Source: Gracilibacillus orientalis (GTDB taxonomy: Bacteria > Bacillota > Bacilli > Bacillales > Amphibacillaceae). From it: a stretch of 64,000 bases of DNA. The notes under the pieces are model-generated. The model was not told where the DNA came from and did no database searches. It saw only the letters and a list, made by a program, of their open reading frames with translations. The position numbers and the translations under genes are program-made. Shown here in pieces: positions 1 to 64,000 of this stretch. Location of the stretch: positions 1 through 64,000 of the forward strand of contig NZ_FOTR01000004.1 of assembly GCF_900114645.1 (NCBI RefSeq), in the 5' to 3' direction. The first letter of the stretch is position 1, and every line of letters begins with the position of its first letter.

Positions 1-2
1 AA

Positions 3-221
3 GGATTTGATGATGCCATTCAATATATGAATGAACCGGATAAATACCATCCTTTTATTCATAGTACCAATCATTTAGAACGATTAAATGAGGAAGTTCG
101 AAGACGTGAGAGTGTCATCCGGATCTTTCCAAACACTCAATCCGCTTTTCGTCTCTTAGCTGCTTACTTAATGGAATATGCAGAAACAAAGCAACAACAA
201 AGAGCACTTTTGAAAAATTAA
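3..221 (+). CDS. IS256-family (mutator-type) transposase, C-terminal fragment
   Basis: The frame is open from the first bases of the window, so this is the tail of a longer gene and the internal ATG at 27 is not the true start. The residues around STNHLERLNEEVRRRE and VIRIFPN are the typical C-terminal signature of IS256/mutator DDE transposases, which have a conserved LERLNxExRRR helix before the end. Only about 72 residues of a usual 390-400 are visible. Whether the element is active cannot be told from here. Confidence 0.85.
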   Translation, partial: GFDDAIQYMNEPDKYHPFIHSTNHLERLNEEVRRRESVIRIFPNTQSAFRLLAAYLMEYAETKQQQRALLKN

Positions 222-249
222 AAAGCACTTTGATAGCATGCCCATTTTC

Positions 250-281
250 CACTGGGGGAAGGGGATCCCCTTCCCCCAGTG
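250..281. terminator. perfect 32-bp palindrome downstream of transposase
   Basis: CACTGGGGGAAGGGG is followed directly by its exact reverse complement, with no unpaired loop bases, then by an A-rich run. T and A tracts flank it on either side. It can end transcription leaving the transposase or block read-in to the IS. It lies inside the element's right end. Confidence 0.6.
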
Positions 282-352
282 AAAAAATAAATAACCGTCA
301 TATGTGGTGGAAACATTGTATTTTTACTTTTACACAAAATTAAGGACTTGAC

Positions 353-500
353 TCGAGCCGAAGACCCCGCAAGAAAACGTACTTGTTTTCTGAGGAGGCT
401 AAGGCCGTGCCCGTGGAAAGCGAAGTATTCTGCTGAAGCGTTTCCCAGCACTCACCATCAAAAAGGTGGAAGAGCAAATCTACGCAATAAGTTATTGCGC
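353..500. repeat. putative Bacillaceae intergenic repeat
   Basis: This GC-richer block abuts the IS right end. It contains GCCGAAGACCCCGC, TGAGGAGGCT and GTGGAAAGCGAAGT, wording I associate with dispersed intergenic repeats of Bacillaceae chromosomes. The ORF that can be drawn through it (348-566) has no SD and no recognisable protein. No second copy lies in this window, so repeat status rests on recognition alone. From 500 to about 720 I see nothing beyond AT-rich spacer. Confidence 0.4.
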
Positions 501-723
501 AGTTTGTATCTAATGCGAACAAGGATCGATGGATTATTCCAGGTTTGTTTAATGATTTGGATATAGTGGTATTGATCGATAGAACTGATTATATTCTAAA
601 TGGGTGAATGTGAGCCAATTGATGAATTTTTATTAGTAAATCAATCAAAATGGATAATAATATCTATAAAGCTTGATAGCAAACCGATCATCGAGCTCTA
701 TTTATTCAAAATTACAACATAAA

Positions 724-752
724 TCGACATTGTATAAAAATTCCTTTATACT
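724..752 (+). promoter_or_regulatory. sigma-A promoter for lapA-like/recJ genes
   Basis: TCGACA (5 of 6 to the -35 consensus), a 17-base spacer and TATACT lie about 40 bases before the lapA-like start. Confidence 0.5.
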
Positions 753-790
753 TAACTTATTGTAATTGAAATCATTGGAGGAGGTAGCAT

Positions 791-1120
791 ATGAAAGGAC
801 AAACGTATATCATTTTAGCTGTTGTATTCGCAGTCATTATCGCCATTTTTGCTGTAATTAATGTAGATCCTGTTGAAGTAAACTATCTATTTGGAACAGG
901 TCATGCACCTCTTATTCTTGTTATTTTATTTTCTGTTTTAATGGGAGCTATTATTACCGCTGCGGTTGGAGTTCTCCGCGTGATTCGTCTACAAAAAGAA
1001 TTAAGAGTGGCCAGAAAAGAAATAAATGCTTTAAGAGCACATGAAAATCCTGTCGTAGAAGCTGGGGCAGAAGAATCCGAATCTACAGAAATAGCAGAAA
1101 ACGACGATACAGTAAAATAA
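791..1120 (+). CDS. LapA-domain membrane protein (YrvD-like)
   Basis: A 109-residue protein with two membrane segments (about residues 5-27 and 40-62). An amphipathic, probably coiled segment and an acidic tail rich in Glu follow. The two-helix plus coiled-coil layout is the LapA/DUF1049 family, represented by YrvD immediately upstream of recJ in B. subtilis. The start has a strong GGAGGAGG SD. In Gram-negatives LapA helps lipopolysaccharide assembly, which cannot apply here, so the Gram-positive function is unknown. It probably shares a transcript with recJ, 56 bases downstream. Confidence 0.8.
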   Translation: MKGQTYIILAVVFAVIIAIFAVINVDPVEVNYLFGTGHAPLILVILFSVLMGAIITAAVGVLRVIRLQKELRVARKEINALRAHENPVVEAGAEESESTEIAENDDTVK

Positions 1121-1176
1121 TTCTGTTTGCTACCCTTGATACACTTTTGTATAATAAGTGAGTCAGGGGTGAATTT

Positions 1177-3498
1177 ATGTTAGAGAGTCAATCAAACTGG
1201 ATTTTTACATATAACGATAAAGACGTAACAAATACAGAAAGTTTAGCAGAGGTAAAAGTTTCTCCTATAATTAAACAGCTCATGTTACAAAGAGGAATCG
1301 ATACAGCTGAAAAAGCAAAAAACTTTCTAAACTCAAGCTTAGATCAACTTCATAACACAACTGGTTTCTCCCAGATAGATAAAGCAGTTGACCGGGTGAA
1401 ACAAGCGATCGAAGCAGGGGAAAGTATTCTGGTGTATGGCGACTATGATGCCGATGGTGTGACTTCGACTACCGTTATGGTCGAGGCTTTACGTGAGATT
1501 GGCGCAATGTGTGATTATTATATACCGAATCGCTTTACAGAAGGGTATGGTCCAAATGAAGAAGCCTTCCGTGAAGCGCATAAGCAAGGGTTTCAATTAA
1601 TTATCACGGTAGATAACGGGGTTGCTGGAATTGATGAAGTAGCGGTTGCTAATCAATTAGGTTTGGACGTTATTATTACTGATCACCATGAGGTACAAGA
1701 AACACTGCCGGATGCTTATGCAATAATTCACCCGAAATGTTCAGAAAGCTATCCTTTTAAGGAATTAGCGGGAGTTGGTGTTGCATTTAAATTTGCGGAG
1801 CATTTACTAGGCTATTTTCCAGAAAAGTTTCTCGATTTAGTTGTAATTGGAACCATTGCTGACTTAGTTCCATTAAAAGATGAAAATAGAATTCTTGTGC
1901 ACAAAGGTTTACAAGCGCTAACCCGCTCTGAACGCAAAGGTATTAAAGCATTGAAAAAGCTATGCCAAATAGAAGGAAATGTTACAGAAGAAGATATTGG
2001 CTTTAGAATTGGACCGCGCCTAAATGCCGTTGGACGTTTGCAGGATGCGAATTTAGCTGTTGAACTTTTGATAACAGATGACCCGGAAGAAGCAGAAGAA
2101 TTAGCCAATTATGTGCAAGAATTAAATACCCAAAGGCAAAAAATTGTTGCAGATATTACGAAAGAAGCTATAGAAATAGTCGAGTCGTCTGATACGGAAA
2201 AACGAGTAATCATCGTGGCGAAGGAAGGCTGGAATCAGGGAGTGCTAGGAATAGTTGCATCCAAACTGGTCCAAAATTACTATCGACCAGCCATTGTCCT
2301 TGCAATCGATCCGGAAACAAATCAGGCGAAAGGATCTGCCCGTAGTATTGAAGGCTTCGACATGTTCCTAAATTGTATGGAGCACAGGGATGTATTTACT
2401 CATTTTGGCGGGCATGCTCAAGCAGCCGGAATGACTTTACCAACAGAAAATGTGGATGAGTTAGAAGAAAAATTAGACCGATTAGCACAAGAACAATTGA
2501 CAGAAGCAGATTACAAGCCTCAACTGACTGTCAGTAGCAAATTATCGATCAGCGATATTGATATGGCTCTGTTAGAAACGATCGATCAGTTAGCACCATT
2601 TGGGATGGCAAATCCAAAACCACTTTTTCATATTGAGGCAACTCCTTCTGAGATAAGACAAATAGGTGCAACTAAAAATCATCTGAAGATGAAATTTGTT
2701 GACGCTAGTGTACAAATAGATAGTATCGGATTTGGATTTGGTGAGAAGGTACCTTTCCTCGCTAAACAGACACCGGTTGAAGTGGTTGGTGAACTCCAAG
2801 TCAATGAATGGAATGGAATCCGGAAGCCACAAATGATGATAAAAGATATTGCCGTGAACAGTTGGCAACTTTTTGATTACAGGGGAATGAAGAACTGGCA
2901 GCAACAGTTGGATGCAAACTTGGAAAATCACTATTTTGTGAGTTTTCGAGGAATCGACCATAAAAGTCTACCTGTATGCGATAAAGAAACAGTATTAAAC
3001 CTTAACCAAACCATTGAAGCTCTTTATTTACTCGATTTTCCTGACACATTGAATGATATTCGGGAGCTTGTACAAAGAGTAGATTTTAAACGGTTGATGG
3101 TTTGTTTCCCAACCGGTGGTAGTGATTACTTTAGAGCATTGCCAACTCGAGAGGAATTTAAATGGTTGTATCAGTTAATGTTAAAGCGAAAATACTTTGA
3201 TTATAAAATAGATGCGCCTAAGTTAGCTCAATATAAGGGTTGGAAATTAGAGAAAATTAAGCTTATGTTCCAGGTTTTTCATGAACTTAATTTTGTAACT
3301 CGTAAGGAAGGGTTGATTGTGCCAGCCGATAATCCGTCTAAAAAAGATTTAGCAGAGGCACAGGTTTATCAAGACAGAAAAAAATGGATGGAGCTAGAAG
3401 AAATATTCATTTATTCATCATATACGCAATTAAAAACATGGATATCTGAGCAAATGCAGGCTGAGATACATGAGGAGGAAATGGTTTATGGATTATAA
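1177..3498 (+). CDS. recJ: single-stranded-DNA-specific 5'-3' exonuclease RecJ
   Basis: A DHH-superfamily nuclease that degrades single-stranded DNA 5' to 3' in recombination and repair. Visible motifs are GDYDADG at residues 88-94, the DHH triad at 169-171, and FGGHAQAAG near 410-418 of the DHHA1 domain. An OB-fold lies around 460-560, and the extra C-terminal domain typical of Bacillus RecJ follows. The length, 773, is close to the B. subtilis protein. The 3' end overlaps apt by 11 bases, so the two are translationally linked, as in other Bacillaceae. Confidence 0.96.
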
Positions 3499-4000
3499 AA
3501 AATATATTACAGTGGTGGAAGATTGGCCTAAAGAGGGAGTTCGCTTTAAAGATATTACAACGCTAATGGACAATGGCCCGGCGTATAAGTCTGCTGTTGA
3601 CGAAATTGTGGAATATGCTAAAAGTAAAGATGTTGACATCATTGTAGGTCCTGAAGCTAGAGGATTTATTGTTGGCTGTCCTGTGTCCTATGCATTAGAA
3701 ATTGGGTTTGCACCGGTTAGAAAAGAAGGAAAACTACCTCGTGAAGTAATCAGAGTGGATTATGGTTTAGAATATGGAGAAAATGTATTAACGATTCACA
3801 AAGATGCTATAAAGCCAGGTCAACGCGTATTAATTACGGATGATCTATTAGCAACAGGGGGAACAATCGAAGCAACTATCAATTTAGTAGAACAACTTGG
3901 AGGCATTGTAGTTGGCTGTGCATTCTTAATCGAACTTAGTTACCTGAACGGTCGCGACAAACTAGATGGATACGATGTATTAAGATTAGTGGAATATTAA
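3488..4000 (+). CDS. apt: adenine phosphoribosyltransferase
   Basis: Salvages adenine to AMP using PRPP in the cytoplasm. The PRPP-binding loop ([11 protein letters not shown]) lies near residues 115-125, and the GPEARGF segment is also family-typical. I chose the ATG at 3488 rather than an in-frame ATG at 3470. It sits after a GAGGAGGA SD located inside recJ and gives 170 residues, the usual family length. It is followed by an intrinsic terminator, so lapA-recJ-apt form one unit. Confidence 0.96.
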
Positions 4001-4008
4001 TAAGCCAA

Positions 4009-4036
4009 AAGAGTACTCAATGAGTGCTCTTTTTTT
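4009..4036 (+). terminator. intrinsic terminator after apt
   Basis: A 9-bp stem (AGAGTACTC/GAGTGCTCT, one G-U pair) with a 3-base loop is followed by a run of T. Confidence 0.85.
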
Positions 4037-4049
4037 ATAAAGATAAACG

Positions 4050-4200
4050 GAGATGTCTAGCTTCCAGCGGTTTTTGCGCGAAAAAGTTAGCTGAAGGGAT
4101 AACCCCATGGAAAGGGGAGTGGGCAGCCGAAGCGGGGGGAAACATGTCAACATTACTACATGGAGCTAGCGCACATCATCTGACTTAAAGATAAGGACCG
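4050..4200. repeat. putative intergenic repeat between apt and relA
   Basis: The apt-relA gap is over 500 bases. Its first part begins TCTAGCTTCCAGCGG and contains AGCCGAAGCGGGGGGA and GGAGCTAGCGCAC. It is richer in GC than its surroundings, and AGCT-type motifs recur in both orientations (TAGCT/AGCTAGC). It carries no ORF of note and resembles dispersed repeats of Bacillaceae. It shares the GCCGAAG wording with the block at 353-500 but is not a copy of it. The remainder to 4400 is featureless AT-rich DNA. Confidence 0.35.
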
Positions 4201-4400
4201 GGTGGGTTTTCTCGGTTTTTCTTACACTTATGAATTGATGGATAGCGGTCGGTAACTAATTAATGCAAGCGAAGAAATTAATCTCTCGATATTTTGCGAA
4301 TATGGTGTTTAGTTTGTCGGTAAAGTATTCAACAGAAACGTTGACAGTGATGTTCTTTTATGGAAATAACTTCTAACGAGAATAAAAGAGAAATGGAATT

Positions 4401-4430
4401 TTCACAAAAATTTGTTATGTTCATTATAAT
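4401..4430 (+). promoter_or_regulatory. sigma-A promoter for relA
   Basis: TTCACA, an 18-base spacer and a perfect TATAAT imply an untranslated leader of about 130 bases before relA. A second TATGAT at 4512 has no good -35. Confidence 0.5.
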
Positions 4431-4567
4431 AAATCGTACATAATAAAATGAATGTAGAGTAAAATGTCGAGAAATGAAATAGAATAGGAGGAAAAATTGC
4501 TTTATTTTTGGTATGATAGTTAAAACACGTTTTATAACGTAGTTAGTCTAATAATAAAGGTGATTAT

Positions 4568-6772
4568 ATGGCAAAGGATAAAATTTTAGCGCCTGATGAT
4601 ATATTTGAAGAAGCTAAAAGTTATTTAAATGATGAAGATATACGTTTAATTAAGCGCGCGTATGATTATGCGGAAAAAGCACATGAAGGGCAATTTCGTA
4701 AGTCAGGAGAGCCATATATCATTCATCCCGTTCAGGTAGCTGGAATCTTACTGGATTTAAAATTAGATCCCGAGACAATAGCTGGTGGCTTTTTACATGA
4801 TGTCGTAGAAGATACATCTGTCACCGTTGAAGACTTAGAAGCAGAATTTAATGAAGAAATTGCAATGCTCGTTGATGGTGTAACGAAGCTCGGGAAAATT
4901 AAATATATGTCAAAAGAAGCCCAACAGGCTGAAAATCACCGTAAAATGTTTATCGCCATGGCAAAGGATATTCGCGTGATTTTAATCAAGCTTGCAGATC
5001 GGTTGCACAACATGCGGACATTGAAGCATTTACCTGCTGAAAAACAACGGCGCATCTCAAATGAAACGTTAGAGATTTTTGCACCATTGGCACACAGGTT
5101 AGGTATTTCTGCTATTAAATGGGAACTGGAAGATACAGCTTTAAGATACATGAATCCTCAACAGTACTACCGTATTGTTCATTTAATGAAGCAAAAACGT
5201 GAAGAGCGTGAACATTATATTGATGAAGTAATGGAAGAAGTAAAAAACCAATTGAATGACGTCAATATTGAAGCTGAATTTTCCGGAAGGCCGAAACATT
5301 TATACAGTATCTACCGCAAAATGATGCTGCAGAAGAAGCAATTTAATGAAATCTATGATCTTCTAGCAGTAAGAATAATCGTTTCTAGCATTAAAGACTG
5401 TTATGCCGTTTTAGGTATTATCCATACATGTTGGAAGCCAATGCCTGGTCGTTTTAAAGACTATATCGCCATGCCGAAACCCAACCTGTATCAATCCCTG
5501 CATACGACAGTGATTGGACCAAAAGGAGCTCCCTTAGAAGTACAAATTCGTACAAAAGAAATGCATGAAATAGCGGAGTACGGGATCGCTGCACACTGGG
5601 CATATAAAGAAGATAAGAAAGTAAATACTACTCAACAGTCTAATGAAGATCGTCTGGCTTGGTTCCGGGAAATATTAGAATGGCAAAATGATGCAAATGA
5701 TGCCGAAGAATTTATGGAATCACTAAAGGTAGATCTTTTTTCAGATATGGTCTATGTTTTTACACCAAAAGGCGATGTAATAGAATTGCCGAGAGGATCA
5801 GTTCCTATTGATTTTGCTTATAAAATCCATACAGAGGTCGGAAATCATACGATAGGTGCCAAAATCAACGGGAAGATGGAGCCACTTGATTATCAATTAA
5901 AAAATGGCGATATTGTTGAAGTGATGACATCGAAGCATTCATATGGGCCATCTCAAGATTGGCTGAAAATGACGCAAACATCACAAGCAAAAAATAAAAT
6001 AAAACAATTTTTCAAAAAACAACGCCGTGACGAAAATGTAAGCAATGGACGCGAGATGGTGGAACAGGAATTAAAACAAGCGGGATTTGAACCAAAAGAA
6101 GTATTAACAGAGGAAAATATTGCACTGGCATTAGAAAAATTCAGTTTTGGTACAGAAGAGGATATGTTTGCAGCGGTTGGTTATCATGGTATCACGGCGG
6201 CTCAAATAGTGACCAGGCTGACAGAAAAAATCCGCGAACAGCAAGAAAAAGATAAAAATATCGAAGAAACGATCGAAGAAGTCAATGCAAGTGGCCAATC
6301 GATGAAGAAAAAACCAAAAAGAGATTCCGGCGTTCGGGTGGAAGGCGTCGACAATATGCTGATCCGTGTGTCTAAATGTTGTAACCCAGTGCCTGGTGAT
6401 GGTATTGTCGGTTATATTACTAAAGGTCGAGGAGTGTCGGTCCATCGTAAGGATTGTCCCAATGTCCATGAAAATGAAGCTAAAGACCGCTTAATCCATG
6501 TCGAATGGGAAAATACGGAATCGGAATCAAAATCATACCATGTTGATTTAGAAATTTCAGGCTATGACCGTCGAGGATTATTAAATGATGTGTTACAGGT
6601 TATTAATGAATCGAAAACAAATATCATCGCAGTTAACGGACGCTCTGACCGCAATAAAATCGCAATTATTAATGTCACCATTTTAATTCATAATATTAAT
6701 CATTTACGTCGAATTGTCGATCGCTTAAAACAAATTCAAGACGTTTATACAGTTAAAAGAACGATTCAATAA
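4568..6772 (+). CDS. relA: bifunctional (p)ppGpp synthetase/hydrolase Rel
   Basis: Makes and degrades the alarmone (p)ppGpp in the stringent response, in association with ribosomes. Domains run in the standard order. The HD hydrolase comes first (HDVVEDT near residues 77-83, intact), then the synthetase domain (about 230-340, with [18 protein letters not shown]). The TGS domain ([15 protein letters not shown], about 395-455), a CC/zinc-finger segment ([10 protein letters not shown]) and a C-terminal ACT domain follow. At 734 residues it equals the B. subtilis protein. dtd follows after 55 bases, a conserved pairing. Confidence 0.97.
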
Positions 6773-6827
6773 GAAAAGCTTAGTCGTTATGCTTTCTTTA
6801 AATGTAAAAAAGGTAGGTAGAATTAGC

Positions 6828-7277
6828 ATGAAAGTGGTATTACAACGAGCAAAAGACGCGTCTGTTACTGTAAATGATGAAGTAGCAGGACAGATAGGAT
6901 ATGGTTACGTCGCCTTAGTCGGCGTAACTCATGAAGATAAAGAAGAAGATGTTGATTACCTCGTCAACAAAACAATGAACTTACGCGTTTTTGAAGATGA
7001 AAATCAGAAAATGAACTTATCTCTTAAAGACATCGGTGGTAGTGTACTCTCGATATCACAATTCACCCTCTACGGAGATGCGAGAAAAGGCAGAAGACCT
7101 AACTTCATGCAGGCAGCCAAACCAGATTATGCTGAAAAACTGTACACACAATTTAATCAAAAGCTAAGAAATGAAGGTATACAGGTTGAAACCGGCCAAT
7201 TCGGTGCCACTATGAACGTAACCCTGACCAACAGTGGTCCTGTCACTATGATTCTCGAAAGTGGGACGGAGAAATAG
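6828..7277 (+). CDS. dtd: D-aminoacyl-tRNA deacylase
   Basis: Hydrolyses D-aminoacyl-tRNA (D-Tyr and others) to recycle tRNA. The SQFTLYGD motif and the C-terminal NSGPVT motif that form the active site across the dimer are present. An in-frame ATG at 6789 would add 13 untypical residues. The ATG at 6828 follows an AGGTAGGT SD and gives 149 residues, matching the family. It lies in the relA transcription unit and ends at a shared bidirectional terminator. Confidence 0.95.
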
Positions 7278-7300
7278 AGGAAATGATTCATTATAAGCGT

Positions 7301-7342
7301 GTAAAAAGACCGTGTTGATTATAATCAACATGGTCTTTTTAC
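7301..7342. terminator. bidirectional terminator between dtd and amidase
   Basis: A 21-bp stem (GTAAAAAGACC...GGTCTTTTTAC) with one G-U pair serves the two convergent genes. It overlaps the stop codon of the minus-strand amidase gene. Confidence 0.85.
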
Positions 7343-8292
7343 CTGAAATATTGCTCTAATCCCATTAGGATTCCTCTGCTCATTGCTTCGAGATATGCTC
7401 TTGATTGAATATTTCTTTCCTCTGTTTCATTAGAAATAAAACCAAGTTCCAATAATAGTGAGGGTCTATGGTTAACTCGCAATACGTGTAAATCTCGTTG
7501 CTCAATCCCTCGATCATTCATATCAGTTTCATTGATAATACCACCGTGTACATACTCGGCAAGTTGGTGATCACGTTCTGATAAGTAATATGTGTCAATA
7601 CCTCTAACTTCAGGTAACTCCGGTGTACTATTATAATGAATACTGAGAAACACATCAGCTTGAAGAAGATTAGCGTGTGTCGTTCTACTGGTTAATGGCA
7701 CATATTGTTTATTACTGCGAGTAAGAAATACATCCGCTCCATGTGCTTCCAGTTTTTCACGTAATACTTGTGCTGTTTTTAATGTATAATTACTTTCAAA
7801 ACCACCTGAATCACCAATAGCACCAACATCCCGGCCACCGTGACCTGGATCCAAGGCGATTTTTTTGCCTACAAGGCTATTGTCGATACCCTTGTTATTT
7901 TCTATTGCATCTGTATTTGGGTCTGTGCTGTTGTCTCCTTGTTCCTTGTTATCAGAAATTTCATTATCGCTCCCGCTTTCAGCCAAGTCATCTTCAACCT
8001 CTTTTTCTGATTCTTGACTGGGTTCTGTATCTTCTATAATCGAAGAATAATCCTGATGTATCCATCCTTGCTTATCCCCTAAATCTATTTTCGCCCATTC
8101 ACCAGATTCCTCAAGGACTGGATATTGCTCAGGAGGATTTACTTTTGTAATTACATCGTATTCTGTGCCGGGTCCGTTTCTTACATTTAAATTTTCTCCC
8201 TCAATTTTTGCATCTTTTGCATAAATTAATAAAGATATAGAAAAAATAAAGATAAAACTAATGATGGTCAAGAAAAAGATTTTTCTTTTCAC
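7339..8292 (-). CDS. N-acetylmuramoyl-L-alanine amidase with SH3b domain (YrvJ-like)
   Basis: A secreted or membrane-tethered peptidoglycan hydrolase. It has an N-terminal hydrophobic segment (residues 5-24), one bacterial SH3 domain (about 28-85, NVRNGPGTEY motif) and an acidic linker (about 87-137). The Amidase_3 catalytic domain spans about 142-316. The zinc ligands and catalytic Glu are present: H151 in DPGHGG, E166, H219 in SIHYN, and E282 in LLELGF. B. subtilis YrvJ occupies the same position but is longer with more SH3 repeats, so this is a compact form. Confidence 0.88.
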   Translation of the reverse strand: MKRKIFFLTIISFIFIFSISLLIYAKDAKIEGENLNVRNGPGTEYDVITKVNPPEQYPVLEESGEWAKIDLGDKQGWIHQDYSSIIEDTEPSQESEKEVEDDLAESGSDNEISDNKEQGDNSTDPNTDAIENNKGIDNSLVGKKIALDPGHGGRDVGAIGDSGGFESNYTLKTAQVLREKLEAHGADVFLTRSNKQYVPLTSRTTHANLLQADVFLSIHYNSTPELPEVRGIDTYYLSERDHQLAEYVHGGIINETDMNDRGIEQRDLHVLRVNHRPSLLLELGFISNETEERNIQSRAYLEAMSRGILMGLEQYFR

Positions 8293-8344
8293 AATTGGTA
8301 CCGCTCCTTCGATATGTAATCACTTTTATCTTACTGGAATCATA

Positions 8345-8548
8345 ATGAAAAGTAAAAAAAGGATGAAAAAAAGAATGCATACTCATTACAAACATAACAG
8401 AAAAGCAGCAACAAATCACCAATACACAAGAAATGTTCATCATTTTCATGAATTTCAACCAAGGAATTATCAAACAGAGATTGCAGCACAATTTGATATT
8501 CCACTACATTCTACCCAAAAAATAGCGAAAAACCGAAAACAAACTTGA
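8345..8548 (+). CDS. small basic hypothetical protein (position of B. subtilis yrzK)
   Basis: A 67-residue reading frame, very rich in Lys, Arg and His in its first half, with no membrane segment. The SD is weak. A longer frame from 8261 would run antisense to the amidase start and is unlikely. B. subtilis has a short gene (yrzK) between yrvJ and hisS, so position alone supports a real gene. I cannot confirm sequence similarity. The hisS promoter overlaps its last codons. Confidence 0.4.
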   Translation: MKSKKRMKKRMHTHYKHNRKAATNHQYTRNVHHFHEFQPRNYQTEIAAQFDIPLHSTQKIAKNRKQT

Positions 8549-8574
8549 CAAAAACATTTATGAACGATTATGAT
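8545..8574 (+). promoter_or_regulatory. sigma-A promoter for hisS-aspS
   Basis: A perfect TTGACA, an 18-base spacer and TATGAT; transcription would start just before the T-box leader. Confidence 0.7.
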
Positions 8575-8589
8575 ATAATAAATTCTAAT

Positions 8590-8836
8590 GATATGACAAT
8601 CAAAAGCTAGAGAAGGAAAGAGTAGCAGAGAAACAGTAGGAAAGAGAGAGAATTCCCGTGGCTGAAAGAATTCTTGCTATCTGGCTCATGCGAAAGACAT
8701 TCCGGAGGCTTTGTACCGAATAGAGTAGGTATGAACGTATGCAGGCGTTAACTGTTTGAGTGGAAGTAATATTACTTCAACTAGGGTGGCAACACGGGTA
8801 ATCTCTCGTCCCTTTTTTGGGATGGGAGTTTTTTTA
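8590..8836 (+). promoter_or_regulatory. T-box riboswitch of hisS-aspS
   Basis: A tRNA-sensing leader. It has the Stem I segment with CCGTGGCTGAAAGAATTC, the T-box sequence AGGGTGGCAACACGGG at 8783-8798, and a terminator (CTCTCGTCCC/GGGATGGGAG plus T-run, 8803-8836). The 5' half of the terminator can pair alternatively with the T-box. Uncharged tRNA would favour the antiterminator. I could not place the specifier codon with certainty; His (CAT/CAC) or Asp (GAC) is expected. Confidence 0.9.
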
Positions 8837-8874
8837 TGTCCAAAAATCTATAGAATGTGTAAGGGGGAAATCTA

Positions 8875-10137
8875 ATGAAGGCGCCAAGAGGTACTCAAGA
8901 TTTGTTACCAGGTGTGACGGAAAAATGGCAATATGTAGAAGAGAAATTGAAGGAACTAAGCAAAAATTATCATTATAACGAGATTCGCACACCTATTTTT
9001 GAACATACTGAATTATTCCAGCGTGGTGTCGGAGATACAACGGATATTGTTCAGAAAGAAATGTATACCTTTTTAGATAAGGGAGATAGAAGCATTACCT
9101 TAAGACCGGAAGGGACAGCCTCTGTCGTTCGTTCTTTTGTCGAGCAAAAATTATTTGGTTTACCAAATCAACCAACAAAACTATTCTATATCGGACCAAT
9201 GTTTCGGTATGAAAGACCTCAACAAGGCAGGATGCGACAATTTGTCCAATATGGGGTAGAAGCTTTAGGAAGTGCTGATCCTGGGATTGATGCCGAAGTA
9301 ATTTCATTGGCAATGAATGCCTATCAAACATTAGGGCTTCAATCATTAAAGCTTGTCATCAACAGTCTGGGAGATCAGGAAAGTAGAGAAAATCATCGAC
9401 AAGCGTTAATCGATCACTTTACACCAGTGAAAGATGAACTATGTGGCGATTGTCAAACACGCTTAGAACAAAATCCATTACGTGTATTAGATTGTAAGAA
9501 AGACCGCGAGCATCCTAAAATGCAAGATGCACCATCTGTTTTAGAATACTTAAATAACGAATCGGAAGCTTATTTTGACAAGGTTAAGGCATACTTAGAT
9601 GCAATGGAAATTCCATATGAAGTGGATCCGAATTTGGTTCGTGGTTTGGATTATTATAACCATACTGCATTTGAGATTATGAGCAATGCAGAAGGGTTTG
9701 GAGCGATTACAACATTATCAGGTGGTGGTCGTTATAATGGACTTGTTCAAGATCTTGGTGGCCCTGAAACACCTGGAATTGGTTTCGCTCTAAGTATTGA
9801 ACGACTTCTAATGGCGCTAGAAGCGGAAGGTGTAGAACTTCCCATTGATAGGCAGCTTGATTGCTATGTCGTATCATTAGGTGACGAAGCCAATCTAAAA
9901 GCAGCTGCGATCGTAAATGAATTACGACAAGCAGGCATTCAGGTCGACAAAGACTATCAAGGTAAGAAATTTAAAGGGCAATTTAAAGCAGCCGATCGTC
10001 TTCAAGCAAAATATGTACTAGTATTAGGAGACGATGAATTAGCTAATAATCAAATTGCTGTAAAAAACATGGAAACAGGTGACCAGCAAACGGTAGCTAT
10101 GGATCAATTAACAGAACATATTAAAGAGATTGTATAA
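8875..10137 (+). CDS. hisS: histidyl-tRNA synthetase
   Basis: Class II synthetase that charges tRNA-His. Motif 2 ([15 protein letters not shown]) and the histidine-specific [14 protein letters not shown] segment are visible. Motif 3 ([12 protein letters not shown]) and the C-terminal anticodon-binding domain follow. The 420 residues and AAGGGGG SD are as expected. aspS follows after 11 bases, so both synthetases are under one T-box, the conserved Bacillus arrangement. Confidence 0.97.
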
Positions 10138-10148
10138 GGGGGAAAATC

Positions 10149-11900
10149 ATGCGTACTTTAGCAGGCAGTTTACGTAAAGAGCACGTCAATCAAGAAGTTA
10201 CACTAAAAGGTTGGGTACAAAAACGTCGTGATCTTGGCGAAATCATTTTCATTGATTTACGTGATCGTTCAGGTGTTGTTCAGATCGTTTTCAATGCAGA
10301 AAACAGTAAAGAAACACATGCAATTGGCGATAGTGTCCGTAGTGAATATGTAATTGAAGTGAAAGGGAAAGTAGTGGAAAGAGATGGGGAGACGGTTAAT
10401 CCAAAAATTGACACAGGCGATATTGAGATAATTGTAAGTGACATCAATGTGTTAAATGAAGCAAAAACACCTCCATTTACGTTAACAGATGACATCGATA
10501 TATCTGAAGAAATTCGATTAAAATACCGTTATTTAGATCTACGTCGTGAGGTAATGCAGGAAACATTCAAATTACGTCATCAAGCAACACAATCGATTCG
10601 CGGGTTTCTAAACAACGAAGCTTTTTTAGAAATGGAAACACCAATGTTAACAAAAAGTACCCCAGAAGGTGCACGTGACTATTTAGTACCAAGTCGTGTT
10701 CATGAAGGTTACTTTTATGCATTACCACAATCACCACAATTATTTAAACAATTATTGATGGTAGCAGGTTTTGAAAAATATTATCAATTTGCTCGTTGTT
10801 TCCGTGATGAAGATTTACGTGCGGATCGTCAACCGGAATTCACTCAAATTGATATCGAAACATCATTCATGTCTATGGATGATATCTTAGAAATGACTGA
10901 GCGCATGATGAAAAAAGTAATGAAAGATGTCAAAGGCTTAGACATCGAAACGCCATTTCATCGTATGCCATACGATGAAGCAATGGAACGTTTTGGTTCA
11001 GATAAACCAGATGTGCGTTTTGACATGGAATTAGTCAATCTTTCTGAAATAGTAAAAGAGTCTGGCTTTAAAGTGTTCCGCCAGGCGGTTGAAAATGGTG
11101 GAAAAGTAAGTGCCATTAACTTAAAAGGCAAGGCAGACGATTACTCCCGTAAAGATCTGGACAATATGACAGACTTTGCAAAAATCTATGGTGCAAAAGG
11201 TTTAGCTTGGTTGAAAGTAGAGGAAGAGGCTTTAGTGGGGCCTATTGCGAAATTTTTCTCTGAAGAAGAACAAGCACAATTCCGCAGCATGCTAGATGCC
11301 AATGCAGGGGACCTTCTTTTCTTTGTAGCTGATAAAAAACAAGTCGTATTTGATACGTTAGGTGCATTACGTATGAAATTGGCAAAAGATCATGATTTGA
11401 TAGATGAAAGCAAGTTTGCATTCTTGTGGATCACAAACTGGCCATTATTAGAATATGATGAAGAAGAAGGGCGCTATCATGCAGCCCACCATCCGTTCAC
11501 TATGCCTTTTGAGGCTGATTTTGATAAATTGGACACTAATCCTGGAGAAGTTCGTGCACAAGCGTATGACTTAGTGTTGAATGGATATGAATTAGGTGGA
11601 GGCTCACTTCGTATTTATCAACGCGAAATGCAAAACCAAATGTTTGAAAAACTTGGATTCACGAAAGAAGAAGCAGAATCTCAATTTGGTTTCTTACTGG
11701 AGGCATTAGAATATGGTGCTCCACCACACGGTGGTATTGCTCTCGGGTTTGATCGTTTTATCATGTTACTTGCAGGTCGTACGAATTTACGTGATACTAT
11801 CTTATTCCCGAAAACAGCATCAGCGTCAGATCCTATGACAGATGCACCAAGTTCTGTTAGTACTAAGCAGTTAAATGAACTGCATTTAAAATTAAAATAA
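10149..11900 (+). CDS. aspS: aspartyl-tRNA synthetase
   Basis: Class IIb synthetase. The N-terminal OB-fold anticodon domain covers about residues 1-110 ([22 protein letters not shown]). The catalytic core carries motif 2 ([20 protein letters not shown]), the GAD insertion domain lies about 300-410, and motif 3 is [15 protein letters not shown]. At 583 residues it is the bacterial full-length type. It probably also charges tRNA-Asn if GatCAB is present, which cannot be seen here. It is co-transcribed with hisS. Confidence 0.97.
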
Positions 11901-11988
11901 CTGTAATGAAATGATTAAGATATTGTAAAGAAATATCCTTGAATTTCAAAATTCGATATGCTATTATTTATTTAAGATAAAAAATAAA

Positions 11989-12182
11989 AAATCCTGATGT
12001 GTTCGTCAGATTATTGAGTTTTGACCGAACACCAATAACTTCGGGAGCTTGGAGTTCTTATATGGCGTGCATGCCGCTTTACTTATTAGGAATGGCGGAA
12101 GCATGAAGTATAGGACAGGGCACCCACCTGCTAGGAGCGGGATCAAAACTTCATCACGAATGACGGCACGATTGGGATTATT
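11989..12182 (+). ncRNA. ssrS: 6S RNA
   Basis: A non-coding stretch of about 190 bases in the position of bsrA (6S-1 RNA) next to aspS in B. subtilis. The ends pair: AATCCTGATGTG...CGTCA at the 5' side with TGACGGCACGATTGGGATT at the 3' side. A purine-rich apical region and a large internal bubble region (TTTTGACCGAACACC ... GGGATCAAAACT) lie between. 6S RNA mimics an open promoter and sequesters sigma-A RNA polymerase. The call rests on position and closing-stem structure; exact ends are estimated. Confidence 0.85.
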
Positions 12183-12194
12183 TAATTAAATTAC

Positions 12195-12224
12195 AAGGTA
12201 CATCATTTTATGATGTACCTTTTC
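12195..12224 (+). terminator. intrinsic terminator downstream of 6S RNA
   Basis: An 11-bp stem (AAGGTACATCA/TGATGTACCTT) with a TTTTA loop and following T-run. It may end 6S precursor or aspS read-through transcripts. Confidence 0.8.
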
Positions 12225-12359
12225 TATTTGATTTTTGAAGGATAGAAGCCTCAAAACTATAAGGGGAATGTTTATTTGAAGAACAACAAACCGATCCGAA
12301 AAAGTGTCTATGAGAACGATCCCTCTAATAGATATGAGTCTATAGTTCAATCCATTAAT

Positions 12360-12391
12360 AAAGACAGCTTCTTATTAAGTAAGCTGTCTTT
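12360..12391 (-). terminator. terminator of rsfA-like/rarA unit
   Basis: An 11-bp stem AAAGACAGCTT/AAGCTGTCTTT directly downstream of the minus-strand rsfA-like stop, with T-rich sequence on the minus strand. Confidence 0.7.
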
Positions 12392-12397
12392 GCTTAT

Positions 12398-13129
12398 TTA
12401 TTTTGCTACTTGTTCTAAATTACCATTTTTATCCATTCGGAATTTTGGAATAGGTTGTGATTCCTCTTCTTCAAACACTACCATCTTTCTAGCACGCTCA
12501 ACGATTTGCATAAAGGCTTGATAGTCTTCTTTCATCGTCTGTAATTCCTTTTCTAATTTTTTAGCTCTTTTGTGTTCCTTTTCTAATTGGTTTTGCAGTT
12601 GCTCATTTTCTTGTACTAGCTTTTGATTACTGACTTTTGAAGATTGTGCTAGTTTTTGCTCTTTCTTTAGATACTGCAAATATCGAATGACTTGATCAAG
12701 ATCTATACTGTATTCTTCCTGATATGTCTCGGAAGCAGGATTAGTTTGAATCTGGGGTTGAGTTTGAGTCTGTTCACGATTAGAATTCCAATTCAACATT
12801 GAATATACTTCTTCTTCAATCGTTCTATTTGTCTCATTTTCTGGTTGACTAGTTTGTACAGTAGGTGGTGTATAAACATTATTTTGATTTGCCAATGCTC
12901 TTTTCCTATCTTTTCGTTGTTTCTTCGCAATTTGCACTGCTTGATCATAGTTTTGTCGCACTTCGGCATTCCATCTGAATCCACAGGCAGCTGAAGTGCG
13001 GTTTAATTTATCGCCTACTTCATCAAAAGCTTTTAATTGCGTACCCCCTTCCCGGATATGTCTTAATACTGTTTCTGCTAATAATAGGTCATCTTCATGT
13101 GACCATGCATCTTGACGAACTTTCGACAT
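12398..13129 (-). CDS. RsfA/YlbO-family prespore transcriptional regulator
   Basis: A 243-residue protein with an N-terminal Myb/SANT-like DNA-binding region. Its pattern (WSHEDDLLLAETVLRHIREGG ... GDKLNRTSAACGFRWN, about residues 9-55) is the RsfA family signature. A Gln-rich linker and a long C-terminal coiled coil (about 150-220) follow. RsfA in B. subtilis modulates sigma-F-dependent prespore genes. Whether this is RsfA itself or the YlbO paralogue cannot be settled. It sits downstream of rarA where B. subtilis has tcdA/yrvM. The SD (AAGGAG) is good. Confidence 0.75.
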   Translation of the reverse strand: MSKVRQDAWSHEDDLLLAETVLRHIREGGTQLKAFDEVGDKLNRTSAACGFRWNAEVRQNYDQAVQIAKKQRKDRKRALANQNNVYTPPTVQTSQPENETNRTIEEEVYSMLNWNSNREQTQTQPQIQTNPASETYQEEYSIDLDQVIRYLQYLKKEQKLAQSSKVSNQKLVQENEQLQNQLEKEHKRAKKLEKELQTMKEDYQAFMQIVERARKMVVFEEEESQPIPKFRMDKNGNLEQVAK

Positions 13130-13237
13130 GTATGTTCACTCCTTGTTTGATTCTGTCATTTTTTTTTAATAGATTGATAATCGTACGAATAGATTAACTT
13201 ATTTGCTATTCTGACCAGAAAAGGAGTGAGTTAAACA

Positions 13238-14500
13238 CTATTTTTTCAACTTTTGATATATTTGTTGTAAATTTTTTTCAAACTTACCGGTATTCTTAGG
13301 ATGATAGTATTGTTTGTGCTTGATTTTGTCAGGTAAATATTGCTGTTTTACCCAACCACTGTCAAAGGCATGTGGATATTTATAATCCATTCCACGGCCA
13401 AGAGCTGCGGCTCCTTTATAATGGGCATCTTTTAAGTGGGCAGGTATTTCTCCTGTATCAACACTACGAATATCAGCTAGCGCCGCGTCCAGTGCCGAGT
13501 AAGCACTGTTTGACTTTGGGGATAAACATAACTCGACAATGGCCACTGATAAAGGAATACGCGCCTCAGGAAAGCCGACCCGCTCAGCAGTCTCTATTGC
13601 AGCTAAAGCTCTTGGACCAGCATGAGGATTCGCAAGTCCGATGTCTTCATATGCACAAACCAGCATTCTCCGGGATATACTTTCTAAGTCACCAGCTTCA
13701 ATTAATCGCCCTAAATAGTGTAATGCGGCATCAACATCACTGCCGCGAATTGACTTTTGAAAAGCAGATAATACGTCATAATGGGCATCTCCGCCTTTGT
13801 CATGGGAGAAACTCTTTTTTTGCATACATGCTTCAGCATTTGCTAAATCTATCACGATCTTATCATCGTCACCAGGCGTAGAGTAGGCAGCTAGTTCGAG
13901 TCCGTTTAAGGCAGCACGTAAATCACCATTACAGGCGTTGGCAAAATGTTCTTTTGCTTCTATATCGACTGCTAACGGCAATTCGCCTAAACCATGTTCT
14001 TCGTCAGCAATTGCACGATCCAACGCTTCAACGATATCAGATGGTTCCAGTCGATATAGTTCAAAAATATGTAAACGGCTACGAATTGCTGGATTGATGG
14101 AATGATAAGGATTTGCTGTTGTACAGCCAATTAATGTGATTAAATTCGATTCAACATGTGGTAAAAGAAAGTCTTGTTTAGCTTTATCAAGTCGGTGCAC
14201 CTCATCTAATATGACTACAAGTTGACCTGACATTTTTGCTTCTTCTACAGCTATTTGCATATCCTTTTTTCTATCGGTTGCAGCATTCAACAGTTTATAG
14301 CGAATGTCTAAACTATTGGCAATTCCGATCGCCATTGAAGTTTTCCCTGTACCAGGTGGTCCGTAACATACCATGGAATGAAGACGGTTTGCATCAACCA
14401 TTCTTTTGATCATATGTCCTTCCCCGACTAAATGTTGTTGACCGATTACTTCATCTATATTTTTTGGTCTCATTCGAAAAGCAAGTGGTTGATTCGCCAT
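13238..14500 (-). CDS. rarA: replication-associated recombination protein A (RarA/MgsA)
   Basis: AAA+ ATPase acting at stalled replication forks with SSB. Walker A GPPGTGKT is at residues 47-54 and Walker B ILDEVHR at about 97-103. The RarA-specific C-terminal tetramerisation region contains FPEARIPLS and the HKQYYHPKNTG tail. The 420 residues match B. subtilis YrvN. It lies divergent from cymR, as is conserved. Confidence 0.95.
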   Translation of the reverse strand: MANQPLAFRMRPKNIDEVIGQQHLVGEGHMIKRMVDANRLHSMVCYGPPGTGKTSMAIGIANSLDIRYKLLNAATDRKKDMQIAVEEAKMSGQLVVILDEVHRLDKAKQDFLLPHVESNLITLIGCTTANPYHSINPAIRSRLHIFELYRLEPSDIVEALDRAIADEEHGLGELPLAVDIEAKEHFANACNGDLRAALNGLELAAYSTPGDDDKIVIDLANAEACMQKKSFSHDKGGDAHYDVLSAFQKSIRGSDVDAALHYLGRLIEAGDLESISRRMLVCAYEDIGLANPHAGPRALAAIETAERVGFPEARIPLSVAIVELCLSPKSNSAYSALDAALADIRSVDTGEIPAHLKDAHYKGAAALGRGMDYKYPHAFDSGWVKQQYLPDKIKHKQYYHPKNTGKFEKNLQQIYQKLKK

Positions 14501-14703
14501 TGTATCATCCTTTCTATCATATCTAGAGCAAGCAACTTGACATTTTTTTTTGGCTTTCTTAATATAGGCAAGTATGTAATGATAAGAAAAACTTGCCTTA
14601 TCGCCTTAGCTTGGCTTAGTTTTTTTACACTATAATTAATTTATATACATGCTTATATGCAAGTTACCAGCTTAGAATTGTTCTGCAATTATTATATCAT
14701 TCA

Positions 14704-14712
14704 TGCTATAAT
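14704..14712 (+). promoter_or_regulatory. extended -10 promoter for cymR-iscS-mnmA
   Basis: TGCTATAAT is a perfect extended -10. The -35 region is poor, which extended -10 promoters tolerate. The 271-base rarA-cymR gap also holds a small AGGCAAGT/ACTTGCCT inverted repeat at 14566-14598. Confidence 0.5.
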
Positions 14713-14771
14713 AACAACTAATGACGAACATTGTATACAGATATTTCAAAGGGGAAAAATGAGGTGTAACC

Positions 14772-15191
14772 ATGAAGATATCGACTAAAGGGAGATACGG
14801 ACTTACGATTATGATCGAATTGGCAAAAAATAACGGCAATGGTCCGATGTCGTTAAAAAGTATAGCCAAAGAAAATAATTTATCAGAACACTATTTAGAA
14901 CAGTTAGTTGCTCCGTTGAGAAATGCGAGCTTAGTGAAAAGTGTTCGTGGTGCATATGGCGGTTATATACTGGCAAAAGAACCAAATGAGATTACAGCTG
15001 GTGATATTATCAGAATTTTAGAAGGACCAATCACGCCAGTTGAGGGAATAGAAGAAGAAGAGCCAGCCAAACAAGAGCTTTGGATCAGAATTCGTGATGC
15101 TGTTAAAGATGTACTCGATACCACCACATTAGAGGATTTGGCCACTTACGGGGAAAAAGGCGTACAGGATCCTTATATGTTCTACATTTAA
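14772..15191 (+). CDS. cymR: Rrf2-family cysteine-metabolism repressor CymR
   Basis: A 139-residue winged-helix repressor (MKISTKGRYGLTIMIELA start, recognition helix around NLSEHYLEQL). It lacks the three-Cys iron-sulfur cluster motif of IscR, as CymR does. In B. subtilis CymR works with CysK to repress cysteine uptake and synthesis genes. It lies just upstream of the cysteine desulfurase iscS and mnmA, as in Bacillus, which strongly supports the assignment. Confidence 0.92.
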   Translation: MKISTKGRYGLTIMIELAKNNGNGPMSLKSIAKENNLSEHYLEQLVAPLRNASLVKSVRGAYGGYILAKEPNEITAGDIIRILEGPITPVEGIEEEEPAKQELWIRIRDAVKDVLDTTTLEDLATYGEKGVQDPYMFYI

Positions 15192-15209
15192 AGAAAAGAG
15201 TTGAAAGTG

Positions 15210-17475
<2,266 letters not shown>

Positions 17476-17480
17476 TTTAG

Positions 17481-17516
17481 AGGGACAGCATGCTTACGTG
17501 CTGTCCCCTTTCTCTT
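17481..17516 (+). terminator. intrinsic terminator after mnmA
   Basis: GGGACAGCATG pairs with CGTGCTGTCCC around a 4-base loop, followed by CTTTCTCTT; the T-run is imperfect. Confidence 0.7.
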
Positions 17517-17539
17517 AAAAGAAGGATAAAAGCAGAACA

Positions 17540-17615
17540 AATCGCAACAAAGTGTCTATCATAAGCCTGATGAAGGACAAGAAATGAGTAAATCACAAAA
17601 GAGTGTCCATCATAA
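17540..17615 (+). repeat. imperfect direct repeat upstream of yrrB-like gene
   Basis: Two copies of about 26 bases, containing GTGTCTATCATAA and GTGTCCATCATAA, start about 50 bases apart in the mnmA-yrrB gap. Possible operator sites or a small duplication; function unknown. Confidence 0.4.
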
Positions 17616-17651
17616 ACTAATCACATTATATAACCAATCATTAGACTGTGC

Positions 17652-17681
17652 TTGCACGTCAATTCACAATTGAGCTAAAAT
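17652..17681 (+). promoter_or_regulatory. candidate promoter for yrrB-recD2
   Basis: TTGCAC, 18-base spacer, TAAAAT, about 20 bases before the start codon. Confidence 0.4.
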
Positions 17682-17700
17682 AACAACAGGAGGTTTTAAC

Positions 17701-18363
17701 ATGACAGAAATTGATCAAGGGATTCAGTATATGAAAGAGGGTAAGCTGGAAGAGGCAGCACAATATTTTACAGATGAGATTGAAAAAAATCCGCAAGATC
17801 CCGTTCATTATATAAACTTTGGCAATCTACTTTTACATATGAAAGATTATGAGCGAGCTGAACGATTTTACCAAAAGGCAACAGAGCTGGATGATAATGC
17901 AGCGACAGCCTACTATGGTTTGGGTAATTGTCATTTTGAACAGGAAAATTTCGAATCGGCAAAGGAACCATTCGAGAAAGCAATTAGTCTGGGCTTGGAA
18001 GAAGCGGATCCGTATTTTATGTTAGGAATGACGTTTTTATACGATGAGCAATTTAAATTATCACTCCCTTATTTGCAACGGGCAAGTGAGTTAAGTCCAG
18101 AAGATGTCGATGTTCAGTTTCAGTATGGATTGGCACTAGCACAAACACAACAATTAGACTATGCTAAATCTACTTTTAACAAAGTACTTGCATTGCAAAA
18201 AGAACATAGTGATGCTCATTATAATTTAGGCGTTATCGCGTTGTATGACGAAAACATTGAACAGGCATTGGAACATTTTAATCAAGCACTTGAAATTCAA
18301 CCTGAGCATCTGTTAGCTGATAATGGTAAAAAGCAAATTGAAAAAATGCTCGAAGAAGAGTAA
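17701..18363 (+). CDS. tetratricopeptide-repeat protein (YrrB-like)
   Basis: A 220-residue cytoplasmic protein made of about six consecutive TPR units (for example PVHYINFGNLLLHMKDYERA and AHYNLGVIALYDENIEQA), with no signal peptide or other domain. B. subtilis YrrB occupies the same place between mnmA and recD2; its TPR superhelix is thought to mediate protein interactions. Partners are unknown. The SD GGAGG is strong, and recD2 begins 18 bases downstream, so they are one unit. Confidence 0.88.
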   Translation: MTEIDQGIQYMKEGKLEEAAQYFTDEIEKNPQDPVHYINFGNLLLHMKDYERAERFYQKATELDDNAATAYYGLGNCHFEQENFESAKEPFEKAISLGLEEADPYFMLGMTFLYDEQFKLSLPYLQRASELSPEDVDVQFQYGLALAQTQQLDYAKSTFNKVLALQKEHSDAHYNLGVIALYDENIEQALEHFNQALEIQPEHLLADNGKKQIEKMLEEE

Positions 18364-18381
18364 GGATTGGAGGTCTTTGTA

Positions 18382-20757
18382 ATGGAGAATAGCCAAACAG
18401 TGGAACAAAAGAATTTCATAAAAGGCGAAATGATTCATACTATTTTTGAAAATAAAGACGAGCATTTTTCCATTGCAAAGATCAAAGTACTCGAAACTAA
18501 TCAGCAACTTGATGAAACCGAAGTTGTTGTGAAAGGGTACTTCCGGCGCTTAGATCCTGGCGAGACATACGAATTTTATGGACGAGTTGTCGAACATAAA
18601 CGCTTTGGTCGCCAATTCCAAGTCGAAAGCTACCAACGTTTTCTGCCTGAATCGAAAGAAGGCGTTATTGCCTATTTATCAAGTGATTTATTTCCTGGTA
18701 TCGGTAAAAAAACAGCGGAACGAATTGTAAATACTCTAGGAGAAACAGCATTATCTAAGATTCTGAATGATCAATCCGTTCTGGCCCAGGTAAAAGGATT
18801 AGCTAAAGACAAACAAGAAAAAGTCTATCAAATACTCCATGAAAATCAAGGTTTTGAGCATATTGTGATTGCATTGTCGAAATACGGTTTTGGTCTTAAG
18901 ATGGCCCAAAAAATGTATACGGCTTTTAAAGAAAATACGTTAGATACGTTGCAAACAAATCCATATGCTTTCGTTTTCGATGTAGATGGATTTGGTTTCT
19001 TACGAGCAGATCAAATGGCAAAAGAAAATAATATTCCGATCGATCATCCTACGAGAATACAAGCGTCCTGTATTTATATTTTGCAAAACAGTATTCAGGC
19101 TGGCCATGTTTATCTACCAATCGATCGGTTGTTATATGAGATGGATCAGTTATTGGACGGTGAAGCAAATCAGATCGATATTGACAAAATGACTGCTCAG
19201 ATTGTCGATTTAAATAAAGAAAAACAAATCATCGTTACTGACAAAAAAGTATATCTACCATCTCTATATTACTCGGAAACAGGTTTTTGTGCCCAAATTA
19301 AACGGATTGCTGACAAAAAGGTCGAACGAGTATTTACTGATGCCGAACTGTTAAAAATTGTAGGTGCTATTGAGGAAGAAGAAATTTTAAGTTATGGAAA
19401 AGAACAATATCAAGCATTGGAGACAGCCTTATCAGAGAAGTTTTTCATCTTAACAGGTGGTCCAGGTACAGGGAAGACAACAGTTATAAAAGGAATTATC
19501 AATTCTTATGCAGAGATTAATGACTTTTCGTTAGATAAAGATGATTATAAAGATGACGAAGAGTATCCGTTTGTATTAACTGCACCAACTGGGCGTGCGG
19601 CAAAAAGGATGAAAGAATCAACAGGAATTGACAGTGTTACTATTCACCGCTTATTAGGCTGGGATGGTAATGAAACTTTTGATAAAGATGAGAATAATAA
19701 ACTAGAAGGGAAAATTCTTGTTATTGACGAATTTTCTATGGTTGATATTTGGCTTGCATATCAGTTGTTTCGCGCAATTCCGGATGACATGCAAGTTGTG
19801 ATTGTAGGAGATGAAGACCAACTTCCATCTGTCGGACCAGGTCAGGTACTTGCAGATTTATTGAAAAGTGATGTTGTTTCATCCGTCTCACTTAAGGAAG
19901 TCTACCGCCAAAAAGAGGGCTCCAAAATTATTCAGCTTGCTCATGAAATTAAAAATCATAACGTACAGCCAGACAGCTTAGCAAAGGCTAATGATTTTAA
20001 TTTTCTGACTTGCCCGGATTACCAGGCTGTCGATATTGTGACACAGGTAGTGAAAAAAGCTCACGACAAAGGTGTGGACCTAAGGCAAATCCAGGTATTA
20101 GCGCCGATGTACCGATCGAAAGTTGGTATACACCGTTTAAATGAAGAGCTACAAGCAGTGGTCAACCCGCCACAACAAGGTAGAAGAGAAATGCGCTTTG
20201 GAGATATCGTTTTCCGAAAAGGAGACAAGGTGATCCAGCTTGTTAATCAACCTGAAGATGGTGTATTCAATGGGGATATTGGTGAAGTTGTCGCCATTTT
20301 TGAAAAAGACGAGAATGTGGACCAAGAAGAACAGGTTGTCGTCAGCTTTGATGAAAAAGAAATAGCCTATGCCAAACCAGACTTGTTGAACCTGATGCAT
20401 GCTTACTGTACATCGATTCATAAGTCACAGGGCAGTGAGTTTCAAATTGTTATCTTACCAATTATCTCAGGATATAACCGGATGCTCCGCAAAAACTTGA
20501 TATATACAGCAATCACTCGTGCCAAACAATCGCTTGTGATATGCGGTGATAAATCAGCATTTTTACGAGGCGTACATACAGAAGATACGAACCAGCGCTA
20601 TACATCGCTCGTTACTTATTTGCATGAATTATTTAATGTGCAAGATAAACCTTCAGAAAGCGAAGGCGAACAGGAATTAACAGCGGATGAACACCTACTT
20701 TCTATTGAAGTAGGACAAGAAGACTTTTCACCGTATGATTTTATGGAGTCAAGCTAG
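18382..20757 (+). CDS. recD2: ATP-dependent RecD-like DNA helicase RecD2
   Basis: SF1B 5'-3' helicase without RecBC partners, linked to replication-fork and mismatch-repair functions in Bacillus. An N-terminal OB/helix-hairpin-helix region (about 1-340) precedes the helicase core. Walker A GGPGTGKT is at 359-366, and VIDEFSMVD and the later helicase motif HKSQGSEF are visible. The start is the ATG at 18382 after GGAGGT, not the TTG at 18367. Length is 791, close to B. subtilis YrrC. Confidence 0.94.
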   Translation: MENSQTVEQKNFIKGEMIHTIFENKDEHFSIAKIKVLETNQQLDETEVVVKGYFRRLDPGETYEFYGRVVEHKRFGRQFQVESYQRFLPESKEGVIAYLSSDLFPGIGKKTAERIVNTLGETALSKILNDQSVLAQVKGLAKDKQEKVYQILHENQGFEHIVIALSKYGFGLKMAQKMYTAFKENTLDTLQTNPYAFVFDVDGFGFLRADQMAKENNIPIDHPTRIQASCIYILQNSIQAGHVYLPIDRLLYEMDQLLDGEANQIDIDKMTAQIVDLNKEKQIIVTDKKVYLPSLYYSETGFCAQIKRIADKKVERVFTDAELLKIVGAIEEEEILSYGKEQYQALETALSEKFFILTGGPGTGKTTVIKGIINSYAEINDFSLDKDDYKDDEEYPFVLTAPTGRAAKRMKESTGIDSVTIHRLLGWDGNETFDKDENNKLEGKILVIDEFSMVDIWLAYQLFRAIPDDMQVVIVGDEDQLPSVGPGQVLADLLKSDVVSSVSLKEVYRQKEGSKIIQLAHEIKNHNVQPDSLAKANDFNFLTCPDYQAVDIVTQVVKKAHDKGVDLRQIQVLAPMYRSKVGIHRLNEELQAVVNPPQQGRREMRFGDIVFRKGDKVIQLVNQPEDGVFNGDIGEVVAIFEKDENVDQEEQVVVSFDEKEIAYAKPDLLNLMHAYCTSIHKSQGSEFQIVILPIISGYNRMLRKNLIYTAITRAKQSLVICGDKSAFLRGVHTEDTNQRYTSLVTYLHELFNVQDKPSESEGEQELTADEHLLSIEVGQEDFSPYDFMESS

Positions 20758-20790
20758 TAATCATGAGGGGCTAGATAAAAGACAAATGTG

Positions 20791-20826
20791 AAGTAGAGAT
20801 CGGTTTAGCGATCTCTGCTTTTTTGC
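20791..20826 (+). terminator. intrinsic terminator after recD2
   Basis: Stem AGTAGAGATCG/CGATCTCTGCT with one G-U pair, then TTTTTT. Confidence 0.85.
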
Positions 20827-21064
20827 GTTACCTACACATCATGATGGGGAGCAGAATTAAATAAGTTTGATGCATATCGTGTCGAAGCATATCAAATGAT
20901 GGAAAGGAAGGTAAGTAATTATGATCAATACATCACTAGGATATGATGAACTATAAGCCTTATTTAACTAAAGTCATCCCAACACAAGCTATTTCTTTGT
21001 AAAATTACATGTATAATTCCCTCCAAAAAGGAAAGGATGAAAAATAAAATGGAAAAGTGAGGGA
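20827..21064 (+). other. recD2-yrzR gap with an SD-preceded 11-codon micro-ORF
   Basis: An AAGGAAGG SD precedes ATG at 20921, which opens a frame of only 11 codons (MINTSLGYDEL, stop 20956). B. subtilis carries very small genes (yrzQ, yrzR) here. This could therefore be a micro-ORF or the start of a decayed yrzQ-like gene. No frameshift-repaired version gives a recognisable protein. Confidence 0.25.
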
Positions 21065-21259
21065 ATGTTAGTGATTTGTCCGAATTGTCGTAGCAAGAAT
21101 ATCGGCGTTATAGGTCCAGAGCAATACTATTGCTGGGATTGCTTCATTGAATTATCTGTCCAAAATAATATGCTGCACTTGCATGAAGTTGAAATGGATG
21201 GATCGTTAAGCTCATTGGATGATTTATTTTCTGATGACGAAAGACGAGTAGAAAAGTAA
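21065..21259 (+). CDS. small zinc-ribbon-like protein (YrzR position)
   Basis: A 64-residue protein with one CPNC pair near the start and a second CWDC pair about 18 residues later (CPNC-x16-CWDC), which can bind one zinc. An acidic tail follows. Function unknown. The GAGGG SD lies too close to the ATG at 21065 and better fits the GTG at 21071, which would shorten the protein by two residues. It is coupled to the downstream permease by a 2-base gap. Confidence 0.65.
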   Translation: MLVICPNCRSKNIGVIGPEQYYCWDCFIELSVQNNMLHLHEVEMDGSLSSLDDLFSDDERRVEK

Positions 21260-21261
21260 CG

Positions 21262-22335
21262 ATGATGTCTAATCAATCAAAAATGCGTATTGTCCTTCAA
21301 CTGATTATTCTCTGCTTAGCAGTTCTGTTTCTCTATTTAATGTATATTCTATTTCCTTTTTACAAGCATGTGCTTATCGTCGTTTTACAAGTGCTGGCAC
21401 CTTTTTTAATCGCAGGTTTAATTGCCTATCTATTACATCCAGTTGTCGAAAAAATTCATAGATTCCATATTCCAAGGCCATTGGCTATTATTTTCATATA
21501 TCTCCTTTTTTTCACACTTACTGGATATGGTATTTATATATCCTTTCCGATGTGGATGGAGCAACTCCAGGAAATGCAGCAAAACATACCACAATATGTT
21601 GATGCGTATCGCTCTTTTATCTATGGCTTATATAACCAAACCTCTTTCTTGCCGGAGGGGTTTCATGATAATTTAGATCAACTCTTTCAAAATATAGAAA
21701 CAACACTCGGTGAACAGTTAACCAATTTGTTAAAGAATATTCCTTTGTTATTTGATATTTTTGTCATGATAGCCGTTATACCAATTTTAGCTTTTTACTT
21801 TCTGAAGGATTATCAGCAATTACAGAGAGGCATTTTGAAAATCATCCCGCAAAAATATCAATCTTTCACAAAGAAACTGGCACATGATATGGAGGAAAGC
21901 CTTGGTCAGTATATAAGAGGACAAATATTAGTGTGTTTCCTTGTTGGATTAGTGAGTTATTTTTTGTTAAGATGGATTGGAATGAATTATGCAGTTGTAT
22001 TGGCAACCATTATCGGTTTCACCAATTTTATTCCTTATTTTGGACCGATAATTGGGGCGATTCCTGCGGTTTTGATTGCCTTTACGATGTCCACAAAAAT
22101 GGTATTGTATGTATTCCTAGTCGTTTTAGCAGTGCAATTATTAGAAGGGAATTTACTTTCTCCTTTTATAGTAGGAAAAAGCATCCACATCCATCCTGTT
22201 TATTTAATATTAACTCTATTTATTGCGGCAAAGACTACTGGTGTTGTGGGAATGCTATTGGCAGTGCCTTTTCTGGCAGTCGCCAGGGTAGCAGTACCAT
22301 TGATTATTAGACAGGTGAAAGCAATTGACAGATAG
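21262..22335 (+). CDS. AI-2E/PerM-family membrane transporter (YrrI-like)
   Basis: A 357-residue protein with seven to eight hydrophobic segments. A pair lies near residues 10-60 and one near 75-95, then a soluble loop (about 100-165), then a C-terminal bundle. GFTNFIPYFGPIIGAIPA is the family's conserved motif. Members are described as AI-2 exporters or other transporters, and the substrate of the Bacillus protein is unknown. It lies upstream of alaS as in B. subtilis. Confidence 0.88.
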   Translation: MMSNQSKMRIVLQLIILCLAVLFLYLMYILFPFYKHVLIVVLQVLAPFLIAGLIAYLLHPVVEKIHRFHIPRPLAIIFIYLLFFTLTGYGIYISFPMWMEQLQEMQQNIPQYVDAYRSFIYGLYNQTSFLPEGFHDNLDQLFQNIETTLGEQLTNLLKNIPLLFDIFVMIAVIPILAFYFLKDYQQLQRGILKIIPQKYQSFTKKLAHDMEESLGQYIRGQILVCFLVGLVSYFLLRWIGMNYAVVLATIIGFTNFIPYFGPIIGAIPAVLIAFTMSTKMVLYVFLVVLAVQLLEGNLLSPFIVGKSIHIHPVYLILTLFIAAKTTGVVGMLLAVPFLAVARVAVPLIIRQVKAIDR

Positions 22336-22383
22336 CCAAAAGTTATCTATAATATGCTAGCGAAGTTAAATAAAACAAATCGA

Positions 22384-22617
22384 AGAAAAATCTGAGTACT
22401 GAATTACCGTTTCCAAGAGAGGAATTTCCGTGGCTGAAAGAAATTCTAAATGCTCTGATTCAGGAAGCTAGTTTGAAGTGCAGCTAATTACTGCCGGGTT
22501 CCATCTCCGTTACAGATGTTAAGGTGACAGTCACTTTGACTGTAATTAGGGTGGTACCGCGGATATAACTCTCGTCCCTGCTGAATCAAGCAGAGATGAG
22601 AGTTTTTTTATTTTTAA
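22384..22617 (+). promoter_or_regulatory. T-box riboswitch of alaS
   Basis: The Stem I element (CCGTGGCTGAAAGAAATTCT), the T-box core AGGGTGGTACCGCGG at 22548-22562 and a strong terminator hairpin (ACTCTCGTCCCTGCT/AGCAGAGATGAGAGT, then TTTTTTT) are all clear. A GCT at 22452-22454, shortly after the Stem I loop, is a plausible alanine specifier codon; that placement is an inference. Confidence 0.93.
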
Positions 22618-22646
22618 TACATATAAATTCACGGAGGCGATTTATT

Positions 22647-25283
22647 ATGAAGAATTTAACATCTGCTCAAGTGCGACAAATGTTTTTAGACTTTTTTAAA
22701 GAAAATGGCCATGGTGTGGAACCGAGCGCATCATTAGTACCAAAAGATGATCCGACATTATTGTGGATCAACAGTGGTGTCGCGACATTGAAAAAATATT
22801 TTGATGGTCGTGTAGTACCAGAGAATCCCCGCATTACCAATGCACAAAAATCAATACGTACTAATGACATCACGAATGTTGGGTATACCGCAAGACACCA
22901 TACTTTTTTTGAAATGTTAGGTAACTTCTCGATTGGCGACTATTTCAAGGAAGAAGCAATCGATTTTGCGTGGGGATTTTTAACTGGTGACAAATGGATT
23001 GGCTTTGATCCAGAGAAATTATCGGTTACCGTACACCCGGAAGATGAAGAAGCATATATTCTATGGCGTGATAAAATCGGTTTGCCGGAAGAGCGCATTA
23101 TTCGGCTAGAAGAAAACTTCTGGGATATCGGGGAAGGGCCAAGCGGACCCAATACCGAAATTTTCTATGACCGTGGCGAAGCTTATGGTAATGATCCGAA
23201 TGATCCGGAACTGTATCCTGGCGGTGAAAACGAACGCTATTTGGAGATCTGGAACCTAGTGTTCTCTCAATTCAACCATAATCCTGATGATACGTATACG
23301 CCATTACCGAAGAAAAACATTGATACTGGTATGGGTCTAGAGCGTCTTGTTAGCGTGATCCAGGATACAAGAACCAATTTTGAAACGGATTTATTTTTAC
23401 CTATTATTAAAGAAACAGAAAATTTTGCTAATATCAAATATAATGCAAAAGAAGAAACAGACGTGTCCTTCAAGGTGATTGCCGATCATATCCGTACAGT
23501 GACTTTTGCGGTTAGTGATGGCGCCTTACCATCAAATGAAGGTCGTGGCTATGTATTACGCCGTCTCTTACGTCGTGCTGTACGCTATGCCAAGCATATT
23601 GGTATCGATAAACCATTTATGTATCAGCTTGTTCCTACAGTTGGTACGATCATGGAAGCTTTCTATCCAGAAGTGAAAGGTAAAACAGACTTTATTCAAA
23701 ATGTGATTAAAACGGAAGAAGCACGTTTCCATGAAACATTACAGGAAGGTCTGCAAATTTTAAATACGATTATCGAACAAGAAAAAACAAAAGGAAAGAA
23801 AGTATTCCCGGGTGAGGAAGTATTCCGTCTCTATGACACGTACGGATTTCCAAAAGAATTAACGGAAGAGTATGTTGATGAAGCTGGCTTTACAATTGAT
23901 GAAACAGGTTTTGAAACAGAAATGACCAAGCAACGTGACAGAGCACGTAATGCCCGTCAAAAAGTCGATTCGATGCAAATTCAAGATGGTGTATTAAACG
24001 AAATCAACACAGAAAGTTCGTTTGTAGGGTATGATTATTTACAGGCCGAAACAACTGTCTTGGAAATGGTTGCTGATAAAGAACGTGTAGAAGCTATTAC
24101 AGCTGGGAATGAAGCATATATTATACTTGCTGAAACACCTTTTTATGCGGAAAGCGGTGGGCAGATTGCTGATAAAGGAACAATTTCTTTTGAAGATGGT
24201 CATGCTGAAGTACAAGATGTTCAGAAAGCACCAAATGGACAAAATCTTCACCGTATTCTGATCCAAGAAGGTACGTTATCGAAGGGGCAAGCCATTCAAG
24301 CAAAAGTAGACCAAACGTCACGTCAGTACATTATTAAAAACCATACGGCAACACACCTCTTACATCAAGCATTAAAGGATGTGTTAGGAGAACACGTTAA
24401 CCAGGCTGGTTCATTAGTCGCAAGTGAGCGTTTACGTTTTGACTTCTCCCATTTTGGAGCAGTAACGGAACAGGAAATTACGCAAATAGAACAACAAGTG
24501 AACGAAAAAATTTGGGCTTCCATACAAGTGATCATTAGTAATAAAGGAATACAAGAAGCAAAAGAAATGGGTGCCATGGCCTTATTTGGCGAGAAATATG
24601 GTGACATCGTTCGTGTGGTTAAAATCGGAGACTATAGCATAGAATTGTGTGGAGGTTGCCACGTTCAAAACTCAGCTGAAATAGGTTTATTTAAAATAGT
24701 TTCAGAGTCAGGAGTTGGTGCCGGTACACGAAGAATCGAAGCTGTAACAGCAAAAAGTGCTTATCAATTTGTCAATGGAAAACACCAATTGTTACAAACA
24801 ACAGCTAATCAATTAAAAACAAAAGAAGACCAAGTACCTGAACGTTTAGAACATCTATTTAAAGATATGAAAGAACAGCAGCGTCAAATCGAATCATTAC
24901 GTGCTAAACTTTCCCAGTTAGAGGCATCTTCGATCTTAGATGACGCCCAAGAAGTAAACGGAGTAAAAGTACTTGCGAAAAAAGTAGACGTCTCAGACAT
25001 GAACCAATTACGTCAAATGGTAGACGAAATGAAACAAAAATTAGAATCAGGTATTATTTTGCTTGCAGCAGTCAATAATGACAAGGTACAGTTAGCAGCA
25101 GGAGTTACCAAAGATTTAGTAACTAAAGGATACCATGCTGGTAGTCTGATTAAAGAAACAGCTCAGATTTGTGGCGGTGGCGGTGGTGGCCGTCCAGATA
25201 TGGCACAAGCTGGTGGTAAAGATGCGACTAAATTATCAGAAGCACTTGCCTATGTAGAAAAATATGCGCAAGAGGTACAATAA
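22647..25283 (+). CDS. alaS: alanyl-tRNA synthetase
   Basis: Class II synthetase. The catalytic domain has [19 protein letters not shown]. The editing domain carries [11 protein letters not shown] and the CGGCH zinc/editing motif near 24650. The C-terminal coiled-coil/DHHA1 region ends in [18 protein letters not shown]. The start was moved to the ATG at 22647 after GGAGG, giving 878 residues, the same as B. subtilis; the longest ORF would begin inside the leader terminator. Confidence 0.97.
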
Positions 25284-25285
25284 TT

Positions 25286-25315
25286 TTGGTAATTTTTATT
25301 AATAGAAGGTATAAT
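25286..25315 (+). promoter_or_regulatory. candidate promoter for ireB-ruvX-yrzB
   Basis: TTGGTA, 18-base spacer, perfect TATAAT just downstream of alaS. Confidence 0.5.
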
Positions 25316-25357
25316 AGATAGATACAAATCGTTGTAATATTATTTGGGGGTGCTTCC

Positions 25358-25624
25358 ATGGATGGAATGGACAAGACAATGAAATTTGATTTTTCTGAAG
25401 AGCCCATTGAGCAAAATGTGGAAGAAGTATTGTTGTTGGTGCATAATGCGCTCGAAGAAAAAGGTTATCATCCGATCAATCAAATTGTTGGATACTTATT
25501 ATCAGGTGACCCGGCTTATATTCCACGACATAAGGATGCACGAAATTTAATCAGGAGAATTGAGCGTGATGAAATTATTGAAGAGTTAGTAAAGTATTAC
25601 ATTAGCGCCAATCATAAGAAATGA
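25358..25624 (+). CDS. ireB: IreB-family regulatory phosphoprotein (YrzL)
   Basis: An 88-residue UPF0297 protein with the conserved [22 protein letters not shown] segment. In Enterococcus IreB is phosphorylated by the Ser/Thr kinase IreK and lowers cephalosporin resistance; the Bacillus role is less clear. The likely phosphosite (Thr near residue 7) is present. It overlaps ruvX by 4 bases (ATGA), the standard yrzL-yrrK-yrzB arrangement. Confidence 0.93.
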
Positions 25625-26040
25625 CAAAAGTATTAGGATTGGATGTAGGATCAAAGACAATAGGTGTTGCGGTCAGTGATGCATTAGGATGGACTGCGCA
25701 AGGCTTAACAACTATTCATTGGCAGGAACCAGATTATAAATCATTGGAAGATACGTTTAAACAATTGATTGATGAACATACTATAGAAAAAGTCGTTGTT
25801 GGCTTACCTAAAAATATGAATGGCTCAATCGGCTTTAGAGGTGAAGCTTCTCAAGATTTTGCGAAGTTTATAGAAGATACTTTTTCGAAAGAGGTTATTC
25901 TTTGGGATGAACGACTCACTACGATGGCTGCTGAGAAAGTGTTATTAGAAGCGGATATGAGTCGGTCTAAGCGAAAGAAAGTGATCGACAAGATGGCTGC
26001 CGTCATGATTTTGCAAGGTTATTTGGATAGTCAACAATGA
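25621..26040 (+). CDS. ruvX: RuvX/YqgF-family nuclease (YrrK)
   Basis: A 139-residue RNase H-fold protein. [15 protein letters not shown] carries the first catalytic Asp, [11 protein letters not shown] and WDERLTT follow, and a late Asp (DKMAA) completes the set. Members act as putative Holliday-junction resolvases or in 16S rRNA 5'-end maturation. The start overlaps the ireB stop, so translation is coupled. Confidence 0.93.
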
Positions 26041-26053
26041 AGGAGGATTACAA

Positions 26054-26338
26054 ATGGCACTAGAAGAAAAAGAACGCATTATTATTCCCGATGAAAATGG
26101 AGAAGAACATTTATTTGAAGTCCTGTTCACATTTGATGTCGATCAAACACAAGAATCTTATGTAGCAGTGGTACCAGCGGAACAGAAAGAAGACGAAGAA
26201 GTCGAAGTGTTCGCTTTCCGTTATGAAGAAAAAGAAAACGACGACGATCTAGCTTTATACCACATCGAATCAGATGATGAATGGGACATGGTCGAAGAAG
26301 TACTAAACACGGTAGCAGACAACGACCTAACAGAATAA
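26054..26338 (+). CDS. DUF1292 protein (YrzB, UPF0473)
   Basis: A very acidic 94-residue protein of beta-rich character (ERIIIPDENGEEHLFEVLFTF ... FRYEE). It is a conserved companion of yrzL-yrrK in Firmicutes. No catalytic residues stand out and function is unknown. SD AAGGAGG; last gene before a terminator. Confidence 0.9.
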   Translation: MALEEKERIIIPDENGEEHLFEVLFTFDVDQTQESYVAVVPAEQKEDEEVEVFAFRYEEKENDDDLALYHIESDDEWDMVEEVLNTVADNDLTE

Positions 26339-26346
26339 AAAAGAAC

Positions 26347-26377
26347 AAAACTGACTGGGGGAACCTCAGTCAGTTTT
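26347..26377 (+). terminator. terminator after yrzB
   Basis: AAAACTGACT pairs with AGTCAGTTTT around an 11-base loop. Confidence 0.75.
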
Positions 26378-26508
26378 CCATTACGCAGCAAAACATAATC
26401 ATAATAGTTGATCTGATTTTTTTGCGAAATTGGTAACACATCTTTCCCTTATGTTTCCCTTTTTCAAGATTTGTAGTATAATATATCGGGTGAAAGGGGG
26501 AAACCTTA

Positions 26509-27657
26509 ATGAGTAATGAAAAAGAAGAGAAAAACAAAACTTCAAAAAAGAAACTTACATATAAAGAAATTTCTCAAGAACGTGCAAAAGAAGCTAGTTT
26601 TGCACGGAAAATTATCGTAATTGTACTTATTGTTCTAACAGCAATTATCATATTAGGCGGTTTTAATGCCTATCAATATGTACAAAAAGGTTTATCACCA
26701 GTTGACCCGGACAGTGAAGAAACAGTAGAACTCACAATACCATTAGGATCTTCTAGCTCAGACATTGCTAGTATACTGGAAGATGAAGGCATTATTGCAA
26801 ATAGTTTGGTATATCGTTTTTACGTTAAATTCAATAATGCTTCCGATTTTCAAGCAGGGGAATACACTTTATCACCGTCCATGACATTAGCAGATATAAC
26901 TGCAGAGTTGGAAACAGGTGCGCTTCGACAGCAAGCTCAATTACGTGTTACGGTACCCGAAGGTAAAAGTATCGAAGAAATTGCATCGATCTATCAAGAA
27001 CATGCAGGCATCGACAGTGAAGAATTTTTAGAAAAAATGTCAGATCAATCGTATGTAGAAGAATTGATTGACCAATATCCAAACATCTTATCAGAGGAGA
27101 TCTTAGCGGAAGATATTATTTATCCGTTAGAAGGGTATTTATTCCCGGCAACATACGAATTTTATACGGATGAGCCGACTCTAGATGAAATAATTACACA
27201 AATGTTAAATAAAACTAACGATGTCGCTGCCGCATATTATGACCAAATAGAAGCATTGGATTTCTCGGTCCATGAAGTGATTACTCTTGCTTCATTAGTA
27301 GAGGAAGAGGCGCCATCGGAAGAAGACAGAAGAGAAATTGCAAGAGTGTTTTATAATCGTTTGGACGAGGGAATGAAGTTACAAACAGACCCAACTGTCA
27401 TTTATGCTCATGGTGAACATATATCAAGTTTAACGTATGATCATTATGAAATAGATTCACCATATAATACGTATCAAGTACAAGGATTACCAGTTGGTCC
27501 GATTGCAAACTTTGGGGAAAGTTCTTTAGCTTCAATACTTGAACCAGATGAAAATAACTACTTATATTTCTTAGCTGATTCAGATGGGAATGTACATTAT
27601 TCAACTACATATGAAGAACATCAAAACCTAGAAGATCAATATATTCATAACGAGTAG
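26509..27657 (+). CDS. mltG: endolytic murein transglycosylase MltG (YrrL)
   Basis: A membrane-anchored enzyme that cleaves nascent glycan strands and so sets strand length. It has a charged cytoplasmic N-terminus (1-32), one membrane helix (about 34-54), a LysM-like region (about 75-135) and the YceG catalytic domain. The catalytic Glu is E265 in LASLVEEEA. YNRLDEGMKLQTDPTVIYA and YNTYQVQGLPVGPI are classic motifs. Length 382. trmR and udk follow in the same direction. Confidence 0.94.
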   Translation: MSNEKEEKNKTSKKKLTYKEISQERAKEASFARKIIVIVLIVLTAIIILGGFNAYQYVQKGLSPVDPDSEETVELTIPLGSSSSDIASILEDEGIIANSLVYRFYVKFNNASDFQAGEYTLSPSMTLADITAELETGALRQQAQLRVTVPEGKSIEEIASIYQEHAGIDSEEFLEKMSDQSYVEELIDQYPNILSEEILAEDIIYPLEGYLFPATYEFYTDEPTLDEIITQMLNKTNDVAAAYYDQIEALDFSVHEVITLASLVEEEAPSEEDRREIARVFYNRLDEGMKLQTDPTVIYAHGEHISSLTYDHYEIDSPYNTYQVQGLPVGPIANFGESSLASILEPDENNYLYFLADSDGNVHYSTTYEEHQNLEDQYIHNE

Positions 27658-27714
27658 TGAAAGCAGGGAGTAGCTGACCCTGCTTTTGCCCTGTTTTAGA
27701 AGGGAATGACAAAA

Positions 27715-28353
27715 ATGAACCAGACAGATATTATCAAATATCTGGATACGATAACTCCAAAACAAGCTGATTGGATTCAACAATTAGAGGAAGAAGCGGA
27801 ACAAAATCATGTTCCTATAATGGATAAACAAGGTATTGCTTTATTACAACAATTAATTCGTCTCTATCAGCCAACCAAAATACTTGAAATTGGTACTGCA
27901 ATCGGGTATTCTGCTTTAAGAATGTTAGAAGCAAAACCTAATGTTCAAGTAGTCTCGATTGAAAGAAACCAGGAGATGTATGATCGGGCGATGAAAAATA
28001 TTCAGGATCAGAACCAAGAGGAACATATTGATGTCATTTTTGGGGATGCTTTAGAGGTAGATGAAAAGATTACAGAAAAAGGACCATATCAAATGATTTT
28101 TATTGATGCGGCAAAAGGGCAATATCGTCACTTTTTCGAAAGATATGGGCAAACACTAACTGAAAAAGGCATGATTGTGACAGACAATGTCCTTTTTAGA
28201 GGATTGGTCGTAAATCCGGAAGACGCGCCCAAAAGGTTACGAAAACTTGCGAATAAAATTGATCAGTATAATCAATGGTTATTGCAACATTCGTCCTATC
28301 ATACCACTATCTTACCTGTTGGTGATGGTGTGGCAGTCAGTGTGAAAAAGTAA
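27715..28353 (+). CDS. trmR: tRNA 5-hydroxyuridine methyltransferase TrmR (YrrM)
   Basis: Class I SAM-dependent O-methyltransferase (COMT-like). The motif I segment is [14 protein letters not shown], a metal-binding [11 protein letters not shown] segment follows, and TDNVLFRG sits near the active site. In B. subtilis YrrM/TrmR methylates 5-hydroxyuridine to 5-methoxyuridine at position 34 of tRNAs. The ATG at 27715 gives proper spacing to AGAAGGG; the ATG at 27706 is one base from it. The hydroxylation genes trhP1/trhP2 that normally follow are absent. Confidence 0.88.
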
Positions 28354-28370
28354 AAGTAGAGGTGCACAAC

Positions 28371-29000
28371 ATGAGTAAGAAAAAACCAGTAATAATCGGA
28401 GTTGCAGGTGGATCGGGGTCAGGTAAAACATCCGTAACAAAAGCTATTCAAAATCGTTTTGCAGATCAATCTGTCCTTGTTATTGAGCAAGATTTTTATT
28501 ACAGAGATCAGTCAGATATTCCGATGGAAGAGAGACTGCAAACAAACTATGACCATCCATTAGCTTTTGATAATGATCTGCTAATGGAACATATTAAAGA
28601 GTTAGCCAAACAACAACCAGTGGAAAAACCGGTATACGATTATACAATGCATACCAGATCCACTGATGTTATTCCAATTGAACCAAAAGATGTTATTATT
28701 ATTGAAGGTATTTTAATCTTGGATGATCCAAGACTAATCGAGTTAATGGATATTAAAGTTTTTGTTGATACAGATGCCGATTTACGTATTATTCGTCGCT
28801 TGTTACGGGATATTAATGAACGGGGTCGTTCCATTGATTCTGTCATCAACCAATACATCCAAACAGTACGACCTGCTCATTTGCAATTTATTGAGCCCAC
28901 TAAAAGATATGCAGATGTCATTATTCCTGAAGGTGGGCAAAACGTTGTTGCCATTGATTTATTAGCTACAAAAATTGAGAAAATATTAGAACTTGATTGA
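28371..29000 (+). CDS. udk: uridine kinase
   Basis: Phosphorylates uridine and cytidine with ATP or GTP for pyrimidine salvage. P-loop GGSGSGKTS is at about 12-20, and a uridine-binding DYTMHTRS segment and [13 protein letters not shown] lid are visible. A GTG at 28362 is in frame, but the ATG at 28371 follows AGAGGTG and gives 209 residues. It is separated from trmR by only 17 bases. Confidence 0.95.
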
Positions 29001-29223
29001 TGCAGTATGTACGGTTATTTAATCCCTCCGTGCACCTGCTAAAATACTGCAAATAAAACTATTGAAAAAAATGAAAAAATTTGAGATAGTAGTGATTAGT
29101 AAATAAAAGCATTTACATAATGATAAATGCTATGAAAAAGTGTTATTTTGAATCAGGTATCATACAATGTAAATGATATTTGCTTAGCTGGTTCATAGCA
29201 GTAGATTGAAGGAGTGTAGGATT

Positions 29224-29700
29224 ATGCCAGAAGGAAAATCGTTTTACATGACAGAAGATGGTTTGAAAAAATTAGAAGAAGAATTGGAATATTTAAAGAC
29301 AGGTAGAAGACAAGAAGTTGTCGAACGTATTAAGATTGCCAGAGATTTCGGTGATTTATCCGAGAACTCAGAGTATGATGCGGCAAAGGATGAACAAGCA
29401 TTTGTTGAAGCACGAATTGTACAAGTAGAAAATATGATACGAAATGCGGTCATTATTAAAGACGAAGACGTAAGTCCTGATGTTGTATCATTAGGAAGAA
29501 CCGTTACATTTCAAGAGTTACCTGACGGTGAAGAAGAAAGCTATACCATTGTAGGTAGTGCAGAAGCAGATCCTTTTGAAGGGAAAATTTCCAATGATTC
29601 TCCTATTGCGAAAAGCTTATTAGGTCGTTCTATTGGAGAAGCAGTAGTTGTACCAACTCCAGCTGGTGATATGAACGTAAAAATAATTAGTGTGCAGTAA
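29224..29700 (+). CDS. greA: transcription elongation factor GreA
   Basis: Rescues backtracked RNA polymerase by stimulating transcript cleavage. The N-terminal coiled coil includes the conserved [18 protein letters not shown] tip with its acidic residues. The C-terminal FKBP-like domain ends in [21 protein letters not shown]. The TTG at 29206 lies upstream of the AAGGAG SD; ATG 29224 gives the usual 158 residues. Confidence 0.96.
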
Positions 29701-29710
29701 GTATAGTAAT

Positions 29711-29747
29711 AAAAATGGATGTCTTTTTAAAGAGACATCCATTTTTT
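29711..29747 (+). terminator. intrinsic terminator after greA
   Basis: AAAATGGATGTCT/AGACATCCATTTT stem with an 8-base loop and T-run. Confidence 0.88.
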
Positions 29748-29846
29748 CATTAATCAGGAATACTTACGAATTTTAGTTAGTTTACCGCATCATGGCTTTA
29801 TCAAGCTGCTAATTGCTCGCAAAACCCATACTAATGGAAATCTTAT

Positions 29847-30074
29847 TTATAATTTAGAAGAAATTAATAATGGTTTAAGTTCTTTTTCAATGAAATATTC
29901 TTTATTCTTTGCGAGTATAAATTTAAAGACAAGCTCTTCAGTAACAGAACAAAATTGTAGCGTTGTGTCATCGAGAAAATGAATAAATAAGACCTGATTT
30001 TCTTTATCATAGCTAATCGATTCAAAAGTGGTTATTTGCCATAAACTGCGATCAAACGTAGTTGTTCTCAACAT
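29847..30074 (-). CDS. KTSC-domain-like small protein
   Basis: A 75-residue reading frame on the opposite strand to its neighbours. The pattern ISYDKENQVLFIHFLDDTTLQFCSV followed by an A-x-S/N-K-x-YF segment fits the short KTSC fold found alone or fused to lysyl-tRNA synthetase-like proteins. Biochemical function is unknown. An SD (AAGGAGCG) precedes the start. It is an isolated monocistron between greA and the yrrS-like gene. Confidence 0.65.
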   Translation of the reverse strand: MLRTTTFDRSLWQITTFESISYDKENQVLFIHFLDDTTLQFCSVTEELVFKFILAKNKEYFIEKELKPLLISSKL

Positions 30075-30242
30075 AGCACACGCTCCTTACATTTTCTTTC
30101 AATTATTATATTCCATATCTATGGACAAACTCCTGCAAGTATGACAAAAAAAGAAAAAAATCGATCGAATTTCCTAAAAATAGGGCTTGTCGTGGTGAAA
30201 GAAATTATTTTTTAGTATAATGACGATTAGGAGGGTGGAATA

Positions 30243-31004
30243 ATGGCGGATGAATTTGGAAGAATTACGAGAAAAGACAGATTTGAGAAGAAAAGAACAA
30301 ACACTAAAGCTATTACATGGTTAAGTATCGTAGGTGGAATCTTAGTCGTTCTCATCATTGCACTTATTGTTTTTGGTGGAAATGATCAAAACACACCGGT
30401 AGCGACTGATGGCCAAGAAAAAAATAATGATACAGAAGAGAACGAGGATGAGAACACAGATGGAAATGGATTAAATGAAAATCCGGAGAAACAGTCCGAA
30501 GATTCTAGTGAAACGACATCAGAAGATGAGTCGGATCAGGAAGAACCACAAGTGGACGAAGAAACTGAGGAAGATGAGAACGAGCAAAACGATGAAGATA
30601 TGCAGCTTAACGAGGTAGAGTCAGAGGATGAAAATGTAATTAATGCATATGAAGGTAATTGGGAGCCAATTGGTACTCAACAAGAGGGGACTCACACCAC
30701 AACATTTGAAGAAGAATCGATTGACTGGCAGGAAATGATGAAAGCAGTAGAAGTAGCTACAGAGGTTCCGGTAGAGGAGCAGGTTACCTGGTGGTTTGGC
30801 CGAGCTGGAGATCAGAGAGCGGAAGCAACTGTTTCACCTAAATCTAATCAGAATGAAACTTACCGAGTGACAATGAAATGGGTGGAAGAACAAGGATGGC
30901 AGCCACTCTTAGTGGAGGAATTAATCGAAAATAAATACAATGACAACTCGAGTGACAATGAAGAAAATGATGAAGAGGCAGCAAGTTCAGAACAGGAGGA
31001 ATAA
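30243..31004 (+). CDS. YrrS/DUF1510-family membrane protein
   Basis: A 253-residue protein with a short cytoplasmic N-terminus rich in Arg and Lys and one membrane helix (about 23-46). A long acidic, disordered extracellular stretch (about 50-135) follows. The C-terminal DUF1510 domain ([18 protein letters not shown] ... [18 protein letters not shown]) ends the protein. In B. subtilis yrrS lies beside the penicillin-binding protein gene pbpI, which is absent here. Its role may concern the cell wall but is unproven. mtnN starts two bases after its stop. Confidence 0.85.
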
Positions 31005-31006
31005 TC

Positions 31007-31702
31007 ATGATCGGTATTATCGGAGCAATGGACGAAGAAGTAGAGCTACTTAAAGAGAAAATGGACATAACAGAAACAGAAAGAATCGCTAATAGTGATC
31101 TCTTTGTAGGTAAATTAGAAGGCAAAGAGGTAGTATTATTAAAATCCGGTATTGGAAAAGTTAATGCTGCTATCGCCACAACTATTCTATTGGAAAGATA
31201 TCAACCTGGTTTTGTGATTAACACTGGTTCAGCTGGTGGTTTTCACAATGATTTAGAAGTAGGGGATATTGTAATATCAACAGAAGTAGTACACAATGAT
31301 GTAGATGTAACAGCATTTGACTATGATTATGGTCAAGTCCCAGGGTTACCTCCAACATTTCAAGCTGATCCGATTCTAATCGAAAAGGCCATGCTAGCAG
31401 CAAAACAATTAGATGGTATTGAAGCTATGAAAGGTCTGATCAGTACAGGAGACTCTTTTATGCAAGAGGAAGCAAAAGTTCAATTTATTCGAGAAAAATT
31501 TCCTGAGATGATTGCTGCCGAAATGGAAGCAGCAGCTATTGCACAGGTATGCTATCAGTACTCCAGACCATTTGTCATTATACGTGCATTATCAGATATT
31601 GCTGGAAAAGATTCCTCCGTATCATTTGATGCCTTTTTGCAAAAAGCAGCAGCTAATGCTGCAAATTTAATTATGGATGTTGTAAGAAATACGAATAAAT
31701 AA
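31007..31702 (+). CDS. mtnN: 5'-methylthioadenosine/S-adenosylhomocysteine nucleosidase
   Basis: Cleaves MTA and SAH to adenine plus the thioribose, feeding methionine salvage and relieving SAH inhibition. The N-terminal [12 protein letters not shown] carries a catalytic Glu. The ligand segment [12 protein letters not shown] and RALSDIAG with the catalytic Asp follow. Length 231, SD AGGAGG inside yrrS. It ends at a bidirectional terminator shared with sigK. Confidence 0.95.
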
Positions 31703-31704
31703 GC

Positions 31705-31738
31705 TAAATAGCTGTCGAGGTTCGACAGCTATTTTAGT
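31705..31738. terminator. bidirectional terminator between mtnN and sigK
   Basis: TAAATAGCTGTCGA/TCGACAGCTATTTTA hairpin; it overlaps the last codons of sigK. Confidence 0.85.
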
Positions 31739-32427
31739 TCATTACGGTAATACTCATGGAAAACCTTCATTAAAGCTCTTTTTTCAATACGTGAAACATA
31801 ACTGCGCGAGATACTTAGCTTTTTGGCAATTTCTCGTTGTGTTAATTCATCGGTCTTCCCCAAACCAAAACGGTCAATGATCACTTCTTTTTCCCGTTTA
31901 TCTAATACACGTAAGTATTTTTGAATCTTTTTTAATTCCATATGCAATTGAATTGCTTCAGTGATATCTTCGTTCTCTGCTTCTAAAATATCAATTAGAC
32001 TTATCTCATTTCCTTCTTTGTCCTGACCAATTGGGTCTTGTAATGATACATCTTTTTTTGTCTTTTTCATTGCTCTTAAATGCATGAGAATTTCGTTTTC
32101 TATACATCTTGCGGCATATGTGGCTAATTTAGTCCCTTTACCACTGGAGAAGCTCTCTATGCCCTTTATAAGGCCGATGGTGCCAATCGAAATTAAGTCT
32201 TCAGCATCTTCCCCGGTATTTTCAAATTTCTTTACAATGTGTGCTACTAGTCTTAAGTTGTGTTCAATTAGTTTGTTGCGTGCATTTTCATCGCCTTCTT
32301 GCATTTTCTGAATCATTTCTGCTTCTTCATTTGCGGGGAGTGGTTGCGGAAAGGTGTTATTTTTGACATAGGCAACGAAAAATAAAGCTTCTTTAATAAT
32401 CGCTAAAATCCCGAACAATATTGACAA
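31729..32427 (-). CDS. sigK: sporulation sigma factor SigK (late mother cell), uninterrupted
   Basis: Sigma-70-family factor for late mother-cell gene expression. [13 protein letters not shown], region 2 ([38 protein letters not shown]) and region 4 HTH ([20 protein letters not shown]) are near-identical to known SigK. About 20 N-terminal residues precede VKNN and correspond to the pro-sequence removed by SpoIVFB. I start it at TTG 32427, seven bases after AGGAGGTG, giving 232 residues. The longer frame from 32490 adds untypical residues. The gene is continuous, so no skin-like element splits it here. Confidence 0.94.
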
Positions 32428-32686
32428 TATGACACCTCCTAGACAGTAGGTATTCGCCCATACTTCATCATATGCCGAACGTTTGTCCATTGTGTCATAT
32501 GGTCAAGCTATAAATTCAACTGAATTCAGTGTACTTTTTTTTTGTGATTTATCACGAATATGTTCTAAAGACAATTTCAAAGTTGATAATAAATGCAAAG
32601 AATAAGCAGCACCCAGCTCCAGTGCACAAAAAACATAAACTATGAAGTAACTCTTTTATGATTTACTTTCTGACCCTCTAAATAAA

Positions 32687-32716
32687 AAGCCTTGTGATCT
32701 AAGGATCACAAGGCTT
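32687..32716 (-). terminator. terminator of the mrp operon
   Basis: 13-bp perfect stem AAGCCTTGTGATC/GATCACAAGGCTT, 4-base loop, T-run on the minus strand. Confidence 0.9.
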
Positions 32717-32719
32717 ATA

Positions 32720-33088
32720 TTATTCATCTTTAAAAGAATCAGCATATTCGTCTTTTGTTTTGCCATCGTGTGACCAGGGAATTACACCAGTTGAGTGTGC
32801 TGCACGCCCAATCATATGAGCAGAAACAGGAGCGGTTAGTAACATAAATATAATCCCTAAGATTAATTTACCACTGACAATCCCGTGCTCGGTATATAAA
32901 AATATAAATGAACCAATCATAATACCGGCAATCCCTAATGTTGCTGCTTTAGTAGAAGCATGTAGGCGGGTGTACACATCTGGGAAGCGAATGACACCAA
33001 TGGAGGCCGATATCACGAAAAATGTTCCAATCACAAGAAATAGGATGACAATAATGTCCATAATGAAATCAATCGTCGTCCCTGTCAA
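32720..33088 (-). CDS. mrpG: Na+/H+ antiporter subunit MrpG
   Basis: Small subunit with three membrane helices (PF03334). GVIRFPDVYTRLHASTKAATLG is the family signature. It closes the operon. The start is uncertain: TTG 33088 has AAAGGGG at correct spacing and gives 122 residues. GTG 33097 abuts the SD, and the first ATG (33061) lacks one. It overlaps mrpF, as is common in Mrp operons. Confidence 0.9.
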   Translation of the reverse strand: MTGTTIDFIMDIIVILFLVIGTFFVISASIGVIRFPDVYTRLHASTKAATLGIAGIMIGSFIFLYTEHGIVSGKLILGIIFMLLTAPVSAHMIGRAAHSTGVIPWSHDGKTKDEYADSFKDE

Positions 33089-33359
33089 TGATAACACCCC
33101 TTTCTAAATATTTGGCTAATGCAATCGTACCAATGAATAATAAGATGCCGATTAATAATATAACATCATTTAATCGAGTAGTGACAAGCATAATTGCAAC
33201 TAGACCAGCCATACCCATTAAGTTAATCCCTATAGCGTCCAATGCTACAGCTCTATCAGGGTTAGTCGGTCCTTTGACAACCCGATATAAAAGTAAGGAA
33301 ATCGATATGGTGATGACAATCATACAAACGATTGTTACCAGTTCGATGATATCATTCAT
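33069..33359 (-). CDS. mrpF: Na+/H+ antiporter subunit MrpF
   Basis: A 96-residue subunit with three membrane helices. VVKGPTNPDRAVALDAIGINLMG contains the conserved GPTxxDR and Asp of the family (PF04066). The ATG overlaps the mrpE stop and the GGAGGTG SD lies in mrpE. Confidence 0.93.
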   Translation of the reverse strand: MNDIIELVTIVCMIVITISISLLLYRVVKGPTNPDRAVALDAIGINLMGMAGLVAIMLVTTRLNDVILLIGILLFIGTIALAKYLERGVIIDRDDD

Positions 33360-33832
33360 CTTGTCACCTCCATGATCGCTTTTTCGAATGTTGTTTTAAT
33401 TGCCTCGATCGCTATTTCATTATTATCAATATCCATCGCATGAATATAGATTACATCATTATTATTAGAAACAGCCACCGATAATGTCCCAGGAGTCAAT
33501 GAGATCAAAGATGTTAACATCGTAATTTCCCAGTTGCTTTTTAATTCAGTTGGTAAAGCAAAAATGCCGGGTTTATAATCTTTATGAGGCTTATATACCC
33601 ACCTTACAATGTCTATATTGGATATTAATAGTTCTTTTATAAAGAGAAGCACTAGCTTGATCATTTTCCAGACGCGTTGCAGGTAAAACGCATCTGGTAT
33701 AAATCTTCTTAACATAAACAACAATAATGCCCCAATAATATATCCGGTCAGGAATTTGTCAAAGGTATATGACTCACCCAAAAACATCCACATGATCGCA
33801 ATAACTAAATTTAAGATAATTTGAAGAGACAT
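33356..33832 (-). CDS. mrpE: Na+/H+ antiporter subunit MrpE
   Basis: A 158-residue subunit (PF01899). Two N-terminal membrane helices are followed by a further hydrophobic stretch (LVLLFIKELLISN) and a soluble C-terminal domain with TMLTSLISLTPGTLSV, the family hallmark. Normal length. MrpE supports assembly and activity of the complex in Bacillus. Five bases separate it from mrpD. Confidence 0.94.
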   Translation of the reverse strand: MSLQIILNLVIAIMWMFLGESYTFDKFLTGYIIGALLLFMLRRFIPDAFYLQRVWKMIKLVLLFIKELLISNIDIVRWVYKPHKDYKPGIFALPTELKSNWEITMLTSLISLTPGTLSVAVSNNNDVIYIHAMDIDNNEIAIEAIKTTFEKAIMEVTR

Positions 33833-33837
33833 AAGAT

Positions 33838-35322
33838 TTACTCCTTTAATATGGATTCAATATAGTTTTCTGGATTCATCAAGTAGTCCCCGATTGATTC
33901 AATACTTGGGTAGAACCATTCTGCGCCAACACCTAGTAATACCGAGAAAAAGAGCAGAAATGCTACGGGCAGGATAAATCCTCTCGCCGCTTTTCTATCA
34001 GGAATAATTGATTCGTCTTTCTCTCCCCAAAAGCCGCGAATAAAGATTCGCAATACAGAGAGTAAAATCAATAGACTTGATCCAAGACCAATAATCGCAA
34101 TGACAATTCTGTCAGCTTCGATTGCACCTTGTAATAAAACAAGTTTCCCGATAAACCCGCTAAATGGAGGGATTCCCGCTAGTACAAATGCGGAAATAAA
34201 GAACATCCAGCCAAGCAGTGGGTAATGATGGATCAACCCGCGCATTTTTCTTAAATCACTGGTGCCAACTAGGTATGTAATGGCACCAACTAATAAAAAT
34301 AACGCTGCTTTGATGATCATATCATGAACTAAATAATATACCGTCCCACTAAATCCTGTACTGTTATATACACCGATGCCAAGAAGCATAAACCCGACTG
34401 CAGGGATGATGTTATAAGCAACAACGAGTTTAATATTATTAGTAGATAATGCCCCAATTGAACCGAAAATCAAAGTGAGTGCCGCAATCCAAATAAAGAG
34501 CTCATGTGTTACATCGCGCTCATATACAAAAATTAATGAGAACACACGTAAGAGGGAATAAATCCCGACTTTTGTTAATAGGGCACCGAACAGGGCAGAA
34601 ATTACCGGATTCGGTGCAATATATGGTTTTGGTAACCAATAATAAAGCGGGAAGAGAGCGGCCTTTGTACCAAATACAAAGAAGAATAATATTCCAATCG
34701 TAGTCAGAATACCGGTCTGTTCTGCTTCTCCAACACGCTCAGCAATTTGGGCCATATTAACAGTTCCAACAACCGAATATAAGAAAGCAATCGTTGTAAC
34801 AAAGAGCATCGAAGAAAATAAATTGATCAGCACGTATTTCATCGATTCCCGTAATTGAACTTTTTCCCCACCTAATACAATCAATCCGTAAGAAGCCATT
34901 AATAACACTTCAAAGAACACGAATAAGTTGAATAAGTCACCTGTAATAAATGCACCGGATACACCCGTAATCAGTAAAAAGTAGAATGTGTAGAAATAGA
35001 ATTCTTCCTGCTTTATACTAAGCGATTTTGGAGCATAAAAGATACAGGCAAGTGCAACAATATTAGTGGTTAATACAAGGGTCATAGATAACATGTCTGC
35101 GACTAAGACAATCCCAAAGGGTGCCATCCAATCCCCTGCCTGTAGCACTACTGACCCATTTTGATGTACATAAAATAAAATGTATGTGACTACTCCCGTA
35201 TTGATCAATGTAAGTACTTGCGAGTATACACGAACTATTTTCAATTTTTTATGAAAAAGTATGGCAAGTACACCAGCGATCAACGGTATGACAATTGGTA
35301 ATACTGCTAAGTTACTAATCAT
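33838..35322 (-). CDS. mrpD: Na+/H+ antiporter subunit MrpD
   Basis: A 494-residue NuoN/NuoM-like membrane subunit with about 14 helices. FVFFEVLLMASYGLIVLGG holds the key Glu in TM5, FGTKAALFPLYYWLPKPY the lysine in TM7 region, and YYLVHDMIIKAALFLL the later conserved HD/K motif. It belongs to the proton-translocating pair with MrpA. The start overlaps the mrpC end by 8 bases. Confidence 0.95.
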   Translation of the reverse strand: MISNLAVLPIVIPLIAGVLAILFHKKLKIVRVYSQVLTLINTGVVTYILFYVHQNGSVVLQAGDWMAPFGIVLVADMLSMTLVLTTNIVALACIFYAPKSLSIKQEEFYFYTFYFLLITGVSGAFITGDLFNLFVFFEVLLMASYGLIVLGGEKVQLRESMKYVLINLFSSMLFVTTIAFLYSVVGTVNMAQIAERVGEAEQTGILTTIGILFFFVFGTKAALFPLYYWLPKPYIAPNPVISALFGALLTKVGIYSLLRVFSLIFVYERDVTHELFIWIAALTLIFGSIGALSTNNIKLVVAYNIIPAVGFMLLGIGVYNSTGFSGTVYYLVHDMIIKAALFLLVGAITYLVGTSDLRKMRGLIHHYPLLGWMFFISAFVLAGIPPFSGFIGKLVLLQGAIEADRIVIAIIGLGSSLLILLSVLRIFIRGFWGEKDESIIPDRKAARGFILPVAFLLFFSVLLGVGAEWFYPSIESIGDYLMNPENYIESILKE

Positions 35323-35653
35323 TTTCGTTACCCCTTAATTTCTCCATATTGTCTGTCCCATTCTCTTTAGATGCTCTGTATGCTAGCACTAATAGAAGAC
35401 TTGTTACACCGAAACTGATAACGATGGAAGTCAGAATCAGTGCTTGTGGTAATGGATCTGTATAATTTTTAATATTTTCCTCAAGTATAGGGGGAGCGCC
35501 GGTTTTTAATTCCCCCATTGTTAATATAAACAAGTGTGCACCATGTGATATCAGTGCGGTTCCAATAATTATTCGTAGCATTTGTTTCTGTAACAAGTTG
35601 TAAATACCAGTTGTAAACAATACGCCTGCAAGAATTGACATGATTATTTCCAT
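35315..35653 (-). CDS. mrpC: Na+/H+ antiporter subunit MrpC
   Basis: A 112-residue NuoK-like subunit with three helices. ISHGAHLFILTMG and YTDPLPQALILTSIVISFGVT are diagnostic. Its ATG follows the mrpA stop codon with no gap, and its SD AGAAGGAGG lies inside mrpA. That leaves no room for mrpB, which normally sits between mrpA and mrpC. Confidence 0.94.
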   Translation of the reverse strand: MEIIMSILAGVLFTTGIYNLLQKQMLRIIIGTALISHGAHLFILTMGELKTGAPPILEENIKNYTDPLPQALILTSIVISFGVTSLLLVLAYRASKENGTDNMEKLRGNEND

Positions 35654-37990
35654 CTATTCTGCCTCCTTCTTGTTGCGCAATTTAATCAATCCATAAATAG
35701 CCAACGCAGCAATAGCTAGTACGACAATTTCAAATAAAGTATCAATACCACGCATATCGACTAAGATAACATTGACGATGTTATGTCCGCCCCCAAGTTT
35801 ATAAGATGTTTCCACGAAATAATCGGAAATCTTAGCAAAAAGTTTTGTACTATGTGCAGAAATTGCTACTACTGTCATTAATGTACCAAAAGCTACAGAG
35901 ATAATAATGTTGACTAATTTTTGTGATGCTTTTTCTGTTCGCTCACGTAAATTTGGTAAGTGATAGAAACATAACAAGAACAACGCAACAGTAATCGTTT
36001 CTACAACTAATTGTGTTAAAGCAAGGTCTGGGGCACGATATACAACAAATAATAATGCCAAACCATACCCAACAACACCCAGAATCAGAATCGCTGCAAT
36101 TTTGTTTCTCGTAAAGACCGTGCAAATAGCCGCAGCTGCCATCGTTAATGCAATTAAAACTTCTTGTATCGTTATTTCATCAACCTTAGGATTTTCGAAG
36201 GCAAACCCATCAGTAATCCATAACACGCCGAAGCTACACACTAAAATTGCGACTAGAATCAAGGCCATATATAGACGTAGTGAGCCAGTCATATACACAT
36301 TGGTAATTTTAGCAGATGCCTTTTCAGACTGATCTACTAAAAAGTCATAGACTTTGTTAAAGCTTAATTTTCCTGGGATGAAGCTGTAAATGCCATTCCA
36401 ATATTTTCTCGTAAAAGCAAGTATTGCTCCGACACTGACCACAATTAAAGACATGTAAAGAGGTAGCTCCCAGCCATGCCAGAATTGAACATGCTTTGCT
36501 TCCATAGATTGACCATAAATCGCTTCTGCAGTATGAGCCAGAAATGAACTATTCACTAGGTTAGGGAAAAGACCAATAAGGACGACCCCTAATACCAAAA
36601 TAATAGGTGAAATGAGCATGCCAATAGGTGCTTCATGTGGTTTAATCTTAAGCTGATCCAATTTCTGTTTACCCATGAATGTACCAAACACAAGATACAT
36701 CGAATAAACAAATGTAAAAATACTTCCGAATACAGCTAAATACGGAATTGCCTGTGCTAACACATTGGCAAAAGCAATAGATGATTCATTTAATTCTAGT
36801 GTTGCATCAAAGAACATTTCTTTACTGTAAAAACCGTTTAAGAATGGTAACGGTAGACCTGCCATGGAAAATGTCCCAAAGAATGCTAAGGTTGCCGAAA
36901 TTGGCATTAATGTAACCAAACCACCTAATCGGCGAATATCACGAGTACCTGTTTCATGATCGACAATACCTGCAATCATAAACAAGCTACCTTTAAATGT
37001 TGCGTGGTTTAAAATATGGAATACAGCAGCATATATCGCTGCACTTGTACCAAATCCAAGCATCGACATAATCATCCCTAATTGACTGATCGTTGAAAAT
37101 GCCAGAATTCCTTTTAAATCAGTTTGTCGCACTGCCATGTAAGAACCCCATACTAGTGTTAGAATTCCGATTCCGCTGACAAATACGAAAAACCAATCAC
37201 TTCCTGAAAAGATAGGTGTAAATCTGGCAACAAGGAAGATCCCCGCCTTAACCATTGTAGCAGAGTGTAAATATGCACTTACAGGAGTAGGTGCTTCCAT
37301 TGCATCAGGTAACCAGATGTGAAAAGGAAATTGCGCTGACTTCGTAAAAGCTCCTAATAAAACAAGAGTCAAAATTAATCCAAAGTATTCACTTGAAAGT
37401 ATCACATCAGCCTGACTAATCATTGCTTGAATACTTGTCGTTTCGGTTATAATGGATAACAGGATAAATCCACCAAGCATACTTAGACCACCGAAAACGG
37501 TAATAAGCATAGACTTCAAGGCACCGTAACGAGATCCTTCTTTATAATTCCAATAACCGATTAATAGGAATGATGAAATAGAAGTGAGTTCCCAGAATGA
37601 ATAGAGAACAAATACGTTATCAGAAAGGACAACTCCAAACATGGCTGTCATAAAAAGTAGGAGATATACGTAAAATTGATCCAATCTTTCTGAAGTGTGT
37701 AAATAAAAGATGGAATAAAATGTTACTAATGTCCCAATCCCACTAATCAATAAGACGAATAATAAACTTAGCCCATCTAAATAAAAATCTAATCCGATAT
37801 TCAGAGATGGTATCCAGTCGTAAGATTGACTAACGGGTGAAAAATCATTCCCAACGTGTGGAATGAAATAAATAAATACTGCTAATGGAGCTAACAAGAC
37901 AAAATAGCCAGTATGTATTTTTTCCTTCCATTTGCTAAAGAATGGGATGAAAATCGCCAGTAAGACTGGCAAAAATACAGCAAATAACAT
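35654..37990 (-). CDS. mrpA: Na+/H+ antiporter subunit MrpA
   Basis: The large NuoL-like subunit, 778 residues and about 20 membrane helices. The antiporter core has SFWELTSISSFLLIGYW and FPFHIWLPDAMEAPTPVSAYLHSA with conserved Glu, Lys and His. The C-terminal MbhD/MbhE-like region (APDLALTQLVVETITVALFL, NIVNVILVDMRGIDTLFE) is present and ends normally at KLRNKKEAE. There is no fused MrpB domain. It heads the operon; upstream is a 250-base gap before sda's terminator. Confidence 0.95.
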   Translation of the reverse strand: MLFAVFLPVLLAIFIPFFSKWKEKIHTGYFVLLAPLAVFIYFIPHVGNDFSPVSQSYDWIPSLNIGLDFYLDGLSLLFVLLISGIGTLVTFYSIFYLHTSERLDQFYVYLLLFMTAMFGVVLSDNVFVLYSFWELTSISSFLLIGYWNYKEGSRYGALKSMLITVFGGLSMLGGFILLSIITETTSIQAMISQADVILSSEYFGLILTLVLLGAFTKSAQFPFHIWLPDAMEAPTPVSAYLHSATMVKAGIFLVARFTPIFSGSDWFFVFVSGIGILTLVWGSYMAVRQTDLKGILAFSTISQLGMIMSMLGFGTSAAIYAAVFHILNHATFKGSLFMIAGIVDHETGTRDIRRLGGLVTLMPISATLAFFGTFSMAGLPLPFLNGFYSKEMFFDATLELNESSIAFANVLAQAIPYLAVFGSIFTFVYSMYLVFGTFMGKQKLDQLKIKPHEAPIGMLISPIILVLGVVLIGLFPNLVNSSFLAHTAEAIYGQSMEAKHVQFWHGWELPLYMSLIVVSVGAILAFTRKYWNGIYSFIPGKLSFNKVYDFLVDQSEKASAKITNVYMTGSLRLYMALILVAILVCSFGVLWITDGFAFENPKVDEITIQEVLIALTMAAAAICTVFTRNKIAAILILGVVGYGLALLFVVYRAPDLALTQLVVETITVALFLLCFYHLPNLRERTEKASQKLVNIIISVAFGTLMTVVAISAHSTKLFAKISDYFVETSYKLGGGHNIVNVILVDMRGIDTLFEIVVLAIAALAIYGLIKLRNKKEAE

Positions 37991-38050
37991 CTAATGATGA
38001 TCCCCCTTATGTAAATTTATAAGTATGTATGTTAATTTTAACGGTATCCT

Positions 38051-38076
38051 ATTATATTCTAATCTAAAAATATCAA
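38051..38076 (-). promoter_or_regulatory. candidate promoter for mrp operon
   Basis: On the minus strand TATAAT is preceded by TTGATA, but the 14-base spacer is short, so activity is uncertain. Confidence 0.3.
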
Positions 38077-38191
38077 AGAATACAAGAGAGGAGTTCTTTT
38101 CTTCCTTGTTTATAAAATAATTTTGACGAGAATTATCCTATTTATATTACTAAGCATAAAAAATTTTTTTCTGTTAAAGTGTAAATGAAAT

Positions 38192-38225
38192 AAAAAACAC
38201 TTAGTCGGATATACCGGCTAAGTGT
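38192..38225 (-). terminator. terminator of sda
   Basis: 12-bp stem ACACTTAGYCGG-type with one G-U pair, 5-base loop, and T-run on the minus strand. Confidence 0.88.
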
Positions 38226-38239
38226 GAATCCATTGCTAT

Positions 38240-38380
38240 TTAATTCGGGAAGAATAGATAGTCCATTAAGGAACGTCGTCTCATCTCTTCTTCCATTAAC
38301 TGTATAAATTCATAACTAAGTCTAAGTTCTGTAGCTTTTTTGTAGGATTCAATTAGCAATTCATCCGATAAGTTTTCCAA
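38240..38380 (-). CDS. sda: sporulation checkpoint histidine-kinase inhibitor Sda
   Basis: A 46-residue gene. [18 protein letters not shown] and [15 protein letters not shown] form the helical hairpin of Sda, closely like the B. subtilis protein. Sda binds KinA/KinB and blocks the phosphorelay to Spo0A while replication is being initiated or is damaged. The start is TTG 38380 after GGAGGGA. Its upstream region carries several DnaA boxes, fitting replication-linked control. Confidence 0.93.
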
Positions 38381-38425
38381 GGCTAGTCCCTCCAATAGAT
38401 AGGATGTCTGCTACATGTTATAGTT

Positions 38426-38454
38426 AATGTAGCATGAAATAAGAAAACGAACAA
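38426..38454 (-). promoter_or_regulatory. sigma-A promoter of sda
   Basis: On the minus strand TTGTTC, 17-base spacer, TACATT, with a TGC extension before the -10; about 45 bases before the TTG start. Confidence 0.6.
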
Positions 38455-38462
38455 CTGTTAAC

Positions 38463-38562
38463 TTATCTACAACAGCCTGTTTATAAGTTGTGTATAAGAA
38501 GCGTATAAGTCTTTTGAAACTTGATAGGACAAGTGTGGATAATGTGAATAAAGTTATCCACA
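38463..38562. promoter_or_regulatory. cluster of DnaA boxes upstream of sda
   Basis: Three perfect TTATNCACA sites lie here: TTATACACA at 38489-38497 (minus), TTATCCACA at 38534-38542 (minus) and at 38554-38562 (plus). A one-mismatch TTATCTACA lies at 38463-38471 (plus). They sit just upstream of the sda -35. Such sites let DnaA-ATP couple sda transcription to replication initiation in B. subtilis. Confidence 0.85.
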
Positions 38563-38627
38563 AGATAAACTTTTGTAAAAATTTGTCGGACGATTTTACG
38601 AATACAATACAATTCACCTATTATTTT

Positions 38628-38657
38628 AGGACATTTTGTCACAATATATGATATAAT
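38628..38657 (+). promoter_or_regulatory. promoter for the yqeG operon
   Basis: AGGACA, 18-base spacer, perfect TATAAT; first gene of the yqe operon follows. It could also be influenced by the adjacent DnaA boxes. Confidence 0.5.
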
Positions 38658-38751
38658 TTCGATTTTGTAGGAGATATCTTTGAACAAAATTAGAAAATTG
38701 TTTATGATAGGGAAAGATATGTATATAGACGGAATTGTAGAGGTGGATGTA

Positions 38752-39270
38752 TTGCTGAAAAATTTTTTGCCAAATGAACATGTGCAACGTGTTTTAGATA
38801 TAACCCCGGCGAAACTTCGTGAGATGGGGATTAAAGGTGTGATCACTGATTTAGATAATACATTAGTAGCATGGAATGTTAAAGACGCTACACCTGAAGT
38901 AGTCGAATGGTTTAAAGAGATGAAAGCAAACGATATAAAAGTAACGATTATTTCAAACAATGATGAAGAGCGGGTCAGTGTTTTTTCAGAGCCGTTAGAA
39001 GCGCCTTTTGTGTATAGCGCAAGAAAACCGCTGATACGCGCCTTTAAGCGGACTGCTAAACAGATGGGATTAAATAAAGAGGAGATTGTCGTAATTGGTG
39101 ATCAGCTTCTTACTGATGTTTTAGGTGGAAATTTTGCAGGTTTTCATACGATATTAGTTGTACCGATTGTCGAAACGGATGGTAAGATAACAAGATTAAA
39201 TCGGATGATTGAAAGGCGAATTTTAAACTGGATGCGTAGAAAAGGCATGATCACATGGGAGGAAAAATAA
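38752..39270 (+). CDS. yqeG: YqeG-family HAD-type phosphatase
   Basis: HAD superfamily IIIA phosphatase. Motif I is ITDLDNTLVAW, motif II ISNN, and motif IV VIGDQLLTDVLGG. The physiological substrate is unknown. The TTG at 38752 follows AGAGGTGG and gives exactly 172 residues, the B. subtilis length. A longer frame from TTG 38680 (also with an SD) would add 24 residues and cannot be excluded. It overlaps yqeH by one base (TAATG). Confidence 0.9.
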   Translation: MLKNFLPNEHVQRVLDITPAKLREMGIKGVITDLDNTLVAWNVKDATPEVVEWFKEMKANDIKVTIISNNDEERVSVFSEPLEAPFVYSARKPLIRAFKRTAKQMGLNKEEIVVIGDQLLTDVLGGNFAGFHTILVVPIVETDGKITRLNRMIERRILNWMRRKGMITWEEK

Positions 39271-40367
39271 TGGACAAGATTTTTTGTGACGGTTGTGGAG
39301 TCGAAATACAAACGGAAGATAAAAACAAATCAGGATTTGTACCAAAAAGCGCATTGGAAAATGAACATATCATTTGTCAACGTTGCTTCCGTTTGAAGCA
39401 TTATAATGAAGTACAAGATGTGGAATATACTGATGATGATTACTTAAGAATGATTAACCAGATAAGTGGTACAGAAAGTCTGGTCGTTAAAATTGTTGAT
39501 ATATTCGATTTTGATGGAAGTTTTATTTCAGGACTACAGCGGCTGACAGGTAATAATCCGATTATTCTTATCGGCAACAAAGTAGACCTTTTACCAAAAT
39601 CGACAAATAAAAGCAAATTAATTCAATGGATGAAAAAAACAGCGAGCGATTATGGCTTAAAAGTGCAGGAAGTATTTCTAGTTTCAGCAGCGAATGGACA
39701 AGGGTTCGACATGGCAGAAAAGGAAATTGAAACGAGAAGAAATAGAAAAGATGTCTATGTCGTAGGTTGCACCAATGTTGGTAAATCAACTTTTATTAAC
39801 CAATTGATCAATCGATCCAGTGGGGTTAAAGATGCAATTACAACCTCGTACTTTCCAGGTACTACATTAGGCTTTATTCAAATTCCTTTGGACGAGAAAT
39901 CCTACATGTACGATACACCTGGTGTCGTAAATCGCAAACAACTTGTTCATTATGTCACGGATAAAGACTTGAAATTGATTACACCGAAAAAAGAAATTAA
40001 GCCTAGGGTCTATCAACTTCAGGACAAGCAGACACTCTTTTTTGGTGGTTTTGCCCGGTTTGATTTTGAAAAAGGACTTAAACAATCATTTGTGTGTTAT
40101 TTCTCAAATCAATTGATGATACATCGCACGAAACTGGACCAGGCAGACGAGTTTTATGAAAAGCATGTGGGTGATTTATTGCAGCCGCCAAGTCCTGAGA
40201 CTCTTGAACAGCTGCCACCTTTAGTGCAACAAACGGTGAAAATCCCTGGAGAAAAAACAGATATCGTTATACCTGGACTTGGTTGGGTTACCTCGGACGG
40301 TGGAATAACAATTTCGATTCATGTACCGAAAGGTGTACAGATTTCACTACGACCTGCTTTAATATAA
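39270..40367 (+). CDS. yqeH: ribosome biogenesis GTPase YqeH
   Basis: Circularly permuted GTPase needed for 30S assembly. The N-terminal zinc finger is C6/C9 and C36/C39. The permuted G motifs run in order: NKVD (G4), SAANGQG (G5), GCTNVGKST (G1), DTPG (G3). A C-terminal RNA-binding-like domain follows. The 365 residues match B. subtilis. ATG 39270 follows GGGAGG. Confidence 0.95.
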   Translation: MDKIFCDGCGVEIQTEDKNKSGFVPKSALENEHIICQRCFRLKHYNEVQDVEYTDDDYLRMINQISGTESLVVKIVDIFDFDGSFISGLQRLTGNNPIILIGNKVDLLPKSTNKSKLIQWMKKTASDYGLKVQEVFLVSAANGQGFDMAEKEIETRRNRKDVYVVGCTNVGKSTFINQLINRSSGVKDAITTSYFPGTTLGFIQIPLDEKSYMYDTPGVVNRKQLVHYVTDKDLKLITPKKEIKPRVYQLQDKQTLFFGGFARFDFEKGLKQSFVCYFSNQLMIHRTKLDQADEFYEKHVGDLLQPPSPETLEQLPPLVQQTVKIPGEKTDIVIPGLGWVTSDGGITISIHVPKGVQISLRPALI

Positions 40368-40385
40368 GACGGAAGGGGAAAAATA

Positions 40386-41225
40386 ATGATGTATAAACTT
40401 GGATTGATCGGTCATCCAATTGGTCATTCATTATCACCATGGATTCATCAACAATTTTTGGATTTGGCTGAGCTAGATGGGGAATATAAATTATATGAAG
40501 GGGACCGTTATGCACTACCAGGAGTTCTGAAACATCTAAAAGAAATCGGAATTGATGGATTTAATGTGACGGTTCCATATAAACAGGTGATAGTCGATTA
40601 TCTGGATGAAATCGATAGTGATGCAGAGATTCTTAGTGCAGTTAATACAGTCGTTAATATTGATGGAAAGTGGAAAGGCTACAGTACTGATGGGGAAGGA
40701 TATGTGCGCTCATTAATAGAGCCATACCCAAACCTTTTAAATAGGGAGACATCTGTGTTAGTATTAGGTGCTGGCGGAGCGGCACGTGGTATTTACCGCG
40801 CATTAATAGGGCAAGGTGTAGATACGATTGATATAGCTAATCGCTCCCAAGATAAAGCGAAAGACCTTTTGTCATTACGACTCGGAGAAGTAAAATCGAG
40901 AGTGCTCAGCTATCAACAAGCAGAGGAGCACCTTGCGGAATATGACTTAATTGTTCAAACAACATCTGTCGGAATGAAACCGAATGTAGAGGATCAAGTT
41001 ATCCAACTTGATAATATAAGGAATGATGCGGTAGTAAGTGATATCGTCTATCAGCCGATCATGACACAATTGTTGCGTGATGCAAGTAAGCGTGGTGCCA
41101 ACATTCATCACGGACACGCAATGTTGTTGTATCAGGGACAATTAGCATTTGAAAAGTGGACAGGAAAAAATCTTGCTGTCGCACATTTAGTTGATAAATT
41201 GGAAAATAAATTAAGAGGTGAATAA
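40386..41225 (+). CDS. aroE: shikimate dehydrogenase
   Basis: NADPH-dependent reduction of 3-dehydroshikimate in aromatic amino-acid synthesis. IGHPIGHSLSPWIHQ binds shikimate. NVTVPYK holds the catalytic Lys, and VLGAGGAARGIYRAL with NRSQDKAKDL is the Rossmann NADP site. The 279 residues are normal. It lies inside the yqe operon, as in B. subtilis (aroD there). Confidence 0.95.
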   Translation: MMYKLGLIGHPIGHSLSPWIHQQFLDLAELDGEYKLYEGDRYALPGVLKHLKEIGIDGFNVTVPYKQVIVDYLDEIDSDAEILSAVNTVVNIDGKWKGYSTDGEGYVRSLIEPYPNLLNRETSVLVLGAGGAARGIYRALIGQGVDTIDIANRSQDKAKDLLSLRLGEVKSRVLSYQQAEEHLAEYDLIVQTTSVGMKPNVEDQVIQLDNIRNDAVVSDIVYQPIMTQLLRDASKRGANIHHGHAMLLYQGQLAFEKWTGKNLAVAHLVDKLENKLRGE

Positions 41226-41226
41226 T

Positions 41227-41520
41227 TTGAAACTAACCGGAAAACAGAAGCGCTTTTTACGCGCAAAAGCAAACCATTTAAGCCCGATCTTTCAGGTAGG
41301 CAAAGATGGTGTCAATGACAACATGATTAAACAAATAAGTGAAGCATTGGAAAAACGTGAATTAATCAAAATCTCAGTTTTGCAAAACTGTATGGAAGAT
41401 AAAGATGATGTAGCAGAAGCGATTGCAGAAGGTTCCGAGGCTTTTATCGTACAAATCATTGGAAATACAATCGTCTTATATAAAGAATCGGAAGAAAATA
41501 AAAACATAACTTTACCGTAA
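41227..41520 (+). CDS. yhbY: YhbY-family RNA-binding protein (YqeI)
   Basis: A 97-residue CRM-domain protein (KLTGKQKRFLRAKANHLSPIFQVGKDG) that associates with pre-50S ribosomes. The TTG at 41227 follows AGAGGTG; a GTG at 41218 lies within that SD. One base separates it from aroE. Confidence 0.93.
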   Translation: MKLTGKQKRFLRAKANHLSPIFQVGKDGVNDNMIKQISEALEKRELIKISVLQNCMEDKDDVAEAIAEGSEAFIVQIIGNTIVLYKESEENKNITLP

Positions 41521-41534
41521 AAGAGGTGGGAAGT

Positions 41535-42098
41535 TTGAAACGAATCGGATTGTTTGGAGGTACATTTGACCCGCCTCATTACGGACATTTGCTAATGGCA
41601 GAGCAGGCCTATCAGCAATTAGCACTAGATGAGGTCTGGTTCATTCCGTCTTATCAACCACCTCATAAAGCAGAGGCCAAAACAACAGCAAAAGATCGCG
41701 TCGAAATGACGAAAGCTGCTGTCTATGGACACCCTGCTTTCCATGTCCAAACGATGGAAGTGGAACGGGAAGGGAAATCCTATACGTTAAATACGATTCG
41801 CACATTGCAAGAACAATACCCTACCTATCAATTTTATTTTATAATCGGTGGTGACATGGTCGAATATTTACCAAAGTGGCACCGAATTGAAGAATTGATG
41901 GAATTAATTACTTTTGTTGGTGTTGATCGTCCAGGCTCTTCGACGAATACTCCTTATCCTGTAGAAAAGATAGAAATGCCATTAATAGCCATTTCATCGA
42001 CCATGATTCGAAGACGTCTCAGTGAAGGGCAATCCATCCGATATTTAACGACACCAGAAATCATTGCAATTATTAATAAATACGATTTATATTCATAA
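41535..42098 (+). CDS. nadD: nicotinate-nucleotide adenylyltransferase
   Basis: Forms deamido-NAD from nicotinate mononucleotide and ATP. The nucleotidyltransferase motif GGTFDPPHYGH and the C-terminal ISSTMIRRRL are intact. The TTG at 41535 follows GAGGTGG and gives 187 residues; the GTG at 41526 is part of the SD. It sits beside yqeK, a frequent pairing. Confidence 0.95.
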   Translation: MKRIGLFGGTFDPPHYGHLLMAEQAYQQLALDEVWFIPSYQPPHKAEAKTTAKDRVEMTKAAVYGHPAFHVQTMEVEREGKSYTLNTIRTLQEQYPTYQFYFIIGGDMVEYLPKWHRIEELMELITFVGVDRPGSSTNTPYPVEKIEMPLIAISSTMIRRRLSEGQSIRYLTTPEIIAIINKYDLYS

Positions 42099-42142
42099 AA
42101 TGTATTAATCCTTTTTCTAACAAAAAGGGAGAGTGAAAAAAA

Positions 42143-42712
42143 ATGGAACGAAAAGAAGCACTTAAGCTAGTGGAAAAACAACTTACAAAAAAAAGGTACG
42201 AGCACACTGTACGAGTAATGGAAACGGCATTGGCATTAGCTAAGCATTATAAGGTCAACGAAAAAAAAATAGAACTCGCCGCTATTTTTCATGACTATGC
42301 CAAGTATCGTCATCCGGAGGAAATGAAACGATGGATTATCGAAGAAAAATTGCCACATGACCTCTTGGATTATCATCAGGAATTGTGGCACGGTCCAGTT
42401 GGATCCAAGATGATTGAACGGGAAGTTGGTATGCGTGATCCGGAAATACAAAGTGCGATTTATTGGCATACTACAGGTAAACGGTATATGTCAATGATGG
42501 ACAAAGTGATTTTTATTGCTGATTATATTGAACCGGGGCGCGATTTTCCTGGAGTCGATGAAGTGAGATCAATTGTCTATGAAGATATGGAGCAAGCATG
42601 CTGGATGGCAGCTCGTAATACGATTAGCTTTTTGATGAGTAAAAACCAACCGATTTATCCAGATACATTTCAATTATATAATGAAAATATAGGGAGGAAC
42701 ATGAATGGATAG
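42143..42712 (+). CDS. yqeK: HD-domain hydrolase YqeK (symmetrical Ap4A hydrolase type)
   Basis: A 189-residue HD-domain phosphohydrolase: KRYEHTVRV supplies the first His, AAIFHDYAKY the HD pair, and FIADYIEPGRDFPGV the later Asp. Firmicute YqeK proteins hydrolyse Ap4A to two ADP. SD AAGGGAGAG. It overlaps rsfS by 8 bases. Confidence 0.92.
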   Translation: MERKEALKLVEKQLTKKRYEHTVRVMETALALAKHYKVNEKKIELAAIFHDYAKYRHPEEMKRWIIEEKLPHDLLDYHQELWHGPVGSKMIEREVGMRDPEIQSAIYWHTTGKRYMSMMDKVIFIADYIEPGRDFPGVDEVRSIVYEDMEQACWMAARNTISFLMSKNQPIYPDTFQLYNENIGRNMNG

Positions 42713-43049
42713 TAATCAATTAGTCGACTTAGTAGCAAAAGCGTGTGATGACAAGCGAGCAGAGGATATCGTCTTATTAGACATGCAGAATGTTTCATTA
42801 ATTGCTGATTATTTTCTAGTCTGTGAGGGGACCAACGAGCGTCAAGTCCAAGCAATCGCACGTGAAGTGAAAGATATTGCAGAGGCACAAAATATTGATG
42901 TGAAACGGATGGAAGGTTTCGATCAGGCAAGATGGGTATTAGTCGACCTGGGGTATCTTGTTTGTCACGTTTTTCATCGCGATGAACGTGGATATTATAA
43001 CATAGAAAAATTATGGGGAGATGCTCCTCAGCTAGAAGTGAAATTATAA
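42705..43049 (+). CDS. rsfS: ribosomal silencing factor RsfS
   Basis: A 114-residue protein that binds L14 and prevents 30S-50S joining when nutrients run low. LLDMQNVSLIADYFLVCEGTNERQVQAIA and the C-terminal DEEARGYYNIEKLW-type segment (here DERGYYNIEKLWGDA) are diagnostic. It is coupled to yqeK by overlap; its SD AGGGAGG lies in yqeK. Confidence 0.94.
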   Translation: MDSNQLVDLVAKACDDKRAEDIVLLDMQNVSLIADYFLVCEGTNERQVQAIAREVKDIAEAQNIDVKRMEGFDQARWVLVDLGYLVCHVFHRDERGYYNIEKLWGDAPQLEVKL

Positions 43050-43050
43050 A

Positions 43051-43776
43051 ATGGCTTATTCCAAATTAGCATATATTTATGATGTATTGATGGACGATGC
43101 ACCATACGATGAGTGGCAGTCATTCGTCGAAAATTTTTGTAGGCAAGTCAAAATGCTCGATCTCGGCTGTGGGACCGGCAGACTTAGCCATCAATTTGCC
43201 GAAGCAGGCTTTTCGGTAACGGGTGTCGACCTTTCTGAAGATATGCTCGCATTTGCCCAAGCTAATACATTTGGCGTCCAATATATTCAACAAGATATCC
43301 GCGAATTGGAAGGATTAAGCAGTTTTGATGTTGTGGTAAGTTTGTGTGATGTAATCAACTATATTACAACGGAAGACGAACTCAAAAGAGTATTTACTAA
43401 CGTCTGGAACTGTCTTTCCGATGAGGGTCTATTTATATTCGATATCCATAGTCTCCGTCACTTTGAAGAAAATATGGTCGGTGAAACTTTCGCCGAGATT
43501 TACGATGATATTTCTTATCTATGGTTCTGTGAGGCTGGTGAAACAAAAGGAAGTGTCGAACACGATCTCACCTTTTTCCTTTTGGATGAAGAAACGGATC
43601 AATACGAGCGCTTCGATGAGCAACATAGCCAGCGAACTTTTGCTGTTGAAACATACATGGAGCTTCTTCGAAAAGCAGGATTTCAAAACGTGACCGTTCA
43701 TGGTGATTTTTCCACCGAAAAATCTGATGAACCTGAAGAACATCAAAGAATATTTTTTGTTTGCAGAAAGGGATAA
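43051..43776 (+). CDS. yqeM: SAM-dependent methyltransferase YqeM
   Basis: A 241-residue class I methyltransferase: MLDLGCGTGRLSHQFAEAGF is motif I, VVVSLCDVINYI is the post-I region. It is the conserved last gene of the yqeG-yqeM operon; its substrate is unknown. In B. subtilis comER/comEA follow, but here a terminator and unrelated genes do. Confidence 0.9.
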   Translation: MAYSKLAYIYDVLMDDAPYDEWQSFVENFCRQVKMLDLGCGTGRLSHQFAEAGFSVTGVDLSEDMLAFAQANTFGVQYIQQDIRELEGLSSFDVVVSLCDVINYITTEDELKRVFTNVWNCLSDEGLFIFDIHSLRHFEENMVGETFAEIYDDISYLWFCEAGETKGSVEHDLTFFLLDEETDQYERFDEQHSQRTFAVETYMELLRKAGFQNVTVHGDFSTEKSDEPEEHQRIFFVCRKG

Positions 43777-43800
43777 GTCTTAAATGGCTTATCTCTTTTT
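43770..43800 (+). terminator. terminator of the yqe operon
   Basis: GGATAAG/CTTATCT core stem extended by G-U pairs, followed by CTTTTTTT; begins in the yqeM stop region. Confidence 0.7.
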
Positions 43801-43993
43801 TAGTGAAGCTCTAGAAAAGGCTGGAATCCCATGTCAACTATTCTCATCGTACGACACTAAAACTAAACAACGGGAAGATCCCAAAAAAGGTATTTGTAAT
43901 ATAGTTCAATCATTTGACGTTAGCTCCCTTTATCCGTTATTTTTGCAATGTGCATGAAGACATGCTGAGTACCTTTTAAGGAGGAATTGGAAA

Positions 43994-44650
43994 ATGTCAA
44001 AACGTGTCTTAATGGTAGTTACTAACCACACGACAATTACAGACGATCATAAAACAGGCCTATGGTTGGAAGAGTTTGCTGTTCCATACTTAGTATTTAA
44101 GGAAAAAGGCTATGATGTCACAGTAACAAGTATAGAAGGTGGAGAGGTAGCGTTAGACCCAAACAGTATAGAAGATAAGCCAGAATGGAAAGAAGCAGAG
44201 GCTGAATTAAAATCAACTAAGAAATTAACAAAAGAACATGCCAATAATAGCGATGCGGTATTCCTACCTGGTGGTCACGGCACGATGTTCGACTTTCCAG
44301 ATAATGAAACATTGCAATATATTTTACAACAATTTGCTGAGGACGATTGTGTAATTGGATCAGTTTGTCATGGTCCGGCAGGAATTGTGAATGTCACTTA
44401 TAAAGACGGTACTCCATTAGTGAAGGGCAAGAAGGTGACAGCATTTACCGATAGTGAAGAAATGGAAATGCAATTAGATCAACATATGCCTTTCTTATTA
44501 GAAAGTAAAATCCGTGAAAAAGGAGCGGATTTCCAAAAGGATGAAAACTGGTCAGACTTTTCAATTCGTGATGGAAAATTAGTTACGGGTCAAAACCCTC
44601 AATCAAGTCGTAGCACAGCTGAAAAAGTAGTGGAAGCATTGAAAGCATAA
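43994..44650 (+). CDS. DJ-1/PfpI-family protein (Hsp31-like)
   Basis: A 218-residue single-domain class I glutamine-amidotransferase-like protein. The nucleophile elbow is GSVCHGPAG with the catalytic Cys-His pair, and PGGHGTMFDF provides the acidic partner region. Relatives act as glyoxalase III, chaperone or deglycase. The Hsp31/YDR533C-type sequence suggests detoxification of methylglyoxal, but that is an inference. SD AAGGAGG. Monocistronic. Confidence 0.85.
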   Translation: MSKRVLMVVTNHTTITDDHKTGLWLEEFAVPYLVFKEKGYDVTVTSIEGGEVALDPNSIEDKPEWKEAEAELKSTKKLTKEHANNSDAVFLPGGHGTMFDFPDNETLQYILQQFAEDDCVIGSVCHGPAGIVNVTYKDGTPLVKGKKVTAFTDSEEMEMQLDQHMPFLLESKIREKGADFQKDENWSDFSIRDGKLVTGQNPQSSRSTAEKVVEALKA

Positions 44651-44656
44651 ATCTAA

Positions 44657-44692
44657 AAAGGGGGGACAAGATAATTATCTTGTCCCCCCTTT
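44657..44692. terminator. 36-bp perfectly palindromic terminator
   Basis: AAAGGGGGGACAAGATAA joins directly to its exact reverse complement; it ends the DJ-1/PfpI transcript. Confidence 0.85.
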
Positions 44693-44768
44693 AAATCTGA
44701 ATAATTGTCTTTCCCAACTGCTTCTGATAATCCTTTTATAAACGTTATCAAAAGGAGGGTTTGCCAAC

Positions 44769-46437
44769 GTGCAGTCGATGTCACTGGGTAAGAAGGATCC
44801 CCGTATTCGGGAATATGTCACACCAAATAAGATTATATGGACAACATCAGATGCCTCATTTGAAAACGAGGAGTTATTATTGCAAGACAGAGAATCACAG
44901 GTACTAATTACTCCTGACGAACCAGTCATCATAAGAAATGATGGGACTAGAATATTATTGGATTTCGGAACTGAACTCCATGGTGGAATCCAATTAGCAA
45001 TTTGGAATTGTGTTAAAAAAGGTGAGCTGGTTAAACAAGCAAAGGTTCGGGTTCGATTTGGTGAATCTGTAATGGAAGCAATGAGTGATATTGGAGGAGC
45101 GACAAATGCAACCAATGATCATGCAATAAGAGACCAAATAGTAGATGTCAGCTTTTTAGGAATGAACGAAATTGGGAATACCGGTTTTCGTTTTGTCCGT
45201 CTTGATTTATTAGAAGAAGATTGCTGGATTCAAGTCAATACGATCAAGGCGATCTTCTATCATTGTGATTTACCTGTAAAAGGATCATTCCATTCCAGTG
45301 ATCCATTATTGAATCAAATATGGGATACTGGTGCATACACCGTTTACCTTAATATGCAGGAATATATCTGGGATGGGATAAAACGAGACCGCATGCATGG
45401 TATGGATTGGTGATATGCATCCAGAAGTCGCTACCATCCAGGCAGCATTTGGCCAGACAGGAATTGTCCCACAGAGTCTTGACTTTGTGAGGGATCGAAC
45501 ACCACTACCAGATTGGATGAATACATTTCCCAGTTATTCTGCATGGTGGATGATCATTCAACACGATTGGTATATGTATACCAGTGATAAAACTTATTTA
45601 ACAGAGCAAAAAGATTATCTGGTTACCTTGCTTGATCTAATGGGATCACATATTAACGACGATGGAACAAACACAATGCCTAATCCATTCCTGGACTGGC
45701 CAACTGCTCATAATGAAAAAGGAGTAAACGCAGGCGTTCATGCGTTGTTTGTACTTGCTATTGAAAAAGCGACACATTTAATTGAGATATTAGGTGAAAC
45801 AACAGCTGCCGAACGTGGCAGGTCCTATTTAGCGAGTTTAGCTAACTACCAACCAGATCATGGTAATAGTAAGCAAGCAGCAGCGCTTTTGGCTTTGAGT
45901 GGGAAAGAGCAAGCAGAGCAAATCAATCAAGATCTATTATCACAAGGTGGCGCAAAAGGGGTTTCTACCTTCTACGGTTATTATATTCTTCAAGCGAAAG
46001 CAGAGGCAAAAGATTTTACAGAAGCACTCGATTTAATCAGAGAATACTGGGGTGGAATGTTACAGCTAGGTGCCAGCACTTTTTGGGAAGATTTTAATAT
46101 TGAATGGTTGAAAAATGCTGCAAGGATCGATCAACTAACACCAGAAGGCAAAGTCGACGTACATGGCGACCATTGTTATGTTGGTTACCGTCACAGTCTT
46201 TGTCATGGTTGGGCATCTGGTCCAACAGCATGGCTCTCATAGCATATTTTAGGTATCAAGATTAAAGAACCAGGCTGTAAAGTGATGGAAATAAAACCTT
46301 CATTAGGAGACCTTGAGTGGGTGGAAGGTTCATTTCCGACACCTTATGGCAATCTGAAAGTTAAACATTATAAACAAAAAGACGGGTCGATTGAAACATC
46401 ATATGAGGCACCAGATGAAATAGAAATCATAATTTAA
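44769..46437 (+). pseudogene. alpha-L-rhamnosidase-like (GH78, six-hairpin) gene, disrupted twice
   Basis: Two frames together make a protein of about 555 residues. The beta-sandwich part (LLDFGTELHGGIQLAIW) is followed by the (alpha/alpha)6 catalytic part (GDMHPEVATIQAAFGQTG ... GVNAGVHALFVLAIEKA). After KRDR a tandem ATGCATG at about 45391-45397 looks like a 4-base duplication and shifts the frame. Removing four bases restores DRMVWIGDMHPE. A second lesion is an in-frame TAG at 46240 inside WLS*HILGIK, after which 65 codons continue to the natural end. Start GTG 44769 after GGAGGG. Intact relatives hydrolyse rhamnosides. Two independent lesions favour a true pseudogene over a sequencing error. 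Confidence 0.82.
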
Positions 46438-46474
46438 AAAATCGAGCTCTTTCCTCGGGGAAGAGCTCGATTTC
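46437..46474. terminator. bidirectional terminator between pseudogene and cwlJ
   Basis: ATCGAGCTCTT/AAGAGCTCGAT stem flanked by A and T tracts. Confidence 0.8.
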
Positions 46475-46505
46475 ATGGAGTTTTAGAATAGCCTGTTATT
46501 GTTCA

Positions 46506-46943
46506 CTATCTATAAGCCCCTGCGCATGTATTAGCCTGTGGTTCATAATAACAATGTTGTTTATATTGCCCTGTAAGTGGCTGCCCGTACCATGTAGGTG
46601 GACATTCACCATACGGATTAAAATACCAAAGAGCATATTTGGAAGGGTGTTGTCTCCAATATTTTATTGTTTGTTCCGCTAATCTTTTCTCTGCATTTCT
46701 CGCTCTTTGATAAAAAACATTACCTTTCTGTACTGCTTCAAAAGAATAATTTCCTCCCTGTACTTGATAAATCACGTTCGGTATGGTCCTTAAACCTTGA
46801 AAATCTAAACAATCAGCTTTTACTCGATTTACAATAACATTACCAACCATAAGCATCCCTAATCGCCCTTCACCCTCGGCTTCTGCTCGCATCATCCTAG
46901 CCATTAAATCAATGTCACTGTTTGTATATTTTACTCTTGCCAC
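46506..46943 (-). CDS. cwlJ: spore cortex-lytic hydrolase CwlJ
   Basis: A 145-residue Hydrolase_2 (SleB-type) catalytic domain without signal peptide or peptidoglycan-binding domain, which is the CwlJ architecture. DLMARMMRAEAEGEGRLGMLMVGNVIVNRV carries the catalytic Glu, and the C-terminal ALWYFNPYGECPPTWYGQP matches CwlJ. CwlJ is deposited in the coat and degrades cortex during Ca-DPA-triggered germination. The start is GTG 46943 with AGAGGTG. The usual partner gerQ is not next to it. Confidence 0.9.
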   Translation of the reverse strand: MARVKYTNSDIDLMARMMRAEAEGEGRLGMLMVGNVIVNRVKADCLDFQGLRTIPNVIYQVQGGNYSFEAVQKGNVFYQRARNAEKRLAEQTIKYWRQHPSKYALWYFNPYGECPPTWYGQPLTGQYKQHCYYEPQANTCAGAYR

Positions 46944-46963
46944 TTTTTATCACCTCTAACAGA

Positions 46964-46971
46964 ATTGTATG
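46964..46971 (-). promoter_or_regulatory. sigma-E-like -10 of cwlJ
   Basis: CATACAAT on the minus strand equals the sigma-E -10 consensus; the -35 is not convincing. cwlJ is sigma-E dependent in B. subtilis. Confidence 0.4.
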
Positions 46972-47142
46972 AAAAAAGTCTGCAAAAGTGCTTTGAAATA
47001 AACAATATAGTTAGTGAAGAGTATAGAAGAAAAGGTACAAAGCCTATTGTAAATAAGGATAATGAACGCATCTACTTGACTAGTTAAGTGTCTATTTTCT
47101 GATTTCGAACTGACAAGATGAACTAACCAACCATAACGCAAG

Positions 47143-47178
47143 AATCCAGCTCTTTCCGTAAAGGAAGAGCTGGATTTC
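47143..47178 (-). terminator. terminator of alcohol dehydrogenase gene
   Basis: AATCCAGCTCTT...AAGAGCTGGATT stem directly after the minus-strand stop. Confidence 0.75.
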
Positions 47179-47179
47179 A

Positions 47180-48313
47180 TTATGGATTTAAGACAACTTT
47201 TATACAGTTATCTTGCTTTTGATTAAAGATTTCATATCCGTGTGCTGCATTATTTAATGGTAGGTTGTGTGTAATCATGGTTTTTGGATCAATCTCACCA
47301 TTCACAATTTGCTGATATATGGGCTCCATCAAGGTTCTTGCATGGGCCTGTCCCATTTTCAGTTGAACATTCCTTGAGAAAAATGCTCCTAAAGGGAAGA
47401 GATTATAATTGCCCCCATAGACCCCGGTAATTTGATAGGTTCCGCATTTCTTCACAGCTTTCGTTGCGATTTGAATCGGGCCAATAGTACCACCTTGGAG
47501 CTTCAATTTTTGCTCGACAAACTCTAAAGGAGATTTTTTACCATCCATACCAACACAATCAATTACAACATCAGCGCCACCCTTTGTTATTTCTTTCAAT
47601 GTCTCACCCATATCATCATATTCGGTAAAATTATATACTTCTGTGTGATGATGTTTTTTGGCATGTTCTAATCGATAGGTGATATAATCGACGGCAATCA
47701 CCCGTTCTGCCCCTTTTTGCCAGGCGAATTGCTGTGTCATCAATCCGACCGGACCGCATCCGAGGACAATGACGGTATCACCAGCTTTTACTCCAGCATT
47801 CTCTACACTCCAACGGGCTGTTGGCAGTACATCTGATAAAAATAAAAGAGAGGAGTCATCTAATTCACAATCTTCTGGAACCAAGAACGGTGTGTAATTA
47901 CCATAGGGCACTCTTAAATATTCAGCTTGTCCACCTGGATAATTACCAAACTTTTCAGAGTAACCTAAATATCCCCCTGAATCATAGTGCGGATTAGCGT
48001 TGTCACATTGACTTTCATGGTGAGATTCACAATAAGGACATTTTCCACAGGCAACGGTAAAAGGTATAACAACCCGATCTCCTTTTTTGACTTTTGTTAC
48101 GTTAGCCCCTATTTCTTCGACAATTCCCATCGGCTCATGACCAATCTGGTAACCGATAGGAAGAGGGAAGTTTCCTTGATATAAGTGTAAATCTGAACCA
48201 CAAATTGCTGTTGATGTAATTCGGATAATGACATCTTCTGAATCCTGTATTTTCGGAAAAGAAACTTTTTTCACCGCAACAGAATATTTTCCTTGATATG
48301 TAACAGCCTTCAT
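47180..48313 (-). CDS. zinc-dependent alcohol dehydrogenase (formaldehyde/threonine-DH-like MDR)
   Basis: A 377-residue medium-chain dehydrogenase. Catalytic zinc ligands are C38 (AICGSDLH) and H59-E60 (GHEPMG). The structural-zinc lobe is CGKCPYCESHHESQC, and the NAD-binding GCGPVGLM motif follows. A long insertion (HYDSGGYLGYSEKFGNYPGGQAEYLRVP) is typical of the glutathione-independent formaldehyde dehydrogenase-like subgroup common in bacilli. The substrate is not established. GGAGGCG SD. Monocistronic with its own terminator. Confidence 0.85.
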   Translation of the reverse strand: MKAVTYQGKYSVAVKKVSFPKIQDSEDVIIRITSTAICGSDLHLYQGNFPLPIGYQIGHEPMGIVEEIGANVTKVKKGDRVVIPFTVACGKCPYCESHHESQCDNANPHYDSGGYLGYSEKFGNYPGGQAEYLRVPYGNYTPFLVPEDCELDDSSLLFLSDVLPTARWSVENAGVKAGDTVIVLGCGPVGLMTQQFAWQKGAERVIAVDYITYRLEHAKKHHHTEVYNFTEYDDMGETLKEITKGGADVVIDCVGMDGKKSPLEFVEQKLKLQGGTIGPIQIATKAVKKCGTYQITGVYGGNYNLFPLGAFFSRNVQLKMGQAHARTLMEPIYQQIVNGEIDPKTMITHNLPLNNAAHGYEIFNQKQDNCIKVVLNP

Positions 48314-48399
48314 TCATTTCGCCTCCGAGGTTTACTATTTTTCTTTTAGGGTGCCAAAATTGATTGAAGTTATACAGGCCCGAATGATCAAGAAAGTAC

Positions 48400-48434
48400 A
48401 AAAAATGGTCTCTGTATCAAACAGAGACCATTTT
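48400..48434 (-). terminator. terminator of the YheC/D gene
   Basis: 14-bp perfect stem AAAATGGTCTCTGT/ACAGAGACCATTTT, 5-base loop, T-run on the minus strand. Confidence 0.88.
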
Positions 48435-48438
48435 ACTA

Positions 48439-49515
48439 TTACATAGATTGTGTTTTTTTATTGGCATTATTGATTTCATTCATTTTGTGATAATAATACC
48501 CGGATTTAATTAGGGCAATCTCACCGATGGCAAACTCGGTACCAGGAGAAGTGTTAATCTCGAATAAATAAGTGTTACCATTTGGATCAATTCCGATATC
48601 AATTCCCAAAGAACTTAAGTGTTTACCGGTCAGTTCTTCAATATGACCTGGAAGTCCATTACCAATTTGAATAATTTTCTTTTCAATTGCATTCCAGTTA
48701 TCAGGATAATTTACTTGAAGAAACGAACTTAATTCTGCTACATAGCCACCTTGAGCAACATTGGACACGATTTTCTGTTTGCCTGCAATTCTAACTAAAT
48801 TGACCACTGTTTCCCATTTGCCGTAAACGTTTTTCTCTAGACGAATACGTACATCAAACGGCTTGTCATTTTCGTCTACTGTTTCAATATATTTTTGACA
48901 AATATACTTTTTCTTTGATACAAGACCATATAGAAATTGGAAAATCTCATCATATGTGAGCATTTCCTCATCTGTCTCATAAATTAGATGATAACGTCCA
49001 TCATCTAATAGGGAAACTTTATAGATATGCTCTCCTCTCATCCCTTTACTGGGTTTTAAAATCACCATAGGATGGTTAGATAAGAAATTCATGATACTCT
49101 CAGGCTGATTCGTTGTAATATAGGGAATCACAATATCTTTAAATTTTTCACCATCTTTCACCAACCTATATTGTTTTGTCTTCGCCCCAATCAGATCGTT
49201 CGATATCGTACTAATCTGACGTAAATAGTTGGTGACATCTTTATGCCTAAAGCAGAGTGTGGCTAAATCATTAAATACTGGAATATCGGTAACTTCAGTG
49301 ATCCACTTGTCATTAACCAGTACTTTACCAGTTACTTGATGCTGTTCCATATCCACATCTTTAGGTGTGTAATAAATCATTGTTAATCCATAATGGGCAC
49401 AGGCTTTAGCTAATAATTTATGAAATTCATTCGGTTTTCTTGGATTTCTAACACAACCGACATATTGTTTCTGTTTGCTTTTTTTAAAATTAAAAAACGA
49501 ATTAATCTGGAACAT
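48439..49515 (-). CDS. YheC/YheD-family ATP-grasp endospore coat-associated protein
   Basis: A 358-residue protein whose C-terminal two thirds form an ATP-grasp fold. The pattern includes VILKPSKGMRGEHIYKV, YICQKYIETVDENDKPFDVRI, LGIDIGIDPNGNTYLFEINTSPG and metal-binding Glu/Asn near the end. YheC and YheD of B. subtilis are coat-associated and sporulation-expressed. The ligation reaction and substrate are unknown. SD AGGAGGTC. Confidence 0.82.
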   Translation of the reverse strand: MFQINSFFNFKKSKQKQYVGCVRNPRKPNEFHKLLAKACAHYGLTMIYYTPKDVDMEQHQVTGKVLVNDKWITEVTDIPVFNDLATLCFRHKDVTNYLRQISTISNDLIGAKTKQYRLVKDGEKFKDIVIPYITTNQPESIMNFLSNHPMVILKPSKGMRGEHIYKVSLLDDGRYHLIYETDEEMLTYDEIFQFLYGLVSKKKYICQKYIETVDENDKPFDVRIRLEKNVYGKWETVVNLVRIAGKQKIVSNVAQGGYVAELSSFLQVNYPDNWNAIEKKIIQIGNGLPGHIEELTGKHLSSLGIDIGIDPNGNTYLFEINTSPGTEFAIGEIALIKSGYYYHKMNEINNANKKTQSM

Positions 49516-49534
49516 GGTTAGACCTCCTAAAGTC

Positions 49535-49564
49535 TATAATATGTAAAATCTCTGATGATTGGTT
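49535..49564 (-). promoter_or_regulatory. possible sigma-K promoter of the YheC/D gene
   Basis: On the minus strand AACC, a 17-base spacer and CATATTATA match the sigma-K pattern mACm-N16/17-CATAnnnTA. The start site would lie only about 13 bases before the ATG, which is tight. Confidence 0.35.
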
Positions 49565-49861
49565 CGGATGTTATTAACTAAACCTAAATTAAATAATGAA
49601 GCTTGGATACCCATATTATACCTCTTAATCTAAATTTTAAACCGATTTAACAGGTTTTTAATTGAAATGAAATTAGCACGTAACCTTCGTAAAACAAATG
49701 GAAATGTATGTTACAAAATGAAATATATTTGCTTTGTACTCTATAATCAAGTTTGTAATAATAAACAACAACGGAGTGTTAAAGAAGGGGAACAAGTTAG
49801 TATAGCAGTCAATTATAAAGGGAAGTGCGGAGCGTGGAGTAACGCTCCATTTAGTGTTGTA
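49565..49861. other. AT-rich gap between YheC/D and DUF421 genes
   Basis: No convincing gene. A plus-strand frame from 49667 runs antisense into the DUF421 gene without an SD. A short GGAGCG...CGCTCC hairpin at about 49829-49850 may end the minus-strand DUF421 transcript, though its T-run is poor. Confidence 0.3.
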
Positions 49862-50551
49862 CTAATATGTATCGCATTGTTCAGTATAGACTTTTACATA
49901 ATAGTCTTTATCCCTAACTGTAGCAAACAGTACCTTTTCTATCCGATCATATCCTTGTGAGGTAAGTTCTTTTTTTAACCAATGTTCATCTTTATTAATG
50001 AATGTTAAGTTATTGTAATGAATTTGACCTTCCATAATTATTATCATAGGCAGTCCTTTATCATCTGTACTTAAACCTAAATGACTAGGTGTTAAGAATG
50101 CTTTATCTGGTTTTGGTAAAATACTAATTTTCCCATTAGGTTCAAGTATGGCGTAATCAACCTCGCTAATATCAAAGTAACCAGCATTACGAATCGCTGA
50201 CAACAGTTCCAACAATGTAAAATGGCTCTTTCTTAAGCTATCAATATTTATCTTTCCATTTTTGACCAGGTAAGTTGACTCACCAATAAGAAGTTTATCT
50301 AATTTATTCCAAAGACTTAATTTTGAAATAATCAAGTAAAGTATAATGATTGTGATTACTCCCACAACCCCCTGGGTTAAGCCTTCTATCTCTAAAGATC
50401 CGAAGAGTATATATGCTAAAAATAGTATAGCTCCAAAGTCATGTGGTGTTAGTTGTGCTAATGCGATTTTCCCTAATATTCGAATCGCTACTACATAAAT
50501 AATAAATATAATAATTATATGACCAATAAATAAAAACACAATAGATGACAC
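49862..50551 (-). CDS. DUF421 (YetF-like) membrane protein
   Basis: A 229-residue protein with three N-terminal helices (about 3-22, 38-55, 60-80). The DUF421/YetF cytoplasmic domain follows, with LTPHDFGAILFLA, LLSAIRNAGYFDISEVDYAILEPNGKISILP and PMIIIMEGQI. Function unknown; B. subtilis has several paralogues, some sporulation-linked (SpoVA-adjacent). GTG 50551 opens the frame, but its SD lies immediately adjacent. GTG 50539, 9-11 bases after AAAGGG, may be the true start. Confidence 0.85.
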   Translation of the reverse strand: MSSIVFLFIGHIIIIFIIYVVAIRILGKIALAQLTPHDFGAILFLAYILFGSLEIEGLTQGVVGVITIIILYLIISKLSLWNKLDKLLIGESTYLVKNGKINIDSLRKSHFTLLELLSAIRNAGYFDISEVDYAILEPNGKISILPKPDKAFLTPSHLGLSTDDKGLPMIIIMEGQIHYNNLTFINKDEHWLKKELTSQGYDRIEKVLFATVRDKDYYVKVYTEQCDTY

Positions 50552-50783
50552 CCTTTATTCTCAAAGTCCTACCATATTGCTTTAATAATAGTGTGTAATA
50601 AACCGTAATACTCATACGTTATATTTGATAAATCTAATGTAAGTAAAACGGATTAAAGTTTTCAAATGGGCGTTCGAGTATTATTAAATAACAAATTAGT
50701 ATTGAGAAATTAGCTTGATCTTTGTAACATAAGCTGTTTAATTGAATATTTTAGGTATGAATAACATTATAGGGAGTGATACT

Positions 50784-51167
50784 ATGTATCAACAGCCAGA
50801 ATCATACCATCAATATAATCCGCACAATCCACACCATCAGAATCATTATGGTCAGACGTCAGGACATCAACAAATGGATTCTAACCATCATAAAAAACAG
50901 ATGCATGAATTGTGTAATAATTACCATTTATATTTTATGCAATTTCAGACAATGGAAGGAGATACGTTTGAGGGAATAATTGAAGATATTGATGAAGACA
51001 GTGTAATAATACTCATTCCAAGTGGAGATTTGGAAAGAGTGGAGGAAACTGAGCGCCAATACGGTTTTGGATATGGGGGTTATCCTAGAAGATTTCGCCG
51101 TTTTAGACGCCACAGATTTCCGTTCCTCCTATTACGCAGTTTGTTTTTCCCTTATTATTATTATTAA
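50784..51167 (+). CDS. His/Tyr-rich small protein with an Sm-like core, function unknown
   Basis: A 127-residue protein in three parts. A disordered N-terminus (1-50) is very rich in His, Asn, Gln and Tyr. A compact middle (MHELCNNYHLYFMQFQTMEGDTFEGII ... SVIILIP) reads like a short SH3/Sm beta-barrel. A C-terminal Arg/Phe-rich stretch ends in FFPYYYY. The ATG at 50784 follows GGGAGTG. Such His-rich N-termini and Tyr tails recall spore coat or metal-binding proteins. No family is recognised with certainty. Confidence 0.7.
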   Translation: MYQQPESYHQYNPHNPHHQNHYGQTSGHQQMDSNHHKKQMHELCNNYHLYFMQFQTMEGDTFEGIIEDIDEDSVIILIPSGDLERVEETERQYGFGYGGYPRRFRRFRRHRFPFLLLRSLFFPYYYY

Positions 51168-51202
51168 TTTCTTGTTAATTATGAACCATTTAAAAAAAGT
51201 CG

Positions 51203-51236
51203 ATGCCTCTATCATGGTGATAAGAGGCATTCTTTT
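51203..51236 (+). terminator. terminator of the His-rich protein gene
   Basis: ATGCCTCTATCA/TGATAAGAGGCAT stem (one bulge), TGG loop, then TCTTTT. Confidence 0.78.
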
Positions 51237-51476
51237 ATGAAATGAGATGACTTATGTGGATTTCTTGAAATGACATAAATTTTTTAGGGTGTAGAGAGTT
51301 TGTTAGTAATTAAAATGGATGATGTATTAATAATATATGCGGAAGATTTTTATGTGAATGGGTGAATTCATGTGGAGTAAAGCACAATTTTAATTTTTAA
51401 ACAGATGATAAAGTCAAAATGATTAAAAGTAACCTTGATCGATAGCTAGCTATTGAAAGGTATCAGGAGATTGTTT
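51237..51476. other. non-coding gap upstream of iron-uptake operon
   Basis: AT-rich sequence without a supportable gene; only short frames with no SD. Confidence 0.3.
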
Positions 51477-51513
51477 CAACCCTTAATTGATATTTATTTT
51501 CAATTAGGGGTTG
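51477..51513 (+). terminator. inverted repeat overlapping the iron-uptake promoter
   Basis: CAACCCTTAATTG and CAATTAGGGGTTG form a 13-bp stem with one G-U pair. It ends inside the -35 box of the next promoter and lacks a good T-run, so it may be a weak terminator or an operator. Confidence 0.45.
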
Positions 51514-51539
51514 TCTTAATGTAACAGATAATATATACT
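51511..51539 (+). promoter_or_regulatory. sigma-A promoter of the siderophore operon
   Basis: TTGTCT, 17-base spacer, TATACT, directly upstream of a Fur box. Confidence 0.65.
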
Positions 51540-51546
51540 ACTTAAA

Positions 51547-51561
51547 TGATAATGATTATCA
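51547..51561. promoter_or_regulatory. Fur box
   Basis: TGATAATGATTATCA is an exact match to the 7-1-7 Bacillus Fur consensus TGATAATNATTATCA. It is placed 7 bases after the -10, so iron-loaded Fur would cover the start site. Confidence 0.93.
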
Positions 51562-51588
51562 ATATTAATAAAGGAGGAGGCGTACGAA

Positions 51589-52596
51589 ATGAAGTATAAA
51601 CAATCAAAGTCCATGTTTTTTATAGGGATTACGTTTTTATTCACTTTTTCATTACTAATAGGCTGTGGGCAATCTGATGAACAAACATCTCTAGAAGAAA
51701 CAGATGGAGAAAAAACAAGCGGGGGGCAGGAAACAGAGAGTCAGGAATTAATTGATGTATCTCATGCGATGGGAACAACTACGATCGAAGAAAAGCCTGA
51801 ACGAATCGTGACTTTATATCAAGGAGCAACAGATGCTGCAGTAGCATTCGGTATAAAGCCTGTTGGGATTGTAGAATCATGGCGTGAACAGCCAATATAT
51901 GAATATTTAAGAGATGATTTAACAGATGTACCGATAGTAGGACAAGAGACACAGCCGAATATGGAAGAAATTCATAAATTGGATCCAGATCTTATTATTG
52001 CATCTCAATTACGACACGAAGAAATTTATGATCAACTATCAGCTATAGCACCTACTGTTATGCATGAAACCGTTTTTGAATTTAAAGAGACGGTTGAATT
52101 GATGGGTGAAGCTATGATGGAAGAAGATAAAGCTGCCGAACTTTTGAATGAATGGGATAGCAGAGTGGCAAATTTACAGGATAAATTAGAATCTACATAT
52201 AGCGATGAATGGCCATTCCATGTTTCAGTTTTAAATTTTCGAGCAGATCATGCCCGCATTTATGTAACTGGATTTGCAGGGTCAATTTTAGATGAACTAG
52301 GATTTGAAGGACCAAAAGAAATTACAGATGACTCTCAAGCGGTGTTGAAACTAACAGATAAAGAAAGCATTACAGAAATGAATGCAGATGTTTTCTATTT
52401 ATTTATGAATGATGAAAAAGCAGCACAAAAAACGTATCAAGAGTGGACAGAGCATCCATTGTGGGATGAACTAGATGCTGTAAAAGCTGATCAAGTTCAC
52501 CGTGTGGACGAAGTCATTTGGAATATGGGTGGAGGTATTACTGCTGCTAATTTAATGTTAGATGACATATCTGATCGATTAGAGATACAAGAGTAA
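51589..52596 (+). CDS. iron-siderophore ABC transporter substrate-binding lipoprotein (YfiY-like)
   Basis: A 335-residue FecB/FhuD-type lipoprotein. The N-terminal signal ends in a lipobox LLIGC with the acylated cysteine at 26. The two periplasmic-binding lobes include PERIVTLYQGATDAAVAFGIKPVG and the helical linker. The sequence resembles the YfiY/YusV-system binding proteins for schizokinen/arthrobactin-type citrate-hydroxamates; the ligand is inferred only. SD AAAGGAGGAGG. Fur-controlled by the upstream box. Confidence 0.88.
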   Translation: MKYKQSKSMFFIGITFLFTFSLLIGCGQSDEQTSLEETDGEKTSGGQETESQELIDVSHAMGTTTIEEKPERIVTLYQGATDAAVAFGIKPVGIVESWREQPIYEYLRDDLTDVPIVGQETQPNMEEIHKLDPDLIIASQLRHEEIYDQLSAIAPTVMHETVFEFKETVELMGEAMMEEDKAAELLNEWDSRVANLQDKLESTYSDEWPFHVSVLNFRADHARIYVTGFAGSILDELGFEGPKEITDDSQAVLKLTDKESITEMNADVFYLFMNDEKAAQKTYQEWTEHPLWDELDAVKADQVHRVDEVIWNMGGGITAANLMLDDISDRLEIQE

Positions 52597-52808
52597 GGGA
52601 AGGAGCTATTTTAATAAATTCAGCTTTAGCATGATGCTGGTTCCTACTTAGGTTTTGCTCAAGAACAAGTGAATTCATAGTTAAGGAATTTGAGCAATAG
52701 TACCAGTGTGGAGTAGGGAAACCTATTTGTTTGCAAAGGGCTAGACTATTAAGATAGCTTCTTTTTCTACTTGTTGTAAGTTATCAGAACATTAAAGGAG
52801 TTACCTGT

Positions 52809-53816
52809 ATGCAAATAATCCCGAAAAAAGAAAAACAAAAATGGATAGTATTTATCGTCAGTATTTTAATTTTTATTGTAGCATTTATTTTAAGTATTTC
52901 ACTTGGCCAGAGGCAGATTGCTTTTTCTACTACACTCGATGCTATTTTTTATTATGATGAAACTGTAACAGAGCATATTATTGTGGTGACATCACGTTTA
53001 ACACGAGCAGTGATAGCAACTGTCATCGGAACTAGCCTAGCAATTGCAGGAGCAATGATGCAGGCACTTACACGTAATCCACTAGCTGCTCCAGATATAT
53101 TTGGTATTAACGCTGGAGCTATTTTTTTTATTGTATTGGCTATCACGCTCTTTTCGGTGGATTCCTTAGTTCACTACATGTGGATAGCGTTTATTGGTGC
53201 AGCTATTGCAGCATTATGTGTGTATTTTTTAGGAACGGTAGGAACTGGAGGATTGTCTCCCATTAGAGTAGTACTCTCTGGTGCAGCTGTTTCCGCGTTA
53301 TTTGTTTCGTTTACACAAGCATTGCTTGTTGTTGATGAACAAAGAATTCAAAGTATTTTATTTTGGTTAGCTGGTTCAGTTGCGGGTAGAAGTATGGATA
53401 TGCTTTTACCTATTTTACCTTTCATACTTGGTGGTGGTTTGTTATCACTTTTGTTAGGCGGCTCGATCAATGTATTTTTGTCTGGTGAAGATGTGGCAAC
53501 AGGACTAGGTCAAAAAATCGCTTTATTAAAGATATTAATTGGTGTTGTGGTCGTGTTGTTAGCAGGTGGATCTGTTGCTATTGGAGGTTCGATTGGATTT
53601 ATAGGATTAATTGTTCCACATATCGTACGGGGATTAGTAGGTCCTGATTATCGCTGGATCATTCCGGTTAGTGCATTTATAGGTGCAGGGTTATTATTGT
53701 TGGCAGATGTTGTGGCTCGTTTTTTGATTATGCCTCAAGAGGTTCCTGTAGGTGTGATGACAGCTTTGATTGGTACGCCTTTCTTTATTTATATTGCACG
53801 CAGGGGGCTTTCCTGA
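52809..53816 (+). CDS. FecCD-family siderophore permease (YfiZ-like)
   Basis: A 335-residue permease of the BtuC/FecCD type with about ten helices. RLTRAVIATVIGTSLAIAGAMMQALTRNPLAAPDIFGINAGA is the signature, and GSIGFIGLIVPHIVRGLVGPDYRW the coupling region to the ATPase. SD AAAGGAG. The gap of 212 bases to the binding-protein gene is larger than to the next permease, but no terminator is evident. Confidence 0.92.
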   Translation: MQIIPKKEKQKWIVFIVSILIFIVAFILSISLGQRQIAFSTTLDAIFYYDETVTEHIIVVTSRLTRAVIATVIGTSLAIAGAMMQALTRNPLAAPDIFGINAGAIFFIVLAITLFSVDSLVHYMWIAFIGAAIAALCVYFLGTVGTGGLSPIRVVLSGAAVSALFVSFTQALLVVDEQRIQSILFWLAGSVAGRSMDMLLPILPFILGGGLLSLLLGGSINVFLSGEDVATGLGQKIALLKILIGVVVVLLAGGSVAIGGSIGFIGLIVPHIVRGLVGPDYRWIIPVSAFIGAGLLLLADVVARFLIMPQEVPVGVMTALIGTPFFIYIARRGLS

Positions 53817-53817
53817 T

Positions 53818-54828
53818 ATGAAACAGATCATTGATTCATTTTATCAAAAGAAGATATGGGTATATGTCTTATTATGTTTTTTATTGCTTATTGTCACGAT
53901 CATGAGTCTGTCGATAGGCAGTTCTTACATACCAATTTTAGAACTGTTGAAACATCTTGTAGGTTTATCTGATGGACAACATGAATTCACCATTAATGTG
54001 CTTAGACTTCCAAGACTATTACTAGCGTTCTTTGTTGGCGCATCGTTAAGTGTCTCTGGATTGATCTTACAATCGATAATTCGTAATCCTTTAGCATCTC
54101 CAGACATTATTGGGATCACAGCTGGCGGTTCTGTTGGAGCCATGCTTTTTATTGTTTATATAATGGGTAGTATTTCGATTCATTGGTTGCCTTTAGCAGC
54201 GATACTTGGTGCTACGTGTGTTGCTATTATTGTTTATGGACTGGCATGGAGCAATGGGGTGACACCTCTCCGTCTCGTATTAATTGGAATTGGAGTATCT
54301 GCGGCAATGAATGCAGTTATCACATTATTAATTGTGGTTAGCGAAACAAGTGTTACAACCAAGGCATATTTATGGTTAACGGGTAGTTTGTATGGGGCAA
54401 CGGTACAAGATGTATATGGATTACTCCCATGGGTATTATGCTTTATACCGCTTACTTTTTTATTAGCAAAAACTATTAGTGTGCTAGAGTTAGGTGATTC
54501 GCTGGCTACAAGTTTGGGAGTCAATGTCCAGGTGTTTCGATTCACCTTATTGTTTGTGAGTGTTGCTTTGGCTGGTTCAGCAGTTGCCTTTGCGGGAGGA
54601 ATCGGTTTTATAGGTCTCATTGCACCACACATTGCGAAGAAACTCGTTGGTTATACCTTACATTCTCTTGTCCCGATAGCAGCATTAGTCGGAGGTCTGA
54701 TGGTGATGATCGCGGATTTGATTGCCCGAACTGCTTTTTTACCGTTAGATTTACCTGCTGGTGTGTTTACTGCAGGGGTGGGGGCTCCTTTTTTTATCTA
54801 TTTACTTTACAAAAATCGACATATCTAA
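53818..54828 (+). CDS. FecCD-family siderophore permease (YfhA-like)
   Basis: Second half of the heterodimeric permease, 336 residues. RLPRLLLAFFVGASLSVSGLILQSIIRNPLASPDIIGITAG and GGIGFIGLIAPHIAKKLVG are conserved. The ATG at 53818 is one base after the stop of the first permease; the longer frame from 53770 overlaps it. No ATPase gene follows, so a shared ATPase (YusV-type) elsewhere is expected. Confidence 0.92.
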   Translation: MKQIIDSFYQKKIWVYVLLCFLLLIVTIMSLSIGSSYIPILELLKHLVGLSDGQHEFTINVLRLPRLLLAFFVGASLSVSGLILQSIIRNPLASPDIIGITAGGSVGAMLFIVYIMGSISIHWLPLAAILGATCVAIIVYGLAWSNGVTPLRLVLIGIGVSAAMNAVITLLIVVSETSVTTKAYLWLTGSLYGATVQDVYGLLPWVLCFIPLTFLLAKTISVLELGDSLATSLGVNVQVFRFTLLFVSVALAGSAVAFAGGIGFIGLIAPHIAKKLVGYTLHSLVPIAALVGGLMVMIADLIARTAFLPLDLPAGVFTAGVGAPFFIYLLYKNRHI

Positions 54829-54865
54829 AGGTCAGCAAAAATATTTTAAAAAAGTGGTGTCTGTT

Positions 54866-55579
54866 ATGGAAAAACTCATGAATGATTTACAAAACTTTAA
54901 AATAGAGTACCATGTGATGAATGGTGTACCGGTTAAGAACTTATTACAAGAAACCACCTGCCGACAGTTTTTGCAAAAACAAATGAAGAATTGGCATGCC
55001 CCACATATCGTAGTTGCTGCATCCATGTTCGCCAAACGATATGCATACATGGCTGTATCTTCTACTTTATTTAGTCTTGTGCAGCATCAGACAGTCTGTT
55101 GTTTAACTGTCGATAAGCTATTATATGGAGAAAATCACATGTTACAAATTCCGTTAGATGAAATTAATTTATTACAGATTAAAGATGAAAATAGGGAGAA
55201 GCAATACGAAACGTTATTTAGCAGGCTGTTTGCAGAGCAAATCACACCATTATTTGAAGTGATGCAAAAAGTATCAAAGATAAAATCCTCTGTGCTATGG
55301 GAGAATATTGCTGTGCGGATTAATTCTATATATCAAAAATTATTAGCACAAGATTTGACGGACAAGCAGAAAAAGCAAGTATACCAAGATTTTATCTATT
55401 TAAAAAATGCAAACGGCGCTATTTTTGGCTTGAGAGAAAATCCGATTCGAGATTATCTAAAAATTGACCAGGAGTTAGAAAAACGTCCTTGTCGTGTTAC
55501 TTGCTGCTTATTTCATAGATTGGAAAAAAAGAATGAAGATCTAACCTATTGTAAAGTTTGTCCTTTACCGAAAAAGTAA
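54866..55579 (+). CDS. FhuF-like ferric-siderophore reductase
   Basis: A 237-residue protein with the FhuF/IucA-IucC C-terminal-like fold. A Cys cluster (RVTCCLFHRLEKK ... YCKVCPL) ends it and should hold a 2Fe-2S cluster of the unusual CC-x(n)-C-x2-C kind. It would reduce ferric siderophore in the cytoplasm to release iron. The start is set at ATG 54866, 37 bases after the permease stop. The SD is weak, so an upstream non-ATG start is possible. Last gene of the iron operon. Confidence 0.8.
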   Translation: MEKLMNDLQNFKIEYHVMNGVPVKNLLQETTCRQFLQKQMKNWHAPHIVVAASMFAKRYAYMAVSSTLFSLVQHQTVCCLTVDKLLYGENHMLQIPLDEINLLQIKDENREKQYETLFSRLFAEQITPLFEVMQKVSKIKSSVLWENIAVRINSIYQKLLAQDLTDKQKKQVYQDFIYLKNANGAIFGLRENPIRDYLKIDQELEKRPCRVTCCLFHRLEKKNEDLTYCKVCPLPKK

Positions 55580-55716
55580 CAGATAGTTCACATGAAACTG
55601 ATCTTTCGTTTGTTACTGTTCTCGGCATCCTTGTTCCTTATATAGACCTCATGCTTTTCGTGCATGTGGCCTATAACGTTATTCTTCTACTGATTAGTAT
55701 TTTGACAAGGCCTTTA

Positions 55717-56871
55717 TTATTGAACTTTTACATTCCGACCTAAGGTCATCAAAAAGATAATAAAAAATAATAAGCTAATCAAATAGAAAAAGCTGACGGA
55801 TGGCGCGAGTTGGATGAACATTCCGCCAACAGATGGCCCAATCAGGCTTCCAAGGCTGAAAAACACTCCACACAACAGATTGCCAGTTGGTAACAATTCC
55901 TTTGGCGTCAAGTCGGTCATGTAAGTGATTCCCAAAGAAAACATCGATCCGACAAACATACCGACTAGAAATAAGCAGACAAATAATCCGTAGAAAGACT
56001 GCTCTAGGAATCCCGCTGCAGAAAAACAGATAAACCCTAACAGTAGTACAACCGTTAATATCTTTTTGCGTCCAATCTTGTCACTTAACATGCCCAATGG
56101 TAGCTGAAAGACGATAGCCCCGATTGCAAATGCAAATAGTAGCGCTGAAACATTTTCTACCTCGATACCAATTCGAAGCGCATAGACAGGAAAGTTCCCA
56201 TTGAGTGACGTTTCTAAAAATCCATAGGCAAACGGTGGTAAGAAAGCAATCCATGCATATTTCCATGCAAGTGCAAAGCGTTTGAACGTATTTTTGAACG
56301 AGCTCATCTGCATATCCTGTTCTGGCAATTCATTTCTCAGTGAAAATAAAAATAGCCAACCAATAAGACTTAATCCCGATGCGAGAATGAATGGCAAGCT
56401 TTCATTAATGTTAACGAGTGGCACCATTAATGGCCCAATGGCAAAACCAATTCCGAAAAATAATCCATAAACTGCAATATTTTTTCCTCTTTTATGTTCT
56501 GGAGAGAATGCAGTAATCCAAGTTTGGGCACCAAAATTCAGTGCATGATCACCGATTCCGATCAACAAGCGTAATAAAAACCAGAACCAAAAAGTTTGCC
56601 ATAATGGAAACAATGCCAGAGATACCAATACTAGCAGTCCACCTGTTATAATAAGCGGTTTGTATCCGAATTTTCTTAACGGTTGTTCCATAAAAGGAGA
56701 AGCTAACAGGATACCGATGTATAATCCAGTTGCATTTAACCCGTTTAAAAAAGAAGAGATACCATCGCTTTCAAAAATGACTGCTATCAATGGTAACAGC
56801 ATCCCTTGGCTAAAACCAGAAACTGCGACAATACTAACTAAAATCCAAAAACGAAATCGATTCTTTTTCAT
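55717..56871 (-). CDS. major facilitator superfamily transporter
   Basis: A 384-residue protein with 12 predicted helices. The loop 2-3 motif is degenerate (SPFMEQPLRKFGYKP), while GMLSDKIGRKKIL is a good MFS A-motif in the second half. The motif GIGDHALNFGAQTWI in TM4-5 suggests a drug or multidrug exporter, but the substrate is unknown. Convergent with the iron operon; a weak hairpin at about 55639-55674 lies between. Confidence 0.85.
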   Translation of the reverse strand: MKKNRFRFWILVSIVAVSGFSQGMLLPLIAVIFESDGISSFLNGLNATGLYIGILLASPFMEQPLRKFGYKPLIITGGLLVLVSLALFPLWQTFWFWFLLRLLIGIGDHALNFGAQTWITAFSPEHKRGKNIAVYGLFFGIGFAIGPLMVPLVNINESLPFILASGLSLIGWLFLFSLRNELPEQDMQMSSFKNTFKRFALAWKYAWIAFLPPFAYGFLETSLNGNFPVYALRIGIEVENVSALLFAFAIGAIVFQLPLGMLSDKIGRKKILTVVLLLGFICFSAAGFLEQSFYGLFVCLFLVGMFVGSMFSLGITYMTDLTPKELLPTGNLLCGVFFSLGSLIGPSVGGMFIQLAPSVSFFYLISLLFFIIFLMTLGRNVKVQ

Positions 56872-57134
56872 TATTATCCCTTCACTTTCTATGCATACCG
56901 ATAAATATCATACACTAAACAAACAACTAAAAAAAACGATTTGTTTCATTGGCATATAGTGAATATCATTTTATCTGACATTTTTTGTGATAAATGGATT
57001 GCTTTATCTACCATATCGAACATTTTTCCAATAGTGATATTATATACATGTTTCAAGATTCAGAACTGGAATTGAATTAACAGTTGTTGTATCATGTACA
57101 TGTGTAATATACAGGAAAGTAAAGAGGCGATAGA
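56872..57134. other. divergent promoter region between MFS and patatin genes
   Basis: AT-rich spacer between two divergent genes. It includes a TGTACATGTGTAATATACA near-palindrome at about 57096-57114, a possible operator. No firm promoter call. Confidence 0.3.
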
Positions 57135-57986
57135 ATGGAAGACACTGGATTAGTTTTAGAAGGCGGAGGAAGTAGAGGCGTTTATACTGGAGGAGTACTG
57201 CAGTTTTTAATGGAGCAGGAGATTTACATACCTTATGTGATTGGTGTTTCAGCAGGAGCTTGTAATGGCTCATCCTACATTTCTCGTCAAATCGAACGTA
57301 ATAGAACAGTTAATATAGATTATGTCAGCCACCCTGAATATCTTTCATTTCGGAATTGGCTTACCAAGCGAGAATTGTTCGGAATGGATTTTCTGTTTGA
57401 TAGGTTACCAAATGAATTGGTGCCATTTGATTACGAAACGTTTAATGAAGCAACGGAAGAGTTTGTTGTTGGTGTAACAGATTGCAAAACCGGAAACCCA
57501 TTGTTTTATCACAAATCAGATTATGCGAATGATATGCTTACACTGCTTCGTGCATCAAGTTCTCTGCCGATGGTAGCCCCTGTTGTGCAGTATGATAATC
57601 TAGATTTAATGGATGGCGGTATTTCGGCACCGATTCCAATCAAACAATCAATGAAAGATGGTAACAGAAAAAATGTAGTGATCTTAACGAGAAACAGAGG
57701 GTATTATAAAAAACCGCAATCAGTCAATTGGTACATACGAAGAAAGTACCGAGATTATCCAGGCTTACTTCAATCCTTGGAAAAAAGACATATTGAGTAT
57801 AATGAAACAATCAATTATTTGTTTGAAGAAGAGAAAAAAGGAAATGTTTTCATCATTTCCCCGACAGAAAAATTAACTGTCGGGCGAATCGAAAAGAATA
57901 AGAAAAAATTATTGGATTTGTATCAAAAAGGATATGCAGATGTAAAAAAAATTGGAGAAGAATTAAAGGAATTTTTAGCATCCTAA
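57135..57986 (+). CDS. patatin-like phospholipase
   Basis: A 283-residue cytoplasmic lipid acyl hydrolase. Oxyanion motif GGGSRG is at 10-15, nucleophile S39 in GVSAG, and catalytic D160 in MDGG. It resembles YjjU/RssA-type bacterial patatins; lipid substrate unknown. SD AGAGGCG. Monocistronic. Confidence 0.88.
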   Translation: MEDTGLVLEGGGSRGVYTGGVLQFLMEQEIYIPYVIGVSAGACNGSSYISRQIERNRTVNIDYVSHPEYLSFRNWLTKRELFGMDFLFDRLPNELVPFDYETFNEATEEFVVGVTDCKTGNPLFYHKSDYANDMLTLLRASSSLPMVAPVVQYDNLDLMDGGISAPIPIKQSMKDGNRKNVVILTRNRGYYKKPQSVNWYIRRKYRDYPGLLQSLEKRHIEYNETINYLFEEEKKGNVFIISPTEKLTVGRIEKNKKKLLDLYQKGYADVKKIGEELKEFLAS

Positions 57987-58005
57987 TATTTTCCGTTGAT
58001 TAATC

Positions 58006-58034
58006 TTGATTCTTCATTAAAATGTATTTATAAT
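58006..58034 (+). promoter_or_regulatory. sigma-A promoter of the ABC-F leader
   Basis: TTGATT, 17-base spacer, perfect TATAAT; about 400 bases before the ABC-F gene. Confidence 0.65.
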
Positions 58035-58075
58035 AATCACATAATATATTGAACGTTTAGGAGGATTATTAAAAA

Positions 58076-58120
58076 ATGACACATTCAGTGAGACTACGTT
58101 TCCCAGCTTTGAATCAGTAA
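58076..58120 (+). CDS. VmlR-type regulatory leader peptide
   Basis: A 14-codon ORF, MTHSVRLRFPALNQ, preceded by a strong TAGGAGGA SD. Sequence and position closely resemble, from memory, the upstream peptide of B. subtilis vmlR. There, ribosome stalling by lincosamide or streptogramin A lets RNA polymerase pass a terminator. It is the sensor of the attenuator; the peptide has no other known role. Confidence 0.85.
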   Translation: MTHSVRLRFPALNQ

Positions 58121-58130
58121 TTAAATACGG

Positions 58131-58190
58131 TCAAAGACTCTGTTTGTTAACACAGAGGTAATTGGAATTAGTCTGCCCTTTTTTAATAAT
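58131..58190 (+). terminator. first attenuator hairpin region
   Basis: CTCTGT/ACAGAG forms a short stem, AAGAC and GTCT can pair around it, and six T follow at 58179-58184. The stem is weak alone, so alternative pairings with the leader ORF are likely. Confidence 0.5.
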
Positions 58191-58201
58191 CTTCATTTTA
58201 T

Positions 58202-58276
58202 TAGTCAACTATACGTAAATCACTATTATTATGTATAGTTGACTATGATAAAAGGCAGCATGTTCTGCCTTTTTTT
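58202..58276 (+). terminator. second attenuator: 13-bp hairpin plus intrinsic terminator
   Basis: TAGTCAACTATAC (58202-58214) and GTATAGTTGACTA (58233-58245) form a perfect stem. It is followed at once by AAAGGCAG/CTGCCTTT and a T-run (58251-58276), a strong terminator ahead of the ABC-F gene. Confidence 0.85.
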
Positions 58277-58325
58277 GTTTACCAATTTTAAGAGTCTTTT
58301 TAACAACGATGTGGAGGGAAAATCT

Positions 58326-58349
58326 ATGCAATTTTTATTATTCTTTTAA
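58326..58349 (+). CDS. candidate second leader peptide
   Basis: GTGGAGGG is a strong SD placed seven bases before ATG CAA..., encoding only MQFLLFF. Its stop codon overlaps the first base of the next hairpin. The layout is that of an antibiotic-responsive translational attenuator peptide. Coding status is inferred. Confidence 0.5.
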   Translation: MQFLLFF

Positions 58350-58395
58350 TACGAGCTTGATTTATAAGCTCGTATCGATCCTAGCTATCGATACG
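58349..58395 (+). promoter_or_regulatory. two mutually exclusive hairpins before the ABC-F gene
   Basis: Hairpin A is ATACGAGCTT/AAGCTCGTAT (58349-58358 with 58366-58375). Hairpin B is CGTATCGAT/ATCGATACG (58371-58379 with 58387-58395). Both need 58371-58375, so only one can form. A ribosome parked on the short upstream peptide would block A and favour B. Confidence 0.65.
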
Positions 58396-58425
58396 AAATG
58401 AACAATATTTCGGGAGGTAGCAATA

Positions 58426-59880
58426 ATGGAAAAAATATGTTTTGAATTAGAAAATGTTGAACTTACTTTTTTAGATAAGGAAATTTTAAATATTGAACGG
58501 TTAGCTGTACATCAGTTTGATCGGATTGGCATCGTTGGAAAAAACGGAGCGGGTAAAAGCACTTTATTCAAGTTACTCGCTGGTACCATTCAACCGACGC
58601 GAGGAAATATTAAGCGCCACGTTGGTTGTGGCTATTTCAAGCAGACGGAAGCACCACAAGCAATTGAAGTAGATCAAGCTTTAATTGGCAAACTGGCAGT
58701 ACCTAAAGATTCTGACAGTCTAAGTGGCGGGGAGCAAACTAGGCTTAAACTTGCACAATTATTCACGAATTACTTCGAATCATTACTTATTGATGAACCG
58801 ACTACACACTTGGATCAGGATGGTATTTCTTTTTTACTGAATGAATTGCGCTATTATTATGGATCCCTGCTATTAATCAGCCATGACCGGGCTTTACTCG
58901 ATGAACTTGTGACAACAATTTGGGAAGTTATTGATGGCACAGTTCACGTTTATACAGGAAATTACAGCGACTATCTCGAGCAGAAGAAACTGGAACATGA
59001 ACAGCAAAGTCAGGCTTACGAACAATTCGTAAAAGAAAAATGGCGTTTGGAAAAAGCAGCCGAAGAAAAAATGAAAAAGGCTGAAAAAATCGCAAAAAAT
59101 GCGGCTAAGTCAAAAAAGGATTCCAAAGCGAAAGCAAACCGCATGTTTGAGACTAAATCAAAAGCGACAAGTCAAAAAGCAATGCAGCGTGCTGCCAAAA
59201 CAATTGAACACCGAATGGAAAAGTTAACCGAAGTCGAAGAAGTACAAGAAGAAAGACCTATCATATTTCACCAGTCAAAAGCGTTATCTTTGCACAATAA
59301 GTTTCCAATTATGGCAGATAGATTAACCCTTCGTATAGAAGATAACGTGTTATTAGATGAGGTAAGTTTCCAGATGCCACTTGGTAAAAAAATAGCGATA
59401 ACTGGTAAAAATGGCAGTGGAAAAAGTACATTGCTTCACTATGTTGCGAGTTATGGAGATGGTTTAACTATTTCCCCGAAAGCCAGAATAGGCTATTTTC
59501 GTCAAATGAGTTATCAGTTTACTAGTGATGATACGGTACTCCAATTTGTGAAAAATCGCTCACGATACGATGAAGGATTTTTACGTAGTGTTTTACATTC
59601 GATGCAGTTTGTTGGCACAGATATTAAGAAAAGCGTGAAGTCATTAAGTGGCGGAGAAGCGATTCGCCTCCAACTCTGTCAGTTATTCTTAGGAGAATTT
59701 AATATTTTATTATTAGATGAACCAACAAATTTTCTTGATATCTTTGCAATACAGGCATTAGAAAAATTTATAGCAGGTTACGAGGGCACTATCATCATGG
59801 TTTCACATGATAGAAGGTTTATAAACAACCTTGCTGAGCTAAAGTTTCAAATTGTTGATAAAAATTTAGTGGAGATGTAA
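58426..59880 (+). CDS. ABC-F ribosomal-protection ATPase (Vml/Vga-like)
   Basis: A 484-residue twin-ATPase without membrane helices. Walker A1 is GKNGAGKST (about 39-47), signature SLSGGEQTRLKLAQLF, Walker B LLIDEPTTHLD. A long Lys/Ala/Glu-rich interdomain linker lies about 185-285. Walker A2 is GKNGSGKST and signature 2 SLSGGEAIRLQLCQLF. ABC-F proteins of this kind bind the ribosomal E site and dislodge lincosamides, streptogramin A and pleuromutilins; the linker tip sets specificity. It is shorter than VmlR (about 547), lacking a long C-terminal extension. SD GGGAGG. Confidence 0.88.
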   Translation: MEKICFELENVELTFLDKEILNIERLAVHQFDRIGIVGKNGAGKSTLFKLLAGTIQPTRGNIKRHVGCGYFKQTEAPQAIEVDQALIGKLAVPKDSDSLSGGEQTRLKLAQLFTNYFESLLIDEPTTHLDQDGISFLLNELRYYYGSLLLISHDRALLDELVTTIWEVIDGTVHVYTGNYSDYLEQKKLEHEQQSQAYEQFVKEKWRLEKAAEEKMKKAEKIAKNAAKSKKDSKAKANRMFETKSKATSQKAMQRAAKTIEHRMEKLTEVEEVQEERPIIFHQSKALSLHNKFPIMADRLTLRIEDNVLLDEVSFQMPLGKKIAITGKNGSGKSTLLHYVASYGDGLTISPKARIGYFRQMSYQFTSDDTVLQFVKNRSRYDEGFLRSVLHSMQFVGTDIKKSVKSLSGGEAIRLQLCQLFLGEFNILLLDEPTNFLDIFAIQALEKFIAGYEGTIIMVSHDRRFINNLAELKFQIVDKNLVEM

Positions 59881-59910
59881 CAAAAATTCAGGTAGAATAA
59901 TAAAAAAGTA

Positions 59911-59940
59911 AGCTGCCTACAATTTGTAGGCAGCTCTTTT
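59911..59940. terminator. bidirectional terminator between ABC-F and VOC genes
   Basis: AGCTGCCTACA/TGTAGGCAGCT stem with T-run on the plus strand and AT-rich flank on the other. Confidence 0.85.
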
Positions 59941-59944
59941 CTTA

Positions 59945-60355
59945 TTAGTCTACAAAGTCCTCGTTCATATAGATAAGTTCCCAAATATGTCCATCTAAAT
60001 CTTGAAAACTCCACCCATACATAAAGCCATGGTCTTGCTTTTCATTTGCATGACTTCCACCAGCTTCTATTGCCTTATTCACCATTTCATCTACCTGTTC
60101 TGGACTTTTTGCAGATATTGCGACTAATACTTCTGTTGCTTTTGTCGCATCTACAATTTCTTTTTTAGTAAACTCTTGAAAACGATTTTCTTCTAACAAC
60201 ATAACAAAGATATTATCATTTACTATCATGCACGTTGTTGTTTCATCTGTGAATTGCTGATTAAATTCAAAACCCAATGCAGTAAAGAATTCGACTGATT
60301 TTTTTAAATTCTTGATTGATAAGTTCACAAAAATATTATTTGATTTAAAACTCAT
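59945..60355 (-). CDS. VOC-family (glyoxalase/bleomycin-resistance-like) protein
   Basis: A 136-residue protein of two beta-alpha-beta-beta-beta modules (NIFVNLSIKNLKKSVEFFTALGF; DHGFMYGWSFQDLDGHIWELIYM). A metal-ligand Glu lies in HIWELI, while the first-module ligand His is replaced (NIFVNL), so metal binding may be altered. Family members act on small electrophiles or bind drugs; function here is unknown. SD AAAGGGGG. Confidence 0.85.
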   Translation of the reverse strand: MSFKSNNIFVNLSIKNLKKSVEFFTALGFEFNQQFTDETTTCMIVNDNIFVMLLEENRFQEFTKKEIVDATKATEVLVAISAKSPEQVDEMVNKAIEAGGSHANEKQDHGFMYGWSFQDLDGHIWELIYMNEDFVD

Positions 60356-60522
60356 TTTCTTCCCCCTTTATGATATGTTTCTTTCATTTTACTTTAGGCT
60401 TGCAAAAGAGATTTCTTATATATTGCTATATTTTCTGATTTAGGAAAAATTAGTGTTACATACGGAAGGCTAATTATAAGGGAACATTTAAATCAAAAAA
60501 GGTTTGTAGGGATAAGCATGTA

Positions 60523-60551
60523 TGTTCTTACTTAGAGGGGTATGTTATAAT
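60523..60551 (+). promoter_or_regulatory. extended -10 promoter of the small toxin gene
   Basis: TGTTATAAT is a perfect extended -10 and the -35 TGTTCT is poor. The transcript leader of about 50 bases contains AAGGTCGGCTAATCTCCGGTG, able to fold near the SD. Confidence 0.5.
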
Positions 60552-60607
60552 GGCATCGGATAAAGTTCTTTTAGGGAAGGTCGGCTAATCTCCGGTGAAA
60601 GGGGGTG

Positions 60608-60709
60608 ATGCCTCTGGGGATGTACGAAAGTTTTATGGTATTGTTTAGTTTTGGAACTTTCTTGATTGCATTACTCGCCTTGATTGTATCAATAATCAAT
60701 CGAAAATAG
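60608..60709 (+). CDS. putative holin-like type I toxin
   Basis: A 33-residue peptide: a short polar start, MYESFMVLFSFGTF and one long hydrophobic helix, ending in a basic INRK. This is the pattern of the Hol_Tox (PF16935) peptides, cousins of the TxpA/BsrG membrane toxins. The AAAGGGGGTG SD nearly touches ATG 60608. CTG 60614 (the usual family start position) or ATG 60620 may be the real start. An antisense promoter faces its 3' end. Confidence 0.78.
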   Translation: MPLGMYESFMVLFSFGTFLIALLALIVSIINRK

Positions 60710-60844
60710 ACCTCCCTAATTTACCCTGACAAAGTGACTAGGTGAGGTCTATCTCTTAGATGGCCGAACCCTTTCTGGGGGAACCGCTTATCCAAAACCC
60801 ACAGTTACGACTGTGGGTTTTTAATATTAGTATATGAATTACCT
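60701..60844 (-). ncRNA. predicted antisense antitoxin RNA
   Basis: A minus-strand promoter drives RNA toward and across the toxin stop codon: GTGACA at 60874-60879, a 17-base spacer, and TATAAT at 60851-60856 with a TGC extension. The RNA would start near 60844. It could end at the hairpin ATAGACCTC/GAGGTCTAT (60706-60714 with 60744-60752) followed by TTTTC. Convergent 3'-overlapping antisense RNA is the rule in Bacillus type I systems. Both ends are predictions. Confidence 0.55.
60794..60822 (+). terminator. terminator of the toxin mRNA
   Basis: AAAACCCACAG/CTGTGGGTTTT with a 6-base loop and T-run. The overlap with the antisense RNA start region gives about 140 bases of complementarity. 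Confidence 0.85.
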
Positions 60845-61091
60845 AATGTAATTATAGCAATACTTTTCTAAATTGTCACTAATTCTGCTATGAAATAGGA
60901 CAGAAGAACAGGAGAACTATTATAACAATCCAGGTAAAGGGTAATCGGCCGCGTCTTAAAACCCTCACTGACATTTTATAATGTTGTATCAAAACTCGTG
61001 AGCTAAATTGTATTTGGTTCTAGGATAGTAAGGTATAATACAATTAATAAGAATGGTGACAATTTCCTTTAAAAGAATGGAGAGTTGCTTG

Positions 61092-62420
61092 ATGAAATAC
61101 ATAGTAATCGGTGGAGTAGCAGCAGGGATGAGCGCTGCGATGGAGATCAATCGAACAGATGAATTGGCTGAGATAACGGTGTTGGAACGTGGAGAGAATT
61201 ATTCATACGGACAGTGCGGTCTACCATATGTGATCAATGGAATGGTACCGTCTACCGATGCTGTTATTGCAAAGACAGTTGAAACATTTAGAGAAAAATA
61301 TGATATAGATGCCAGAGTACATACTAAAGTGACAAAAGTAGATATAAGAAATCAACAAGTCAGCGGAATCAATCTCGATTCGAATCAATCCTTTACTTTA
61401 AAATATGATCGCTTGTTAATTGCAACAGGTTCCGATCCAATTTTGCCGAAATGGTCCGGAATTGATTTAGAAGGAATCCACACGTTAAAAACATTAGAAG
61501 ACACAGATGGAATAATGGCTGACATAACGGAAGAGGTTAAACATGTCACGATTGTGGGGGCAGGTTATATCGGACTTGAGATGGCGGAGAGCTTCCGGTC
61601 GATTGGAAAAAAGGTAACACTAATTCAAAGAGGCGATCAGTTAGCAAAAGTATTTGATCAGGATATGTCAAAATTGATTGAGAATGAAGCAGTTTACAAT
61701 CAGGTCGACGTTAAGTTAGAGGAGGAAGTGACAGGATTTTCTGGTGAAAAACGTGTGAATGCAGTTATCACCGATAAGGGAACATGTCCAACTGATTTAG
61801 TTCTGGTGAGTGCTGGAGTCAGACCAAATACGAAATTTCTGAAAGATACCGCGATTCAGATGAATCGAGAAGGTGCTATTCATGTGAATGCCTATATGGA
61901 AACCTCCATTCCTAACGTTTATGCTGCAGGGGATTGTGCCACACATTATCATATAATCAAACAATTAGATGACTATATTCCCTTAGGCACTACTTCGAAT
62001 AAACAAGGAAGAATTGCTGGGGCAAATATGGCTCGAAATCCAATTACGTTTAAAGGAATAGTAGGGACCTCTATTATTAAATTCTTTGATTTAGATTTAG
62101 GACGAACCGGTATAACAGAAACAGAAGCCAAAAGGTTGAACATATCCTATAAAGTTGAAACAAGAAAAGACACTGATCATGCAGGTTATTATCCGGGAGT
62201 AGAAACACTTCATACAAAGTTGATTTATCATTCAAAAACTGGTCAATTATTAGGTGGACAGATCATCGGAAAAAAAGGTGTCGACAAACGTATTGACGTA
62301 CTAGCCACTGCTTTATACAACCAAATGACCATCCAACAGCTACAAGACCTAGACCTGGCATATGCCCCGCCTTACAACAGCGTCTGGGACCCAATCCAAA
62401 AAATTTCCCGCAAAACCTGA
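61092..62420 (+). CDS. cdr: CoA-disulfide reductase (FAD/NAD(P)-dependent)
   Basis: A 442-residue flavoenzyme of the single-Cys NADH-oxidase/peroxidase class. FAD motif IGGVAAGMSAA is followed by the redox C42 in YGQCGLPY and the NAD(P)H motif VTIVGAGYIGLEMAE. The second FAD motif is VYAAGDCA, and the dimer domain ends with the conserved YAPPYNSVWDP. It reduces CoA disulfide in organisms that use CoA or bacillithiol as thiol. The longest frame starts at 61053, but ATG 61092 follows TGGAGAG. Close alternative: polysulfide/NADH oxidase. Confidence 0.87.
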   Translation: MKYIVIGGVAAGMSAAMEINRTDELAEITVLERGENYSYGQCGLPYVINGMVPSTDAVIAKTVETFREKYDIDARVHTKVTKVDIRNQQVSGINLDSNQSFTLKYDRLLIATGSDPILPKWSGIDLEGIHTLKTLEDTDGIMADITEEVKHVTIVGAGYIGLEMAESFRSIGKKVTLIQRGDQLAKVFDQDMSKLIENEAVYNQVDVKLEEEVTGFSGEKRVNAVITDKGTCPTDLVLVSAGVRPNTKFLKDTAIQMNREGAIHVNAYMETSIPNVYAAGDCATHYHIIKQLDDYIPLGTTSNKQGRIAGANMARNPITFKGIVGTSIIKFFDLDLGRTGITETEAKRLNISYKVETRKDTDHAGYYPGVETLHTKLIYHSKTGQLLGGQIIGKKGVDKRIDVLATALYNQMTIQQLQDLDLAYAPPYNSVWDPIQKISRKT

Positions 62421-62440
62421 GTGAAATCCCTTCTGGACAA

Positions 62441-62474
62441 GCAAAAGACTTCCGTTCATTCGGAAGTCTTTTGC
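62441..62474. terminator. bidirectional terminator between cdr and DUF2515 gene
   Basis: 14-bp perfect stem GCAAAAGACTTCCG/CGGAAGTCTTTTGC with a 6-base loop. Confidence 0.88.
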
Positions 62475-62488
62475 CAATAATACAGAAT

Positions 62489-63670
62489 CTATTTGCTCAT
62501 TGTTCCCTTAGCAAGAATAGCAAGCTCCATCTTTTCCAATGATTCACAGTATTCTCCATAAATAGCCCCGTTTATCTTGGAAGGATCTTTTCGTAAATAA
62601 TGAATCACTTTCCAATCGGAATACCAGTCGCCCTGTTCTGCAGGTTTCTGTTCGACATTTCGCCATGCTTGCTCTAAGGTGGGGCTGTACAAGCGATTCG
62701 CCCCAGGTTTTAGCTGGCATTCTTTTAAACTTTCTTGAAAAGGTTGATCAGGGTTCGCCTCGTTGATGTTATTAAAAATGTTTGGCCAGTAGTCCTTTCT
62801 TGATCCGGTATGCCGCTGTTGTAGTGCCATTTCATAAATAGCATCAAAGAATTCATCATCAAATAACAATTGATATAATCGTTTTCCTAATAGAATCCTG
62901 TCTTTTAAAGAAGCGAATTGATGTACGGATTGCCCGATCAATTTAACTTGTTTTCTATCTGAAAAAGGAAACAATATTTGATTCAATTGTAATAATTCCT
63001 GAATTTTAAACTCCAGGGACTCCAGTAAGTTAGCTTGATAATCCTTATTTTGAATCACTCTGTCTTCAATATAGTTTTGTTCATTGATAATAAGTGCGAC
63101 AGATATCATGTTTTTATCTTTCGTTTGATAATAGTAATCCCACATTACCTTCATAAAAAAGGATACACCGAATTGAGGAAGTAAATAGAAGAGATTTTTT
63201 TTCTTTCTAATACTTTCCTCGTATAACAGTAATTGAGGAAATGCATCATGAAAAATAAGCCAATTACTTCGTTCTAAAAATGCAAAAAAATATTCCTGTT
63301 GTTCTTGAGTCATCAGTCTTGTCAACAGACTTCCTTTCAAATCGGTCATGTTCCATCCAGCATTACGAGCAACCATATGTGCGAGAAATGCCCATTCAAT
63401 GTCAGGGTGTTTTTTAAAAAAATCCATATATGCTTGGGTTCTTGTAACGTTATTAATATTATACTTTCTCGTCTGCTCCTTGATAGCTTTTATCAGTTCC
63501 ACTTCATGGTCAGACAGATTGTCGAGATCGGTCACTGCTTGTTCCTTTTTCTGAAGTTCTTTTTTGATTGTCTTCAGTTCAGTTGGCAATCTTTTAAATT
63601 GATCAAATATTTGTGATCCCCCCTTTTTTATATTTATCACGGTGCTCATCGTCCATAAAACCACCATCAA
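62489..63670 (-). CDS. DUF2515-family protein (YppC-like)
   Basis: A soluble, helix-rich protein of up to 393 residues. NNVTRTQAYMDFFKKHPDIEWAFLAHMVARNAGWNMTDLKG and NWLIFHDAFPQLLLYE are typical of DUF2515, a Bacillaceae family of unknown function. No catalytic motif stands out. The N-terminus is uncertain: ATG 63670 and ATG 63649 (MSTVINIK) both lack a good SD. A strong GGGGGG tract lies inside the frame with no in-frame start at the right distance. Confidence 0.68.
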   Translation of the reverse strand: MMVVLWTMSTVINIKKGGSQIFDQFKRLPTELKTIKKELQKKEQAVTDLDNLSDHEVELIKAIKEQTRKYNINNVTRTQAYMDFFKKHPDIEWAFLAHMVARNAGWNMTDLKGSLLTRLMTQEQQEYFFAFLERSNWLIFHDAFPQLLLYEESIRKKKNLFYLLPQFGVSFFMKVMWDYYYQTKDKNMISVALIINEQNYIEDRVIQNKDYQANLLESLEFKIQELLQLNQILFPFSDRKQVKLIGQSVHQFASLKDRILLGKRLYQLLFDDEFFDAIYEMALQQRHTGSRKDYWPNIFNNINEANPDQPFQESLKECQLKPGANRLYSPTLEQAWRNVEQKPAEQGDWYSDWKVIHYLRKDPSKINGAIYGEYCESLEKMELAILAKGTMSK

Positions 63671-63709
63671 TGTTTGAGTAATTCAAAGAAGTTAAAGGTG
63701 GGGGCTAAC

Positions 63710-63784
63710 GGATGCTTATACCTTTATTGTTAGGTTATGTATGCCTACTATTATGTTTACTATATGTCAACGGATTTATACAAT
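63710..63784 (+). CDS. candidate 24-residue membrane peptide
   Basis: AAGGTGGGGG, a strong SD, sits seven bases before ATG 63710. The frame encodes a single hydrophobic helix (MLIPLLLGYVCLLLCLLYVN...) and ends at TAA 63782. No family recognised; it lies divergent from the DUF2515 gene. From 63785 to the window end I see no further gene. Confidence 0.4.
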
Positions 63785-64000
63785 AATGATGTTAGTATGG
63801 GGAGCTGGTAACAGGTTAGAGAAATGTAAAAGTGGGATTAATTGGTTTTGTATAGGGGGGGATTCCATTTATCATGGTGCTGACTGTCTGTAAGATCCCC
63901 ACTGATTATAGTCTCACTTTATAGGAGTAGCGAACTACATTATTGATTTTACTTTAATTTGAATAAGGTCAGGGTTTCAAATCATTTATCATTACACTTC

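Follow-up and report, generated by a model that had tools for sequence, protein, structure and literature searches.

The msr locus

The window, a stretch of 64,000 nucleotides at the start of contig NZ_FOTR01000004.1 of Gracilibacillus orientalis, carries a resistance gene preceded by two short upstream open reading frames. Gracilibacillus is a salt-loving relative of Bacillus. The 484-residue product matches the NCBIfam model of Msr-type ABC-F proteins (NF000168, Msr_all) with 754.7 bits against a cut-off of 680, and scores below the cut-off of the NCBIfam Vga model (443.2 bits, cut-off 725). Its nearest labelled plasmid relatives are msr(G), with 68.5-77% identity. Judged by sequence, the gene product is a macrolide-protection protein of Msr type and not vmlR. 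The leader has no Rfam match at gathering score. Promoter-like sites in the region number 8 compared with 3.3 (sd 2.0) in shuffles, which taken alone is weak evidence; the best of them is listed here with the gene.

58006-58034, + strand: likely sigma-A promoter TTGATT-17-TATAAT (top consensus match in the region, 10/12)
58426-59880, + strand: msr-type ABC-F ribosomal protection gene (NCBIfam NF000168; msr(G) identity)

Comparative set

Searching GTDB genomes with the window protein yielded 134 relatives; the 80 best were retained, so that the set is selected for closeness to the window Msr. Adding the window (L001) and G. timonensis (L003) brings the total to 82 rows; as L003 and L093 are one and the same place, there are 81 distinct loci. 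Both leader peptides are present in 53 of the 82 rows, the first lying within 700 bases of msr in 36 and farther away in 17. Of the 73 loci with a second peptide, 59 are in alignment A1, from which 14 close copies were omitted by eye; alignment A2 holds 59 of the 61 loci with a uORF1-type peptide, with L093 and L098 omitted as identical to others there. For terminator typing the 61 rows fall to 57 through the loss of L071 (no R3 match) and of L068, L080 and L108 (no terminator found), and these 57 still include the duplicates L003/L093 and L097/L098. Genes like msr(G) also occur in records under the names Arthrobacter and Stenotrophomonas (L035; plasmid H7, H8), through either contamination or transfer.

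The first leader

The upstream half of the leader comprises a peptide of the ErmDL/ErmK type, a long-range fold and an intrinsic terminator.

58059-58064, + strand: SD of the first leader peptide, AGGAGG (sequence; conserved in alignment A2)
58076-58120, + strand: uORF1 MTHSVRLRFPALNQ, ErmDL/ErmK-type +x+ (RLR) leader peptide of 14 codons (relatives; ErmDL comparison)
58061-58076:58179-58194, + strand: helix P1 (pair counts, 59 loci)
58091-58096:58169-58174, + strand: helix P2, its 5' strand being the RLR codons (pair counts, 59 loci)
58107-58112:58131-58136, + strand: helix P3 (pair counts, 59 loci)
58138-58143:58152-58157, + strand: helix P4 (pair counts, 59 loci)
58169-58194, + strand: R3, the 3' strand of P1/P2 and proposed antiterminator strand (58173-58177 pairs with 58254-58258 in the masked fold)
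58202-58245, + strand: perfect 13-bp inverted repeat, 58202-58214/58233-58245 (16-17 bp if extended), apical hairpin of the proposed antiterminator
58250-58277 (58250-58273 in the scan), + strand: Ta-type intrinsic terminator AAAAGGCAGCATGTTCTGCCTTTTTTT (terminator scan)

MTHSVRLRFPALNQ differs at two residues from ErmDL, MTHSMRLRFPTLNQ as quoted in PMC10314930 and given for ErmK in the available part of PMC4335068, and retains the RLR motif. A uORF1-like peptide was found by pattern search in 61 of the 82 msr rows; its +x+ motif opens with R or K in all 61 and closes with R in 58, these residues being encoded by several codons. The pattern is strict, and like peptides are also present in L065, L096 and L106. 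Among the 20 loci that have a second peptide and no +x+ motif by this pattern, 8 carry MAFLQLY or MGFVQLY upstream, and 16 have a terminator-like hairpin (counted without a control; L065 and L096, both among the 20, do carry +x+). As a side observation, MAFLQLY or MGFVQLY stands with a terminator-like hairpin at the ErmDL-type place in L035, L043, L050, L053, L054, L058, L063 and L070. The variety of first peptides set against the constancy of the second suggests that the first lock is exchangeable and the second constant.

The first leader folds over a long range (58061-58194, + strand) into four helices, P1 to P4, that are kept across the 59 loci of A2. P1 pairs the SD and start region with a U-rich strand; 94.6% of its cells are paired compared with 45-66% after sliding, and 8 of its 16 pairs show two-sided changes, a count that none of 500 shuffles reached. 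In P2, 92.9% of cells are paired and 20 are two-sided (0/500 shuffles), all within one pair, so that its count of two-sided pairs is no better than in shuffles (500/500). P3 and P4 together have 5 pairs with two-sided changes (0/500 shuffles). The segment 58060-58198 is also unusually stable for its composition (z -4.55; none of 200 shuffles equally stable).

Downstream of this fold, a terminator scan of 57950-58450, restricted to loops of 3-8, gives one match compared with 0.2 (sd 0.4) in shuffles. The first-pass annotation had correctly identified the SD and the peptide MTHSVRLRFPALNQ at 58076-58120, and the perfect 13-bp hairpin followed by a strong terminator at 58250-58273 is likewise borne out (58198-58280, z -7.39; 0/200 shuffles equally stable). 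Its VmlR-type label for the peptide, with vmlR as the reference, has to be given up: the gene is of Msr type at 754.7 bits, the peptide is of ErmDL/ErmK type and the VmlR uORF is MIN. The terminator it placed directly after the first peptide corresponds instead to the 3' strand of the covarying P1/P2, with the U-run 58179-58184 lying inside P1 opposite the SD region 58061-58076. Tandem terminators in the window are thus not supported by the scan within its loop range. The 13-bp hairpin was also considered as a conserved element and rejected, as relatives viewed by eye show no hairpin or an unrelated one at that place.

In relatives, two kinds of terminator follow P1-P4, Ta (AGAAAGGCGG..CTGCCTTTCT) and Tb (AATCACAGGCAGA..TCTGTGATT). 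In the scan, 23 of the 57 typed rows have Ta together with Tb, 30 have only Tb and 4, including the window, have only Ta; it misses some hairpins visible by eye, such as Tb in L039 and L040. The near relative L002, of the same genus, has by eye both peptides, Ta and Tb, and the second element, with the peptide MMMLWFY.

Folding predictions show how the fold and the terminator might be linked. If a stalled ribosome covers the RLR codons and the RNA from 58110 to 58262 is left to fold, 58173-58177 is predicted to pair with the terminator's 5' arm (58254-58258), the 13-bp hairpin lying between the two. The start of the folded RNA at 58110 follows the general size of a ribosome footprint. In unmasked RNA up to 58262, the strand 58169-58194 stays in P1/P2 and the antiterminator is absent. 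Once the terminator is complete the two states in the window are nearly equal, at -41.0 kcal/mol with the antiterminator forced and -42.3 kcal/mol with the terminator, and the equilibrium probability of the terminator falls from 0.90 unmasked to 0.74 masked. Across the set, masking lowers terminator probability by more than 0.3 in 28 of 53 Tb and 4 of 27 Ta terminators. On these predictions a switch at the first lock is plausible and would be kinetic.

The second leader

Between the terminator and msr lie a second SD, a seven-residue peptide and a four-segment element, whose segments are numbered 1 to 4.

58313-58318, + strand: SD of the second leader peptide, GGAGGG (sequence; like sequences in relatives)
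58326-58349, + strand: uORF2 MQFLLFF, MsrDL-like leader peptide (73/82 msr locus rows)
58349-58375, + strand: helix 1:2, 58349-58358:58366-58375 (covariation, 59 loci)
58370-58396, + strand: helix 2:3, 58370-58379:58387-58396, the proposed induced-state helix (pair counts, 59 loci)
58384-58421, + strand: helix 3:4, 58384-58389:58416-58421 and 58394-58399:58407-58412 (anchor counts, 73 loci)

MQFLLFF is short and hydrophobic and ends 76 nt before the msr start; its relatives include MYMLLFF and MYLPLFF. A peptide of the M..LLF[F/Y/H] type together with the same four-segment element is present in 73 of the 82 rows. In 71 of the 73 peptides the last four residues are L-L-F-[F/Y/H]; position by position, L is found in 72, L in 72, F in 73, and then F in 41, Y in 30 and H in 2. 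All six Leu codons occur across the two Leu positions, and both Phe codons at the conserved Phe; this synonymous variety argues that the peptide is kept and not the RNA alone. The stop codon is TGA in 52 and TAA in 21. By pattern search the second peptide is absent from 9 of the 82 rows (L003, L093, L101, L104 and L106-L110), which include G. timonensis (L003) of the window's own genus; apart from L003 and L093 these rows, seven in number, group together on the quick tree in a single starred branch (98).

The 5' arm of helix 1:2 begins in the window at the last base of the uORF2 stop. Across the 59 loci of A1, 97.8% of its cells are paired compared with 22-47% when slid, with 4 two-sided pairs (3/500 shuffles as high) and 13 two-sided cells (0/500). 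Helix 2:3 is mutually exclusive with it, 58370-58375 being common to both, and has 99.5% of cells paired compared with 13-41% when slid. Two-sided change in 2:3 is limited to 1 pair (120/500 shuffles as high) and 2 loci (14/500), a weak covariation that reflects its near-invariant sequence. Helix 3:4 encloses the msr SD (58412-58417). Its outer six pairs are standard in 73 of 73 loci and its inner six in 72, 73, 73, 73, 72 and 63 of 73, as counted by anchors without a shuffle control, since many rows of A1 have the arms one base out of register. The terminator scan (loops 3-8) finds nothing between 58350 and 58425, and in the window no U-run follows 1:2 or 3:4; as 3:4 also encloses the msr SD, the element is read as a translational lock. 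The first-pass annotation had correctly noted the second SD at 58313-58318 and MQFLLFF at 58326-58349, a peptide type now seen in 73 of 82 rows. It had also proposed two mutually exclusive hairpins just before the gene, which holds for 1:2 and 2:3, of which 1:2 covaries, while overlooking the third helix, 3:4, over the msr SD.

The region 58345-58425 is more stable than any of 200 shuffles (z -4.62). With segment 1 masked, the remaining 58361-58425 has an ordinary fold (z -1.38; 18/200 shuffles equally stable), in which 3:4 in the window is slightly better than 2:3 (-13.3 and -12.2 kcal/mol); in 44 of 73 loci, not including the window, 2:3 is at least as good as 3:4. Mean predicted accessibility of the SD rises on masking from 0.48 to 0.55 over the 73 loci, by more than 0.2 in 11 of them, and in the window it drops from 0.58 to 0.30. 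When the RNA is cut before segment 4, 2:3 forms in all five loci shown, the window included, and a helix 2:3 formed early could be trapped. As the computed energies of the induced and repressed states differ little, both switches would need kinetic, co-transcriptional folding.

Distribution of the second element

Conservation of the second element extends to dozens of Bacillus-like genomes, and no Rfam family matches it at gathering score. The covariance model R1, built from the element, matches at 21 places in 19 of 397 genomes of the order and in 4 of 398 genomes of a phylum sample, in searches run under Infernal's stricter filters and with the window's genome in both samples. At least 12 of the 19 genomes overlap loci of the comparative set, so that the count is partly a recount and not independent. 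In all 19 an msr-like sequence immediately follows a copy of the element (two pieces per locus viewed). The match to msr is fragmented in L122, L125 and L135, where the gene is possibly broken. Of the two remaining places, one lies directly before mef in Priestia abyssalis (G397, L034) and the other, in G373, is a second copy just upstream of the first. Three of the phylum-sample matches precede msr (the window, L136 and L137). The fourth, L138 (E 9.9e-4), lies outside this group and was rejected as a chance match because the element itself is absent; the gene behind it, going by its translation, is presumably purE. Among the R1 matches in the order and phylum samples, no gene kind other than msr and mef was seen behind the element. 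On both mef(F)-msr(G) plasmids examined (L111, L112) the element stands before msr(G), behind mef(F). Nothing like it was seen in the 130 bases viewed on an Enterococcus plasmid with a 44% identical ABC-F protein (L114).

Genes between the two leaders

The 17 both-leader loci with a distant first peptide carry between the two leaders mef (8), mph (4), an rlmA(II)-like gene (3), erm (1) or, in L037, no recognised gene. In the other 16 loci the intervening genes belong to macrolide-resistance families. One mef, one mph, one erm and two rlmA(II) genes were scored with NCBIfam, the Mef, RlmA and Mph examples falling below the curated cut-offs and the Erm example above, and the others were labelled by sequence motif. 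Ten loci have mef; of the nine inspected, six (L033, L034, L057, L086, L092 and L100) have an LLFY-type peptide with its own hairpins before mef. In these six the mef SD, GGAGGTATCGAT (GGGGGTATCGAT in L086), lies inside a ATCGATAC:GTATCGAT pairing, in which it is paired to ATCGATAC. The two mef(F) plasmids (L111, L112) have no LLFY-type attenuator of their own before mef.

Two leaders in tandem with no recognised gene between them, as in the window, occur in 38 of 83 rows. On the quick tree this form needs a minimum of 14 changes, of which starred branches force 7; as the shuffled mean is 27.1 changes, it is also clustered. Upstream of msr, L064 has a broken mef start and L095 a mef-attenuator-like stretch without mef, suggesting that mef was lost from between two locks in these loci. 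The window, in which no remnant of an intervening gene was found, may owe its arrangement to such a loss of an intervening gene, by which it arose or was re-formed.

Comparison with known leaders

The likenesses and differences below refer to the available parts of the cited papers. The closest published arrangement is that of streptococcal mefA/msrD, in which MefAL (MTASMRLR) and MsrDL (MYLIFM) each release a terminator, described by its authors as a double lock (PMC10314930). As in the window, a +x+ leader comes first and a short hydrophobic leader second, directly before msr, and the relatives' second peptides MYMLLFF and MYLPLFF resemble MYLIFM in sequence. The mefA/msrD system differs in that both locks are transcriptional, with mefA between them, whereas in the window the two locks have no gene between them and the second covers an SD. 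At the place of the window's hairpins, phi1207.3 (L113) has a CCTGC/GCAGG hairpin and a U-run after MYLIFM. Of the MsrDL-type features, the window has the short hydrophobic peptide directly before msr, with no terminator found after it in the scan.

The first leader resembles the erm(D)/erm(K) attenuator (PMC4335068), with a nearly identical leader peptide including RLR and a terminator between peptide and gene. Two adjacent terminators are reported for erm(K) in that paper, similar to Ta and Tb in many relatives; the window differs in having one found terminator and msr as its gene. The second leader resembles the ermC attenuator (PMC10219788), where a leader peptide precedes alternative hairpins of which the last hides the SD of the resistance gene. 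The window has this layout, with 1:2, 2:3 and 3:4 possible and the SD in 3:4, but its peptide, sequence and target gene are different and the element sits behind a transcription attenuator.

Other leaders share single traits with the window. B. subtilis VmlR has the tripeptide MIN as its uORF and confers resistance to lincosamides, pleuromutilins and streptogramin A (PMC9226507); its leader likewise serves an ABC-F gene by transcription attenuation and has an SD-sequestering hairpin, but the single uORF serves both levels and responds to other drugs, compared with peptides of 14 and 7 codons in the window. C. difficile cplR (PMC10201436) is also an ABC-F gene with a uORF, and its terminator stem also hides the SD; there one three-codon uORF (MRI) and a single structure do both jobs, compared with two peptides and two devices in the window. 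Two leader peptides before one resistance gene are reported for ermB (PMC8274638), although that paper is titled for translational attenuation and the opening of its abstract mentions no transcription lock. A second peptide with its own switch, which the first-pass annotation took to be undescribed for vmlR, is already known for the homologue msrD, where MsrDL acts on transcription (PMC10314930). MQFLLFF was not found in the literature searched, a scope outside which most subscription journals lie. Within the same scope, the matches listed from the resistance-leader and attenuation literature included no ABC-F gene preceded by such a mixed pair, a transcription lock and then a translation lock, each having a peptide to itself.

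A model for two-step control of msr

We consider it probable that the leader is a macrolide-inducible regulator of msr with two locks in series, a transcription lock in the style of ermD/K followed by a translation lock in the style of ermC. The two-leader arrangement is real and conserved, and it is very probably a working regulator. Its peptides, terminator, helices and conservation are supported in the sequence, with covariation in P1-P4 and 1:2 and slightly in 2:3. Drug-dependent stalling, the position of the stall, the macrolide inducers and the direction of both switches are what we infer from these features. Macrolides are the expected inducers given an Msr-type gene and a first peptide of the ErmDL/ErmK type. 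Weighing against the model are the small equilibrium effects of masking on terminator probability and SD accessibility, the slight covariation of 2:3 and the absence of a second peptide from G. timonensis. The first-pass annotation had suggested transcription attenuation by one drug-stalled ribosome combined with a separate second switch; this outline fits the conservation and covariation, although its labels were wrong and one terminator is found rather than two.

Without drug, the ErmDL-type peptide would be translated through, the RNA would fold into P1-P4 and the terminator at 58250-58273 would form. With drug, a ribosome stalling on the RLR codons, which make up the 5' strand of P2, would free 58169-58194 to pair with the emerging 5' arm of the terminator, and RNA polymerase would read on. 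In the read-through mRNA, hairpins 1:2 and 3:4 would form and 3:4 would cover the msr ribosome-binding site. On MQFLLFF, drug would halt the ribosome where the peptide ends (its A site probably holding the stop codon, like that of the MsrDL ribosome), and the halted ribosome should cover segment 1; segment 2 would then pair with 3, segment 4 would be freed and Msr would be made. The LLF[F/Y/H]-stop sequence is thus a candidate arrest peptide to compare with MsrDL.

The second step could be read in other ways. The two-leader form may be the relic of an operon that has lost the gene between its locks, with a single lock working in this species. The intervening genes of 16 both-leader loci, the broken mef start of L064, the mef-attenuator-like stretch of L095 and the absence of Tb from the window are all consistent with this. 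Yet SD, peptide and helices are intact in both elements of the window, and leaders in tandem with no recognised gene between them are common, requiring at least 14 changes (7 forced), even if clustered relative to the shuffled mean. We regard a relic as unlikely, while the least unlikely of the alternatives. Slightly less probable is a passive second element, in which 3:4 merely lowers msr translation or uORF2 serves re-initiation or coupling, and the peptide is no drug sensor. The small exposure of the SD on masking in silico and the slight covariation of 2:3 would fit such an element. It does not explain why the LLF[F/Y/H] end is kept through synonymous codon changes, nor why 58376-58379, outside 1:2, have stayed able to pair with segment 3 (2 loci show two-sided change), which a passive hairpin would not require.

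It is more improbable still that the second peptide acts on transcription as MsrDL does (PMC10314930), with 1:2 or 3:4 pausing or terminating RNA polymerase and a stalled ribosome releasing it. A TTNTTT motif in or adjoining uORF2 in 55 of 73 loci speaks for such a role, since TTNTTT is the NusG pause consensus reported for vmlR and msrDL in the available part of the same paper. The window, with no U-run after 1:2 or 3:4 and no terminator in the scan, speaks against it, as does the inclusion of the SD region in 3:4 in 73 of 73 loci.

If the proposed series of a transcription lock and a translation lock holds, the leader would be a natural gate with two steps, at which different arrest peptides, one for transcription and the other for translation, guard a single resistance gene. 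This would allow the question to be asked whether double locks sense different drugs or only cut leakage of a costly protein. It is possible, though we think it on balance doubtful, that such leaders form a mixed AND gate across Bacillales, in which a shared +x+ transcription lock and a private LLFF-stop translation lock answer to different drug sets and Msr is made only when both report. Many mef operons would on this proposal have a third lock of LLFY type for mef, and mef, rlmA(II)-like, mph and erm genes would be swapped while the locks stay.

Other RNA elements in the window

Just downstream of msr and one divergent gene lies a BsrG-like type I toxin-antitoxin RNA (60559-60818, + strand; RF01412, 61.7 bits, gathering score 55), whose locus contains a small membrane-type ORF, MYESFMVLFSFGTFLIALLALIVSIINRK. 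Elsewhere on the + strand of the window there are two T-box leaders and one 6S RNA, at 8601-8816, 22374-22582 and 11988-12182.
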